The notes under the pieces are model-generated. The model did not search any database and was not told the DNA's origin. It saw only the letters and a list, made by a program, of their open reading frames with translations. From assembly GCA_903872035.1 (NCBI GenBank), contig CAIQIZ010000020.1, positions 1 through 53,858 on the forward strand: a stretch of DNA of 53,858 nucleotides. Direction: 5' to 3'. Of the stretch, positions 1 to 53,858 are shown one piece after another. This DNA is from an uncultured bacterium. GTDB lineage: Bacteria > Patescibacteriota > Minisyncoccia > Phycocordibacterales > PALSA-1337. The position numbers and the translations under genes were made by a program. Positions within the stretch are counted from its first letter, which is position 1; every line of letters begins with the position of its first letter.

Positions 1-207
1 CTGGCATTCAAAAGAATCGCTAGCTCGATCCTAGTATCTCTGTTAAATTGTGTATGCGACATCTCCTTAGCGTTAATGGCTGGTAATGGTATACCGCTAT
101 TCTACGCTAGGGAGGTGTTGTGCTTCAGGCTAGAATTCAAGTTTTGCAAATTGACTAAATCATCCTACCAATGCATCATTAAACAAGACTTTAAAGTAAG
201 GATACGT

Positions 208-471
208 ATGAACATTGCTTCAACTCAAAATCAAACTCAAAAACAAGGAATAATCGACCGTGCCATCGCTGCTTATCAATCGTCGGCATTGAAGGCTATG
301 AAAGACAGGATCTTCGATCGTTTGAAGGCTCTGTGCTGCCTAGTCAAGATCTTGATCTTTATAGCGGCAGGGACTCTATCCTGGTTCTTTGGGGTCATGA
401 CACTGTTCGTTCTGCTCACTGCCATTGGCGTTTTCGTCCACATCGTTCGTTTGGTTCGCGATTTGGACTAG
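208..471 (+). CDS. Small membrane protein, unknown function (start set to internal ATG)
   Basis: ORF 76..471; internal ATG at 208 preceded by AAGGA; hydrophobic C-terminal half. Confidence 0.5.
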   Translation: MNIASTQNQTQKQGIIDRAIAAYQSSALKAMKDRIFDRLKALCCLVKILIFIAAGTLSWFFGVMTLFVLLTAIGVFVHIVRLVRDLD

Positions 472-579
472 GAATCTCAACCGAAATCCGATCGAACGTA
501 TCGAGAGCCGCCACCTGGCTCTTTTTTGTTGCTTATGAACAATGCTCTAATGGTCTATATTTGATACAATATATGCAAT

Positions 580-2328
580 ATGTTCGTCGAAGACGCCCAG
601 CTCTACAAATTCATCCTCGACTCCGGTCTTGTCACCAAGGAGGAGCTTCTGAGTGCCAAGAAGGAAAGCGAAGCCAAGAATAAACGCTTGGGTGACATCT
701 TGGTCAAAGGTGGCAAGATAAACGCCGACAATCTGCGCCGTATGCAGGCTTATGTGTTGGGCATTCCATTTGTGGACTTGAAGAACAAGAAGGTCCCTTT
801 TGAGACGCTCTCGCTCATTCCAGAGCCGATCGCTCGTGGTCATAATATCGTGGCTTTCAAGAAGTCGGAGGTCTCTTTGGAAGTGGCTATGTTAGACGTC
901 AACGATCTTTCGGCCATCGATTTTATCAAGAAGAAGGTCAATTTGAAGATTTTGCCACGTCTCACCGATTCCGATTCAATCAAAGAAGCGTTGGTTCAGT
1001 ATCAAAAGAGTCTCAAGGCGGAATTCGGCGATATTATCCAGAAGGAGACAGAGACGCTGAAGATGCTTTCCGAAGAGAAGGGTGAAACGGCTTCCGAGGA
1101 GGATCTAAAGAAGATCGCCGAGGATCTTCCAGTTGTGCGTATCGTCGATACGTTGATCAAACATGCCATCTTACAAAATGCCTCCGATATCCATATCGAA
1201 CCAATGGAAGGTCAAGTCTTGGTCAGATACCGTATAGATGGCCTGCTTCATGATGCCATGGTCCTGCCTCGTCAGGCCGGACCTTCGGTGACGGCTCGTA
1301 TAAAAGTGCTCTCCAATCTGAAACTCGATGAAAAGCGTTTGCCCCAAGACGGGCGTTTCAAAGTAGATATGAGCAATGAGAAAGTCTCCTTCCGTGTCTC
1401 AATCCTGCCGACATATTATGGAGAAAAGATCGTCATGCGCCTTCTCCGTGAGAGCATCACTGGTTTTACTTTGGAATATTTATGTTTCCACGGCGAGAGC
1501 TTGGAGCGCATACACCAGGCTATGAAGCAGACTACTGGTCTCATATTGACCACTGGGCCGACAGGTTCAGGAAAGACTACTACGCTTTACACCATGTTGG
1601 ACAATCTGAATCAGCCTGACGTGAACATCTCTACCATCGAAGACCCGATCGAATATCAGATGGCGCGCATAAATCAGACGCAAGTCCGACCAGATATCGG
1701 TTTCTCTTTTGCCCAAGGGATCAGGACCCTGGTCCGTCAGGATCCGGACATAATCATGGTCGGTGAGATCAGAGATGATGAGACAGCGGCGCTCGCGGTG
1801 AACGCCGCCTTGACTGGTCACTTGGTCCTTTCGACTTTGCACACCAATTCCGCGGCCGGGGCGATGCCGCGTCTTCTTGATATGAAAGTTGAGTCGTTTC
1901 TTCTGGTTTCGACTCTGGACATCGTTATTGGCCAGCGTTTAGTCCGTCGTTTGACCCATTCCAAGCAACAATACAAGTTGTCTCGAGACGAATTCAGCGA
2001 ACTCCAAAAGCTAGTCGACCTTGACCACGTTCTCGAGGCTTTGAAGCACGAAAAGATCGTAAAACCGAACGAGACTTGGGATAAAATCCAATTCTGGAAG
2101 CCAGTGAAAGGCGTCGATGATGACGGTTTCAAGAGCCGGGTCGGTATTCATGAGGTGCTCAAGATGACACCATCGATAAAAGATCTGATCATGAAGAATT
2201 CCACATCTATTGAGATCGAAGCTCAGGCCAAGAAAGAGGGGATGCTGACCATGATCGAGGACGGTATATTCAAATGTGTGCAAGGGTTGACTACTATAGA
2301 AGAAGTGTTGAGAGTGGTTTCTGAATAA
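580..2328 (+). CDS. pilB: Type IV pilus assembly ATPase PilB/GspE family
   Basis: Walker A TGPTGSGKTTTLYTML, SDIHIEP, IRTLVRQDPDIIMVGEIRDDETA, LSTLHTN motifs; followed by PilC. Confidence 0.95.
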   Translation: MFVEDAQLYKFILDSGLVTKEELLSAKKESEAKNKRLGDILVKGGKINADNLRRMQAYVLGIPFVDLKNKKVPFETLSLIPEPIARGHNIVAFKKSEVSLEVAMLDVNDLSAIDFIKKKVNLKILPRLTDSDSIKEALVQYQKSLKAEFGDIIQKETETLKMLSEEKGETASEEDLKKIAEDLPVVRIVDTLIKHAILQNASDIHIEPMEGQVLVRYRIDGLLHDAMVLPRQAGPSVTARIKVLSNLKLDEKRLPQDGRFKVDMSNEKVSFRVSILPTYYGEKIVMRLLRESITGFTLEYLCFHGESLERIHQAMKQTTGLILTTGPTGSGKTTTLYTMLDNLNQPDVNISTIEDPIEYQMARINQTQVRPDIGFSFAQGIRTLVRQDPDIIMVGEIRDDETAALAVNAALTGHLVLSTLHTNSAAGAMPRLLDMKVESFLLVSTLDIVIGQRLVRRLTHSKQQYKLSRDEFSELQKLVDLDHVLEALKHEKIVKPNETWDKIQFWKPVKGVDDDGFKSRVGIHEVLKMTPSIKDLIMKNSTSIEIEAQAKKEGMLTMIEDGIFKCVQGLTTIEEVLRVVSE

Positions 2329-2332
2329 GCAT

Positions 2333-3556
2333 ATGTCCCATTTCATTTTTAAAGCAAAAAAACCGAGCGGCGAAGTCTACTCTGCAGAGAAAGATGCGGC
2401 AGATCGATATGAGCTGTACCGGATGGTTCGTGAAACTGGCGACGAGATGGTCGAGTTCAAGGAGCATGCCTCGGGAGGCGGTTTTAAGGTAGACATCTCT
2501 CTTGGTTTTCTGACAAACCATGTCAAGGCTATGGAGAAGATAAATTTCGCTAGGAACCTAGGGGCTATGCTCCAAGCTGGTTTGGCATTATCACGAGCTT
2601 TGATGGTCATAGAACGCCAATCGCACAATCAGGCTCTCAAGAAGGTTATCACAACAGTCATTGGAGAGATCGACAAAGGCTCGGCATTTGCCGAAGCCTT
2701 GTCCAAGCACCCGAAAGTCTTCCCACCGTTGTTCATCTCCATGGTCCATGCCGGGGAACAGTCAGGAACTTTGGCTGATTCCCTAAAGGTGGTAGCCGCG
2801 CAGATGGAAAGCAGTTACGCTTTGGAGCGTCGGATCCGTGGCGCTCTCATGTACCCAGTGGTCATTGTTAGCGCCATGGTACTCATCGCTATTCTCATGT
2901 TTATCTTCGTGATACCGACCCTCCTCAAGACCTTCACTGATCTCAAAGTGGAGTTACCTCTGGCGACCAGAGTCGTCCTTTTCGTCAGTGATACGATACG
3001 CAATGACGGTCCTCTGGTTCTCATATTTTTTCTGCTGGTCGGCGGTTCTATCTACTGGTGGTCGCGCCGCCCATCCGGTAAGAGCGTATTACATGCGACA
3101 ATGTTGAAGATCCCTGTCATAGGTGGATTGGTACAGGAGGTCAATGCTGCTCGGACGTCGCGCACTCTCTCTTCGCTCCTGACATCCGGAGTGGATGTCG
3201 TTGAAGCGGTTTCAATAACGGCTAACGTTGTCCAGAACGTGCACTTCAGGGCAGTCTTGACTAGCGCCGCTGAAGCTATAAAAAAGGGCGACCTCATGTC
3301 CAAGATATTCGCTGAAAAGGGCGCTAAGCTATACCCGGTATTTTTTTCTGAGATGATGAGCGTAGGCGAAGAGACGGGGAAGACGGGGGAGATGCTTCTC
3401 GGGGTGGCTAAATACTACGAAGAAGACGTCGATCAAAAGACTAAAGATATGTCGACTATTATTGAGCCTATACTTATTCTAGTCATTGGGGCGGCGGTCG
3501 GGTTCTTTGCCGTGGCTATGATCCAGCCTATGTATTCATTGGTTAACGCGATGTGA
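2333..3556 (+). CDS. pilC: Type II secretion/type IV pilus inner membrane protein PilC/GspF
   Basis: F..KA..PSGE N-terminus, duplicated T2SSF domain, MVHAGEQSGTL and MMSVGEETGKTGEML motifs. Confidence 0.93.
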   Translation: MSHFIFKAKKPSGEVYSAEKDAADRYELYRMVRETGDEMVEFKEHASGGGFKVDISLGFLTNHVKAMEKINFARNLGAMLQAGLALSRALMVIERQSHNQALKKVITTVIGEIDKGSAFAEALSKHPKVFPPLFISMVHAGEQSGTLADSLKVVAAQMESSYALERRIRGALMYPVVIVSAMVLIAILMFIFVIPTLLKTFTDLKVELPLATRVVLFVSDTIRNDGPLVLIFFLLVGGSIYWWSRRPSGKSVLHATMLKIPVIGGLVQEVNAARTSRTLSSLLTSGVDVVEAVSITANVVQNVHFRAVLTSAAEAIKKGDLMSKIFAEKGAKLYPVFFSEMMSVGEETGKTGEMLLGVAKYYEEDVDQKTKDMSTIIEPILILVIGAAVGFFAVAMIQPMYSLVNAM

Positions 3557-3651
3557 TCAAAAAGTTATCAAGTTAAAAAGTCCGTAAAGTTCGTAAAGCC
3601 ATCTCAACTTTCACCTTTCAAACTTGCAACTTTATTTACTTTATAAACTTC

Positions 3652-5433
3652 ATGAACTTTCAAACTTTAAGAACTAACAAAGGTTTCAGTTTGGTGGAAG
3701 TCCTGGTCGGGACGGCCATATTTCTGATTGTAGCAATGTCTGTTTACGGTGCCTTCACAAGCCTATTGAAGTTGGCAAACGGTAGTCAAGCTCGGACACT
3801 TGGTGTGGAATTGGCAGACGAACAATTCGAGATAATCCGAAATATGCCATATGTTTCGGTAGGTCTAACGAACGGTATACCCTTGGGAATTTTGCCGCAG
3901 ACACAGACTTTGACTCGTGGAGGTATCACCTTTACAGTCAGTTTGACCATAAGGAATATCAATTTTGCCACTTCTTCGTTACAGGCCAGCGACAAGCTCG
4001 TACAGGTTGAGGTGACTTGTCCGGGTTGCCAGGATTTCCAACCGATAGTCTTGACCGGACAAGTGTCGCCAGCCAATCTCCAGTCCGCGGCTTCCGGTGG
4101 AGCATTGGTTGTGCAAGCATTGAATGCTAGTGGCCAACCAGTGGAGGGGGCAACAGTCTATGTCCAGAGCTTGAGCACTAGTACAGTCCAAGATACCGAT
4201 GTTACCAACGATCAAGGGACACTGAACATTATCGGTGTGCCTCGAGGTACGAATATGTATCGGATAATAGTGTCCAAGGACGGATATTCCACGGCCAGCT
4301 CGTCGCGTCCGGGCAGCATGGGACTCTCTACTCCGGTCAATGCCGACGCTACGGTGTTGAATCAGCAAGTGACGACTGCCAGTTTTTCTATAGACCAATT
4401 GAGTTCGCTGCACATTTCCAGCGTGTCGCCTATTTGTGCGGTAGTGCCGAATATACATTTTTCTTTAACCGGAGCAAAGCTCATTGGTACTAGTCCGAGC
4501 GTTTTCAAATTTCCAACAGTTAATGTGTCGACAGGGTCAAGTGGGACTCTCAACCTCGTAAATATGGAGTGGGATACGTACACGTTGACACCTACGGACA
4601 GTTCCTATGATGTAGAAGGTGTGAATCCGTTCAGTCCATTCGCTCTGAATCCAAATAACTCCCAAAACGTCCAATTGGTCGTAGTTCCCAAAAGCTCCAA
4701 CAGTTTCATGGTGTCCGTGGCTGATCGAAGCAGCAAGTTGCCGATCTCCGGTGCGACCGTGACTCTCTCGGGGGGTTCATATACTGGTACCTATGTGACT
4801 GGACAAGGATATCTGTCGCAAACCGATTGGTCTGGAGGAAGCGGGCAAGTGAATTACACCAATCCCAACCAGTATTTTGCCGACAATGGCCGGGTCGATA
4901 CCTCGACTTCTTCGGGGAACATAGTGATGAGATCTTCTTTCGGGCTTTATTCCACTTCAGCCACATCTACTCTAGAATCTTCGACTTTTGATACTGGGTC
5001 GGCTAGCAATTATTACACTTTATCTTGGAATCCAGTGAGCCAACCTGTCTTGACCGGCACCAACAGCGTCAAGTTCCAGTTCGCCACCAATCCGTCTGCG
5101 ACTTCCACAGTCTGGACCTATCGAGGACCGGACGGTACATCCAATTCCTACTTCACAGTGCCCGGGTCACCGATCAATGTTGTGAGCAATGGCAATGAGT
5201 TTGCCAGGTACCTTGCTTACATGACGACTAAGACTGCGACTGTCACGCCCATGATATCAAACGTATCATTTGCTTATACGTCGAGTTGCGCTCCGCCCGG
5301 CCAAGTCATATTCCAAGGTCTATCGGCTGGAAGCTATACTCTGACTGTGTCCAAGAGCGGTTACACGACATATTCCGGTTCGGTGACGATAGGTAGCGGC
5401 TGGCAACAGCAGACGGTTAGTCTTGGTTCTTAG
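3652..5433 (+). CDS. Large prepilin-like protein (PilV-like N-terminus) with carboxypeptidase-regulatory-like repeats
   Basis: Prepilin motif NKGFSLVEVLVGTAIFLIVAMSVY; ALNASGQPVEGATVYV and DRSSKLPISGATVTLSGG segments. Confidence 0.85.
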   Translation: MNFQTLRTNKGFSLVEVLVGTAIFLIVAMSVYGAFTSLLKLANGSQARTLGVELADEQFEIIRNMPYVSVGLTNGIPLGILPQTQTLTRGGITFTVSLTIRNINFATSSLQASDKLVQVEVTCPGCQDFQPIVLTGQVSPANLQSAASGGALVVQALNASGQPVEGATVYVQSLSTSTVQDTDVTNDQGTLNIIGVPRGTNMYRIIVSKDGYSTASSSRPGSMGLSTPVNADATVLNQQVTTASFSIDQLSSLHISSVSPICAVVPNIHFSLTGAKLIGTSPSVFKFPTVNVSTGSSGTLNLVNMEWDTYTLTPTDSSYDVEGVNPFSPFALNPNNSQNVQLVVVPKSSNSFMVSVADRSSKLPISGATVTLSGGSYTGTYVTGQGYLSQTDWSGGSGQVNYTNPNQYFADNGRVDTSTSSGNIVMRSSFGLYSTSATSTLESSTFDTGSASNYYTLSWNPVSQPVLTGTNSVKFQFATNPSATSTVWTYRGPDGTSNSYFTVPGSPINVVSNGNEFARYLAYMTTKTATVTPMISNVSFAYTSSCAPPGQVIFQGLSAGSYTLTVSKSGYTTYSGSVTIGSGWQQQTVSLGS

Positions 5434-5442
5434 TAAATCTTT

Positions 5443-6084
5443 ATGCAAGAAATATTATTCACGAATAAAAAAATAGGTAGTGGAGGACGACGGGGTATGA
5501 CCCTCGTGGAAGTATTGATTGCTCTGGCAATCTTTGTGGTTGTAATCGTGGCGGTTGGGACATTCGAAGCTAACATTTTTAGATATCAAAGTTCTATATC
5601 AGGATCTTATCAGACCGCCCAAAGCGCCCAGATAATATTGAAGATTATGCTTCAACAGATCCGGGAAGCGGAGCCGGCCGCTAATGGCGCATATACTTTG
5701 GCAAATGCCGGCAGTACGACCATGACTTTCTATTCCGATCCTGATAATGACGGAACGGCCGAGCGGATCACCTATTCACTGATCGGCACGACCATATACC
5801 AGATCACGATACAACCATCTGGTATGCCACCTTCATACAATGTGGCCAGTCAATCTACCACGACTCTCTTGCGAAATGTCGTAAATAGCCTAAGCACTCC
5901 GGTCTTTCAATATTACGATACGAATTATAACGGAACTTCATCGCCTCTAGCTCAGCCAGTCACTACCACGGCCGTCAGATTAGTTAAGATAAACGCGACC
6001 CTAGATTTGGATTCCAATAGGTCTCCAGTTCCCATTACCTATACCGTCCAAGCCAGCTTCCGCAACTTAAAGACAAATCTATGA
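5443..6084 (+). CDS. Prepilin-type N-terminal cleavage/methylation protein (PilW/PulJ-like)
   Basis: RRGMTLVEVLIALAIFVVVIVAVGTFE class III signal. Confidence 0.85.
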   Translation: MQEILFTNKKIGSGGRRGMTLVEVLIALAIFVVVIVAVGTFEANIFRYQSSISGSYQTAQSAQIILKIMLQQIREAEPAANGAYTLANAGSTTMTFYSDPDNDGTAERITYSLIGTTIYQITIQPSGMPPSYNVASQSTTTLLRNVVNSLSTPVFQYYDTNYNGTSSPLAQPVTTTAVRLVKINATLDLDSNRSPVPITYTVQASFRNLKTNL

Positions 6085-7601
6085 AGCACACACTACTTGT
6101 CAAATATGCTCGCGGAGACATCCTGCTAAGCGTCATCATCTTTGCGGCTATCGCGATCACTATGATCATTGGTTTGGTAAATTGGGGCGCTTCCCTATTA
6201 GGTAGCATCAGGAGCGTAGCAGCTCGTGAGCAGGCCTTTCAGATCGCAGAGGCTGGTGTCGACTATTACCAATGGCATCTTGCTCAAAGTCCTAACGATT
6301 ATAAGGATGGTACTACCACCCCGCAGCCGTATGTGCATAAATTCTATAACAAGGATGGAGATTTGCTCGGCAGTTATTCATTGACGATCGCTCCACCGCC
6401 GGTCGGTTCGACTTTGGTAAAGATAACTTCTGTAGGAACGCTGGCATCTTCGACAGTGAGCCGCTCAGTCCAAGAAACTCTTGCCATACCTTCATTGGCT
6501 CGTTTTGCAGTAGTAGCTAACGACAACATGAATTTCGGTTCCGGTACGACGGTCTATGGACCGATACAATCAAATGCTGGAATCCATTTTGATGGTGTGG
6601 CCAACAATCTGGTCTCGAGCGCCCTCACAACGTATACCGATCCAGATACCGGCCAGACCCAATGGGCAGTTTACACAACATCAGGCACTGACGACCCCCA
6701 GCCGAATACACCATTTAACAATAGACCTGATGTCTTTGTGGCAGGTAGACAAGTTGGGATTCCTTCATTTCCATTCGGAAGCCTGGCAGCTAATCTAAGC
6801 CAGTTGCAGGTCCTGGCCCAATCAGGTGGCAAGGAGTGGACATCTTCAAATGCGCAGGGTTATCACATCGTCTTTGAAGTCCCGAATTCGCAGAATGGTA
6901 ATGCGACAAGCTATTTCATGTATAAGGTCACAACGCTACAGGCAGCACCTAACGGGTGTGGCACTGATGGAACCGCCCAGAGCGAGAGCCAGTGGGGAAC
7001 GTGGACGATCAAGAATCTGACAGGCAGCAACAATAGCGGTAATAGCAATGAATCTCTGGTGAACGGGTCTAATGCTGACCATTCATGGCCTCTTCCAGGT
7101 AACGGAGTGATCTTTGTTGATGATGATGTTTGGGTGGACGGCACAGTGAAGAATGCCCGGGTTACTATCGCGGCAGGTATTATAGGGTCGAGCAATCCGG
7201 ATAATTACTCAAATATCACGGTCAATACAAATCTTAGATACACGAACACTGACGGTACCGATGTTATCGGTCTGATCGCGCAAGGCAATATCAATTCAGG
7301 TATGGTCAGTGACGATACGTACGAGATTGACGCGGCTCTCATCGCCGAAAATGGACGCGTCGGTAGATACTATTACAATAGCAATTGCAGCGTTAGTAGT
7401 ACGGATTATTCGACTAGAACCCAGCTTACTTTACTTGGAATGATCGCGACTGCTGTCCGTTACGGTTTTGCTTTCAGTGATAACACTGGCTATGCGATTC
7501 GAAACATCAATTATGATGCAAATCTGCTATATGCTCCGCCGCCGTCATTCCCGCAAGCGTCTTCGCAGTACCAGGTGATCTCTTGGCAACAGTTGAACTA
7601 G
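6081..7601 (+). CDS. PilX-like pilus-associated protein
   Basis: N-terminal TM followed by REQAFQIAEAGVDYYQWHL; 4-bp overlap with the preceding prepilin gene. Confidence 0.75.
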   Translation: MKHTLLVKYARGDILLSVIIFAAIAITMIIGLVNWGASLLGSIRSVAAREQAFQIAEAGVDYYQWHLAQSPNDYKDGTTTPQPYVHKFYNKDGDLLGSYSLTIAPPPVGSTLVKITSVGTLASSTVSRSVQETLAIPSLARFAVVANDNMNFGSGTTVYGPIQSNAGIHFDGVANNLVSSALTTYTDPDTGQTQWAVYTTSGTDDPQPNTPFNNRPDVFVAGRQVGIPSFPFGSLAANLSQLQVLAQSGGKEWTSSNAQGYHIVFEVPNSQNGNATSYFMYKVTTLQAAPNGCGTDGTAQSESQWGTWTIKNLTGSNNSGNSNESLVNGSNADHSWPLPGNGVIFVDDDVWVDGTVKNARVTIAAGIIGSSNPDNYSNITVNTNLRYTNTDGTDVIGLIAQGNINSGMVSDDTYEIDAALIAENGRVGRYYYNSNCSVSSTDYSTRTQLTLLGMIATAVRYGFAFSDNTGYAIRNINYDANLLYAPPPSFPQASSQYQVISWQQLN

Positions 7602-7618
7602 GGGAGATTTAAGGTACA

Positions 7619-8395
7619 ATGAATGCCAATATGAGCAATACAAAATTGGTCGTAGGCAATTGGAAGATGAATCCGGCAACTGGTGACGAAGCCAAACTCT
7701 TGGCCCGAAAGACGCGGCACGCCGCATCGTTGCTCGAGCATATATCGGTTGTAGTTTGCCCACCCTTTCCTTTCATTTCGGCCGCTGTGCCTGGCAAGAA
7801 ATCGCCACATTTTCATTTAGGAGCGCAGTCTGTATCTATCGAAGAGGGAGGTGCCCATACCGGAGAAGTCGGAGCGGCCATGTTGAAGGACCTTTGTGTC
7901 GAATATGTGATCGTTGGGCACTCGGAGATGAGGAGTCTTGGAGATTCTGACGAAATGGTCTCAAAGCGTCTCAAAGCTGTGCTCGACGCGGGCATGATGG
8001 CGATCCTTTGTGTCGGTGAAAAAGTCCGAGATGAGAGCGGATCACATTTTGATTTTGTAAGAGAGCAGATGAAGAAATCCTTGGCGAACATAACCAAGTC
8101 TCGAAGCAGTGGCGTGATCGTCGCCTATGAGCCGATCTGGGCTATCGGAGCCAAAGAAGCTATGAAACCTGAAGATGTCTGTGAGATGACGATTTTTGTT
8201 AGAAAGATATTCTCTGATATATTCGGAAACGACACCGCTCAAAAAGTCAGGGTGCTCTACGGCGGGTCGGTTAAATTTGAGAACGCTGCCGATATCATAA
8301 AAATCGGGCAAGTTGACGGCCTTCTAGTCGGCCGTGAAAGTGTTAATGTGGCAGGGTTCGTCGATCTATTAAAAGCGGTAGATGAAGTAAAATAA
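7619..8395 (+). CDS. tpiA: Triosephosphate isomerase
   Basis: VVGNWKMNP, VIVGHSEMR, YEPIWAIGA, LYGGSVK, GLLVGRES motifs. Confidence 0.97.
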   Translation: MNANMSNTKLVVGNWKMNPATGDEAKLLARKTRHAASLLEHISVVVCPPFPFISAAVPGKKSPHFHLGAQSVSIEEGGAHTGEVGAAMLKDLCVEYVIVGHSEMRSLGDSDEMVSKRLKAVLDAGMMAILCVGEKVRDESGSHFDFVREQMKKSLANITKSRSSGVIVAYEPIWAIGAKEAMKPEDVCEMTIFVRKIFSDIFGNDTAQKVRVLYGGSVKFENAADIIKIGQVDGLLVGRESVNVAGFVDLLKAVDEVK

Positions 8396-8398
8396 TTT

Positions 8399-9541
8399 AT
8401 GAAAACTCTTCGCGATATCCCAAATTTAGAAGGCGTCAAAGTTTTGGTACGTGCCGATTTCAATGTTCCAGTAGAGAATGGTGTGGTCGTCGATGATTTT
8501 CGCATAAGAGCGGCCTTGCCGACAGTAGACTTTTTGTTATCCAAAGGAGCGGTTGTGATCCTGATGAGTCACCTGGAAGACAATGATGGCGAAAATCTGA
8601 CATTGCAGCCGATCGCTGACCGATTACAGAAATTGGAACGACCAGTTACATTTATTAAAGATTACGCGAAGGCCTACGAGATTATCAACACGCCCGCTTC
8701 GCAGGGTAGTTGTTATCTATTAGAAAATCTCCGTTTCTTTGAAGGTGAGAAGAAGAATGATAAGAAATTCGCGCAGCAGCTGGCATCGCTTGCCGATATC
8801 TATGTGAATGACGCTTTTCCTGTTTGTCACAGGGAACACGCTTCAGTTGTTGGAGTGCCACAATATTTGCCGAGCTATGCCGGCCTTCAATTGGAGAAAG
8901 AAGTCGCCAATCTTTCCTTGGCATTCAAACCATCCCATCCATTCCTTTTTATCTTGGGCGGTGCCAAATTTGAGACAAAACTGCCATTACTTGCCAAATT
9001 CATTGAGATCGCTGACGAGATATTTGTCGGCGGAGCATTGGCTCATGATCTCTTTAAAGTTAAGGGGTATGAGATCGGTCAGTCTATTGTGTCTAAGACC
9101 GATGTCGATTTGAGCGCATTCATAAAAAGTCCAAAGCTTCTCATGCCTATCGACGTCGTTAATCAAGAAGGCGTTTCTAAAGCGGCCGATTCACTTGAAG
9201 CCACTGATCAAATTATGGATAGCGGCCCGAAGACAGTCTCGATGCTCAAAGAAAAGATCGAATCAGCAAAGTTCATTCTTTGGAATGGGCCGCTTGGTAA
9301 ATATGAAGGAGGTTTCAAGCAACCAACATTGGAGGTGGCAAAAATGATCGGTGAGGCCACCAAGAAGAGTTTGGGAAAAGTTATCTCGATAGTCGGCGGG
9401 GGAGATACTATAGCGGCTACCGAAGAGCTCAAGAATCAAAGCGATTTCACATTCGTCTCGACCGGTGGCGGTGCCATGCTCGATTTCCTGGCCAAAGGGA
9501 TATTGCCAGGTATTCAAGCTTTGGAGGATTCGAAGGCTTAG
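8399..9541 (+). CDS. pgk: Phosphoglycerate kinase
   Basis: VLVRADFNVP, YVNDAFPVCHREHAS, FILGGAKFETKL, ILWNGPLG, GGGDT motifs. Confidence 0.97.
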   Translation: MKTLRDIPNLEGVKVLVRADFNVPVENGVVVDDFRIRAALPTVDFLLSKGAVVILMSHLEDNDGENLTLQPIADRLQKLERPVTFIKDYAKAYEIINTPASQGSCYLLENLRFFEGEKKNDKKFAQQLASLADIYVNDAFPVCHREHASVVGVPQYLPSYAGLQLEKEVANLSLAFKPSHPFLFILGGAKFETKLPLLAKFIEIADEIFVGGALAHDLFKVKGYEIGQSIVSKTDVDLSAFIKSPKLLMPIDVVNQEGVSKAADSLEATDQIMDSGPKTVSMLKEKIESAKFILWNGPLGKYEGGFKQPTLEVAKMIGEATKKSLGKVISIVGGGDTIAATEELKNQSDFTFVSTGGGAMLDFLAKGILPGIQALEDSKA

Positions 9542-9542
9542 A

Positions 9543-9905
9543 CTAAGCAAGTGCCGCGATTATCTTCTTCGTGTTTCCTTCGAAATCAGTTCGATTTGCT
9601 TTGACGTCAGAATTAGGGAACACCCAGATATGCGCGTGAGGGACTTCGTCACCGACAATTTTACTTAGTATCCAATCAGTATTGAAAGCTTTGCGCTGTG
9701 CCAGTGCTATCTTCTGCGCAATCTTGAAATAGTCACCAATATTCTCTATGTCCCAAACCCAACGGCAGTGTTTCTTTGGAATGACTTGGACATGTCCTGG
9801 TGTATGCGGATGAATATCAAGAAAGGCCATGAAGTCTTTGTCTTCATAGACTATATGTGCTGGGATCTCTTTATTTACGATCTTGCAGAAGACACAGTCT
9901 TTCAT
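9543..9905 (-). CDS. HIT family protein
   Basis: [19 protein letters not shown], ending PHAHIWVFP (HxHxx-type). Confidence 0.93.
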
Positions 9906-9949
9906 GGGTTTATTCTAATACATTCTCTCTTAAGATGAAATCTCCCAAC

Positions 9950-9973
9950 AAAAAGACCCCGAGGATTGGGGTC
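9950..9973 (-). terminator. Intrinsic terminator for the 10036..10446 (-) gene
   Basis: Minus strand GACCCCAATCCTCGGGGTC then TTTTT. Confidence 0.8.
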
Positions 9974-10035
9974 AATAACGTTGGATGGTTGGCGTGAATA
10001 TGGATCTATTCCGTCATAGAACCATCTCGGCGGTT

Positions 10036-10446
10036 CTAGTAGAAAGGGAGGCCTTTGGTCGCGTCTGTCGTGGAGTGGATCACGGACTCTTGCACATATG
10101 AGCATTGAAGACAGGCGGCGAGGACACCCTCCATGAAACGCCATTGGTCGTGCCCATTGCCGCGACCGTTCATGGTCATGAGTATCAGGCAGGCTTTGTC
10201 GTTTTTTTTCACCTTTCGGGCAACGATGGCCAGCGCCCACATCTCCTTTGGATCGCGTATGAAGTGAACTCCTTCCATGGCAGTGTGACCGCGCACGCGG
10301 TCGTTGTATTTTTCCAAAGTTAGAACATGGATCTCGATTGGAGGGCATATTCTCTTGAGTTTGACTGGCATCATATTTTCGGCCTGTTTGACCAGTTCCT
10401 TCAAGGTTGCGCCACCGCCTCTCACAGTTATTATTTGTTTGTTCAT
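10036..10446 (-). CDS. Hypothetical protein
   Basis: 136-aa ORF with a terminator immediately downstream; overlapping frames look spurious. Confidence 0.6.
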   Translation of the reverse strand: MNKQIITVRGGGATLKELVKQAENMMPVKLKRICPPIEIHVLTLEKYNDRVRGHTAMEGVHFIRDPKEMWALAIVARKVKKNDKACLILMTMNGRGNGHDQWRFMEGVLAACLQCSYVQESVIHSTTDATKGLPFY

Positions 10447-10582
10447 TCTGTCTGTAGATTACCTTCGGTGTGCTGTATGTCAATATCTATCTGCTATAAT
10501 CGCTCCGCTCATATATCGTCTACGCTCGGATATTGTGGAATCAAGCTTCCACATATCCTCGCTTGCCGCTATACTTCGTCTT

Positions 10583-12406
10583 ATGCCATACCAAATCCGT
10601 CGACCGCTTTCTATTGCAGAGCAAGGAGAACTTGCCGGATATTCGCCTTTGCTGGCACATCTATTGTTTCATCGCGGCATTGTTAGTGGAATTGATGCCA
10701 AGGCCTTCATTTCGCCAGATTATGAATTGAGTAGCCATGACCCATTCCTGTTGAAAGGCGCGGAAAAGTCGGCGGAAAGGATCATTTCAGCGATTGAAAA
10801 GGACGAAAGGATAGCTATTTATGCTGACTATGATGCGGATGGCATCCCAGGTGCAGTTATTTGGGACGATTTCTTCAAGAGAATAGGTTTTACGAACTAT
10901 TCGATTTACATCCCACATCGCCACGATGAAGGGTTTGGGCTGAATAAAGAAGCGGTGGAACAATTGGCGGGTGAAGGAGTAAAGCTGTTGATCACTGTCG
11001 ACTGTGGCATTGCCGATATTTTGCCGGTGAATCGTGCTAACGAGTTGGGAATGATCGTAATCATCACTGATCATCATGAACCACCTCCGGAATTACCGCC
11101 TGCTTTTGCTATCGTTGACCATAAGCAGGTTGATTGTAGTTATCCTGATAAGAATATTTGCGGAGCAGCAGTCGGTTTCAAGCTGATTCAGGCAGTCATA
11201 AAGAAGGCGAAGGAGCAAGGAGTAGGGAGCAAGGAGCAAGGAAGCGCTGCGCTGCGCTGGCTACGAAATTTCAAAGAAGGCCATGAGAAGTGGTTCTTGG
11301 ATCTTGTCGGGATGGCCACTCTCTCGGACATGGTGCCCCTCACCGGTGAGAATAGGGCATTGGCATATTATGGATTGGCGGTGATGAGGAAGAGCCCGCG
11401 CAAAGGCATAATGCGGCTTCTGCATAAATTGAAGATAGCTCAAAGGCATATCACCGAGGATGACATTGCTTTTATGATAACGCCGAGAATCAATGCCGCC
11501 TCAAGGATGGGCGTTCCTATGGACGCATTCAAATTATTGGCAGCAGATAATGATACCGACGCCAATATCTGCGCAGATCATTTAGATAAGATCAATAACG
11601 AACGGAAAGGCGTGGTGGCCTCCTTGGTAAAAGAGGTAAAAAAGAAAGTTCATGAACGGCATGGCGCGTCTATTCCATCAGTCATAGTCCTCGGAAATCC
11701 GGAGTGGCGGCCATCGCTTCTTGGTCTGGCCGCCAATTCTTGTGCTGAAGAATTCGATCGCCCAGTGTTCTTGTGGGGAAGGGATGGTGATAATGTGATA
11801 AAGGGATCATGTCGTTCGGAAGGAAAGTCACATGTTGTAGAGTTGATGCGCGCCATGCCGATCGGCACACTCTCCCAATTTGGTGGCCACAAACATTCCG
11901 GGGGATTTGCTGTGGCCGAGGATGCCGTGCATTATTTGGAACAGAGATTGAATGAAGCCGCAGATAAAATTCGAAATTCGAATATTGAAATTCGAAACAA
12001 ATCAGAAAAACTAAACTCGAAATCAGAAACGACCGAGTTGATTGATTACGAGTCGGATTTCATCGACGCTGAATTATCATTGAATGAGATCACTTGGAGT
12101 CTTTACAATGATGTGGCCAAACTGGCACCATTCGGAATCGGAAATCCCAAGCCGGTCTTTCTCTTAAAGGAATTATTTATAGTCCAAGTGCGTCAATTTG
12201 GCAAAGGAAGCGAGCATGTCGAATTGGTTTTCAATAAACCGAATGGCGGAAAAATACCCGCCATCTCATTCTTTGGCGCGGAAAATGAATGGGCTAAGAC
12301 AGTAAAGGCTGGTTCAAAGATTGATTTGATTGCATCGCTTGAAAAATCTATGTTCAAAGGCACGCCGGAATTGCGCCTTAGAGTTATAGATGTGGTCAAT
12401 AAGTAA
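10583..12406 (+). CDS. recJ: Single-stranded-DNA-specific exonuclease RecJ
   Basis: IYADYDADGIPGAVIW, LITVDCGI, VIITDHHEPP, NAASRMG, FGGHKHSGGFAV; start moved to ATG 10583 (MPYQIRRPLSIAEQGEL). Confidence 0.93.
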   Translation: MPYQIRRPLSIAEQGELAGYSPLLAHLLFHRGIVSGIDAKAFISPDYELSSHDPFLLKGAEKSAERIISAIEKDERIAIYADYDADGIPGAVIWDDFFKRIGFTNYSIYIPHRHDEGFGLNKEAVEQLAGEGVKLLITVDCGIADILPVNRANELGMIVIITDHHEPPPELPPAFAIVDHKQVDCSYPDKNICGAAVGFKLIQAVIKKAKEQGVGSKEQGSAALRWLRNFKEGHEKWFLDLVGMATLSDMVPLTGENRALAYYGLAVMRKSPRKGIMRLLHKLKIAQRHITEDDIAFMITPRINAASRMGVPMDAFKLLAADNDTDANICADHLDKINNERKGVVASLVKEVKKKVHERHGASIPSVIVLGNPEWRPSLLGLAANSCAEEFDRPVFLWGRDGDNVIKGSCRSEGKSHVVELMRAMPIGTLSQFGGHKHSGGFAVAEDAVHYLEQRLNEAADKIRNSNIEIRNKSEKLNSKSETTELIDYESDFIDAELSLNEITWSLYNDVAKLAPFGIGNPKPVFLLKELFIVQVRQFGKGSEHVELVFNKPNGGKIPAISFFGAENEWAKTVKAGSKIDLIASLEKSMFKGTPELRLRVIDVVNK

Positions 12407-12428
12407 AATGGCGATCGCGTGATATTAT

Positions 12429-13172
12429 ATGGATATGATAACAATTTTCACCGATGGCTCATCACGAGGAAATCCTGGACCGGGAGGGTGGGGGGCAGTA
12501 ATCGCAATGAAGGAAGGAGCTAGGAGCAAGGAGATAGGAGAGGCGCAGACACAAATCACTGAATTGGGTGGAGGAGAAAAGATGACTACGAATAATCGCA
12601 TGGAATTGACGGCTTGCGTGCAGGGGCTGGTTAATACTCCAAAGGATTCGGAGGTGACGGTCCTTACGGATTCGTCATATGTCATTAATGGCATGACCAA
12701 GTGGATCCATGGCTGGAAGAGGAACGGCTGGAAGACAAAGACCAAAGACGATGTACTAAATAAGGACCTATGGATGGAGTTGGCGGATGAGATAAGCACG
12801 CGGCAGGTCCAGTGGAAACATGTCGGTGGTCATGTGGGGATTCTCGGTAATGAACGTTGTGATCATATAGCGACTGCATTTGCAGATGGTATGGATATCA
12901 AATTATATAAGGGATCGTTGGCGGATTATGATTTACCGGATGTTCTAGATGTTTCTTTGGATGCGAGCAAAGCCAAGGCGAAGAAATCATCCTCGGCACA
13001 TTCTCGAGCCAAGGCCTTTTCATATGTGAGTTCGGTGGGTGGCATTATTGAGACTCATCATACCTGGGCGGAATGCGAGAAAAGAGTGAAGGGTGCGAAG
13101 GGAGCCAAATTTAAGAAATCTATAAGCGTTGATAGTGAGCAAGAAATTATTGCTGAATTCGAGGCATTGTGA
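12429..13172 (+). CDS. rnhA: Ribonuclease HI with C-terminal viroplasmin/RNase H1 N-like (Cauli_VI-type) domain
   Basis: IFTDGSSRGNPGPGGWG, NRMELTA, LTDSSYVI, ERCDHIA; C-terminal HHTWAECEKRVKGAKGAKFKKSIS. Confidence 0.88.
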   Translation: MDMITIFTDGSSRGNPGPGGWGAVIAMKEGARSKEIGEAQTQITELGGGEKMTTNNRMELTACVQGLVNTPKDSEVTVLTDSSYVINGMTKWIHGWKRNGWKTKTKDDVLNKDLWMELADEISTRQVQWKHVGGHVGILGNERCDHIATAFADGMDIKLYKGSLADYDLPDVLDVSLDASKAKAKKSSSAHSRAKAFSYVSSVGGIIETHHTWAECEKRVKGAKGAKFKKSISVDSEQEIIAEFEAL

Positions 13173-13194
13173 TGTTTTGTGAGCGTTGTTTATT

Positions 13195-13260
13195 GCAAAG
13201 CGAACTCTGTTCTGTTTCAAACTGGCCCACAGTTCTGAAACAGAACAGAGTTCGCTTTGC
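13195..13260 (+). promoter_or_regulatory. Conserved hairpin, copy 1, upstream of comEC
   Basis: Perfect 25-bp outer stem GCAAAGCGAACTCTGTTCTGTTTCA plus inner AACTG/CAGTT stem, GCCCA loop. Confidence 0.85.
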
Positions 13261-13266
13261 TTTAAA

Positions 13267-13332
13267 ATCTTCATAACTTCTTGAAACATTTTTTATCTGA
13301 TTTTGAACCTTTCTTCATAAGTTCTTCATTTG
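13267..13332 (+). repeat. Six tandem 11-bp repeat units upstream of comEC (copy 1)
   Basis: atcttcataac/ttcttgaaaca/ttttttatctg/attttgaacct/ttcttcataag/ttcttcatttg. Confidence 0.7.
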
Positions 13333-13339
13333 CGGAGCA

Positions 13340-13345
13340 TACAAT
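13340..13345 (+). promoter_or_regulatory. Putative -10 box TACAAT 6 nt before the comEC start codon
   Basis: Same relative position as TAGACT in copy 2. Confidence 0.5.
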
Positions 13346-13351
13346 CACGAG

Positions 13352-14785
13352 GTGAGAAAAGGCGTCATCATCTTCTGGAGCATATTTGTAGCGGCTGCGA
13401 TTTTTCGTGTTTGGCAATCATTTGATGCAACGGCGCCGGATATAGGCGATTGTCTTAAGGAAACCATCACAGGTGTTGGCGCCATTGTAGTTGAGCCACA
13501 GAAGACGGGGACAGGACAAGTGTTGGTTGTGAAGGTGGAAAGAGCTGAGGAATCTTACGCTGTAGCTGATTACAATTCTCTTGATTCAAATCGATCATCG
13601 AATAAGAAATGTCCATCCGATATTCTTCTACGCATCAAGACCAAACTTTACCCCGAGTTTTCGTACAACGACAGAGTTACGTTTAAAGGAAAATTATTGG
13701 AGCCGATGAATTTTGGAAACGGCGGTAGCGGAAGGGAATTTGATTACAAAGGTTACTTGGCCAAAGATGATATATTTTACGAAATGAAGAGTGCTGTTGT
13801 GACGAAGGTCGACGAAGAAATCGCGCAAAAGCGGTCTGAGGCGGGCCCGATTTCAAATGTTACAAATAGAATCACTCTGTTTCTGTATTCTCTCAAATCA
13901 AAGTTCGTCGACAATCTGAATCGAACTTTAGGCGAACCGCATGCCGCTTTAGCTGCAGGTTTGGTGGTGGGTGAAAGGGCGGCCTTAGGTAAGGACCTTT
14001 TGAATGATTTTCGAACGGTCGGACTGATCCATATAGTAGTGCTTTCCGGATTCAACATCACTATTGTTGCCTATGCTATGCGACGCTTGCTCTCATTCTT
14101 GCCGCGAGTCTGGGGAATCCTGATCGGCGGAGTAGGCATCATCCTATTCGGAATTCTTGTTGGCGGTGGAGCCACGGTCGTGCGCTCATGCTTTATGGCT
14201 GGAATCGCCCTATCAGCGGATCTTCTGCGCCGCGATTACAGCGTGATTAGGGCGTTGGCTTTGGCAGCACTCCTCATGCTCATACAAAATCCTATGATTC
14301 TGCTTCATGATACGTCTTTCCAACTTTCATTTCTGGCGACTTTGGGTCTCTTGCTCCTGGCAAGCCCAATCGAGGGGCAGCTGAAATTCATCCCGGATAT
14401 TTTAGGAATTCGGGGAATAGTTGCGGCTACGGTTTCCACGCAGATATTTGTCTCACCGTTCATTCTTTACATAATGGGCCAGATTTCAATTATTGGCGTT
14501 GTCGTGAATATCCTAGTCTTGCCGAGCATTCCGCCCACTATGCTTTTTGTATTTCTCACCGGGGCCGGCGGCTTTGTTTGGATGCCGGCCGTAAAATTAT
14601 TCGGTTGGATCTCTCATATCTTTCTCTCATACGAGCTATTCATGGTGCAGAGTTTTGCTCGTCTACCATTTGCTTCGGCTCACGTATCGGCATTTTCCAT
14701 CTGGTGGGTCATCGGATTCTACGGAATATTTGCGATCACTTTTCTGATTATTAAATGGATAGATGCCGGGAAAAAGTTAAGATAG
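13352..14785 (+). CDS. comEC: ComEC/Rec2 competence membrane protein lacking the C-terminal MBL domain
   Basis: AALAAGLVVGERAAL, GLIHIVVLSGFNITIVAYAMRR, multi-TM; GTG start. Confidence 0.9.
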   Translation: MRKGVIIFWSIFVAAAIFRVWQSFDATAPDIGDCLKETITGVGAIVVEPQKTGTGQVLVVKVERAEESYAVADYNSLDSNRSSNKKCPSDILLRIKTKLYPEFSYNDRVTFKGKLLEPMNFGNGGSGREFDYKGYLAKDDIFYEMKSAVVTKVDEEIAQKRSEAGPISNVTNRITLFLYSLKSKFVDNLNRTLGEPHAALAAGLVVGERAALGKDLLNDFRTVGLIHIVVLSGFNITIVAYAMRRLLSFLPRVWGILIGGVGIILFGILVGGGATVVRSCFMAGIALSADLLRRDYSVIRALALAALLMLIQNPMILLHDTSFQLSFLATLGLLLLASPIEGQLKFIPDILGIRGIVAATVSTQIFVSPFILYIMGQISIIGVVVNILVLPSIPPTMLFVFLTGAGGFVWMPAVKLFGWISHIFLSYELFMVQSFARLPFASAHVSAFSIWWVIGFYGIFAITFLIIKWIDAGKKLR

Positions 14786-14792
14786 GGTGCTT

Positions 14793-15488
14793 TTACTTCT
14801 GTAGGGTTGCCACTATCACCAATCTCTTATCATACGTTCTTTGATCTCCGACCCAGTTTCCTTCGCAGGTTATGAGTACCAGTCGTGAATCTGTTGATCT
14901 CATGATATCTGTTAGGGGAACTTGTTGGTAATTATAGGAGTTGACGCTGGATACTAAGAAATCAAGATTCGTTCCTTCTTCAGTCGTGATATATACATGA
15001 TCGCCGACGTTGATATTTGAAAGATGTTTGAAGACTCCTGGTAATCCTAGGCCATTGTCTACGTGACCGTCGATGAGGGCGCTGCCGGAAAGGCCTGGTG
15101 TGGCGCTATTCTCATACCAACCTACATCTGTAAAGTTGCTCGGTGAGCCGATCGTTCCTTTGGCTGTTATGCCTACATATTGGACCTTGGCATTTATTCC
15201 CAGGCTTGGAATAGAGAATCTTAGTGGATATGTTGGTGGGATGACGACGATCTTTTTGAGAAAGCCTGGATCGGTAGGGGAGGCTGCTGTAAGAGCCGGC
15301 GTTGCCAGAGGAGTTTGTGATGCTGCAAGAGATTCAGGTGTTATAGATTCAGATGTAACAGCAGCGCTGGCTGGCTCGTAAGATGGAAAAGAATAACCTA
15401 TGACAGCGCCAGTGTATGTGCGCACAAACACAACCGCCGCGATTGCGGCGATTGTGGTCGGCACAAAGTAAGAAAGGAAGCGTTTCAT
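14793..15488 (-). CDS. Sortase, class F-like
   Basis: IDGHVDN (His), LITCEG (Cys), YDKRLVIVA (Arg), N-terminal signal anchor. Confidence 0.88.
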   Translation of the reverse strand: MKRFLSYFVPTTIAAIAAVVFVRTYTGAVIGYSFPSYEPASAAVTSESITPESLAASQTPLATPALTAASPTDPGFLKKIVVIPPTYPLRFSIPSLGINAKVQYVGITAKGTIGSPSNFTDVGWYENSATPGLSGSALIDGHVDNGLGLPGVFKHLSNINVGDHVYITTEEGTNLDFLVSSVNSYNYQQVPLTDIMRSTDSRLVLITCEGNWVGDQRTYDKRLVIVATLQK

Positions 15489-15503
15489 ACTTTTTTACTT
15501 TGA

Positions 15504-15968
15504 TTACGAGGTCGATACAGTGATACGGCTATCCATATAGGCTTTGCGGCTTATGTATACAACACTACCGACAAGAGCTAATGTTGCGACAGACAAGACG
15601 ATCCAATTGGTAGTCGCCATGCCTCCTGCTCCGGTATTGGGGACACCGGGTGTGACTGGTTGAGAATAGTTCAACGTGACTCCAGCTGTGCCGTTAGGAT
15701 CGCTGACGCCTCCACCATATGTCATGGTTGTTGCGTTATAGAAGGTACCATTGCCGTAGTAATATACCTGTTGTCCGCCCTGTGATGGCCCGGCATTGAC
15801 GTAGTAATATCCTGCCGCAAGCGGTCCAGCTCCCGAATTGACGGACATTCCAGACTGATTGTAGAGGACTGGCATGGTCGCGTATGTCTGCCCGAAGGCT
15901 ACGAAAGGCGTGACTGCCATAGCGGCGACAAGCACTGCGCTCGAAGCTATGTATGATAATTTTTTCAT
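15504..15968 (-). CDS. Small secreted surface protein with LPXTG-like sorting signal (VPNTG)
   Basis: Signal peptide; C-terminal GVPNTGAGG + hydrophobic helix + RKAYMDSR. Confidence 0.75.
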   Translation of the reverse strand: MKKLSYIASSAVLVAAMAVTPFVAFGQTYATMPVLYNQSGMSVNSGAGPLAAGYYYVNAGPSQGGQQVYYYGNGTFYNATTMTYGGGVSDPNGTAGVTLNYSQPVTPGVPNTGAGGMATTNWIVLSVATLALVGSVVYISRKAYMDSRITVSTS

Positions 15969-16126
15969 TAGATTTTAGACGATTAATCTATAGTAATAAT
16001 TCGACATACATCATGACGAACCATTATGAGAAGTATTACAATTGCAATCGGCAATCTTGTAATGTCGTGACAAAGAGCTATTCGGGAATGCTGTGTTAAA
16101 GAGCGATAGAGATGACCTTTATGATA

Positions 16127-16726
16127 TTAAAGATACGAGATCAATCGTGAGGTTGGTGCAATCGTGAAGTTTTCCGGCTGGAGGATAGCTGTCACAACTA
16201 GGCGTTGGTCATAAGTCTTTTTGGAAGCAATGAATTTGCCATGGCAAGTGATGATCTTGAGAAGCGCGCCGCTGTAATCATTGAAGATCTGTTTGCTCGG
16301 AAAATTATCCGTTTTGTAAGCGTCGATTCGGCTTACAACAAAGTGTAGGATTTGACCGCCAGCATTCTTCACATCTATCGTGTCTCCGATATTCACTTTT
16401 TTCAATTGTTTGAATGGTCCGGGAATGCTCGCGCCATTATCAACATGGCCATCTATGATGGCGCTCCCGATCTGGCCAGGTGCAACGCCGTTCTTATACC
16501 AACCGGCTTGGACAAAGTTTGGAGGAGTATCTAGATTGCCTTTGGGAGTCACGCCTACGGGTATGATTGGAGCATCGATTTTTGCTGCAGGAATGACTAT
16601 ACGTACCGGCGGCAATTGCTGTGCCGCAGCAGTCTTATATGAAAAAGCTCCGACAAAAATCGAGGCGATGAGCAATATTTGCGCGACCATCCTGTTCCGA
16701 GACATCTTGGTGAAGAATAATATCAC
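16127..16726 (-). CDS. Second sortase, class F-like
   Basis: IDGHVDN, IITCHG, YDQRLVVTA motifs. Confidence 0.88.
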   Translation of the reverse strand: MILFFTKMSRNRMVAQILLIASIFVGAFSYKTAAAQQLPPVRIVIPAAKIDAPIIPVGVTPKGNLDTPPNFVQAGWYKNGVAPGQIGSAIIDGHVDNGASIPGPFKQLKKVNIGDTIDVKNAGGQILHFVVSRIDAYKTDNFPSKQIFNDYSGALLKIITCHGKFIASKKTYDQRLVVTAILQPENFTIAPTSRLISYL

Positions 16727-16755
16727 CTGTGTCGTATGTGACTAGTGTTTTATGG

Positions 16756-17367
16756 CTAAATGCGTGGTGTAATGCTTGCTTTCCCGTAATTCTCTTCCAT
16801 CACCTCCCAATTTAAATTCGCGAAGAAATCTTCGACATATTGCTTCTTGCCGGACGGTTGATAGTCAGCTACGTAAGAGTGTTCCCACATATCGAGGCCG
16901 AGGATCATGACGCAGCCATTCAAAAGCCCTAGATGCTGCTCGTCGATCCATGAGCAATGCAGATCACCAGTCCTAGGATCGCACCACAGAGTGGCCCAAC
17001 CGATACCGCGAGTGGTGGCTGCGAAATTCTTGAATCCTTGGAGCCAACCATCAAACGATTGCCATGTTTCATTGATTTTCTTCTTCAAAGGGCTTGAATC
17101 CGTGAGTGTCTTCGAACCTCCTTCCAGAGAAGAAAAATAGACTTCATGGTTGCGTATACCGTTGTATTCAAAGCTGAAGCGGCGGAGGAATTCGTTTATC
17201 GAGTAAGCATTTGCTTCAGCATCTTTGGCATAGACGTCCATCTTTTCATGGATGAGGTTGAGATTCTTCACGTATCCCTGGTAAAGCTTCAGATGTTCCT
17301 CGATGGTTTTCTCAGAGATCCCTTTAAGTTTAGGAATCTTAAAAGTTTTGGCAGCGAATGGGGTCAT
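16756..17367 (-). CDS. Fe/Mn superoxide dismutase
   Basis: GIGWATLWCDPRTG, LDMWEHSYVADYQP, IRNHEVYF motifs. Confidence 0.9.
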   Translation of the reverse strand: MTPFAAKTFKIPKLKGISEKTIEEHLKLYQGYVKNLNLIHEKMDVYAKDAEANAYSINEFLRRFSFEYNGIRNHEVYFSSLEGGSKTLTDSSPLKKKINETWQSFDGWLQGFKNFAATTRGIGWATLWCDPRTGDLHCSWIDEQHLGLLNGCVMILGLDMWEHSYVADYQPSGKKQYVEDFFANLNWEVMEENYGKASITPRI

Positions 17368-17455
17368 ATGATTGGTTTTTTATGATGATAATTGGTTAAT
17401 TATACATTGAATCATACGAAGTATGGCGGTTGGCTGGTTCAGAAGCTAACGTTTT

Positions 17456-17521
17456 GCGAGGCAACCTATGTCCTGTTTCAAACTGGCCCACAGTTCTGAA
17501 ACAGGACATGAGCTGTCTCGC
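17456..17521 (+). promoter_or_regulatory. Conserved hairpin, copy 2, upstream of the MBL-like gene
   Basis: 66 nt; identical 32-nt core CTGTTTCAAACTGGCCCACAGTTCTGAAACAG with a diverged but mostly paired outer stem. Confidence 0.85.
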
Positions 17522-17527
17522 CTAAGT

Positions 17528-17593
17528 ATCTTCATGACTTCTTGATACTTTTTTTATCGTTTTTTTAAACTTTTTTCATCATATCTTCATTTC
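17528..17593 (+). repeat. Six tandem 11-bp repeat units (copy 2)
   Basis: atcttcatgac/ttcttgatact/ttttttatcgt/ttttttaaact/tttttcatcat/atcttcatttc. Confidence 0.7.
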
Positions 17594-17600
17594 GGTTGGG

Positions 17601-17606
17601 TAGACT
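17601..17606 (+). promoter_or_regulatory. Putative -10 box TAGACT 6 nt before the MBL-like start codon
   Basis: Same offset as TACAAT in copy 1. Confidence 0.45.
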
Positions 17607-17612
17607 TGGAGC

Positions 17613-18602
17613 ATGGCAATCAAGTTTGCTTCAAGACCGTTCATCATAGTCGCCGCAGCAGGCGCAATGGCTTTGGGCATGGGCGGGTACTTCTGGAAAG
17701 AGGAGAACCGGCCGAAGGTACTGGATATTTACATTTTCAATCTGTCGAGCGGGCGGTCGATGTTCATCCGGACACCTGATGATTACCGCGTGCTCATCGA
17801 CGGAGGTTCAAACCCCGATGTCATTCAGGAATTGACGAAAATTCTTCCGTTCTATTCACGTCGAATAGACGCGATCATCGCCACGAATACCGACGGGAAG
17901 AATGTTGCAGGATTGATCGATGTCCTCGATAGATATGAAGTAGATGATGTCTATCTTCCGGCCGTGACTCTTCAATCTCTCGGATTGGTCAGCGCCAGCG
18001 ATCCAACTTACGAGTCGTTGTTGCAGGAAATCGAAAGCCAGCAGGCCATTGCACGGACTATTGCAAGAGGGAATATCATCTTATTGGGCGACGAAGTCAG
18101 AGCCGACGTACATTTCCCGTCAAAGCCGGAAAGTTTTGCTTATTCGCTGGCCAGTTCGCCAGAAGTCCTATTCACATTGAGGTACGACAATACTTCTGTG
18201 ACATTTCTGGGCAACGCTTCACACAAGGTGCAGGAATTTCTAGCGTCTACTTCTGCCGTTTCGGCCAAGTCTTCCGATTCCGCTGCTTCTTCAACAACTT
18301 CTACAAATGTGATTCAAACTGACGCCGCGATTGTTTCGAATAGCGCTTTGCCAGCAAATATTTCAGCCAATCTCATGAGTCAATTAGTGCCCAAGTACTT
18401 TATCTATTCGAGACAGCCGCAATCTTCAAGTAGTGGCGGACCATCACTTCCAAAATCGACACCCTCAAAGACTTCCAAGAAAAAGCCAGCAAAAATTCCA
18501 CCTGATCCATTTGCATTGATTCCAATCGATCATCGTTTCAATATAAAAGAAACCGGCACCATTCATTTGGTGTCAGATGGGGAGAGTTTGGTTGTTAGAT
18601 GA
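17613..18602 (+). CDS. ComEC C-terminal-type MBL-fold protein with degenerate active site
   Basis: VLIDGGSNPDVIQELTKILPFYSRRIDAIIATNTDGKNVAGLIDVLDRYEV resembles the ComEC MBL domain, with HxHxDH replaced by NTDGKN. Confidence 0.75.
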   Translation: MAIKFASRPFIIVAAAGAMALGMGGYFWKEENRPKVLDIYIFNLSSGRSMFIRTPDDYRVLIDGGSNPDVIQELTKILPFYSRRIDAIIATNTDGKNVAGLIDVLDRYEVDDVYLPAVTLQSLGLVSASDPTYESLLQEIESQQAIARTIARGNIILLGDEVRADVHFPSKPESFAYSLASSPEVLFTLRYDNTSVTFLGNASHKVQEFLASTSAVSAKSSDSAASSTTSTNVIQTDAAIVSNSALPANISANLMSQLVPKYFIYSRQPQSSSSGGPSLPKSTPSKTSKKKPAKIPPDPFALIPIDHRFNIKETGTIHLVSDGESLVVR

Positions 18603-18837
18603 GTCCAGCTTTCTTCAGGGTGCGGTAAGCGCCGTTCTTTTGAATAGTGCGGAGAGCGCGAGTGGAGATCTTTAAAACCACTGACTTTTTGAGTTCAGGG
18701 ACATATATCCGCTTTTTCTGCAGGTTTGGGTAGCGGCGAACGGCGCCAGAAGGGTTGAATTGCGTGGCACGGGTCCTGTTCGAATAGCGTCCTCCGACGA
18801 CAGAGCCTACTTTGGTGATTTGGCAGATGTTAGCCAT
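18595..18837 (-). CDS. rpmB: 50S ribosomal protein L28
   Basis: GGRYSNRTRATQFNPSGAVRRYPNLQKKRIYVPE; RALRTIQKNG. Confidence 0.9.
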   Translation of the reverse strand: MANICQITKVGSVVGGRYSNRTRATQFNPSGAVRRYPNLQKKRIYVPELKKSVVLKISTRALRTIQKNGAYRTLKKAGLI

Positions 18838-18884
18838 AATGATTGGTGAGCTCGTATGGTATCATAAGTCAGGTAAATTGCAAA

Positions 18885-19499
18885 ATGCTTATCATCTTAT
18901 CCATCATTATCCTCATATTCTCGGTCATATTCCATGAAGTTTCTCACGGATATATGGCTGATTTGCTGGGCGATCCCACGGCGCGTTTGCAGGGCAGATT
19001 GACGTTGAATCCCCTCAAACATATAGATCCGATAGGCTCTATCATTGTTCCGTTCATTACGTATATCACGGCCGGATTTGCTTTCGGTTGGGCCAAGCCA
19101 GTTGTTTACAATCCTTACAATTTGAAGAACAAACGCCAAGGCGAATTCCTTATCGCCGTCGCCGGTCCGGCGTCCAATCTAGGTATCGCTATAATATTTA
19201 GTCTGATCATAAGGTTGGTTGCCTCCGGATCCACGACCATGACTCCGTTCTTGGAGATTGCCACATATATAGTGCTCATCAATATCGTCCTTGCTGTTTT
19301 TAATTTGATTCCATTGCCGCCCCTCGACGGATCGAAACTGCTGTTGGCATTTTTGCCGAATCAATATGGCAAGCTTCGTTCTTCTCTGGAACGTTTTGGA
19401 CCAATCTTCGTGCTTCTAGCAGTATTCTTTCTTTGGCAGATAGTGGCGCCGATCGTACCTTGGGTGTTTCAATTGTTCACTGGAATACATTTGCATTGA
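18885..19499 (+). CDS. Site-2 protease-like M50 family membrane metalloprotease
   Basis: FHEVSHGYMADLLGDPTARLQGRLTLNPLKHIDPIGS; NLIPLPPLDGSK. Confidence 0.92.
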   Translation: MLIILSIIILIFSVIFHEVSHGYMADLLGDPTARLQGRLTLNPLKHIDPIGSIIVPFITYITAGFAFGWAKPVVYNPYNLKNKRQGEFLIAVAGPASNLGIAIIFSLIIRLVASGSTTMTPFLEIATYIVLINIVLAVFNLIPLPPLDGSKLLLAFLPNQYGKLRSSLERFGPIFVLLAVFFLWQIVAPIVPWVFQLFTGIHLH

Positions 19500-19683
19500 T
19501 CGTTGTGTTGACACTAAATACGGTGGGGTATAGCATGGCGTTTAGTAAGCTCCTAAACTTACGCCCGACACACGGTTCCGAGATATCTCATCGTCGGGTT
19601 TTGTTCCATCGTACCCCCTACTGATGGAGCAGCCAATAAATCATAGAAGGAACGGTCGTTTCATTGGTTTGGCGATTCGTTCC

Positions 19684-19715
19684 AGGGCGATGCTGTCACA
19701 CGACAGCGTCGCCCT
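19684..19715 (+). terminator. Strong hairpin in the rpsL upstream region (terminator or structured leader)
   Basis: AGGGCGATGCTGTC-acac-GACAGCGTCGCCCT followed by AATTTATT. Confidence 0.5.
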
Positions 19716-19849
19716 AATTTATTGCTTGTATTTATATATTATGGTAAGGTATTGCCACTGCCATTTGGGCAACAATCGAATTACCAATCCGGATGAGTAA
19801 TCGTTCAGGTTCGCTCGAACCGAAAACGGTGAAAAAATCAGACGGAAAC

Positions 19850-19928
19850 AAAGTTAAAAGTTCCTAAAGTTCGAAAGTTCATAAAGCCGGACTTTACGAA
19901 CTTGAAAAACTTTTAAACTTTCTAACTA
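19850..19928 (+). repeat. AT-rich degenerate repeat, family A (taAAGTTCnTAAAG)
   Basis: gttaaaagttcctaaagttcgaaagttcataaagccggactttacgaacttgaaaaacttttaaactttc. Confidence 0.6.
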
Positions 19929-19934
19929 ATCATC

Positions 19935-20354
19935 ATGCCAACCATAAATCAGCTGACAAAATCGAATAGAGCCAGGTTCAAGAGGAAGTCAAAGTCCATA
20001 GCTTTGACTCGCACTTTCAATAGCATCAAGAATCGCCCTATTTTCTTCCCGGCTCCTTTCAAGCGTGGAGTTTGTGTAAAAGTTACTACCAAGACTCCGA
20101 AGAAGCCTAACTCGGCCATCCGCAAGATCGCTCGCGTTCGTCTGTCTAATGGAATGGAAGTCACTGCCTATATTCCGGGCATGGGTCACAATCTTCAGGA
20201 ACACGCCGTAGTTTTGCTCCGCGGCGGTCGCGTCAAGGACGTCGGTCTCCGTTATTCAGTTGTTCGTGGCGTATTAGACTGTGCCGGTGTCGAAGCACGT
20301 CGTAAGGGTCGCAGCCAGTATGGCAACAAGAGGCCGAAAGCAGCGAAAGCTTAA
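19935..20354 (+). CDS. rpsL: 30S ribosomal protein S12
   Basis: [40 protein letters not shown]. Confidence 0.98.
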
Positions 20355-20368
20355 TCTCATAAACTATC

Positions 20369-20839
20369 ATGCGACGCAAAATCAAAATCAAGCGCGATCT
20401 CAAGCCGGATATAAACTATCAGTCTTTGAAATTGGCCAAATTTACTAACTACATCATGGAGTCTGGCAAGAAGAACATCGCCAGGGCCATCGTAGCCGAC
20501 TGTATGACTGTCATCAAAGAAAAAGCCAAGGTGGAAAGTCCTCTGGAACTCTTTGAATTGGCACTGAAGAACACCATGCCAGCCATGGAAGTCCGTTCCC
20601 GCCGTGTCGGTGGCGCCAACTATCAGGTTCCGCGCGAAGTCCGACCGGAGCGCAAGCTCGCTTTGTGTATGAAATGGATCATCGAGGCTGCTCGTTCCAA
20701 GAAAGGCGCTCCTATTCATGAAAAGCTGGCGGATGAAATCATTGCTGCCTCCAAGAATGAAGGTGAAGCAGTCAAGAAGCGTGAGAACGTCCACAAGATG
20801 GCCGAAGCCAACAAGGCTTTTGCTCACTTCGCTTGGTAA
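20369..20839 (+). CDS. rpsG: 30S ribosomal protein S7
   Basis: MRRK; MPAMEVRSRRVGGANYQVP; KKRENVHKMAEANKAFAH. Confidence 0.98.
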   Translation: MRRKIKIKRDLKPDINYQSLKLAKFTNYIMESGKKNIARAIVADCMTVIKEKAKVESPLELFELALKNTMPAMEVRSRRVGGANYQVPREVRPERKLALCMKWIIEAARSKKGAPIHEKLADEIIAASKNEGEAVKKRENVHKMAEANKAFAHFAW

Positions 20840-20862
20840 CATAACTTAATCTTTGAACAAGA

Positions 20863-20888
20863 AAGCGCAGCTGCAAGGCTGCGCTTTT
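20863..20888 (+). terminator. Intrinsic terminator after rpsG
   Basis: AAGCGCAGC-tgcaag-GCTGCGCTTTT. Confidence 0.8.
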
Positions 20889-20891
20889 GCG

Positions 20892-21320
20892 TTAGGGAAC
20901 TGTGATGGAAATATCGTATGGAATGGTGTGTCTGCCGTCTGGCGCGGTGGTTAGGGGTTCTCTGATCCAACATTTTCCTATCTCAATTTTATGGGTGTTG
21001 ATCACAGACACCTCTTTCCATTCTCCGAGGATACAAACCTGACCAGTGCTTATGTGTTTGGCGGCTTCTTCGCTGATGAAACCAATGATCGAAAGGTCGA
21101 ATTGGTCACGGCCGTGTTCTTTGATACACAAGACGCATGGTACTGGCGACATGTTGGGATCGTAAAGACAGAAAACGTCTCCAAGATGGAAGATGATACC
21201 ATCGAAATATTGCATACCGCCTTTTTCAGGCTTCTCGTCTGTGGGAAAATGAGTCCAGGTCGCTTGCGCCATTCTATCAATGACGCCCGGCACACCGTAG
21301 TAGATATGTTCGCATGTCAT
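20892..21320 (-). CDS. Hypothetical protein inserted between rpsG and fusA
   Basis: 142-aa ORF on the strand opposite to the str operon. Confidence 0.6.
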   Translation of the reverse strand: MTCEHIYYGVPGVIDRMAQATWTHFPTDEKPEKGGMQYFDGIIFHLGDVFCLYDPNMSPVPCVLCIKEHGRDQFDLSIIGFISEEAAKHISTGQVCILGEWKEVSVINTHKIEIGKCWIREPLTTAPDGRHTIPYDISITVP

Positions 21321-21414
21321 AAAATTTTAAGAGCTTTAACTTCTGGTTCAATTGTAGAACAATAATGGTGGGATTTCACGCACCTTTGCAGGTATTCCAG
21401 TCGTAAACTATTCA

Positions 21415-21660
21415 ATGTATTACTCATCTGCTTCGACAAAGCCAGAATATCCTCACCCGAGCACGCTTCTAGTTCAAAAATGGACAGTTTTTCTTAAGTG
21501 TATTCACTGTGGAAAGAAAAAACGCGAGATAAGGTCAAGCGACGACCCGGGTTCTTACAGCTCGACTGACTTTTGGTTGTGTCAGGAATGTTCCAATGAA
21601 AATCCATTGGATGAGGTACTGAAGAGATTGAAGAGAAGGTTGTTGGCCGGTCGAGATTAG
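21415..21660 (+). CDS. Small zinc-ribbon-like protein
   Basis: CIHCGKKK ... CQECSNEN paired CxxC knuckles. Confidence 0.6.
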   Translation: MYYSSASTKPEYPHPSTLLVQKWTVFLKCIHCGKKKREIRSSDDPGSYSSTDFWLCQECSNENPLDEVLKRLKRRLLAGRD

Positions 21661-21751
21661 CTTGCGTGGCAACTTATCAGAGAGTAAAATTGCAACGTGG
21701 TTCGGCAAGGCCGCGCCATTTTTAATTGATTATTAATTAACACATTTTCAT

Positions 21752-22327
21752 ATGAATAAATCACAAGAAACTAGTTTGATCGTACCAGTAACGCCAGAGT
21801 TCATTGAACGAAGGATACTATTAGTACGTGGCCAGAAAGTCATGATCGATAACGATTTAGCTGAATTATATCAAGTCCAGACGAAAGTCTTAAACCAGGC
21901 GGTTCAACGCAATATTAGTAGGTTCCCAAACGACTTTATATTCAAATTGTCTGTCAACGAAGCCACTTGTTTGAAGTCACAAATTGTGACTTCAAAGGCT
22001 GGTCGAGGAGGTCGGCGCAAATTACCATATGCTTTTACAGAACTTGGAGTAGCCATGCTTTCGTCGGTTCTCAAAAGTGAGCGAGCGGTACAGATGAATG
22101 TCTATATCATGCGCGCGTTCGTGGAACTTCGTAAAATGATCGCGACTCATTCTGATTTGGCTCGCAAGATCAACTATTTGGAAAAAGGACAAAAGGAGAA
22201 CACCGATAATCTCGTTGTCATCTCCATCGCACTCAACAAATTGAGAGATTCCCATAACAAGTTAGATAATAAGATCAAGAAAGCTCACAGAAAGCTGAAA
22301 CCGGTGATCGGTTTTGAGATGAATTAG
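21752..22327 (+). CDS. ORF6N domain-containing DNA-binding protein
   Basis: RRILLVRGQKVMIDNDLAELYQVQTKVLNQAVQRNISRFPNDFIFKL; YAFTELGVAMLSSVL. Confidence 0.92.
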   Translation: MNKSQETSLIVPVTPEFIERRILLVRGQKVMIDNDLAELYQVQTKVLNQAVQRNISRFPNDFIFKLSVNEATCLKSQIVTSKAGRGGRRKLPYAFTELGVAMLSSVLKSERAVQMNVYIMRAFVELRKMIATHSDLARKINYLEKGQKENTDNLVVISIALNKLRDSHNKLDNKIKKAHRKLKPVIGFEMN

Positions 22328-22413
22328 AGTCTCGTTGGACACCTATCGTTAGAAAGCTCAACAATATTTAGCAGACAAATGACTTTTAAGTTCTAATCTG
22401 ATAGAATTTTGTT

Positions 22414-22818
22414 ATGGAAAAAATGAATAGCCCACAAGAAGATTCACTCGATTCTTTTGAAGCTTTGCCAAATGTCGAAAAGACGATTATTCGTGATTTG
22501 AACAATGTCTTCTCAAAATACATGTTTTCAGAAGAGATCAAAGCAGTTAAAGATTGGAATTATCGATTACCACAGTTAGACAACGCTATTTTAGTGATTC
22601 GTGCTCAGCTAACTGATGAGGGTGGCCGACTCGATATACAGCTTTGGGATAAAGATGGAGAACCGTTAGTTGATTCACTAAAAATCATCAGTGACAAAGG
22701 CATGGTTGGGGACCTTTCAAATGGTCGTATCCGAATTTACCCTGAAGATATAGAGAAAGGATTTAACGTTGAGAGAAACGGAACTCCAATAGCGCTTGTT
22801 GAGGATAATGATCTATAG
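22414..22818 (+). CDS. Hypothetical protein
   Basis: 134-aa ORF, plausible composition. Confidence 0.5.
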   Translation: MEKMNSPQEDSLDSFEALPNVEKTIIRDLNNVFSKYMFSEEIKAVKDWNYRLPQLDNAILVIRAQLTDEGGRLDIQLWDKDGEPLVDSLKIISDKGMVGDLSNGRIRIYPEDIEKGFNVERNGTPIALVEDNDL

Positions 22819-22934
22819 CAATAATTGGAATAGAGATACTCGCATCATTTCTTATCTCGAAAACAGTTTTAATCCTAAAGGACTGCGATTTGCACAAACT
22901 TCGTTTGGCAAATCGGGAGCATTCTCCGCAATGA

Positions 22935-22960
22935 CCCAAATTTGATTATTTGAGGGTTTT
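22935..22960. repeat. 26-bp direct repeat, copy 1
   Basis: CCCAAATTTGATTATTTGAGGGTTTT. Confidence 0.9.
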
Positions 22961-22987
22961 GCAGTTTAGACGTGATATACTTTGGGT

Positions 22988-23284
22988 ATGAAAAAATTCT
23001 TTAAACCGACAATATCCATAGTTGTTATATTTATAGTTCTTCTTGTATTAACATGTTTCCTACCTCATACAGGAAAAGTTTGTAGCAATAGCCCAGTCGG
23101 TATTTCATGCTCGACTATTTCGACGATTGGTATGGGTTATCCTGTTTTTTACGGAGAATTTTTCGACGGCGATTATGGGCAAATGTCCTTCAGTCCGCTA
23201 TCTCTTGTTGTGAATATCGTAGTTTATTATGTCGCGTCCTCTCTTATTGTCTTTTCGTTCAGCAGATTGAGAGGTAGGCAATAA
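22988..23284 (+). CDS. Small membrane protein between 26-bp direct repeats
   Basis: Start moved to ATG 22988 (MKKFFKPTISIVVIFIVLLVL); two TM segments; promoter-like GATATACT just upstream. Confidence 0.55.
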   Translation: MKKFFKPTISIVVIFIVLLVLTCFLPHTGKVCSNSPVGISCSTISTIGMGYPVFYGEFFDGDYGQMSFSPLSLVVNIVVYYVASSLIVFSFSRLRGRQ

Positions 23285-23349
23285 TTGTAATATACACCGA
23301 TACTTTATTATTCTTCCCAAATTCAGTTATGTAAACCTGTGTGGCGGCT

Positions 23350-23375
23350 CCCAAATTTGATTATTTGAGGGTTTT
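23350..23375. repeat. 26-bp direct repeat, copy 2
   Basis: Identical CCCAAATTTGATTATTTGAGGGTTTT. Confidence 0.9.
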
Positions 23376-23394
23376 CCTGTATCGTAAAGCCATT

Positions 23395-23412
23395 AAGCGA
23401 CCGCGCTTTTTT
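23395..23412 (+). terminator. Possible small terminator upstream of fusA
   Basis: AAGCG-accg-CGCTT + TTTT. Confidence 0.45.
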
Positions 23413-23413
23413 A

Positions 23414-23460
23414 TTATTCGTAATTTGTAGCATTCGGATCTATTCGTAGATTCGCATTAA
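23414..23460. repeat. Family B short repeat (ATTCGTAATTTGTAG...ATTCGTAGATTCGCATTAAAT)
   Basis: Shares GTAGATTyGCATTAAAT and AATTTGTAG elements with 34681..34719. Confidence 0.6.
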
Positions 23461-23466
23461 ATCATT

Positions 23467-25632
23467 ATGAACCGCGACTATCCACTTCAATCAGTACGTA
23501 ACTTCGGTATCATCGCCCACATCGATGCCGGCAAAACGACTACATCGGAAAGAATCCTGTACTACACAGGCATGACCCACAAGATCGGGGAAGTGCACGA
23601 AGGCGATACAGTCACGGACTGGATGGAACAAGAGCGCGAGCGCGGTATCACTATCACAGCGGCTGCTATCACTTGTTTCTGGAATCCGACATACATGAAG
23701 GGTGTCACTGGCGCTGATGGAAAACCTGATGTTTCCAAGAAAGTTCGATTCAATATCATCGATACACCAGGACATATCGACTTCACTGTAGAAGTGAAGC
23801 GTTCTCTACGCGTTCTAGACGGTGCCGTCGTCGTATTTGATGGCGTGGCCGGTGTTGAACCTCAATCAGAGACGAACTGGCGCTATGCTGATGATGGAAA
23901 AGTTCCTCGTCTTTGCTTCATCAACAAAATGGATCGCATGGGTGCTTCTTTTGAACGTTCATACAAGTCGATCCTAGAAAGACTCAATAAGAAAGCCGTC
24001 AGATTCCAAATGCCGATCGGTCTCGAAGGCGAACATAGCGGTGTTATTGACCTCCTCCAGATGAAGGCGTACAAATTCGAAGGAGAAATGGGCGATAAAA
24101 TAGTGGAAATTGAAATTCCAGCTGATTTGGCAGAAGAAGCCAAGAAACATCATGCAGAACTCATTGAGAAGATCGTCGAACATGATGATGCGGCTATGAC
24201 GTCGTATCTCGAAGGGAAGATTCCTTCAATACCTGAGCTTAAAGCTATCACCAGAAAAGCTGTTCTTACTAACGAAATGTTCCCAGTCTTTACCGGTTCC
24301 GCTCTGAAGAACATCGGTGTTCAATTGGTTCTCGATGCTGTCGTTGATTATCTACCATCACCGCTCGATATTCCGCCGATAAAAGGAATTGATCCGAGAA
24401 CTGGCGATGAAGTCATACGCCACGCTGATGATAGCGAGCCTTTCTGTGCCTTGGCATTCAAATTACAAAACGATCCTTTCGTTGGTGCTTTGACCTTCTT
24501 CCGGGTCTATTCTGGAAAGATCGAAGCTGGTACCTATATATACAACTCAAGCACCGGAAAGCGTGAACGCCTAGGCCGTATCGTTAGACTTCAGGCCGAC
24601 AAGCGCGAAGAAGTGAAAACAGTATTTTCCGGAGAAATTGCCGCGGCTGTAGGACTCAAGGACGCTCTCACGTCTCACACTTTCTGTGATGAAGAAAATC
24701 CGATCGTTTTGGAAGTCATCAAATTCATGGAACCAGTCGTATCTCTACGCATCGAACCGAAGACCAAGGCTGACCAGGAAAAGATGGGTATGGCTCTACG
24801 TAAGCTCGGAAACGAAGATCCAACTTTCAAGGTTACTTCTAACCAAGAAACTGGCGAAACTATCATCTCTGGTATGGGAGAATTGCATTTGGAGATCATG
24901 GTTGACCGTATGAAACGCGAATTTACCGTTGAAGCCAATGTCGGAGAACCTCAAGTGGCATATCGCGAGACTATCTTGGGTACTGCCGAAGCTGAACACA
25001 AGTACATCAAACAGACTGGAGGTAAAGGTCAGTACGGTCACGTTCGTCTCAATCTAAAGCCGCTCGAACCATGGCCAGAAGGGGAGAAGATCCCAAAGAC
25101 TGTGCATCGTTTCGATGATTTCGAATTCGTTAACTCTATCAAGGGTGGTGTTATTCCAAATGAATTCATTCCAGCAGTAGAAAAAGGTGTTCATGAAGCT
25201 ATGGATCGCGGTATTGTGGCTGGTTACAAGATGGTCAATATATCTTGTGAGCTAACATTCGGTTCATATCACGATGTCGACTCGTCTGAAATCGCCTACA
25301 AGATCGCTGCTTCCCAGGCTTTCCAAGATGCCTGTAAGCGCGCCAAGCCGGTCATTCTCGAACCGATCATGAAACTAGAAGTCGTCTGTCCGGAGAAATA
25401 CATCGGTGACGTGAACGGTTCTGTTGCCTCAAAGCGTGGCCTCATTGAGGGCCAGAATCAAAAAGGCGTTAATGTCTCTATCATTGCCAAGGTTCCTCTT
25501 GCTGAAATGTTCGGTTATACCACTCAATTACGTTCTATGACGTCTGGTCAGGGCTCAGCTATGATGGAATTCGATCACTATGAAGTTGTTCCGAATAACG
25601 TTGCGGAGGCGATCAAGGAAAAGAGGAAGTAG
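23467..25632 (+). CDS. fusA: Elongation factor G
   Basis: AHIDAGKTTTSERILYYTG, DTPGHIDFTVEV, NKMDRMGA; full length 721 aa. Confidence 0.98.
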   Translation: MNRDYPLQSVRNFGIIAHIDAGKTTTSERILYYTGMTHKIGEVHEGDTVTDWMEQERERGITITAAAITCFWNPTYMKGVTGADGKPDVSKKVRFNIIDTPGHIDFTVEVKRSLRVLDGAVVVFDGVAGVEPQSETNWRYADDGKVPRLCFINKMDRMGASFERSYKSILERLNKKAVRFQMPIGLEGEHSGVIDLLQMKAYKFEGEMGDKIVEIEIPADLAEEAKKHHAELIEKIVEHDDAAMTSYLEGKIPSIPELKAITRKAVLTNEMFPVFTGSALKNIGVQLVLDAVVDYLPSPLDIPPIKGIDPRTGDEVIRHADDSEPFCALAFKLQNDPFVGALTFFRVYSGKIEAGTYIYNSSTGKRERLGRIVRLQADKREEVKTVFSGEIAAAVGLKDALTSHTFCDEENPIVLEVIKFMEPVVSLRIEPKTKADQEKMGMALRKLGNEDPTFKVTSNQETGETIISGMGELHLEIMVDRMKREFTVEANVGEPQVAYRETILGTAEAEHKYIKQTGGKGQYGHVRLNLKPLEPWPEGEKIPKTVHRFDDFEFVNSIKGGVIPNEFIPAVEKGVHEAMDRGIVAGYKMVNISCELTFGSYHDVDSSEIAYKIAASQAFQDACKRAKPVILEPIMKLEVVCPEKYIGDVNGSVASKRGLIEGQNQKGVNVSIIAKVPLAEMFGYTTQLRSMTSGQGSAMMEFDHYEVVPNNVAEAIKEKRK

Positions 25633-25633
25633 G

Positions 25634-25692
25634 AAGTCTTTAAAGCTTATAAAGTCCATAAAGTCGTAAAGTCTCACACAGATTTTACGATT
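25634..25692 (+). repeat. Family A degenerate repeat downstream of fusA
   Basis: gaagtctttaaagcttataaagtccataaagtcgtaaagtc. Confidence 0.5.
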
Positions 25693-25837
25693 TTTTGTTG
25701 GCTGGCCGACGAATTTTCCTGTGGATAGTATGCAGGGCGCAGGAAAGAGAATTGGCGTATACTAATATCAGTCAATACTGAATCCGAATCAACGGATCCG
25801 GGATATTCAATTGCTATTATTTACTAATTCTATCTTA

Positions 25838-28234
25838 ATGAAAAAATGTAATTTCTCTCAAGGAAGAGCGCTGATGGTAGTCGTAATATTCAGTGTCATA
25901 GTCTTTTCGATATATCATTTCACAAATGCCCAGACTGGAAGCGTTCCGCTTTCGAGCATAACAAGCTCGCATACCTCGATGGTGCTTTTCCAAAGCGGTG
26001 ATTTCGCCATTTTTACATTAGCGACACAAAGTACGCCGGGATCATTCCTCTACATTGATCCACATGGACATGCTGTTTACGCCACTAGTCCTTATATTTG
26101 TAGTAAGCAAACATATATGTGTACGCCGTATGTAGCCCCAACGGGTTGTCCTTCGGGAAGTTTTTGTATACCGACTGGATCTGCCACAACGGGGGGCACA
26201 TCTGTTGGGTCTGGCCACACAACTACAGGTTCGGGTTATACGCTTACGACAATAATAACACCATCCACCGGAAGCGGTTCAACAGGAACATCGAATAATA
26301 GCTCGTCAAAACATATAGTCATCTCAAATCCAGATGCAAATACGGCCATTCCTTACGGTACAACGATGATCCCATTTACTTGGGCAGCAAATTATAAAGT
26401 GATAAATCCTGGTTACGGCGTATGGAACAAGTCAAATCCTAACGACGTTCGTGAACCGGTCCTGTATATTGAGCTCTTTGATAAAACTGATCCATTAAAT
26501 GCGATTTTTGGGGCATATGGCGCTGAAGACACTATTGTATCAAGCTCAACAGGAGGGACGTATCATATGTATTTGTCAAAATATTTTCCTCCAGGACAGT
26601 ACAAAATTAGGCTTACAGATTTTCAATCCCCGTATGTTCATGGAATAGGATATCCTCGCGCTGAGAGTCCGTATTTTACTGTCTCCAACACGTCGGCTAG
26701 TGGTCAGCCTTATGTAAAACCCGCACTTACTATTACGTCACCGAGTTCGGGCACGAGCTTTCCCTCTGGTACGACGAATATTCCCGTAACGTGGAGTTCA
26801 AATTACGTTCCAAATCAAGTCAATTTTACATTAGTCAAGAATGATATTTACGGAATAGCTGGAAATGGTACTGCAATAACCGGACCGTCGGCGGTTGGCG
26901 GTACTAAAACAGTTTATACTCATACAGCGACTGGTGGAACTGTTGACTTCGCTCCAATGACGCCGATATATCCTTTGACTCAACCAAATCCGATTCCAGC
27001 TGGTCAATACAAAATATGGATAAATGACACTTCGGGCGATATTAATTATTATACCGCCTACTTCACTGTAAGAGCTTCTTCCAATCAAACTGGTGTTACA
27101 AATACGACACCAACTACAGTTACTGTGCCTTCTGTTCCTACCAACCTAGCGGCTTCTCTAACTTCTCCAACCCAAGCCAGATTGAGTTGGACCGTATCGA
27201 CACGTGGAACAAATCCTATTTCTGGCTACAAGATATGGAACGGAGATTCTCTTCTAGGGACTTCGCAGACAAATAGCTATTCAATGACAGTAACTCCTGG
27301 TTCTACTTATAATTTCCGCGTTAGTGCCTATGATAATGCAAATGTTCCTAACGCGTCGCAAAAATCATCGCTGGTGACATTTAATGTTCCTCAAACTGTG
27401 GTCACTACTGTTGCTCCATCAATCACCGTCACAAGCCCGAATGGGGGATCGTTCGATACGAATTCGACGTTGAGTGTCAGTTTCTCTACTACCGGTCTAT
27501 CAGGGAAGGTGGCAAACGTGTTCTTAGTAAATACGGATACCAATAAGAGTTACCAACTGGCCACCAGCATATCCCTCACAGATTCGACGGTATCTTTCAG
27601 CACCCCTGTGCCATATTATGTTCTTGCCGACAATCAATCCGTCAGTCCCTTGAATAGTACTTATAATGGAGGACATTATAAGCTGCGTGTTGAAGCTTTC
27701 GATTATTCAGGAAATACGCTTGCGACAGGTATGAGTGGCAATACTATCACGATAACAAAGGCCAGTTCGGTTGCACCGCCGATCAGCACTGTAACTCTCG
27801 AAGTTAACAAGGCCGTTGGTGCTACGCATGTTAAATCCATTACTTTAGGTGATGACGAAGACGCTTATTTCTTCTGGAAAGTCAGCTCTCCAACTGGTTG
27901 TAAATTCACGGTAACTAGCAACTATGCGGATAATGTGACTCGTATCCAGCGTGATGTCATAGACTACTACAAGCTCAATACTGATACGATAACCAGTTTC
28001 CCAACTTGGACTACAGAAGGTAGGATATCTACTACGGCTACAGTTTGGCCCGGAACGAGTGCTACAATAACGCTTACATGCCCTTATGGTCATGATTCCG
28101 TAACGATCACACGTACCATGATAGGTGCCATGAATAATCCAACGGAAACAAATATGTCAGCAAATGTTTTGGGTGCCATTTGGTCTAACATTACTTCGTG
28201 CTATAACAACAAGAATTCGTGTTATGGGTTTTAG
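25838..28234 (+). CDS. Large secreted surface protein with Fn3/Ig-like domains and C-terminal CYGF motif
   Basis: Signal/TM N-terminus, LTITSPSSGTSFPSGT and ITVTSPNGGSFDTNSTLSVSF segments, Fn3-like VPTNLAASLTSPTQARLSWTV; ends SCYNNKNSCYGF. Confidence 0.8.
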   Translation: MKKCNFSQGRALMVVVIFSVIVFSIYHFTNAQTGSVPLSSITSSHTSMVLFQSGDFAIFTLATQSTPGSFLYIDPHGHAVYATSPYICSKQTYMCTPYVAPTGCPSGSFCIPTGSATTGGTSVGSGHTTTGSGYTLTTIITPSTGSGSTGTSNNSSSKHIVISNPDANTAIPYGTTMIPFTWAANYKVINPGYGVWNKSNPNDVREPVLYIELFDKTDPLNAIFGAYGAEDTIVSSSTGGTYHMYLSKYFPPGQYKIRLTDFQSPYVHGIGYPRAESPYFTVSNTSASGQPYVKPALTITSPSSGTSFPSGTTNIPVTWSSNYVPNQVNFTLVKNDIYGIAGNGTAITGPSAVGGTKTVYTHTATGGTVDFAPMTPIYPLTQPNPIPAGQYKIWINDTSGDINYYTAYFTVRASSNQTGVTNTTPTTVTVPSVPTNLAASLTSPTQARLSWTVSTRGTNPISGYKIWNGDSLLGTSQTNSYSMTVTPGSTYNFRVSAYDNANVPNASQKSSLVTFNVPQTVVTTVAPSITVTSPNGGSFDTNSTLSVSFSTTGLSGKVANVFLVNTDTNKSYQLATSISLTDSTVSFSTPVPYYVLADNQSVSPLNSTYNGGHYKLRVEAFDYSGNTLATGMSGNTITITKASSVAPPISTVTLEVNKAVGATHVKSITLGDDEDAYFFWKVSSPTGCKFTVTSNYADNVTRIQRDVIDYYKLNTDTITSFPTWTTEGRISTTATVWPGTSATITLTCPYGHDSVTITRTMIGAMNNPTETNMSANVLGAIWSNITSCYNNKNSCYGF

Positions 28235-28276
28235 CCAGTTATTTACTAATTATTATTAATAGGTTAATTATTCTAA

Positions 28277-30361
28277 ATGAAAAAAGCATATCTTGTTTTA
28301 GTGATACCGCTCTGCATTCTGACTGTGGCAACGTGTGGTGTCTTGTATACGCAAGCATCATTCGCTCCACCAGTACTCTGTCCTACCGGTTACACTTGTA
28401 CACTAAAGGTGGTAAATCAGACACCGACCCCAACCCCTTATTATAGCTCGAGTCCAGCGGCTACACCGTCACCGACCATTGATAGTCCGTCTATTACAGT
28501 TTTGAGTCCGAAAGGGGGAGAGGTTTTTAGCCAAAATTCCACAATAAATGTGAATTTTTCAACCGTAGGTTTGAATGGTAAGAAAGCTAACGTGTTTGTG
28601 TACGATGTGGAAAAAGACACGGGTTATCAACTGGTGACTAATGTCGATTTGTCTAGTACGAATGTGTATTACCAAAGACCTTTGCCGTACATGATTCCGG
28701 TAGGCACCCATTACAAACTCCGCGTTGAAGCATTTGATCCAGCAACAGGTTCAGGTGTGCTTGCTCTCGGTCTAAGTAGTAATTACTTCACTATTACCAC
28801 TCCAACCCCGACTCCGACCTATAGTGCAAGTGTAAGTCCAACGCCTGGCCCTTCCATTACCGTTTTGAGCCCTAATGGGGGAGAGAGCTATTATGTTGGA
28901 GGGACAATGACAGTAAGATGGACGTCTACCAACGCTTCAAGGATCTATCTGGCGCTTTCGGATCAATATGGAAATGAACTTGTCAAAAATCTCATAAATA
29001 TCGATGGAAATCCTGGCTATGCCGGTTTCACTATTCCTAGTTACATCAATCCTGGAGTGTATTGGCTCAAGGCCGGTGTATGTGTTCCGAATAATGATTT
29101 CAATTCATGTGACGATAGGACTGGAAACCATACTCTGCTAGCTAGCGATCTCAGTGATTCATATTTCAAGATCTATTCAGTGAATGGTCAGTATCCTACG
29201 CCTACCGCCTACCCGACGCCTTATACGTCTCCGACGCCAACACCTATATACTATCCTACGTATTCCCCGACCTATTCTCCAATATCTAATTATCCAACAA
29301 AATCGAGCATCGAACAGCTGTATGTCTCGCTCCAGTGCCGCGAACCGGATCCTCAAGGATGGGATTATTGGAGTTCATATCCAGCCGATTTAGGTACGAT
29401 CAAGCAGGGAATGATGTCTGGGATAGAATACCAAGTCAAACAACAAATCACCCAGGTCTTTCAACAGACTGCAGGACGTGCCCCGAGTTGTGTCATTCCG
29501 AGTGGTGGCTTGAGCGAACTACAAGGATGGTATGAGAAAGTCTACAATACGACTACTGGCGACATTAATCTCGATATTGTAAGGGTTGGTTTGGGTGGAA
29601 GTCCAAGCCCGACGCCGTATCCTAGCTATAGCCCGACCCCGACTTCATATCCTAGTCCAACTTATAGCCCGAGTCCGACATATTCGCCGAATCCATCTTC
29701 TGTGACAGTAATAGGTCCCAATGGAGGAGAGGTTGTCGGTGTGAATCAGGCAATGCCCGTAATGTATTCGGTTCCATCGTCAAATCAGCGCGTCTACATA
29801 AATCTCGTAGATGCGAATAATGCCGGTTATGACCTGATCTCTTATAACAATTATTATCATCACAATATTACTGATCCGTATATTGTCACTACGAATGGTA
29901 AGCAGATGGAGTCTCTATATTTGCCGAAAGATTGGGTATCAACTCATGGTTCGATGTATAAAATCGAGATTTGTTCACTGAATCAATGCGATAGAAGCGA
30001 CAACTACTTTACAGTTGGATCGTCAATCTATCCGACCCCGACTTCATATCCTAGTCCGACCTATAGCCCTACGACGACCCCATACCCGACTCCGACAGTT
30101 ACTCCGAACCCAAGCGTAACTCTGATTCCGAGCGCGACTCGGTTCCGGGCGACAGAGGTAAGATGCCCGGTTGGCTATAGATGCGTCCGGATAAAGCCGC
30201 CTATCCCGGTTGTGACAAATATTCCGAATCCAAGCGTAACGCCGACTCCTACCGTAACACCGACACCATCGCCAATACTTGAAACTTCTTCAGTCTTCGA
30301 CGCTATCCGTTCAAATATAAGTTATTGTCTGAGCGGACAAGGCTTGTGTTACGGATTTTAG
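28277..30361 (+). CDS. Large secreted surface protein, SPNGGE Ig-like domains, Pro/Thr/Tyr/Ser linkers, DUF4214-like segment, C-terminal CYGF
   Basis: ITVLSPKGGE, VLSPNGGESY, IEQLYVSLQCREPDPQGWDYW, PTPTYSPTPT linkers; ends SYCLSGQGLCYGF. Confidence 0.8.
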   Translation: MKKAYLVLVIPLCILTVATCGVLYTQASFAPPVLCPTGYTCTLKVVNQTPTPTPYYSSSPAATPSPTIDSPSITVLSPKGGEVFSQNSTINVNFSTVGLNGKKANVFVYDVEKDTGYQLVTNVDLSSTNVYYQRPLPYMIPVGTHYKLRVEAFDPATGSGVLALGLSSNYFTITTPTPTPTYSASVSPTPGPSITVLSPNGGESYYVGGTMTVRWTSTNASRIYLALSDQYGNELVKNLINIDGNPGYAGFTIPSYINPGVYWLKAGVCVPNNDFNSCDDRTGNHTLLASDLSDSYFKIYSVNGQYPTPTAYPTPYTSPTPTPIYYPTYSPTYSPISNYPTKSSIEQLYVSLQCREPDPQGWDYWSSYPADLGTIKQGMMSGIEYQVKQQITQVFQQTAGRAPSCVIPSGGLSELQGWYEKVYNTTTGDINLDIVRVGLGGSPSPTPYPSYSPTPTSYPSPTYSPSPTYSPNPSSVTVIGPNGGEVVGVNQAMPVMYSVPSSNQRVYINLVDANNAGYDLISYNNYYHHNITDPYIVTTNGKQMESLYLPKDWVSTHGSMYKIEICSLNQCDRSDNYFTVGSSIYPTPTSYPSPTYSPTTTPYPTPTVTPNPSVTLIPSATRFRATEVRCPVGYRCVRIKPPIPVVTNIPNPSVTPTPTVTPTPSPILETSSVFDAIRSNISYCLSGQGLCYGF

Positions 30362-30388
30362 ATTCTTGAAGTGAGCGTTTAGTCTTCG

Positions 30389-30414
30389 AAAACTCCGCCT
30401 TGTGGCGGAGTTTT
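30389..30414 (+). terminator. Intrinsic terminator
   Basis: AAAACTCCGCC-ttgt-GGCGGAGTTTT. Confidence 0.9.
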
Positions 30415-30511
30415 GGTTTTATACAGAATATGATGTCTCATGGATTCTCATTGGTATAAGATGTAAGATATGTGACAGGTCCGCGTCATTATCGGTATAT
30501 AACCAATAAAC

Positions 30512-32290
30512 ATGAATAAATATCTCATTATTTCGACTATTGCTGTTATCTCTGCTTTTGCGGCTGCAATGAATGTATCAGCGCAGAACTATACATTTAA
30601 TAGTGACTTGACTGTCGGTTCTTCGGGGCAGGATGTTGTTAATCTTCAGTCTTGGCTCATCGCCAACGGCTACAGCATTCCTTCTGTCTCTTCAGGCGCT
30701 ACTCCTAAAGGATATTTTGGTTCGCAGACTCAATCAGCTGTGTCGGCGTATCAAAGATCTGTCGGTCTGCCGGCTTACGGTTATTTCGGTTCGATGACAC
30801 GTGGAAGGATCAGTTCTGACTCTAAAGTATTCGGTAGCGATCTTCGAGTAATCTTACCCAACGGCGGCGAAACTTGGCAGAAGGGATCGACACGGAATAT
30901 TACATGGAACGGTCCGTCGGCTATGATAAGTCAAACTGGAGATATAAGGTTGGAATTTGCTATGCCTGCTTGCGCGGCGGCGACTGCCAATCCTCGCTGT
31001 ATGATCGCGGTGAGAGCTCCGCTGACTATTGCCACAGGAGTTAATCTGGATTCAGGAACATATTCGTGGGTCGTTGGTAATTACAACCCTGGCATTGTGC
31101 CTGGCTATGTAGTTGAGCCGATTGTAATTCAAGACGGCCAATACAAGATTCAAATCTGCACAACGAATGGCTCACAGTGCGATGATAGCGACAATTACTT
31201 TACAATGTCTTCAAACGGAACGGTTACGAGTAACACGCCAGTTATTAATGGTATCGACGCACCGACGACACTTACGGTTGGTCAAACTGGGACGTGGACT
31301 ATCTACGCCAAGGATCCACAAAATTTGGCGTTGTATTACCGTGTCGATTGGGGAGATTCCGTCGCGCTTCCAGTCGGTTGGGTCGGAAATGCAATGGAGC
31401 CAGTCGCGTTCTCTCAGGCAGCTACATTAACCCACGTCTATTCAATCGCTGGCACGTATACTCCAAAATTTACAGTCGTTAATTCTGCAAATCAGACTGC
31501 GGTTACGAGTGCCACGGTTCAGGTTACGAATTCTTCGACAGCCGGCCCCTTGAAGATCATCAGTCCCAACGGTGGTGAAACCTGGCAGAAGGGAACGATA
31601 CAAAGCATCACGTGGACATCGCCGGCATATTTCAGGGCAACAAACGCCGATTTGAAACTTTTAGCAAAAGGACCAAGTTGTACTACGAATGGTTCGACGT
31701 CGCTATGTCCGATGTATATGATAGCGCCATACACCATTGCTACGAATATTCAAATTAACCAGAATTCATATAGCTGGATTGTTGGTAATGCATTGCCGTT
31801 TTCGCCGCTAAATTCGTCAACTGTAGTCGTCCCAGATGGTCAATACACTGTGCAGATCTGTGAATCTGGCACGAATAATTGTGATACGAGTGATGCTTAC
31901 TTCGCGATAGCACCTACTCAAACGTCTGGTGTGCCAGATATCAACATCGTCTCACCGAATGGGGGAGAGACCTGGGACCAAGGATTGTTCCACAATGTCC
32001 AAGTTAATGTTACAGGTGATACCGCTAAAATAGGTAATATGATCTATGTGTATCTTGTTGATTCCGGCAACCGACAGATATTCCTGACTTCGCTTACGAA
32101 TATAACGCCTGGAATAAACAATATCTCTGTTCAACCAGGTCCGGCTGCTTACGCAGGGACGTATAGGGTATTTGTGACTCTCAACAACAATTCAGCTATG
32201 CAAGCCTACGATTATAGCGACGGTTATATAACTGTGACCACTGCACCACCTTGCCCATTTGGTTACAGCTGTGCCCCAATTGTTAACTAG
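30512..32290 (+). CDS. Secreted protein with N-terminal peptidoglycan-binding domain, SPNGGETW repeats and PKD-like domain
   Basis: LTVGSSGQDVVNLQSWLIANGY...GYFGSQTQSAVSAYQ; ILPNGGETWQKGS, ISPNGGETWQKGT, VSPNGGETWDQG. Confidence 0.85.
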   Translation: MNKYLIISTIAVISAFAAAMNVSAQNYTFNSDLTVGSSGQDVVNLQSWLIANGYSIPSVSSGATPKGYFGSQTQSAVSAYQRSVGLPAYGYFGSMTRGRISSDSKVFGSDLRVILPNGGETWQKGSTRNITWNGPSAMISQTGDIRLEFAMPACAAATANPRCMIAVRAPLTIATGVNLDSGTYSWVVGNYNPGIVPGYVVEPIVIQDGQYKIQICTTNGSQCDDSDNYFTMSSNGTVTSNTPVINGIDAPTTLTVGQTGTWTIYAKDPQNLALYYRVDWGDSVALPVGWVGNAMEPVAFSQAATLTHVYSIAGTYTPKFTVVNSANQTAVTSATVQVTNSSTAGPLKIISPNGGETWQKGTIQSITWTSPAYFRATNADLKLLAKGPSCTTNGSTSLCPMYMIAPYTIATNIQINQNSYSWIVGNALPFSPLNSSTVVVPDGQYTVQICESGTNNCDTSDAYFAIAPTQTSGVPDINIVSPNGGETWDQGLFHNVQVNVTGDTAKIGNMIYVYLVDSGNRQIFLTSLTNITPGINNISVQPGPAAYAGTYRVFVTLNNNSAMQAYDYSDGYITVTTAPPCPFGYSCAPIVN

Positions 32291-32388
32291 GATCTGTTCC
32301 AAACGCCAATATTTGCGCGAATCTTGACGTTATGTTAAGCTGCTTTCTACGCGCCATCTGGCGTTTTAATAGACTATTAACAATTTAT

Positions 32389-32437
32389 CTCGGCTCTTCC
32401 TTTCAACCTGGTTCACGTGTTGAAAAAAGGGGCTGAG
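32389..32437 (+). promoter_or_regulatory. Long hairpin in the tuf leader
   Basis: CTCGGCTCTTCCTTTCAAC ... GTTGAAAAAAGGGGCTGAG, ends about 18 nt before the start codon. Confidence 0.5.
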
Positions 32438-32455
32438 CACTAAATCAATAATAAT

Positions 32456-33643
32456 ATGGCAGCAGAATTTAATCGTACCAAGCCGCACGTTAACGTCGGC
32501 ACCATCGGTCACATCGACCACGGCAAGTCCACATTGACGGCTTCTATTTTGGTCGTTCAAGCCAAGAAGGGGTTGGCCAAGGAAAAGGCTTACTCCGATA
32601 TTACCAAGGGAGGAACGGTCCGCGATGCTACAAAGACCGTCACTATCTCGCTCTCGCACGTCGAGTATGAGAGCCCAAAGCGTCACTACGCTCACATCGA
32701 CTGTCCAGGACACGCCGACTTCGTCAAGAACATGATCACCGGCGCCGCCCAAATGGACGGAGCTATCCTCGTCGTTTCCGCTACTGATGGCGTTATGCCG
32801 CAGACTCGCGAACACGTTCTCTTGGCTTACCAAGTCGGTGTGCCGAAGATCGTGGTCTTCTTGAACAAGTGCGATCTCGTCCCAGAGACTGACCTTATCG
32901 ATCTGGTCGAAGAGGAAGTACGTGAACTTTTGACCAAGAATAAGTTCGATGGCAAGAATGTCCCGGTCATCCGCGGTTCAGCCACAAAGGCCATAGAAGG
33001 CGATCCGGCTTATGTTGCCAAGATCGACGAGCTCATGACCGCTCTTGATACCTATATTCCTGACCCGGTTCGCGAAGTCGACAAGCCGTTCCTTATGCCG
33101 ATCGAAGACATCTTCTCGATCGAAGGCCGTGGAACCGTTGTTACAGGCCGTATTGAAAGAGGGAAGATCAATATCAACGAGGAAGTCGAGATCGTCGGAT
33201 TCAAGGATACAGCCAAGACGGTCGTTACCGGTATAGAGATGTTCAATAAGTCATTAAAGGAGGGTTTGGCTGGAGACAATGCTGGATTGCTTCTTCGTGG
33301 TATCGCCAAGGATGACGTTTCTCGCGGCCAAGTCTTGGCCAAGACCGGTTCCGTCAAGCCTCATACCGAATTCGAATCAGAAGTTTACGTTTTGAAGAAA
33401 GAGGAAGGTGGCCGTCATACTCCGTTCTTCACAGGATACAAGCCTCAGTTCTATATCCGCACCACTGACGTGACCGGAGAAGTGACTCTTCCGGAAAAGG
33501 TAGAGATGGTCATGCCAGGAGATACAGTAACGTTCAAGGTCAAGCTGGTCGCCCCAGTCGCCTTGGAAGACAAGCAGAGGTTTGCCGTCCGCGAGGGTGG
33601 AAAGACTGTGGGAGCAGGAGTCGTGACCAAGGTCATCGCGTAA
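32456..33643 (+). CDS. tuf: Elongation factor Tu
   Basis: [50 protein letters not shown]. Confidence 0.98.
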
Positions 33644-33652
33644 TATTCATCT

Positions 33653-34213
33653 ATGAAGAAGAATTATCAAAAAGGTTCCGTTGCAGTTTGGATTACAATT
33701 ATTATGATTGTTTTGATTGCAGGCGGAATTTACTTCTACTCTGTTCAAAATCACAAGATTGGACCTGGTTTGCCAAGCAGTCAAGAAGTAGCAAATCAAA
33801 TACCCGCAGTTCAATCAACTACACCTACTTCAGAATCTTTAGTTTCAGGAAATGAATTGATTAAAATTTATTCTCCTAAATCTAACAGCAGAGTAAATGC
33901 TAGCCAGCCTATTGTAATTTCAGGTCAGGCTAGGAAAGTTTACGAATTAGGAGGCGAGTTTACGATTGATGCCTACTATACGAAGGATAATGCCACGTTC
34001 GGGATAAATACTGCTGTTGCACGGTGTGTTGTATCCGCTAAAGGATGTAATGATCTCACTGATAATTTTGTAGATTTTACTGCAACGTTGGATGTTTCAC
34101 AGTCGCCAGTCTGTAGTGTTATTCTGAAATTTTATCCTTATAACCGCATCACAAAGACACAACCATTCTTCACATTACCATTACAGCTTTATGGAAATTC
34201 CAATTGCAAATAG
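33653..34213 (+). CDS. Membrane-anchored protein, possibly Gmad2-like Ig domain
   Basis: N-terminal TM; IKIYSPKSNSRVNASQPIVISGQAR. Confidence 0.5.
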   Translation: MKKNYQKGSVAVWITIIMIVLIAGGIYFYSVQNHKIGPGLPSSQEVANQIPAVQSTTPTSESLVSGNELIKIYSPKSNSRVNASQPIVISGQARKVYELGGEFTIDAYYTKDNATFGINTAVARCVVSAKGCNDLTDNFVDFTATLDVSQSPVCSVILKFYPYNRITKTQPFFTLPLQLYGNSNCK

Positions 34214-34234
34214 AAACCAGATTTAATAATCACC

Positions 34235-34627
34235 ATGGCAACCGAAAAATCAACAATTAAAAATGAAGCAAAGCCAAAGGCTGCGCCTCGGGTCCGCAAG
34301 GCTAAGAAGGCAGAAGGGGAGATACCACATCTGCGAATCAGGGTCCGAGCCTACGAGCACAAGATCCTGGATGCTTCACTGAAGCAGATCATGGATACGG
34401 CGGCTAGGTATGATGCAGAGATCCACGGTCCGGTCCCATTGCCAACGGAGATAAAGAAGTATACAGTCAATCGCGCCTCATTCATCGACAAGAATTCACG
34501 GGAGCAGTTCGAGATGAGGGTCCACAAGCGCTTGATAGATATCATCAACCCGAATCCGAAAGTGATCGAAGCCCTTACCAACTTGAGTTTGCCGTCCGGA
34601 GTGAATATAGATGTGAAGATGATGTGA
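34235..34627 (+). CDS. rpsJ: 30S ribosomal protein S10
   Basis: LRIRVRAYEHKILDASLKQIMDTA; GPVPLPTEIKKYTV; LPSGVNIDVKM. Confidence 0.95.
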   Translation: MATEKSTIKNEAKPKAAPRVRKAKKAEGEIPHLRIRVRAYEHKILDASLKQIMDTAARYDAEIHGPVPLPTEIKKYTVNRASFIDKNSREQFEMRVHKRLIDIINPNPKVIEALTNLSLPSGVNIDVKMM

Positions 34628-34630
34628 TTG

Positions 34631-34715
34631 AAATACGAATCTACGAATTATGCGAATGCTACAAATGTCGCTCGCAGTCCGATTTGTAGTATTCGCATAA
34701 TTTGTAGATTTGCAT
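34631..34715. repeat. Long inverted repeat (about 35-nt arms), family B, in the rpsJ-rplC gap
   Basis: aatacgaatctacgaattatgcgaatgctacaaat / atttgtagtattcgcataatttgtagatttgcatt, 15-nt loop. Confidence 0.85.
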
Positions 34716-34722
34716 TAAATAT

Positions 34723-35355
34723 ATGAAATTCATACTAGGAAGAAAGCTGAATATGACGCAGATCTTCGACGCCAAAGGCGCCGCTGTTCCGGTAACGGCT
34801 GTGGCTGTCCGGGCGAACGTGGTCACCCAGATCCGCACCAAAGACAATGATGGCTATGAAGCTGTTCAGATCGGAGAGGGCACGAGGAACGCCAATCGCA
34901 TCAATAAGCCGTTGAAAGGACATATCAAGGATTTGGGCAATTTCGCCTGTCTCCGAGAATTCCGCCTCGATGTGCAGTCAGACGGGACCATCGCCACTTC
35001 GGTCGCCAAAGTCGGCGACAAAGTCGAGATATCGCAATTCAAGGAAGGCGACACAGTCATGGTCAGCGCTACTTCAAAGGGTAAAGGCTTTCAAGGCGTG
35101 GTGAAGAGGCACGGATTCCATGGAGGCCCTCGCTCTCATGGTCAGAAGCACTCTGAACGCGAACCAGGTTCCATTGGTGGAGGTTTGCGTACGCACGTCC
35201 CAGTAGGCATGAGAATGGCCGGTAGGATGGGTAGCGATCGTGTAACCGTCAGGAACCTCATAGTCACCCATATTGACCCGGAGGAGAGCATCATGTATGT
35301 TTCCGGAGCGATACCGGGACGCCGTGGCACGTTAGTCGAGATAGTCGGACAATAA
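34723..35355 (+). CDS. rplC: 50S ribosomal protein L3
   Basis: GRKLNMTQIFD; KGKGFQGVVKRHGFHGGPRSHGQKHSEREPGSIG. Confidence 0.97.
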   Translation: MKFILGRKLNMTQIFDAKGAAVPVTAVAVRANVVTQIRTKDNDGYEAVQIGEGTRNANRINKPLKGHIKDLGNFACLREFRLDVQSDGTIATSVAKVGDKVEISQFKEGDTVMVSATSKGKGFQGVVKRHGFHGGPRSHGQKHSEREPGSIGGGLRTHVPVGMRMAGRMGSDRVTVRNLIVTHIDPEESIMYVSGAIPGRRGTLVEIVGQ

Positions 35356-35363
35356 AACTGAAC

Positions 35364-36074
35364 ATGGAAACAACTATTTACAATCAAGAAGGCAAATCAG
35401 CAGGGAAGATATCCATCCCAGAGAGCGTTTTCGGTTTGCCTTGGAATGCTGACCTGGTACACGAGGTCGTGCGTTTGATGAACTCCAATTCTCGTACCAA
35501 TGTGGCTCATACCAAGACTCGTGGTGAAGTCCGCGGTGGCGGCAAGAAGCCTTGGCAGCAGAAGGGAACCGGCCGTGCCCGTCACGGTTCTACACGTTCA
35601 CCGATATGGGTCGGAGGCGGTGTGGCTCATGGTCCTCGAAATGACAAGAATTTTGATCGCAAGATCAACAAGAAGGCCAAGACCAAAGCTTTTTATACGA
35701 TCCTATCCAAGAAATTCAAAGAAGGCGAGATTCTTTTTGTCGATTCAGTGAATATGAAATCACCGAAGGCTGCAGATGCCAAGAAGATCTTGACCGCTTT
35801 GTCTTCTATCAAAGGATACGAAAGGTTGGCGACCAAGAAGGCCAATGCTGCTATCATCGCCATGGACAAGAAGACAGTAACGGTCGAAAAGAGTTTCGGT
35901 AATTTCGGCAACGTCGATGTTGAGGAATTCCGCAATATCAATCCGGTTTCAGTGCTGAATCACACCTTCCTCATCGTCGCCAATCCGGCCGAAGCAATGA
36001 AGTCTTTGATCGAAAAGGCTGATTCGAATGCTACGAAAGTCGAGTTGAAGCCAGCGGCTAAATCAGTCAAATAA
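35364..36074 (+). CDS. rplD: 50S ribosomal protein L4
   Basis: TKTRGEVRGGGKKPWQQKGTGRARHGSTRSPIWVGGGVAHGP. Confidence 0.97.
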   Translation: METTIYNQEGKSAGKISIPESVFGLPWNADLVHEVVRLMNSNSRTNVAHTKTRGEVRGGGKKPWQQKGTGRARHGSTRSPIWVGGGVAHGPRNDKNFDRKINKKAKTKAFYTILSKKFKEGEILFVDSVNMKSPKAADAKKILTALSSIKGYERLATKKANAAIIAMDKKTVTVEKSFGNFGNVDVEEFRNINPVSVLNHTFLIVANPAEAMKSLIEKADSNATKVELKPAAKSVK

Positions 36075-36091
36075 TTTCTAATTTAACTATC

Positions 36092-36592
36092 ATGCCATTA
36101 TTCGGATTCAGAAAAGACAAAAAGCACGAGCAGAGTCATATCCAGGCACAAGCTGGTCTAGCAAAGAATGCGGCTGCAGCTGATAAGAAGAAAGATAGGA
36201 AAGCTGGCGCAGGGAAGATCAAGTCCTCGGTCAAACCAGAGAAGATCTCAAATAAGGTCGTAACAAAGGATTCTGGCTCAGTAAAAGCTGCTCCGACCAT
36301 GCCAGTGGGAACATTCACTAGCGCCACCGATTCGATCATCAGACCGCGCGTTACGGAAAAGTCTGGACTCCTCAGTCAAAATGGCATATATACGTTCGAA
36401 GTGACCAGGAATTCCAATAAGGCCATGATAGCCAAGGCTGTGAAGGCTTTGTACAAGGTCAACCCGGTTAAGATCGCGATCATCAACACGCCTATGAAGA
36501 ATGTCTTCGTCAAAGGCCGCAGAGGCACAGTGTCTGGAATGAAGAAGGCCATTATAACCGTGAAGAAAGGAGAGAAGATCGATTTTGTATAA
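36092..36592 (+). CDS. rplW: 50S ribosomal protein L23 with basic N-terminal extension
   Basis: RPRVTEKSGLL; YTFEVTRNSNKAMIAKAVKALYKVNPVKI; about 80 residues precede the L23 core. Confidence 0.93.
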   Translation: MPLFGFRKDKKHEQSHIQAQAGLAKNAAAADKKKDRKAGAGKIKSSVKPEKISNKVVTKDSGSVKAAPTMPVGTFTSATDSIIRPRVTEKSGLLSQNGIYTFEVTRNSNKAMIAKAVKALYKVNPVKIAIINTPMKNVFVKGRRGTVSGMKKAIITVKKGEKIDFV

Positions 36593-36607
36593 ACTTAATA
36601 TATTCCT

Positions 36608-37462
36608 ATGAAAACCTACCGCCCAACATCAGATTCGCGCCGACATATGACGGTTTTGCCGTTCAAGGAGTATTTGACGGCCTCGGAACCTTATAAGCCG
36701 CTGACCTCTGGATTCAAGCGCGACATGGGACGCAATGCTTTTGGTCGCATCACGGTCCGCCATAAGGGGGGAGGGCACAAGAAGCTTTATCGCGAGATAG
36801 ATTTCATGTATGACAAGAAGGACATCATCGCTACCGTGAAGACTGTAGAATATGATCCTTTCCGTACCGGATACATTGGCATCGTCAATTACAAGGATGG
36901 TACCAAGCGTTATGTCCTTTTGCCAAAGACCATGAAAGTCGGCAATTCATTCATCGTTTCAGAAAATGCGCCTATCGAAACAGGTAACCGTTTACCTTTG
37001 AAGAAGATTCCAGTTGGAACATTCATTTTCAATGTCGAAGTCAAACCGGGTTCTGGAGCCAAACTTGTCCGTTCAGCTGGTTCGTTCGCTCAAGTAGTCG
37101 CTAACGATGCAGGTTATACGCATATCAAGATGCCTTCCACAGAAGTACGCAAGATCCACGAGAATGCTTGGGCGTCTATCGGAGCAGTTTCTAATGAAGA
37201 GTCACGCTTGGTCAATGTCGGCAAAGCTGGCCGTTCGCGCTGGATGGGTATCCGCCCGACAGTTCGCGGTACTGCTCAAAACCCAGTCGACCATCCATAC
37301 GGTGGAGGTGAACAGCGTTCAGGTCGCGGATTGCGCCGTTTGAAGACCCGTTGGGGCAAGCCGGCCGGCAAGGGCCAGAAGACGCGCCGTTCCAAGAAAT
37401 ATTCAAATGTATATGTCGTCTCTCGCCGCGAACCTGGCAAGAACATGAGAGCGGCCAGCTAA
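36608..37462 (+). CDS. rplB: 50S ribosomal protein L2
   Basis: HMTVLPFKEYLT; GRITVRHKGGGHKKLYREIDF; NPVDHPYGGGEQRSGRG. Confidence 0.97.
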   Translation: MKTYRPTSDSRRHMTVLPFKEYLTASEPYKPLTSGFKRDMGRNAFGRITVRHKGGGHKKLYREIDFMYDKKDIIATVKTVEYDPFRTGYIGIVNYKDGTKRYVLLPKTMKVGNSFIVSENAPIETGNRLPLKKIPVGTFIFNVEVKPGSGAKLVRSAGSFAQVVANDAGYTHIKMPSTEVRKIHENAWASIGAVSNEESRLVNVGKAGRSRWMGIRPTVRGTAQNPVDHPYGGGEQRSGRGLRRLKTRWGKPAGKGQKTRRSKKYSNVYVVSRREPGKNMRAAS

Positions 37463-37483
37463 ACCCCAGTATCAAGTATAAAA

Positions 37484-37561
37484 ATGTTCAGATTTGTAGT
37501 TGAAAAAACCAAAAAGTTCATAGACGAGATCATGTTGAGGATCATCGGGAAGTACAACTGA
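37484..37561 (+). CDS. 25-aa small ORF directly after rplB
   Basis: MFRFVVEKTKKFIDEIMLRIIGKYN; not in the ORF track; 21 nt after the rplB stop. Confidence 0.25.
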   Translation: MFRFVVEKTKKFIDEIMLRIIGKYN

Positions 37562-37577
37562 TCCTATTTAGGGATCA

Positions 37578-38282
37578 CTAGCTTTTCAGGCCCTGATCCA
37601 CGAATGCGTACCCGAAGTTCTTATCTTGGAGTAGTTTTTTCGCATGGATATTCGCTCCATGTGTAGCTCCTATTATGCTAATGATCGGTTTAGTTGTCTC
37701 GCCAAGATAGTGGAGCATCGTTTCGACCATTTGCTTATCCCTGAACGGCACGACGATTTCCGAATGGATCGTTGCTTGAAAATCTGGATCGTCTAGTTTG
37801 ACCACCCGTTCTAATTTGTAGTTGTATCTGTACTCGAGAGGATTTTCTCGAGTGATTGTCTTTTCGATGACTTTTAACTCCTCGGAGGTGATGTCGCATC
37901 CGACGATGGTAAATCCTATTTTATCTGCAGCTTCCATTATAGGCTTATCCGGCTTGTTATCATGAGTGTCTAAGTCATCGAGGTTGAATCTTCTGTTGGC
38001 CTGTTTTCTGAATTCTCTGGCTTTCGGGTCGTAGATAAGACCCTTCAATGATTCATAAAGCACGTATTCCGGCTTGATCAATTCGATCAATTCAACTTGT
38101 TTGGCTTGAGCTCCCGGAGCTCCGGAATCATGGTGTCCCTCTCCGAGCATGATAACGGAATAGGTTTCACCATACGTTTCGATGGAGAAGTTGTTAGTAT
38201 TCCATGAACGTAAGAGCTCCTCGGGAATTTCTTCTCGAAAACTCGGTGGCTGTGTGGCAGATGGCTCGTATCCTTCTTTCAT
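37578..38282 (-). CDS. TIKI/TraB/ChaN-EreA superfamily-like protein
   Basis: SVIMLGEGHHDSG, IKPEYVLYESLKG, IISIIGATHGANI. Confidence 0.6.
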   Translation of the reverse strand: MKEGYEPSATQPPSFREEIPEELLRSWNTNNFSIETYGETYSVIMLGEGHHDSGAPGAQAKQVELIELIKPEYVLYESLKGLIYDPKAREFRKQANRRFNLDDLDTHDNKPDKPIMEAADKIGFTIVGCDITSEELKVIEKTITRENPLEYRYNYKLERVVKLDDPDFQATIHSEIVVPFRDKQMVETMLHYLGETTKPIISIIGATHGANIHAKKLLQDKNFGYAFVDQGLKS

Positions 38283-38300
38283 TTTATTAGTGAGTTGCTT

Positions 38301-39125
38301 CTACTTCCTTACGCTCGGCAATGTCAGAGTAAACGTGGAGCCTTGGTTGATCCCGGCCGAATAGACGACCATATGGCCGTGATGTCTTCTGACTATGGAT
38401 TTGGCCAAGAATAAGCCGACCCCAATGCCCTCGGTATCAGCCCGACGAGCGTTTTCAGTGCGGAAGAATTTACTAAAAATCTTTGGAAGATCACTGTTGT
38501 CGATGCCGATGCCGTTATCTGTGACGGAGAGAACTGCTTTGCGGCCTTTCCGGACGACGGTCACGTCGACATTCTTTCCTGTCGGAGTGTAATTACAAGA
38601 ATTCTCGAAGAGCGTTTGTAGGACGAATTCCATCCGTGAACGGTCTATCGTCACCAGAAGGTCTGGGTCGGAACATTGCAAGCTTATGAAGATGTTCTTC
38701 TCATGGAAAGCGTTTTTGTATTGGTCAAATACTGACCTGACGAAATCACAGAAGGGGATCGTTTCCCAGGAATATAGGGACTTAGTCTGATTGTCGAGAT
38801 CAGTGAGCTCGACCATGGTACCAGTCAGGGCGATAAGTTTTTCATTGGAAGTCACCAAGTCTGACAGATTTTCCTTTTTTTGAGGGTCGATCTCCGAGGA
38901 AACCATGCTTTCCAAGAGCCATTTGATCGAGGTGAGCGGGGTACGGAACTTGTGGGCGATCATAGTAATGAATTCATAGCGCATAGCTTCGCCTTGGCGG
39001 ATGCGGCGTAACAAGAGGCCAGCCATAACTACCAAGATGACTAGTGCTAGAACGATGATAATGGTGGCTGTCCAGACGTTTCCGGATAGAACGGTAGAAT
39101 CGTTGATGATGAGCTGGTAGTTCAT
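38301..39125 (-). CDS. Membrane sensor histidine kinase
   Basis: TM; MIAHKFRTPLTSIKWLLES H-box; VTDNGIGIDNSDLPKIFSKFFRTENARR; GVGLFLAKSIVRRHHG. Confidence 0.92.
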   Translation of the reverse strand: MNYQLIINDSTVLSGNVWTATIIIVLALVILVVMAGLLLRRIRQGEAMRYEFITMIAHKFRTPLTSIKWLLESMVSSEIDPQKKENLSDLVTSNEKLIALTGTMVELTDLDNQTKSLYSWETIPFCDFVRSVFDQYKNAFHEKNIFISLQCSDPDLLVTIDRSRMEFVLQTLFENSCNYTPTGKNVDVTVVRKGRKAVLSVTDNGIGIDNSDLPKIFSKFFRTENARRADTEGIGVGLFLAKSIVRRHHGHMVVYSAGINQGSTFTLTLPSVRK

Positions 39126-39182
39126 GAAGTGTAGGTATCAATTATAAGGCTATTTAGAATGTGATACAATGTTACATGTCAT

Positions 39183-40724
39183 ATGAGAAAAGCTCTTAAG
39201 CGTATTTTTTTCCGCTGGTATGTGATCACTACTCTAGTGATCCTCGTCATCGTCGGCCTCTATTATTTTACCCATCGTCCCAAGGCCCCGAGCTTTGAAA
39301 CGGCAGTAGCAGCCATCGGCAATGTCGTGGAGAAAGTCAGCGTCACTGGACAGATCTTGCCCCAAAGCAAAGCCGACCTGGCTTTCGAAAAGAGTGGGGT
39401 CATCACTGTTCTCAATATCAAAGTTGGCGACACAGTCAAGAAAGGAGATCTTATCGCAAAACTTGATGATGCTGGCGATGTTGCAGCGTTGGCGTCGGCG
39501 CAGGCTAAACTGGATGACCTGGCACGTGGTTTGCGTCCAGAAGAATTGGCTGCAAATCAGGCCAAAGTCGAGTCGGCCTCGGTGGCTCTCACCAATGCCA
39601 AACAGGATGCTATAAATACAGTGAGATCATCATTCATTCAAGCCCAATCAGCGGTCGTTAACTACGCCGATTCACTGTTCACCAATCCGCAAAGCGCCAA
39701 TCCTAATATCACGATTCACACCGACTCACAGACTCGTCAGAATTCCATAAACAGCGAACGTGTATCTGTGTCTGATACCTTGGTAGCCTGGAAGGCTGAG
39801 ATAGATACTTTGACGCAAAAAGGTGATACGAATGGGGCCATTGCCGGAGCCACAGCTTATGTAAACACGATCAAAAGCTTTTTGAGTGACCTCTCAGGGA
39901 TCGTCAACGGATTGAGTCCAGGCAATTCCGGTTTAAATCAACAAGCCATCGATGCTGCTCTTACCGCTATGAACTCAGCTTTGTCGACGATCAATCAATC
40001 AGTCTCTTCGCTTACGGCGGCGAATTCCGAATTCAATAACGCGTCGGCGGCTTATGCCCAGGCGAACAATGATTTCAATGTGGCCAAGGCTGGATCATCG
40101 GCGCAATCCATCCGGGCGGCCAAAGCCACAGTGGCGACATATCAGGCTGAATCGGACAAAGATCGGTTGTTCTCACCTATTGATGGCATAATAACCAAAG
40201 TTGATCCGTCGGTCGGTGAGTTTGTGGCGGCCGGAAATTCGGCCTTCACGGTCCAAAGCAGCGGACAGTATAAGATTGAAGCTTATGTTCCTGAAGCAGA
40301 TGTGGCCAAAATCGTTTTGACGGATAGCGCCGATATAACATTGGATGCGTACAGTTCTGACACTCATTTTTCTGCCGCGGTCACTGCTATCGATCCGGCT
40401 GAAACAGTTCTCGAGGGCGTGCCGACTTACAAGGTCACTTTGCTTTTCAATCAACCAGATAGCCGTATCCGTTCCGGTATGACCGCCAATACAGAGATCA
40501 TGACTCATGAGAAGGATAATGTCGTTGAAGTTCCGACCAGAGCAATCATTGAAGATCCGACTGCTGGTGCCGTGGCTGGTTCCAAAGCAGTGCGCATATT
40601 GAGCGCTGATGGAAAATCATTCGTCACGATTCCAGTCAAAGTCGGGCTTAAAGGGTCGGATGGAACGACGGAAATCATTTCTGGGGTGACAGCTGGTCAA
40701 AAGATAGTTACTTATGTCAAATAG
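39183..40724 (+). CDS. HlyD/MacA-family periplasmic adaptor subunit
   Basis: SVTGQILPQSKADLAFEKSGVI; VKKGDLIAKLDDA; RLFSPIDGIITKVDPSVGEFV. Confidence 0.9.
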   Translation: MRKALKRIFFRWYVITTLVILVIVGLYYFTHRPKAPSFETAVAAIGNVVEKVSVTGQILPQSKADLAFEKSGVITVLNIKVGDTVKKGDLIAKLDDAGDVAALASAQAKLDDLARGLRPEELAANQAKVESASVALTNAKQDAINTVRSSFIQAQSAVVNYADSLFTNPQSANPNITIHTDSQTRQNSINSERVSVSDTLVAWKAEIDTLTQKGDTNGAIAGATAYVNTIKSFLSDLSGIVNGLSPGNSGLNQQAIDAALTAMNSALSTINQSVSSLTAANSEFNNASAAYAQANNDFNVAKAGSSAQSIRAAKATVATYQAESDKDRLFSPIDGIITKVDPSVGEFVAAGNSAFTVQSSGQYKIEAYVPEADVAKIVLTDSADITLDAYSSDTHFSAAVTAIDPAETVLEGVPTYKVTLLFNQPDSRIRSGMTANTEIMTHEKDNVVEVPTRAIIEDPTAGAVAGSKAVRILSADGKSFVTIPVKVGLKGSDGTTEIISGVTAGQKIVTYVK

Positions 40725-40748
40725 CAATTTAACCGACTGGGTGAAGCT

Positions 40749-41759
40749 ATGCCTTTAGCCTACAAACAACATTCTGGCAAAGCCGTCGAGACAAACGGCA
40801 TTTTCAAGCATGTTATGGCTATAGCTTTGGATCCGACCGCTTCATTTAAGAGAGGTATTGTTCGTTGTATCGTCAGTAGAGAAGGGGATGTGAGCAAGGC
40901 AGGATATGTCGATCGGAGCGAGATACACTATCTAGCAGGTGATACGCTAGAGCATTTTACTGTAGGAAATGAAATCAAGATTGCTGGCGCGGAAGAAATA
41001 ATAAGGAAGCTATCAAATGATGATCTTGATTTCATCGGCTTAGAAGACCCGGATATCTTTGTTGATGAGATTGCCGGTCTTAAACATGTCTATTTCACTA
41101 TGCCATTTCTACATAAAAGGAAACGCGGGGCACTCATTCATTTAGGGCATGCGTTCGGAAAAGATTTGGATTCGCTCGAGATGGTTATGCCGGTACTTCG
41201 GGAGACAGTCAAGACTGAAGCGGCAAAAGAGCTATCGATAGCGCCCATAAATTCAAAGGGTATGAGATTGAATTTGTTCGAATCTGGTAAAAAGGAGATA
41301 GACTTTGATTATTCGGTTGTGCGTGTCGCCATAGCCAAAGGCATGAGCGGTCCGTGGGAATTTGGCGACATCGTCTTTCATCCCAAGGAACACGGGATCC
41401 CATGGATCGCCGGACATGCCTCTCCTGGACCGTTACTTCCTAAGTCGTTCATAGATATTGGTGAAAAAAAATTGTTGGGCATCATGAATGGTCGCGAAGC
41501 CAATCAACGAGTCGGTAAAGAAATCAAGTATGGAATATTTTCAGTGGGCTTATTTATATATGATTATGAAGTTGGTAAGATAGATTGGGTATCGCCTGAA
41601 CCGCTTATTCGCGACACAGAAGCAGTGACGATCACCTTTGCCAGTCAATTCGTGGAGACAGGAAAGGGCGAGGGGATACTCTATGCTCATGTGGATGATT
41701 CGTTTGTGCGGGCGTATACTTTATACGCTGACGGTCTGAAAACGATGTTACCGAAATGA
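40749..41759 (+). CDS. Five-bladed beta-propeller glycosidase-like protein (GH43/GH130-like fold)
   Basis: FIGLEDPDIFVDEIAGLKHVYFTMPF; HASPGPLLPKSF; GPWEFGDIVF. Confidence 0.5.
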   Translation: MPLAYKQHSGKAVETNGIFKHVMAIALDPTASFKRGIVRCIVSREGDVSKAGYVDRSEIHYLAGDTLEHFTVGNEIKIAGAEEIIRKLSNDDLDFIGLEDPDIFVDEIAGLKHVYFTMPFLHKRKRGALIHLGHAFGKDLDSLEMVMPVLRETVKTEAAKELSIAPINSKGMRLNLFESGKKEIDFDYSVVRVAIAKGMSGPWEFGDIVFHPKEHGIPWIAGHASPGPLLPKSFIDIGEKKLLGIMNGREANQRVGKEIKYGIFSVGLFIYDYEVGKIDWVSPEPLIRDTEAVTITFASQFVETGKGEGILYAHVDDSFVRAYTLYADGLKTMLPK

Positions 41760-41805
41760 TGAATGATTTTTAATTTCTTATTTATAATTTCTAATTTCAA
41801 TATTA

Positions 41806-42540
41806 ATGCCTGCCGCCCCCAACATAATCGAAGTAAAGAATCTTCACAAAGCTTACGAAGATGGGGGAGAGGCGGCCACGGTGGCTCTGAATAAGGTAAC
41901 ATTCAATGTGCGCAAAGGGGAATTCCTAGCCATCATGGGACCATCGGGTTCCGGCAAATCGACATTGCTTCATTTGCTGGGTTTGTTGGACGAGCCGACC
42001 TCGGGTTCATATCATCTGAACGGCAAGAGCATCAAATCTTTTACATCGAATGAACTAGCGCTTTTGCGGAATCGTGAGTTGGGTTTTGTATTCCAGGCCT
42101 TCAATTTGCTCTCGCGGACGTCGGTCTTGGAGAATGTGAAATTGCCTCTCTATTATTCGAAGATTCCAGAACATGAATGGGACAAGCGAGCTCGTGAAGC
42201 AGTGGAATCGGTCGGTTTGGCCAGTCGCATGCATCATAGCCAGTCCGAGTTATCAGGTGGGGAGAAGCAGCGCGTGGCTATCGCTAGGGCACTAGTGACT
42301 GATCCGGAAGTCATCTTCGCTGACGAGCCTACAGGCAACCTCGATTCCAAATCTGGCAAGAATGTCATGGCCATTATTCAGAACCTGAATGAGAAGCATG
42401 GCAAGACCATCGTCCTCATCACTCACGAGACTTCTACGGCTGACCACGCTGAGCGCATCATCCATCTCATGGACGGGGAGATAGAAAGCGACGTTCGAGT
42501 CCGCAACAGGCTGACGGCGGAGGATGAGTTCGTGAAATAG
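41806..42540 (+). CDS. ABC transporter ATP-binding protein (LolD/MacB ATPase type)
   Basis: [60 protein letters not shown]. Confidence 0.95.
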
Positions 42541-42557
42541 CGATTTAGATACAAAAA

Positions 42558-42579
42558 TGCCGACCGGAGGCGGTCGGCA
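42558..42579. terminator. Terminator hairpin at the end of the convergent 42588 (-) gene
   Basis: TGCCGACC-ggaggc-GGTCGGCA with A5 to the left (T5 on minus). Confidence 0.75.
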
Positions 42580-42587
42580 GGCAGAGA

Positions 42588-42980
42588 TCAGCATTTCTCT
42601 AGGCGGAGAATCTCATCTTGGAATACTACGAATATCGGATCAATTTTGAATTTCGTACCAATCAGATCGGCCAGACCGGTCAATGCGCCTGTGACGATGG
42701 CGTCGGTAAGGTCTGCGTACGTGATCGGATCGACGAAACCTTCGTAAGTAGCCCAGGGCTCCTGGATAGCGATGCTTTCACGAATGTCTTGTTTTGGCGC
42801 AGAAGACCATGTGCCGGGCAAAAATATATGTCCGGCGACCTTTGAATCATGTAGCCACTTCCTGCTAGTCTCTTCAACTTCGCAGAGCGGGACGTGCTGA
42901 TGCACACCGGAGTTCACGACCAAGCTGAACATTATTTGGAAGGGACGATAGGTGACGACTTGATTTGTTATTCTTAGCAT
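42588..42980 (-). CDS. Hypothetical protein
   Basis: 130-aa ORF with downstream terminator. Confidence 0.55.
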   Translation of the reverse strand: MLRITNQVVTYRPFQIMFSLVVNSGVHQHVPLCEVEETSRKWLHDSKVAGHIFLPGTWSSAPKQDIRESIAIQEPWATYEGFVDPITYADLTDAIVTGALTGLADLIGTKFKIDPIFVVFQDEILRLEKC

Positions 42981-43127
42981 ATAACGTACCTCTGTCTAAC
43001 AGACTACGGATATTGTTGGTGAATAGCAAGGTGATAGGAGCTGCTAATCATTTGTCGACAAAAAAACCGCATAATCTCTGGAAGATTTTGCGGATGTTTT
43101 CCTGTTGCGGAGAAAAATTAAAGTTGC

Positions 43128-43463
43128 TCACTTGGCTGAATAGGCGGGCTTCTCGTGCTTGCGAGCCCAATTGATCCAGGTACTAGTAGGCTCAAATATT
43201 TCTGGCCTATCGGAAGCCTCGATAGCTTCACCAATATCGCGCAGAGCACATCTCCAAGCTGTTTCAATGACTGGGTCTAAAGCGATCGATTCGGAGAGAT
43301 GATCGGCGATGGCTGCCAGAACGGAGGCTTCTCGCTTCTTGAGCTCTTGCATGGCGCTAGATCGACGCCTACGAGGGAGGAAGCCGTATTGGTCGTGGCC
43401 CATCTCTTTTTCATAAAGAGCGATGAGTTCATCAGTCTCCAAGCGGGAAGTGTTGTGCTGCAT
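43128..43463 (-). CDS. Hypothetical protein
   Basis: 111-aa ORF; divergent from the ABC-F gene. Confidence 0.5.
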   Translation of the reverse strand: MQHNTSRLETDELIALYEKEMGHDQYGFLPRRRRSSAMQELKKREASVLAAIADHLSESIALDPVIETAWRCALRDIGEAIEASDRPEIFEPTSTWINWARKHEKPAYSAK

Positions 43464-43571
43464 AAATCGGTTTTGTTGGGAACTTTCTACTTCCGCTACA
43501 CTACCACCGGACTGATCTTAAATCAACGTCAAACTAGCCATAACCTCGAAAATGACGTATTGTGTACATTC

Positions 43572-45248
43572 ATGTCAAAATCAAACAAACAGTCGAAGTT
43601 CGGCCAGAATGAATTTGCCGGCGACACGATCATTCGCTTCGAGGGCGTATCTTTCGAATACGGGCATAATAAGCCGATCCTAGACGAGGCTAGCTTCACT
43701 GTGCGCCAAGGGACGAAGATAACTCTCATGGGCCAGAACGGAGCGGGCAAGACGACCATATTTGGATTGGTTTTGGGTGCTGGCGGCCAAGAAGGGTACA
43801 AGCCGGAAAGCGGGGAGATCCACATAACGAATGAAGCGACCATAGCCACAGCCAAGCAGGTGATCCCGCGGGCAGACTTGGAATTGACAGTCAGGGAATT
43901 TTTCGCCAAAGCAATGGAGAGCGGTGGCAGGTCTAAGGTATATGATCTGGATGTGCGTATTAGTGAGGTCTTAGAAGTTGTGAACTTGAAAGTTGGCCAT
44001 GGATTGAAGATGGGGGGCGGAGAGTCTTTTTCTCAACATAGTAAAAGTGGCGGAAAATCCGCCACTTTCACAAAGGTGTCTGAGGGAGATGTGTCGGAAG
44101 CGGGCCACTCAAAATCGGCGCCCCTGCATGGCGACAAATTAGACCGTCTCATGAAGACATTTTCCGGCGGACAACAGGCTCGGCTCCTCTTGGCGTCAGC
44201 CTTGATCCAAGATCCAGATATCCTGCTTCTCGACGAGCCGACCAACAATCTCGACAAAGCTGGCATAGAGCACTTGACCAAGTTCCTGATCGATTATCAA
44301 AAAACTTGCATAGTGATTTCTCACGACGCGGACTTTCTAAATGCATTCACGCATGGCGTTCTCTACTTGGATGTGCACACACGCAAGGTTGAGCAATACG
44401 TCGGTGACTACAAGGATGTAGTCGAGGAGATCTCGGCGCGCATCGAAAAGGAGAATATGGAGAATGCACGACTGGAAAAAGAGATCGAAGCCAAAAAGTA
44501 CCAAGCCGGAGTCTTCGCTCAGAAGGGCGGTCAGATGCGTCTAGTGGCCAAGCGGATGCGTGAGAAGGCGGAGGAGCTTTCGGAGGAGATCGTGGATGTG
44601 CGTAAGGAAGATAAGACTATAAAGCAGTTCACCATTCCGGCCCAGCCGGATATCATCGGCGATGTTATCAGTATCGATTCGTATAGCATGATCAGTCCGA
44701 CGAAGCACAAGCCGGTGAATGTGGCTTGTCATGTGAAGCTCCGCAAGAAACAGCATTTGCTAATAACTGGACCAAATGGGATAGGAAAGTCGACGCTTCT
44801 CGAGAAGATTGTGGCGGCGCAGGAGAAGGATATTTCCATCGCTCCGGGAATCCGGGTCGGCTATTATCGCCAAGATTTCTCCATGATGGATTTCAATGAC
44901 ACGGTCTACGAATCGTTGGAGAAGATCGTCAGGGCTACGGAAGGCCGCTTGATCGAGACAGAACTGAGAGCCACGGCGGCTAGCTTCCTCATAGGTGCTG
45001 ATGCTATCCATACGAAGATCGGTTCGCTTTCGGAAGGTCAGAAAGGCTTGGTAGCTTTCGCTCGCTTGGTCCTGCAGAAACCTGGACTGCTCATTCTCGA
45101 CGAACCAACCAACCACATCAATTTCCGTCACTTACCAGTCATTGCCAAAGCTCTCGATGCTTACGAGGGCGCGATGATCCTTGTCAGTCACGTGCCGACA
45201 TTCGTGGAGCAGATAAGGATAGATGAGGTTCTTCAGATGGGGAAGTGA
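43572..45248 (+). CDS. ABC-F family ATPase
   Basis: Two NBDs: MGQNGAGKTTIFGL / FSGGQQARLLLASALIQDPDILLLDEPTNNLD and ITGPNGIGKSTLLEKI / LSEGQKGLVAFARLVLQKPGLLILDEPTNHIN; start moved to ATG 43572. Confidence 0.9.
   Translation: MSKSNKQSKFGQNEFAGDTIIRFEGVSFEYGHNKPILDEASFTVRQGTKITLMGQNGAGKTTIFGLVLGAGGQEGYKPESGEIHITNEATIATAKQVIPRADLELTVREFFAKAMESGGRSKVYDLDVRISEVLEVVNLKVGHGLKMGGGESFSQHSKSGGKSATFTKVSEGDVSEAGHSKSAPLHGDKLDRLMKTFSGGQQARLLLASALIQDPDILLLDEPTNNLDKAGIEHLTKFLIDYQKTCIVISHDADFLNAFTHGVLYLDVHTRKVEQYVGDYKDVVEEISARIEKENMENARLEKEIEAKKYQAGVFAQKGGQMRLVAKRMREKAEELSEEIVDVRKEDKTIKQFTIPAQPDIIGDVISIDSYSMISPTKHKPVNVACHVKLRKKQHLLITGPNGIGKSTLLEKIVAAQEKDISIAPGIRVGYYRQDFSMMDFNDTVYESLEKIVRATEGRLIETELRATAASFLIGADAIHTKIGSLSEGQKGLVAFARLVLQKPGLLILDEPTNHINFRHLPVIAKALDAYEGAMILVSHVPTFVEQIRIDEVLQMGK
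44044..44068. repeat. Perfect 11-bp-stem palindrome inside the ABC-F coding sequence
   Basis: AAAGTGGCGGA-aaa-TCCGCCACTTT. Confidence 0.9.
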
Positions 45249-45296
45249 TTCTCGGCCGTTTTACAAATGTGAAAAGAATGGTATTGTGAGTGAAGA

Positions 45297-45803
45297 ATGA
45301 AAATTAAATACCCTGAGATAGCAGCTGCGATCATGGCCATGGTCAAAATCGACCAGAAGGTCAGGTTCAAGAACAACAAGGATGGAAAGGTGTGGAATAG
45401 GCAAATCGATATCCGTAACACCAAAAATCTCGCAAAGGTCATTCGATCAATCGGTTGGCCGACTCGTTCGAAGGTTGGTAAGAGAGCGTCTCATGGAGCC
45501 TGGCTCCTTGCACAACACGCTGATCTGGATAGGCACTTCCAGCATTTATGCTTCCTTTCGATGAAGTCTGAAAAACCGCCGGAAGTCGAACGTAGAGATG
45601 TTGCTCATCTGGAAGATCGAGTTAGGCGGGGTTTTGGCCTTCGTCAGACGTACGGAACGGAGTTCACTCAAATAGACGGAAAGCATGTCCCACTACCGAT
45701 CGAAGATTCCGCCAATGTGAGCCGCCGTCGCAAGACTATGGGGCTCGATACTTTGCGTCAGAACATTGCCAGGATGTACAAGAAATTTCCAATTAAGAAG
45801 TGA
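45297..45803 (+). CDS. DUF6624-like protein
   Basis: MVKIDQKVRF; IGWPTRSKVGKRASHGAWLLAQHADLDRHFQ; RQTYGTEF. Confidence 0.7.
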   Translation: MKIKYPEIAAAIMAMVKIDQKVRFKNNKDGKVWNRQIDIRNTKNLAKVIRSIGWPTRSKVGKRASHGAWLLAQHADLDRHFQHLCFLSMKSEKPPEVERRDVAHLEDRVRRGFGLRQTYGTEFTQIDGKHVPLPIEDSANVSRRRKTMGLDTLRQNIARMYKKFPIKK

Positions 45804-45826
45804 CGTCAGTTTCAAATTTAGTACAC

Positions 45827-45856
45827 GGTCTGCTTTCAGTAAGCAGGCCATTTTTG
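45827..45856 (+). terminator. Intrinsic terminator
   Basis: GGTCTGCTT-tcagt-AAGCAGGCC + ATTTTTGTT. Confidence 0.75.
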
Positions 45857-45927
45857 TTTATATCATTATATGAAACGTATCCACTGCTTATGGTGCCTAA
45901 GTCAAGGATGTGCGATATGATTCAAAT

Positions 45928-47523
45928 ATGAAAGCTTCGCCTACCACCAAATCCCCCCTAACTTGGAGTCCGGAAGCTATGGAAGCACTGCGGATCATGA
46001 ATGAGACCGGCGAGGATCTATTCTTGACCGGAAGGGCGGGGACGGGGAAGTCGACACTGCTCACGGAATTCCGCAGGCAGACCAAGAAGCGTGTGGCGGT
46101 GCTGGCGCCGACAGGAGTGGCGGCGGTCAATGTGGGCGGGCAGACCATACATTCATTCTGCGGATTCAAGCCAGATATCACTCTGAAGAAAGTTAAAAAG
46201 CTCGGCGCTGACAGCAAGAAGGCCAAGGTCCTCGATAGGCTCGACACCATCATTGTCGATGAGATATCCATGACACGGGCGGACATCTTGGATTGCTTCG
46301 AGAAATTCTTGCGCGTAAATAGGAGGGGCAAAGACGGCGGTCCCGGCCGGCCCTTCGGCGGCATACAGATGATCTTCATCGGCGATCTCTACCAATTGCC
46401 ACCGGTCGTCGCATCGTCGGAGAAGCAGGCATTCGAGACGCTTTACAAGAGCCCGTATTTCTTCGACGCCAAATCTTTCGATCATGGCAAATTCCATTTC
46501 ATCGAGCTGGAGAAAGTCTATCGCCAGTCAGATGGGAATTTCATCCGTCTCTTGAATTCCATCAGGAACAATAGTGTGGGCGATGCGGAGTTCGCGGAAT
46601 TGAATGTGAGATATGAGGCGGGCAGCAAAAGCAGGGGCATGAAAAGTGCTGCTAAGGGGAAGATCAAAGTCTGTCTGACATCCACCAACGCCAAAGCCAC
46701 AGAGATAAACGAAGCCAAACTGGACGAATTGCCGGGCAATGAAATCGTCTTTACTGCCACAGTATCAGGGAGATTCGAGCGTTCGCACATGCCGACTGAC
46801 GAAGTCTTACGACTCAAAGAAGGAGCACAAGTCATGCTTCTCAACAATGACGCTGAAGGCAGATGGGTCAACGGGACAATGGGAGTCGTCGAGGGAATAG
46901 ATGAATTCGAGGGAATAACTGTAAAGTTGGAGACTGGCGATAGCTATGTCGTCACCGAGAATGAGTGGGACGTCTTCGAATACCGCGTGGAAGGAGGAGA
47001 TCTGCGGACATCGACAGTCGGCTCATTTACCCAGTATCCATTGAAGCTGGCTTGGGCGCTGACCATCCACAAGAGCCAAGGTAAGACTTTCGACGAAGTG
47101 GTCATAGACTTGGGCCGGGGGACATTCGCTCACGGACAGCTGTATGTGGCGCTCTCCAGATGCCGAACTTTAGGCGGGATAACTCTCCGTCAGCCGCTCC
47201 GCAAGCAACATGTCATCATGGATTGGCGGGTAGTGCGCTTCGTCACATCGCTCCAATACGCCAAGTCTGAAGAGATATGCTCCATAGACGAGCGCATCGG
47301 CATGATTGAAAAGGCCATCGCTACCGGCTCGGCCCTCGCGATCACTTACCTCAAGAACAATGACGAGAAATCGCGTCGAGTCATCGAACCGCAAAAGATC
47401 GGCGAGATGGAATTCAAAGGAGAGAAGTATTTGGGAGTTGAGGCATATTGCCGCTTGCGTAAGTCGGTCAGAGTCTTCCGGGTAGATAGGATGGTGGAGA
47501 TGAGGGAAGTAACAACGCATTGA
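45928..47523 (+). CDS. PIF1-like helicase / AAA ATPase
   Basis: LTGRAGTGKSTLL, VLAPTGVAAVNVGGQTIHSFCGF, IIVDEISMTRADILD, FIGDLYQLPPV, LAWALTIHKSQGKTFDEVVID. Confidence 0.93.
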   Translation: MKASPTTKSPLTWSPEAMEALRIMNETGEDLFLTGRAGTGKSTLLTEFRRQTKKRVAVLAPTGVAAVNVGGQTIHSFCGFKPDITLKKVKKLGADSKKAKVLDRLDTIIVDEISMTRADILDCFEKFLRVNRRGKDGGPGRPFGGIQMIFIGDLYQLPPVVASSEKQAFETLYKSPYFFDAKSFDHGKFHFIELEKVYRQSDGNFIRLLNSIRNNSVGDAEFAELNVRYEAGSKSRGMKSAAKGKIKVCLTSTNAKATEINEAKLDELPGNEIVFTATVSGRFERSHMPTDEVLRLKEGAQVMLLNNDAEGRWVNGTMGVVEGIDEFEGITVKLETGDSYVVTENEWDVFEYRVEGGDLRTSTVGSFTQYPLKLAWALTIHKSQGKTFDEVVIDLGRGTFAHGQLYVALSRCRTLGGITLRQPLRKQHVIMDWRVVRFVTSLQYAKSEEICSIDERIGMIEKAIATGSALAITYLKNNDEKSRRVIEPQKIGEMEFKGEKYLGVEAYCRLRKSVRVFRVDRMVEMREVTTH

Positions 47524-47549
47524 CTTTGAGCTCATTTGGGCCATATAAT
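47520..47549 (+). promoter_or_regulatory. Sigma70-type promoter for a candidate small RNA
   Basis: TTGACT - 18 nt - TATAAT. Confidence 0.8.
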
Positions 47550-47555
47550 ACTGGC

Positions 47556-47632
47556 GTGTCCGTGGGCGCAAGCCCCTTTCGATCAAATCGTGACGGACAC
47601 ATCAAAGAGCCTCTGAAAAGGGGTTTTTTGAT
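47556..47632 (+). ncRNA. Candidate novel small RNA: three-way junction plus intrinsic terminator
   Basis: P1 GTGTCCGT/ACGGACAC, P2 GGGC-GCAA-GCCC, P3 CGAT-caa-ATCG, terminator ATCAAAGAGCCTCT-gaaa-AGGGGTTTTTTGAT. Confidence 0.65.
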
Positions 47633-47634
47633 GT

Positions 47635-48018
47635 CTACTTTACATTCATGACGCTCCAGAAGTGCATTTTGCCATTACCGATCCGTCGGACGATGACTCT
47701 TATTTTGAGAGTACCTTTGCCTATAGTAGCGCATAGTGCCCAGTATTCGCTCTTATCGATCTTCCTATGACTCTCGATCATTGATGCTTTAATAAGAACA
47801 GTCCTAACATGAGGCAGAAAGTTGAGCTTATGTACCTGTTCTGCCTGTGTTCGTGCTTTGTGCTCCAAATGAAAACGCAAGTGGTTGAATCCGTCGGTAG
47901 TGAATGAGATCGTCTCATTCAAGCAGGGACAAAAAAGCGGAGTAAATCTTTTATACTCCGCCCGGCGCTTCTTAAGTAATTTATAATACTGGTCAGGTGG
48001 CAATTTATTTTGTATCAA
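47635..48018 (-). CDS. Hypothetical protein, possibly BECR/RelE-like nuclease fold
   Basis: CPCLNETISFTTDGFNHLRFHLEHKARTQAEQ; LKIRVIVRRIGNGKMHFWSVM. Confidence 0.45.
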   Translation of the reverse strand: MIQNKLPPDQYYKLLKKRRAEYKRFTPLFCPCLNETISFTTDGFNHLRFHLEHKARTQAEQVHKLNFLPHVRTVLIKASMIESHRKIDKSEYWALCATIGKGTLKIRVIVRRIGNGKMHFWSVMNVK

Positions 48019-48099
48019 AAAACACCGCGGTGCGATGTCCTTTGAGGAAAATTATATACCTATAGATGATTGGGTCAAGAAGAATGATATACTTTCCCT

Positions 48100-48636
48100 A
48101 TGGACCAGGATTCTCCACAGACAGACGTTCCACAACCGGATAACACAACACCGATCGAACCACCGGTGGCGGCAGTCGCGTCTGATTCGGATACGCCGAC
48201 GGACGCTTCGATTTCCGCTCCAATTGATTCCGACCAAACTTCTTCGGTTCCCACCGCTGCTCCCGTCGCTAATCCTGCCGATGTTCCCGTGGCCGCGCCG
48301 ATTGTAACGCCGGATCCATCTCCCATAACGACGCCCGCGCCAGTTCCAGCGGCGAGATCTTCGCAGTCAGTTCTCGGAAATAAAGCATCGACCATAGACA
48401 AAGAAACATTCATTAGGCTCGGCCATGAGGGACGACGGAAAAAGAAGGAAGCCAAGTTGGAGCGCATCATGAAGGAAGCGGCCAAAAGGGGACATTTGAA
48501 TAGCCGGGAAGCGGCAGTGGCAGCGGAGATCTCATTGCGGACAGCGGAATGTTATCTAAATGACCTGGTCGCGGCCGGGCGATTGGTTCGGCATAGTGCG
48601 GGGAATGAGACGGAGTATGTAGTCGGAATTAATTAA
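48100..48636 (+). CDS. Pro/Thr/Ser/Ala-rich N-terminus with C-terminal winged-helix-like domain
   Basis: GHLNSREAAVAAEISLRTAECYLNDLVAAGRLVRHSAG. Confidence 0.65.
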   Translation: MDQDSPQTDVPQPDNTTPIEPPVAAVASDSDTPTDASISAPIDSDQTSSVPTAAPVANPADVPVAAPIVTPDPSPITTPAPVPAARSSQSVLGNKASTIDKETFIRLGHEGRRKKKEAKLERIMKEAAKRGHLNSREAAVAAEISLRTAECYLNDLVAAGRLVRHSAGNETEYVVGIN

Positions 48637-48667
48637 AAGTTGTGGTGATAGTGCTATAATCCTCGTT

Positions 48668-49510
48668 ATGAAAAAACTATATATTGCTCTTATTATCATC
48701 GTGGTCCTAGCCATCGCGGTCATCGTCGGTCTCAAATATTATCATCCTACCGAAGCAGTGAAGAGATACACGGACTCGACCGGAACATTTTCATTCGAAT
48801 ATCCAGCGTACTTGTCGGTGGCCGAACAAGGCGGCACAGTTGCGTTATATATGGGCACTTCTACAGCTTGGAAACAATTGGCTGTGGTTGCGGCAGCGTA
48901 TCAAGCTAATTTTCTGCCATCTGTGAAGGATTCTCTGAAAGCATCCGTTATGAAAGTAAAGATTGGCAGTGATGTCGCATACAAAATCGCAGTCTCAGGA
49001 CCATATCAATCTCCTTTATTCGGTTTCGTATTTCCTCTGGATGATGCAGACAACCCTTCAGAAATGATGGTTGTTCTAAAGACAGGCGATGAGAAGTCCG
49101 GCCTGACAGAGAAGCAAGTCGAAGCGATGGCTAAGTCGCTCCATTTCGATAAGGCCAAAGCGCTTGCCTTGGCGAACTCGCGTTTGATGACTGCCCGTGT
49201 AAAAGGAGCGGATGCCCGCATAGAGGCAGAAATAGCACAACTAAGGGCCGGTGCCGAGGTGTATTTCACGGATGCTAGAGGATATACGGGTTTGTGCACG
49301 CCCAAAGTCGGGGTAGCCAATACGCAGGCCCTCAGATCCTTATTCGCGGACATCGCTTCAACGACAGGTGCTGCTAATATAGCTTGTTATAGCCAGAAGG
49401 CGTCATATGCTGTCTCAGTGAAGCTTCCGTCAGGTCCTATCTTCTGTGTTGACTCGTCAGGATTTTTTGGAAGTACCACGGCGATGATAAAGGGACTATC
49501 TTGTAAATAA
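48668..49510 (+). CDS. Membrane-anchored PsbP-like domain fused to a type IV pilin-like C-terminal head
   Basis: DSTGTFSFEYPAYLSV; DARIEAEIAQLRAGAEVYFTDARGYTGLCTP...FCVDSSGF. Confidence 0.6.
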   Translation: MKKLYIALIIIVVLAIAVIVGLKYYHPTEAVKRYTDSTGTFSFEYPAYLSVAEQGGTVALYMGTSTAWKQLAVVAAAYQANFLPSVKDSLKASVMKVKIGSDVAYKIAVSGPYQSPLFGFVFPLDDADNPSEMMVVLKTGDEKSGLTEKQVEAMAKSLHFDKAKALALANSRLMTARVKGADARIEAEIAQLRAGAEVYFTDARGYTGLCTPKVGVANTQALRSLFADIASTTGAANIACYSQKASYAVSVKLPSGPIFCVDSSGFFGSTTAMIKGLSCK

Positions 49511-49529
49511 AGGGTATTAATATCCTTTC

Positions 49530-49592
49530 TTCCGTCTTCGCTCGCGCGTCATGCCTACCTACGGTAGTCACGACGCCGCTCGCTAGACGGAA
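49530..49592. repeat. REP-like imperfect palindrome
   Basis: TTCCGTCTtcgctcgcgCGTCatgcctacctacggtagtcacgacgccgctcgctAGACGGAA. Confidence 0.7.
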
Positions 49593-49598
49593 TAAAAA

Positions 49599-49623
49599 TC
49601 GCGCCAACTTGAGGCTGGCGCGA
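49599..49623 (-). terminator. Intrinsic terminator for the 49643 (-) ABC gene
   Basis: TCGCGCCA...TGGCGCGA with T-run on minus strand. Confidence 0.8.
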
Positions 49624-49642
49624 CGTGAAATGTGGGGGACTA

Positions 49643-51502
49643 TTATGCTTCTTCTTCCTCTTCAACCAATGACTCGGCGTATTCCTTGTAGGCGGAGATC
49701 TCGCCGCGGTCTTGGAGGACTGCTTTGATCGAACCATCCTCAAAGATGATGACTTCGTCGAAGAGTTCGAGGTAGGTTGGATCGTGAGCGATGACAACGA
49801 TGGTTTTCCCAGCAAAGGTGGACTTGTCTGTGATGGTCCGGTAGAACCGCTTCTTTGTCTTCGGGTCGCAGTTCGACATCGGCTCATCGAAGAGACCGAT
49901 CCTGACACGCGGATCCATCATACGATACATGGTAGCTGCAAGCATGAGACGCTGCTCTTGGCCGCCGGAGAAATCGACCCCGTCCGGCCAATCGGATCCG
50001 ATCTGTGTTTGGTACGCAAGGGGAAGGGTCTCGACGAATTCGTTGACGCCGGCGATGCGTGCCGCAGCCTTGAGGCGCTCGATGCTTAGCTGGTCGTCAT
50101 TCTGGTAAGTCAGGGCCAGCGCGATTTTGAGGTCGCCGACACTGAAGTGTTGATCCATACAGGCCAGATGCGTTATCCAGCTTCGATGAGTGATTTCCGA
50201 GAGAGGCATGCCGCTCACGCGTACAGCGCCTTTGTCTGGCACATACATCTTGATGAGCAATTTCATAGCAGTGCTCTTACCTGAACCATTTGGTCCGACT
50301 ATAGCGACGACTTTGCCCGGAGCGATATTGAAACTGCAGTTCTGGAGGACGATCTTGTGCGTTCCATCTTCGCGTGGGTAGCTGAAGAGCACATCTTTGA
50401 ACGTCATTGAAGGTGTTTGTGAGAAGGTTATCTCCCGGGAAGAGGTCTCATCGATGACCGGCTTCTGGGCCATGAACGTTTCGTGGTACTCATACTCTTT
50501 TTGTGAGGCGTACATCTCGACCAGATGGTTGACTGTGTTATCAGCCGACCAACGGAACGAGCGCAGCATGCCGAAGAGGGTATATAGTCCACCAACGGTC
50601 ATGGTGCCTAATAGCACGCCTTTGGACATATAGATGAAGCCGGTGATGAGGCAGAGAGCCGACAAGCCGGCCAAATAGAGGCGAGAGATCAGTGAATAGG
50701 TTTGTTCGCGCTGGAACGTGCTTTTCAGCTTATTCTGGTGGGTCAGATACTTTTCCATCATGATGCCGACGCCTTCGAAGAGTTTCGTCTGCGTCAGCTT
50801 GGTGATACGGGTCAAAAATTCCCGATACAGCCGATGATATCGTCTGTCGATATGCTCCCAGTCCCAGAGCTCACGTTCACGCTTCCGGATCCGCATGGTA
50901 TTCATGACTTGTGGAATTATCGGCATGAAGGCGATGAGGAGAAGGAAGCTATCGAGTTTCAGGATGATGGCGAAGCTGGAGATAGCCACGATGACTGCGC
51001 CAGTCCATTGAAGCTGGAAGTCCCAGATCTCGATGATAGCGTCACGGCCTTTACCTTCGGCGTTATCGCGGATCTTCTCGAATCCGGGCAAACGCAAGCG
51101 AGCCAAGTCGAGAGTAGGCATATGCTCGGCATATATGCGGTCAAGGGTGATGCGGAATTGTTGTCGTGTCATCTGCCGCCGGAAATTTTCCAGAGCCCCC
51201 AGAACTTCACGGAGGACTGATTGGCTGACCAGGATGATCCCTGCCAAGATGATGAGTCCGGAGGAGATATCAGTTGAAGACTTCATTCCGTTAGCGAACT
51301 TCTGAAGGCCATAGCCTAGGGCACCGATAGAGCCGACCTCCAGAACAGCGTTTGTGAGGACGCAGATCCAGGAGATGATCAGGAATTTCTTGCTGATCGT
51401 GAGCACTATGCCGTGTGTTTCCCGCATAGCCCGCACGAACGAACTGATCGTACGGCAGAAGAGAGCCAGACGGCCCTCTTTTTTGGTTTTCGTACTATTC
51501 AT
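49643..51502 (-). CDS. ABC transporter, fused permease/ATP-binding (exporter type)
   Basis: N-terminal TM domain; VAIVGPNGSGKSTAMKLL; DFSGGQEQRLMLAATM; IGLFDEPMSNCDP. Confidence 0.9.
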   Translation of the reverse strand: MNSTKTKKEGRLALFCRTISSFVRAMRETHGIVLTISKKFLIISWICVLTNAVLEVGSIGALGYGLQKFANGMKSSTDISSGLIILAGIILVSQSVLREVLGALENFRRQMTRQQFRITLDRIYAEHMPTLDLARLRLPGFEKIRDNAEGKGRDAIIEIWDFQLQWTGAVIVAISSFAIILKLDSFLLLIAFMPIIPQVMNTMRIRKRERELWDWEHIDRRYHRLYREFLTRITKLTQTKLFEGVGIMMEKYLTHQNKLKSTFQREQTYSLISRLYLAGLSALCLITGFIYMSKGVLLGTMTVGGLYTLFGMLRSFRWSADNTVNHLVEMYASQKEYEYHETFMAQKPVIDETSSREITFSQTPSMTFKDVLFSYPREDGTHKIVLQNCSFNIAPGKVVAIVGPNGSGKSTAMKLLIKMYVPDKGAVRVSGMPLSEITHRSWITHLACMDQHFSVGDLKIALALTYQNDDQLSIERLKAAARIAGVNEFVETLPLAYQTQIGSDWPDGVDFSGGQEQRLMLAATMYRMMDPRVRIGLFDEPMSNCDPKTKKRFYRTITDKSTFAGKTIVVIAHDPTYLELFDEVIIFEDGSIKAVLQDRGEISAYKEYAESLVEEEEEA

Positions 51503-51678
51503 TTTTCGAGGTCCTTTCTTTCTTGAGTTTATTGTTTGACTGTATTACTGACGCTATTTTATCACGAAATTTGTATATGTCAAATGATGCGTGTTGTTCA
51601 AATATTTATATCAACTGCGCTCGAGTCTGCTGATAGCTTCTCTTTCCCAAATCCTCGCTTGTCGCTATAATATCGCGC

Positions 51679-52212
51679 ATGAAGCTCAACTATTGGAAAC
51701 TGGCAGTAACCGCATTATTGGCCTGGTATTTCATCTCATATGCGGTGGGGGATCCGATGCATACGCTTGCGAATTGGAATCTGTTCGACTATGCGGATCT
51801 GATCTTTCACGAAGCCGGTCACATCGCCTTCATGGCCATGGGGGATTTTATGCGTGTTCTGGGCGGATCTTTATTTCAGATATTCATTCCACTTCTATTT
51901 CTCGGCTATTTCTTGTTCTTTCGTCGCGAAGTGTTCTCGAGCGCCGTGGTCCTCTACTGGTTAGGCGAGAACCTGATAAGCATTTCCACATACATGGGAG
52001 ATGCAGTCACACAGCAGCTGCCGCTATTGGGAGGGGAGTCGGTCATACATGACTGGACTTATCTCCTCACTGCTATTGGGCAACTTAGAAATGCGGAAAG
52101 CCTTTCACATACAGTCTACATTTTGGGTTTTACAACGATCATCGCAGCGACGATATTCTGTATCCTCGGCTCGATTGAAAGGAGGAAGAGGAACGTCATC
52201 ATTGATATTTAG
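51679..52212 (+). CDS. Integral membrane protein with HEAGH metalloprotease-like motif
   Basis: DYADLIFHEAGHIAFMAMGDFMRVLGGSLFQ in a multi-TM protein. Confidence 0.65.
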   Translation: MKLNYWKLAVTALLAWYFISYAVGDPMHTLANWNLFDYADLIFHEAGHIAFMAMGDFMRVLGGSLFQIFIPLLFLGYFLFFRREVFSSAVVLYWLGENLISISTYMGDAVTQQLPLLGGESVIHDWTYLLTAIGQLRNAESLSHTVYILGFTTIIAATIFCILGSIERRKRNVIIDI

Positions 52213-52229
52213 ATATGGAAGGACAGATC

Positions 52230-52751
52230 CTATTTTCCTAAATACGCTTTCTTCAATTCGGCTATATCGAACTTGGTCATGCCGAGCATAGCTTGCATGG
52301 CACGAGCTGCGCCCTTGGGGTCCTTGCCGCCGATATATTTGGATAGGGAAGATGGAACGATCTGCCACGTGATCCCGAACTTGTCGTGATTTATCCATCC
52401 GCATTGTCCTGTCTCGCCGCTGTCGCCGAGCTTATCCCAGAAATAATCGATCTCTTTTTGGGTCTTGCATTCGACGACGAAGGAGATCGCGTTTGTCAGG
52501 TTGGTTTCGAAACCTTCCGGTTTGCCGCCATTCAGGGCTGTGAAGTCCTGACCTTCGAGTGTGAAGGCGATAGTCAGGACGCTTCCTTCCGGTTGGCCGG
52601 ATGCTTTGGCAGCATTTTTGTCATATCTCAGGACTGCACCTATCTTAGACCTCTTCTTACGGCCTGGGTTACCATTGAAGAGATCCACGTAGAACATTGC
52701 CGCATCCTCGGCTTGAAAGTCGAACCAGAAAAATGGGGAGATTTTATTCAT
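52230..52751 (-). CDS. VOC family protein (PhnB/3-demethylubiquinone-9 methyltransferase-like)
   Basis: PFFWFDFQAEDAAMFYVDLF; FGITWQIVPSSL; AMQAMLGMTKFDIAELKKAY. Confidence 0.9.
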   Translation of the reverse strand: MNKISPFFWFDFQAEDAAMFYVDLFNGNPGRKKRSKIGAVLRYDKNAAKASGQPEGSVLTIAFTLEGQDFTALNGGKPEGFETNLTNAISFVVECKTQKEIDYFWDKLGDSGETGQCGWINHDKFGITWQIVPSSLSKYIGGKDPKGAARAMQAMLGMTKFDIAELKKAYLGK

Positions 52752-52788
52752 GATGAAATTTTGTATTAGGCGCTTTTTCACGGAAACT

Positions 52789-53211
52789 TTACATCTCAGC
52801 TTTCTCCCACAGACCGATCTCGTTTCCACCAGGGTCACTGAACTCGGCCATGAAACCCCATTTACCTATAGGGTGCTTGGGAGTGGTGGTCTTGCCACCA
52901 GCTTTGGTTATCTTCTTAAGAGTATCGTCGATGGAATCTGTCTCGACCACGATCGATGGTTGCTCGCTTTTTTTGGTGCGCATATAGAAGCCGCCGTTGA
53001 TGCCGCCCATTTCTGTCGGCATACCTTCGTCATCGGAATCGGTCGTCATAGCCATCAGGTATTCCGGTTCTGCGCTGTCCTCGTCTCCTTTTTCTTCGTT
53101 ATCATCTTCCATAGAATTGAGTTTCCAATCAAAAACTTTCTCGTAAAAGGCCTTGGCTTCTTTGAAGTCATCAGCCGGGATTTCGAAATGTACTACTTTG
53201 TTTTTTGACAT
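52789..53211 (-). CDS. VOC family (glyoxalase-like) protein
   Basis: VVHFEIPADDFKEAKAFYEKVFDWKL; AEFSDPGGNEIGLWE. Confidence 0.92.
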   Translation of the reverse strand: MSKNKVVHFEIPADDFKEAKAFYEKVFDWKLNSMEDDNEEKGDEDSAEPEYLMAMTTDSDDEGMPTEMGGINGGFYMRTKKSEQPSIVVETDSIDDTLKKITKAGGKTTTPKHPIGKWGFMAEFSDPGGNEIGLWEKAEM

Positions 53212-53365
53212 GATATTTAAATGGTTAGATTGATAATTGGAACAATTGCACAGGTATTTTTTAGTACGGAAGAGGGTGCGATTTGGGTGCTCTCCAAAAA
53301 TCTAAAAATCATGTTACAATTTGTCCGGACGCATCGCTTTATTCAATATCTAATCAAACATTAAA

Positions 53366-53707
53366 ATGAATCCAGATCTAAATAAGACTCCGGAGATTGC
53401 TCCGACTCCAGCGCATAGAATGGTCTTTGGTATACTTTCCTATCTTGGTATCCTTGTCATCGTCTCTTTTATCTTTAGCAAGAACGATTCTTTTGTGAAG
53501 TTTCATATCAAACAAGGCTTGGTCATCTTTTGTATTGATCTGGTCGTCTGGATCATCGGCTTGGTAGCTTGGCAATTGTGGCCGATCCTGAATGTCATCA
53601 ACCTGGTAACTTTCATCTTTGCCGTCATCGGGATAGTCAACGTGGTCCAGAAGAAGGAGAAGGAGCTGCCTTGGATAGGGCAGTTCTCGAAGTATTTTAC
53701 GTTTTAA
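53366..53707 (+). CDS. DUF4870/Tic20-like small membrane protein
   Basis: GILSYLGILVIVSFIFSKNDSFVKFHIKQGLVIF, three to four TM segments. Confidence 0.7.
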   Translation: MNPDLNKTPEIAPTPAHRMVFGILSYLGILVIVSFIFSKNDSFVKFHIKQGLVIFCIDLVVWIIGLVAWQLWPILNVINLVTFIFAVIGIVNVVQKKEKELPWIGQFSKYFTF

Positions 53708-53858
53708 GGCGTTTACCAGCGCAAGTTCTAGTCTGAATCACTACATCCTTTAAACACTTCCCTGGGCGTTGAATAGTTTAGCCGTTTTCTCGGCCGATCG
53801 TTCAAAAGCTGGACGGCTTTGTTGATCTGGTATTGTGTAACAGTAGCAAAGAACATTC

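Follow-up and report, generated by a model that had tools for sequence, protein, structure and literature searches.

Each of two genes that resemble the halves of the competence protein ComEC, which is usually one polypeptide, is preceded by a hairpin, a row of 11-bp repeats and a -10 box in the DNA analysed here (the window, 53,858 nt). The initial annotation read these parts as one composite element that co-regulates the split pair for DNA uptake. The question raised by the locus is whether they belong together, and which of them, if any, controls competence. The features concerned are collected in Table 1.

Table 1. Positions of the features discussed, in window coordinates unless a contig is named.
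Feature	Position	Strand	Remarks
66-nt perfect hairpin, copy 1	13195..13260	.	C bulge, GCCCA loop; palindrome dispersed in the genome
66-nt hairpin, copy 2	17456..17521	.	same dispersed repeat as 13195..13260
Six tandem 11-bp repeats, [C/T]TT[C/G/T]A units	13269..13329	+	upstream of comEC membrane part; E 1.4e-19
Six tandem 11-bp repeats, second copy	17530..17590	+	upstream of ComEC MBL-domain gene; E 4.8e-19
-10 box TACAAT	13340..13345	+	10 nt past last repeat; 6 nt before GTG 13352
-10 box TAGACT	17601..17606	+	10 nt past last repeat; 6 nt before ATG 17613
comEC membrane part, 477 aa	13352..14785	+	DUF4131 + Competence domain, PF03772 E 2.9e-46
Separate ComEC beta-lactamase-like domain protein, 329 aa	17613..18602	+	model match to 9ic4
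PhoB/OmpR-type response regulator gene	G000:C10:185-874		own genome, outside window

The division of ComEC into a membrane part and a metallo-beta-lactamase-like (MBL) part is borne out, with PF03772 in one protein and a structural match for the other. The membrane part scores 92.5 bits against TIGR00361, below the cut-off of 190. The MBL protein received no Pfam or NCBIfam assignment, and the best PDB match of its predicted model (mean pLDDT 65) is 9ic4, a domain of Moorella ComEC (E 4.5e-15). The HxHxDH metal motif is absent at the expected place in all four aligned orthologs of the MBL protein, in which ATxxDxK is invariant. Because the metal motif is missing in these orthologs, the protein may not be an active nuclease.

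What had been described at the two loci was found to be exact in its details. The two 66-nt hairpins share an identical 32-nt core (without a match in 100 shuffles) and lie exactly 91 nt from the start codons. The intervening spacers are equal at 61 of 91 positions, 54 of them within the first 70, as counted earlier by hand, and each holds six 11-bp units, shuffled sequences giving means of 1.1-1.2. Pairing is indeed kept despite divergence, with 14 of 30 stem pairs changed on both sides over six copies (0 of 500 shuffles). The term "two-copy" has to be given up, since in the 1.05 Mb genome the core occurs six times (up to 3 mismatches), the hairpin family at about 35 places and the promoter in 18 copies. 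Separate search models were built for the hairpin (R1) and for the promoter (R2).

R2 was built from six copies, and its counts are therefore biased to one form: under that bias it returned 18 strong promoter copies in the own genome (E below 1e-9) and the promoter in 23 of the 34 genomes of the genus. All 18 own copies contain 4-7 in-register units at 11-bp spacing (shuffle mean 1.14), and at one locus with a core copy the row has grown from six to eight repeats, making it exactly 22 bp longer. At least 17 of the 18 have a TAnnnT -10 box 10 nt beyond the end of the array (at dprA the distance is 11 nt by eye), without a separate -35 element. Behind the array lie comEC, the MBL half, comM, dprA, a type IV pilus (T4P)-type ATPase, a pilin, rpsF (about 210 nt downstream of its array), a RAYT transposase and others, among them two PemK-like proteins, a lipase/beta-helix protein, small proteins and tRNA-like RNAs. 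Pfam names DprA, ComM, T2SSE, N_methyl, Y1_Tnp and PemK among the downstream products, besides PF03772 for comEC. At the RNA-like loci Rfam recognized a single tRNA, and the only two ARAGORN calls at the tRNA-like loci are unconvincing as normal tRNAs. The main T4P operon of the window (580-7601) has no promoter copy.

The same gene types stand behind the promoter in four congeneric genomes (G005, G001, G007 and G020). An independent test started from the comEC, comM and tuf proteins and moved to the DNA upstream, so that loci were not picked by motif; this test, the unit counts at the response regulator and the permutation test below are free of the R2 form bias. At least three in-register units were found upstream of comEC orthologs in 24 of 30 genomes (at least four in 16) and upstream of comM orthologs in 26 of 30 (at least four in 17), against 0 of 29 at either threshold for the tuf control. 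Several comEC and comM promoters of the genus do not fit the unit pattern. For comM, the TAnnnT box ends 6-7 nt ahead of the start codon in 29 of 29 genomes; for comEC it ends 5-8 nt ahead in 20 of 30. The tandem 11-bp repeats with their -10 box are thus a real conserved promoter; conservation in relatives, as expected of a regulatory element, holds for the array and fails for the hairpin, which has no match in the other genomes of the genus.

The protein that would act on these arrays is likely a PhoB/OmpR-type response regulator (RR), encoded outside the window and composed of a receiver and a Trans_reg_C domain, with invariant phosphorylation residues (D8, D9, D51 and K101). An ortholog is present in 30 of the 34 genomes of the genus. 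The set of loci was collected by homology and not by R2, and 29 were used, G022 with a match of only 38% being left out. Directly after the RR stop codon an array of at least four units stands in 22 of the 29 loci (0 of 5800 shuffles). Three loci (L152, L154 and L158) are off the unit pattern; at L152 an 11-bp repeat built of another unit is visible by eye. The sequence of the repeat drifts between genomes, and the arrays linked to comEC, comM and the RR are alike within each genome. For all three pairs this concordance was reached in 0 of 10000 permutations, compared with 2233-5320 of 10000 for comparisons with tuf. Such a pattern would follow from a single protein that binds all three arrays with a drifting preference, and it is on this agreement, together with the array beside its own gene, that the RR is put forward as the probable regulator. 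Genome kinship and base composition also add to the concordance; the tuf controls share both. In some genomes there is a further PhoB-family RR of lower similarity, which means that the arrays could be bound by an RR other than the one proposed. Across the order, relatives of the RR have 40-52% identity and in most cases no clear downstream array.

Directly after the -10 box of the RR-linked promoter lies a further hairpin with the loop GTCGA, with both partners exchanged in 5 of its 6 pairs (0 of 500 shuffles). This covarying, conserved structure suggests that the RR-linked promoter is followed by a candidate hairpin-headed small RNA. The open reading frame of 33-40 aa at this place (MSRDNLYES...) is not taken for a gene, given that the sequence forms the covarying hairpin instead.

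With a probability of roughly 0.85, the array is the promoter of a competence regulon, probably driven by the RR through the tandem repeats. RR monomers or dimers would line up on the 11-bp repeats along one face of the DNA, stand in for the -35 element and recruit RNA polymerase to the TAnnnT box that lies 10 nt beyond the array. The transcripts of comM, comEC and the MBL gene would start with the start codon or right beside it, and these mRNAs are probably leaderless, because the TAnnnT box ends only a few nt before the start codon. The predicted regulon, presumably switched on for DNA uptake, would comprise the split ComEC, DprA, ComM, the pilin, the T4P-type ATPase, the rpsF operon, the RAYT transposase and the two PemK-like proteins, and beyond them small proteins, tRNA-like RNAs and the candidate small RNA just after the RR gene. 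The proposed co-regulation of the split ComEC with competence genes is thus upheld for the promoter array, found also before comM, dprA, the pilin, the ATPase and the rpsF leader and tied to an RR; the hairpin drops out of it. PemK, the lipase, the RAYT, the tRNA-like RNAs and rpsF are not specific to uptake, and therefore the regulon may be broader (e.g., stress or life stage). The presence of the lipase/beta-helix protein, the PemK-like proteins and the tRNA-like RNAs under the same promoter would also suit an array bound by some generic envelope or stress regulator and not by one of competence. This is unlikely, as the regulon includes comEC, the MBL gene, comM, dprA, the pilin, the ATPase and the rpsF leader in several genomes, and comEC and comM belong to it throughout the genus.

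Regulators that jointly control comEC, dprA and pilin genes, and in some cases ssb or comM, include ComK in Bacillus subtilis, ComE/ComX in pneumococcus and Sxy/CRP in Haemophilus. We know of no ComK, ComE/ComX or Sxy/CRP regulon with a PhoB-type tandem-repeat promoter and leaderless com mRNAs. The promoters of streptococcal CiaR, in which TTTAAG-N5-TTTAAG is followed ten nt downstream by the -10 box (PMC3091779), are similar in several respects: an OmpR-family regulator, direct repeats of a 6-mer plus N5 (11 bp), a -10 box ten nt past the last repeat, small RNAs among the targets and a link to competence, whose mechanism the authors of that study call undefined (PMC3091779). By contrast, CiaR sites have two repeats, whereas 4-9 stand here directly before comEC, comM and dprA, and homology is known for the RR family alone. 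The PHO boxes of PhoP/PhoB also consist of 11-nt direct repeat units and form extended arrays, with up to six units at Streptomyces pitH2; however, the unit sequence differs, and the targets there are phosphate genes and here DNA-uptake genes (PMC7866108).

The hairpin follows a different pattern. The R1 search gave 42 matches in the own genome, which correspond to about 35 places because palindromes match on both strands. The family, 50-68 nt long as matched, has a common apex (NNCTG-GCCCA-CAGNN), a bulge on the 3' side and arms that are paired but vary freely. At least 16 hairpins are embedded in long reading frames that continue as coding sequence to either side; the host genes named by NCBIfam are secA (two hairpins in one frame), ligA, tsaD, pyrD, a nifS-like gene, rsmI, a beta-CASP RNase, dnaG and ileS, and in rsmH the hairpin stands just ahead of the matched domain. 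None of the 33 further genomes of the genus gives a match to the family (E 1e-8); the 11-nt apex, with 37 occurrences in the own genome, is found 0-1 times in each of the others. Rfam assigned no family to the window or to the other copies. A role as a DNA-uptake sequence was considered and rejected, the core being present in only 37 copies, nearly all of them inside hairpins.

Dispersed palindromes located in frame in housekeeping genes are known from the Rickettsia palindromic elements and from REP/RAYT systems (PMC3733652, PMC10969869). The hairpin shares this habit, and the genome also encodes a Y1 transposase, as in REP/RAYT systems, although the tie between hairpin and RAYT is only putative here; it differs in its core (CTGGCCCACAG) and in being shorter (PMC3733652, PMC10969869). 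A GTAG or CGTC tag at one end is a feature of this class of elements (PMC3733652) and was not seen by eye in the listed hairpin copies. The hairpin is a lineage-specific dispersed palindromic element of the Rickettsia-palindromic-element kind, separate from the promoter: it is the scattered generic repeat against which the regulatory reading had been set, and a single composite of hairpin and array is not supported by an element that lacks matches in the genus and sits inside housekeeping genes.

The hairpin is found beside promoters more often than by chance. It adjoins 7 of the 18, just upstream of the array, where about 0.1 would be expected if hairpins were placed at random in intergenic DNA (P ~1e-11, a rough value). 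All six core copies precede an array and a TAnnnT box, one with the core in reversed orientation: they stand before comEC, the MBL gene, a gene for a 59-aa protein, comM and a secreted beta-helix/lipase gene, and directly after the RR gene. The distance from the core center to the first unit is 41-42 nt in six of the hairpin loci and 37 in one, in either orientation. This near-fixed placement of 7 of about 35 hairpins, together with the pairing retained through compensatory changes, would fit a palindrome recruited in this lineage, as a cruciform or protein site, to act as an upstream insulator or activator of the array. Such recruitment is improbable, as 11 of the 18 promoters lack a hairpin, including those of dprA, the ATPase and the pilin; the promoters of the 33 congeneric genomes are intact without one; two of the seven have the core in the opposite orientation to the array; and most hairpins lie elsewhere, many in coding sequence. 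The proximity is better explained, and with fair probability, by preferential insertion or by cassette copying through gene conversion, without a regulatory role. Spacing that is near-fixed while orientation is free agrees with this explanation, as do the Y1 (RAYT-like) transposase that is itself in the regulon and the core with the AACTG apex, which occurs mainly at array sites, plus two others. Template-switch repair can also keep palindromes perfect. A target-site duplication has not been demonstrated, however, and for the arrays at the hairpin loci clear orthologs without a hairpin exist in G005, so that copying of whole cassettes is unlikely for all seven. Because 11 promoters and all relatives are without a hairpin, insertion preference or local spread is taken as the explanation, with recruitment a possible second one.

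Some hairpins are placed as an intrinsic terminator of the upstream gene would be: copy 1 follows the rnhA stop codon (13172), and others come closely after the stops of dksA-like and D-Ala-D-Ala carboxypeptidase-like genes. However, no T-run directly follows the stem at the window hairpins or at the other copies examined, and many copies lie inside reading frames. Copy 2 stands between divergent genes and, as the initial annotation had argued, is not simply a terminator. Termination as the general role of the hairpins is very improbable.

Saccharibacteria possess ComEC, DprA and T4P, and comEC is needed for their transformation (PMC10633639). The main text of that study contains no word beginning with "regulat" and describes no control element, and it names how widely competence is active in Patescibacteria as an open question (PMC10633639). 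In the open-licence literature, the control of competence in Patescibacteria appears undescribed. A bolder reading, offered only tentatively, is that a reduced-genome lineage, probably Patescibacterial to judge from its genome size and gene content, may possess a phosphorylation-controlled master regulator of transformation, which would bind long tandem 11-bp arrays and drive mostly leaderless com mRNAs together with tRNA-like RNAs and a new small RNA headed by a hairpin. A Y1 transposase under competence control would meanwhile spread single-stranded DNA hairpins over the genome and beside the promoters of the regulon. The promoter is now set apart from a mobile palindrome, the two being otherwise readable as one element, and the result is a concrete candidate regulator, a DNA motif and a gene list kept over about 30 genomes.

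The competence promoter, a tandem array of 11-bp repeats followed by a TAnnnT box, also precedes RNAs and further genes. Downstream of the response regulator gene it opens a candidate small RNA, in which the array and TAnnnT are followed by a covarying 5' hairpin with a GTCGA loop and, later, by a CTTCC motif. At other loci the promoter leads directly into tRNA-like RNAs, which possess an acceptor-like stem and a T-arm and lack a clear D arm. Downstream of them lie a sigma70-like promoter and a further RNA, whose GTGGA... stretch matches the tRNA-like acceptor strand, and the two change together.

Features associated with the competence promoter search
Feature	Location	Remark
Candidate small RNA after the response regulator gene	G000:C10 about 1022-1200 (L134)	plus 27 orthologous loci
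tRNA-like RNAs	L035 (C3), L043 (C9); relatives: L075, L079, L101, L107, L108	at competence promoter
Main operon for the type IV pilus (pilB, pilC, pilin genes)	window 580-7601	no promoter copy in the genome search
RAYT-like Y1 transposase gene	G000:C18:5490-6180 (L038)	competence-type promoter in front
Histidine-kinase-like gene	L103 (G007:C34)	behind competence promoter
Promoter before rpsF	L037 (C21:37411), L088, L100	

The competence-type promoter would drive the transposase gene. The palindromic repeat CTGGCCCACAG is lineage-specific, occupies about 35 places in its own genome and sits in-frame within essential genes, a single secA frame holding two copies. In Bacillus subtilis the rpsF-ssb operon is under competence control, which the promoter before rpsF resembles. 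The histidine-kinase-like gene is a possible partner kinase.

In the congeneric genome G008 the comEC promoter and the regulator-linked promoter (L281 and L152) share another repeat unit, about TGTTATC/CGTAATC every 11 bp, which suggests that regulator and site have co-evolved.
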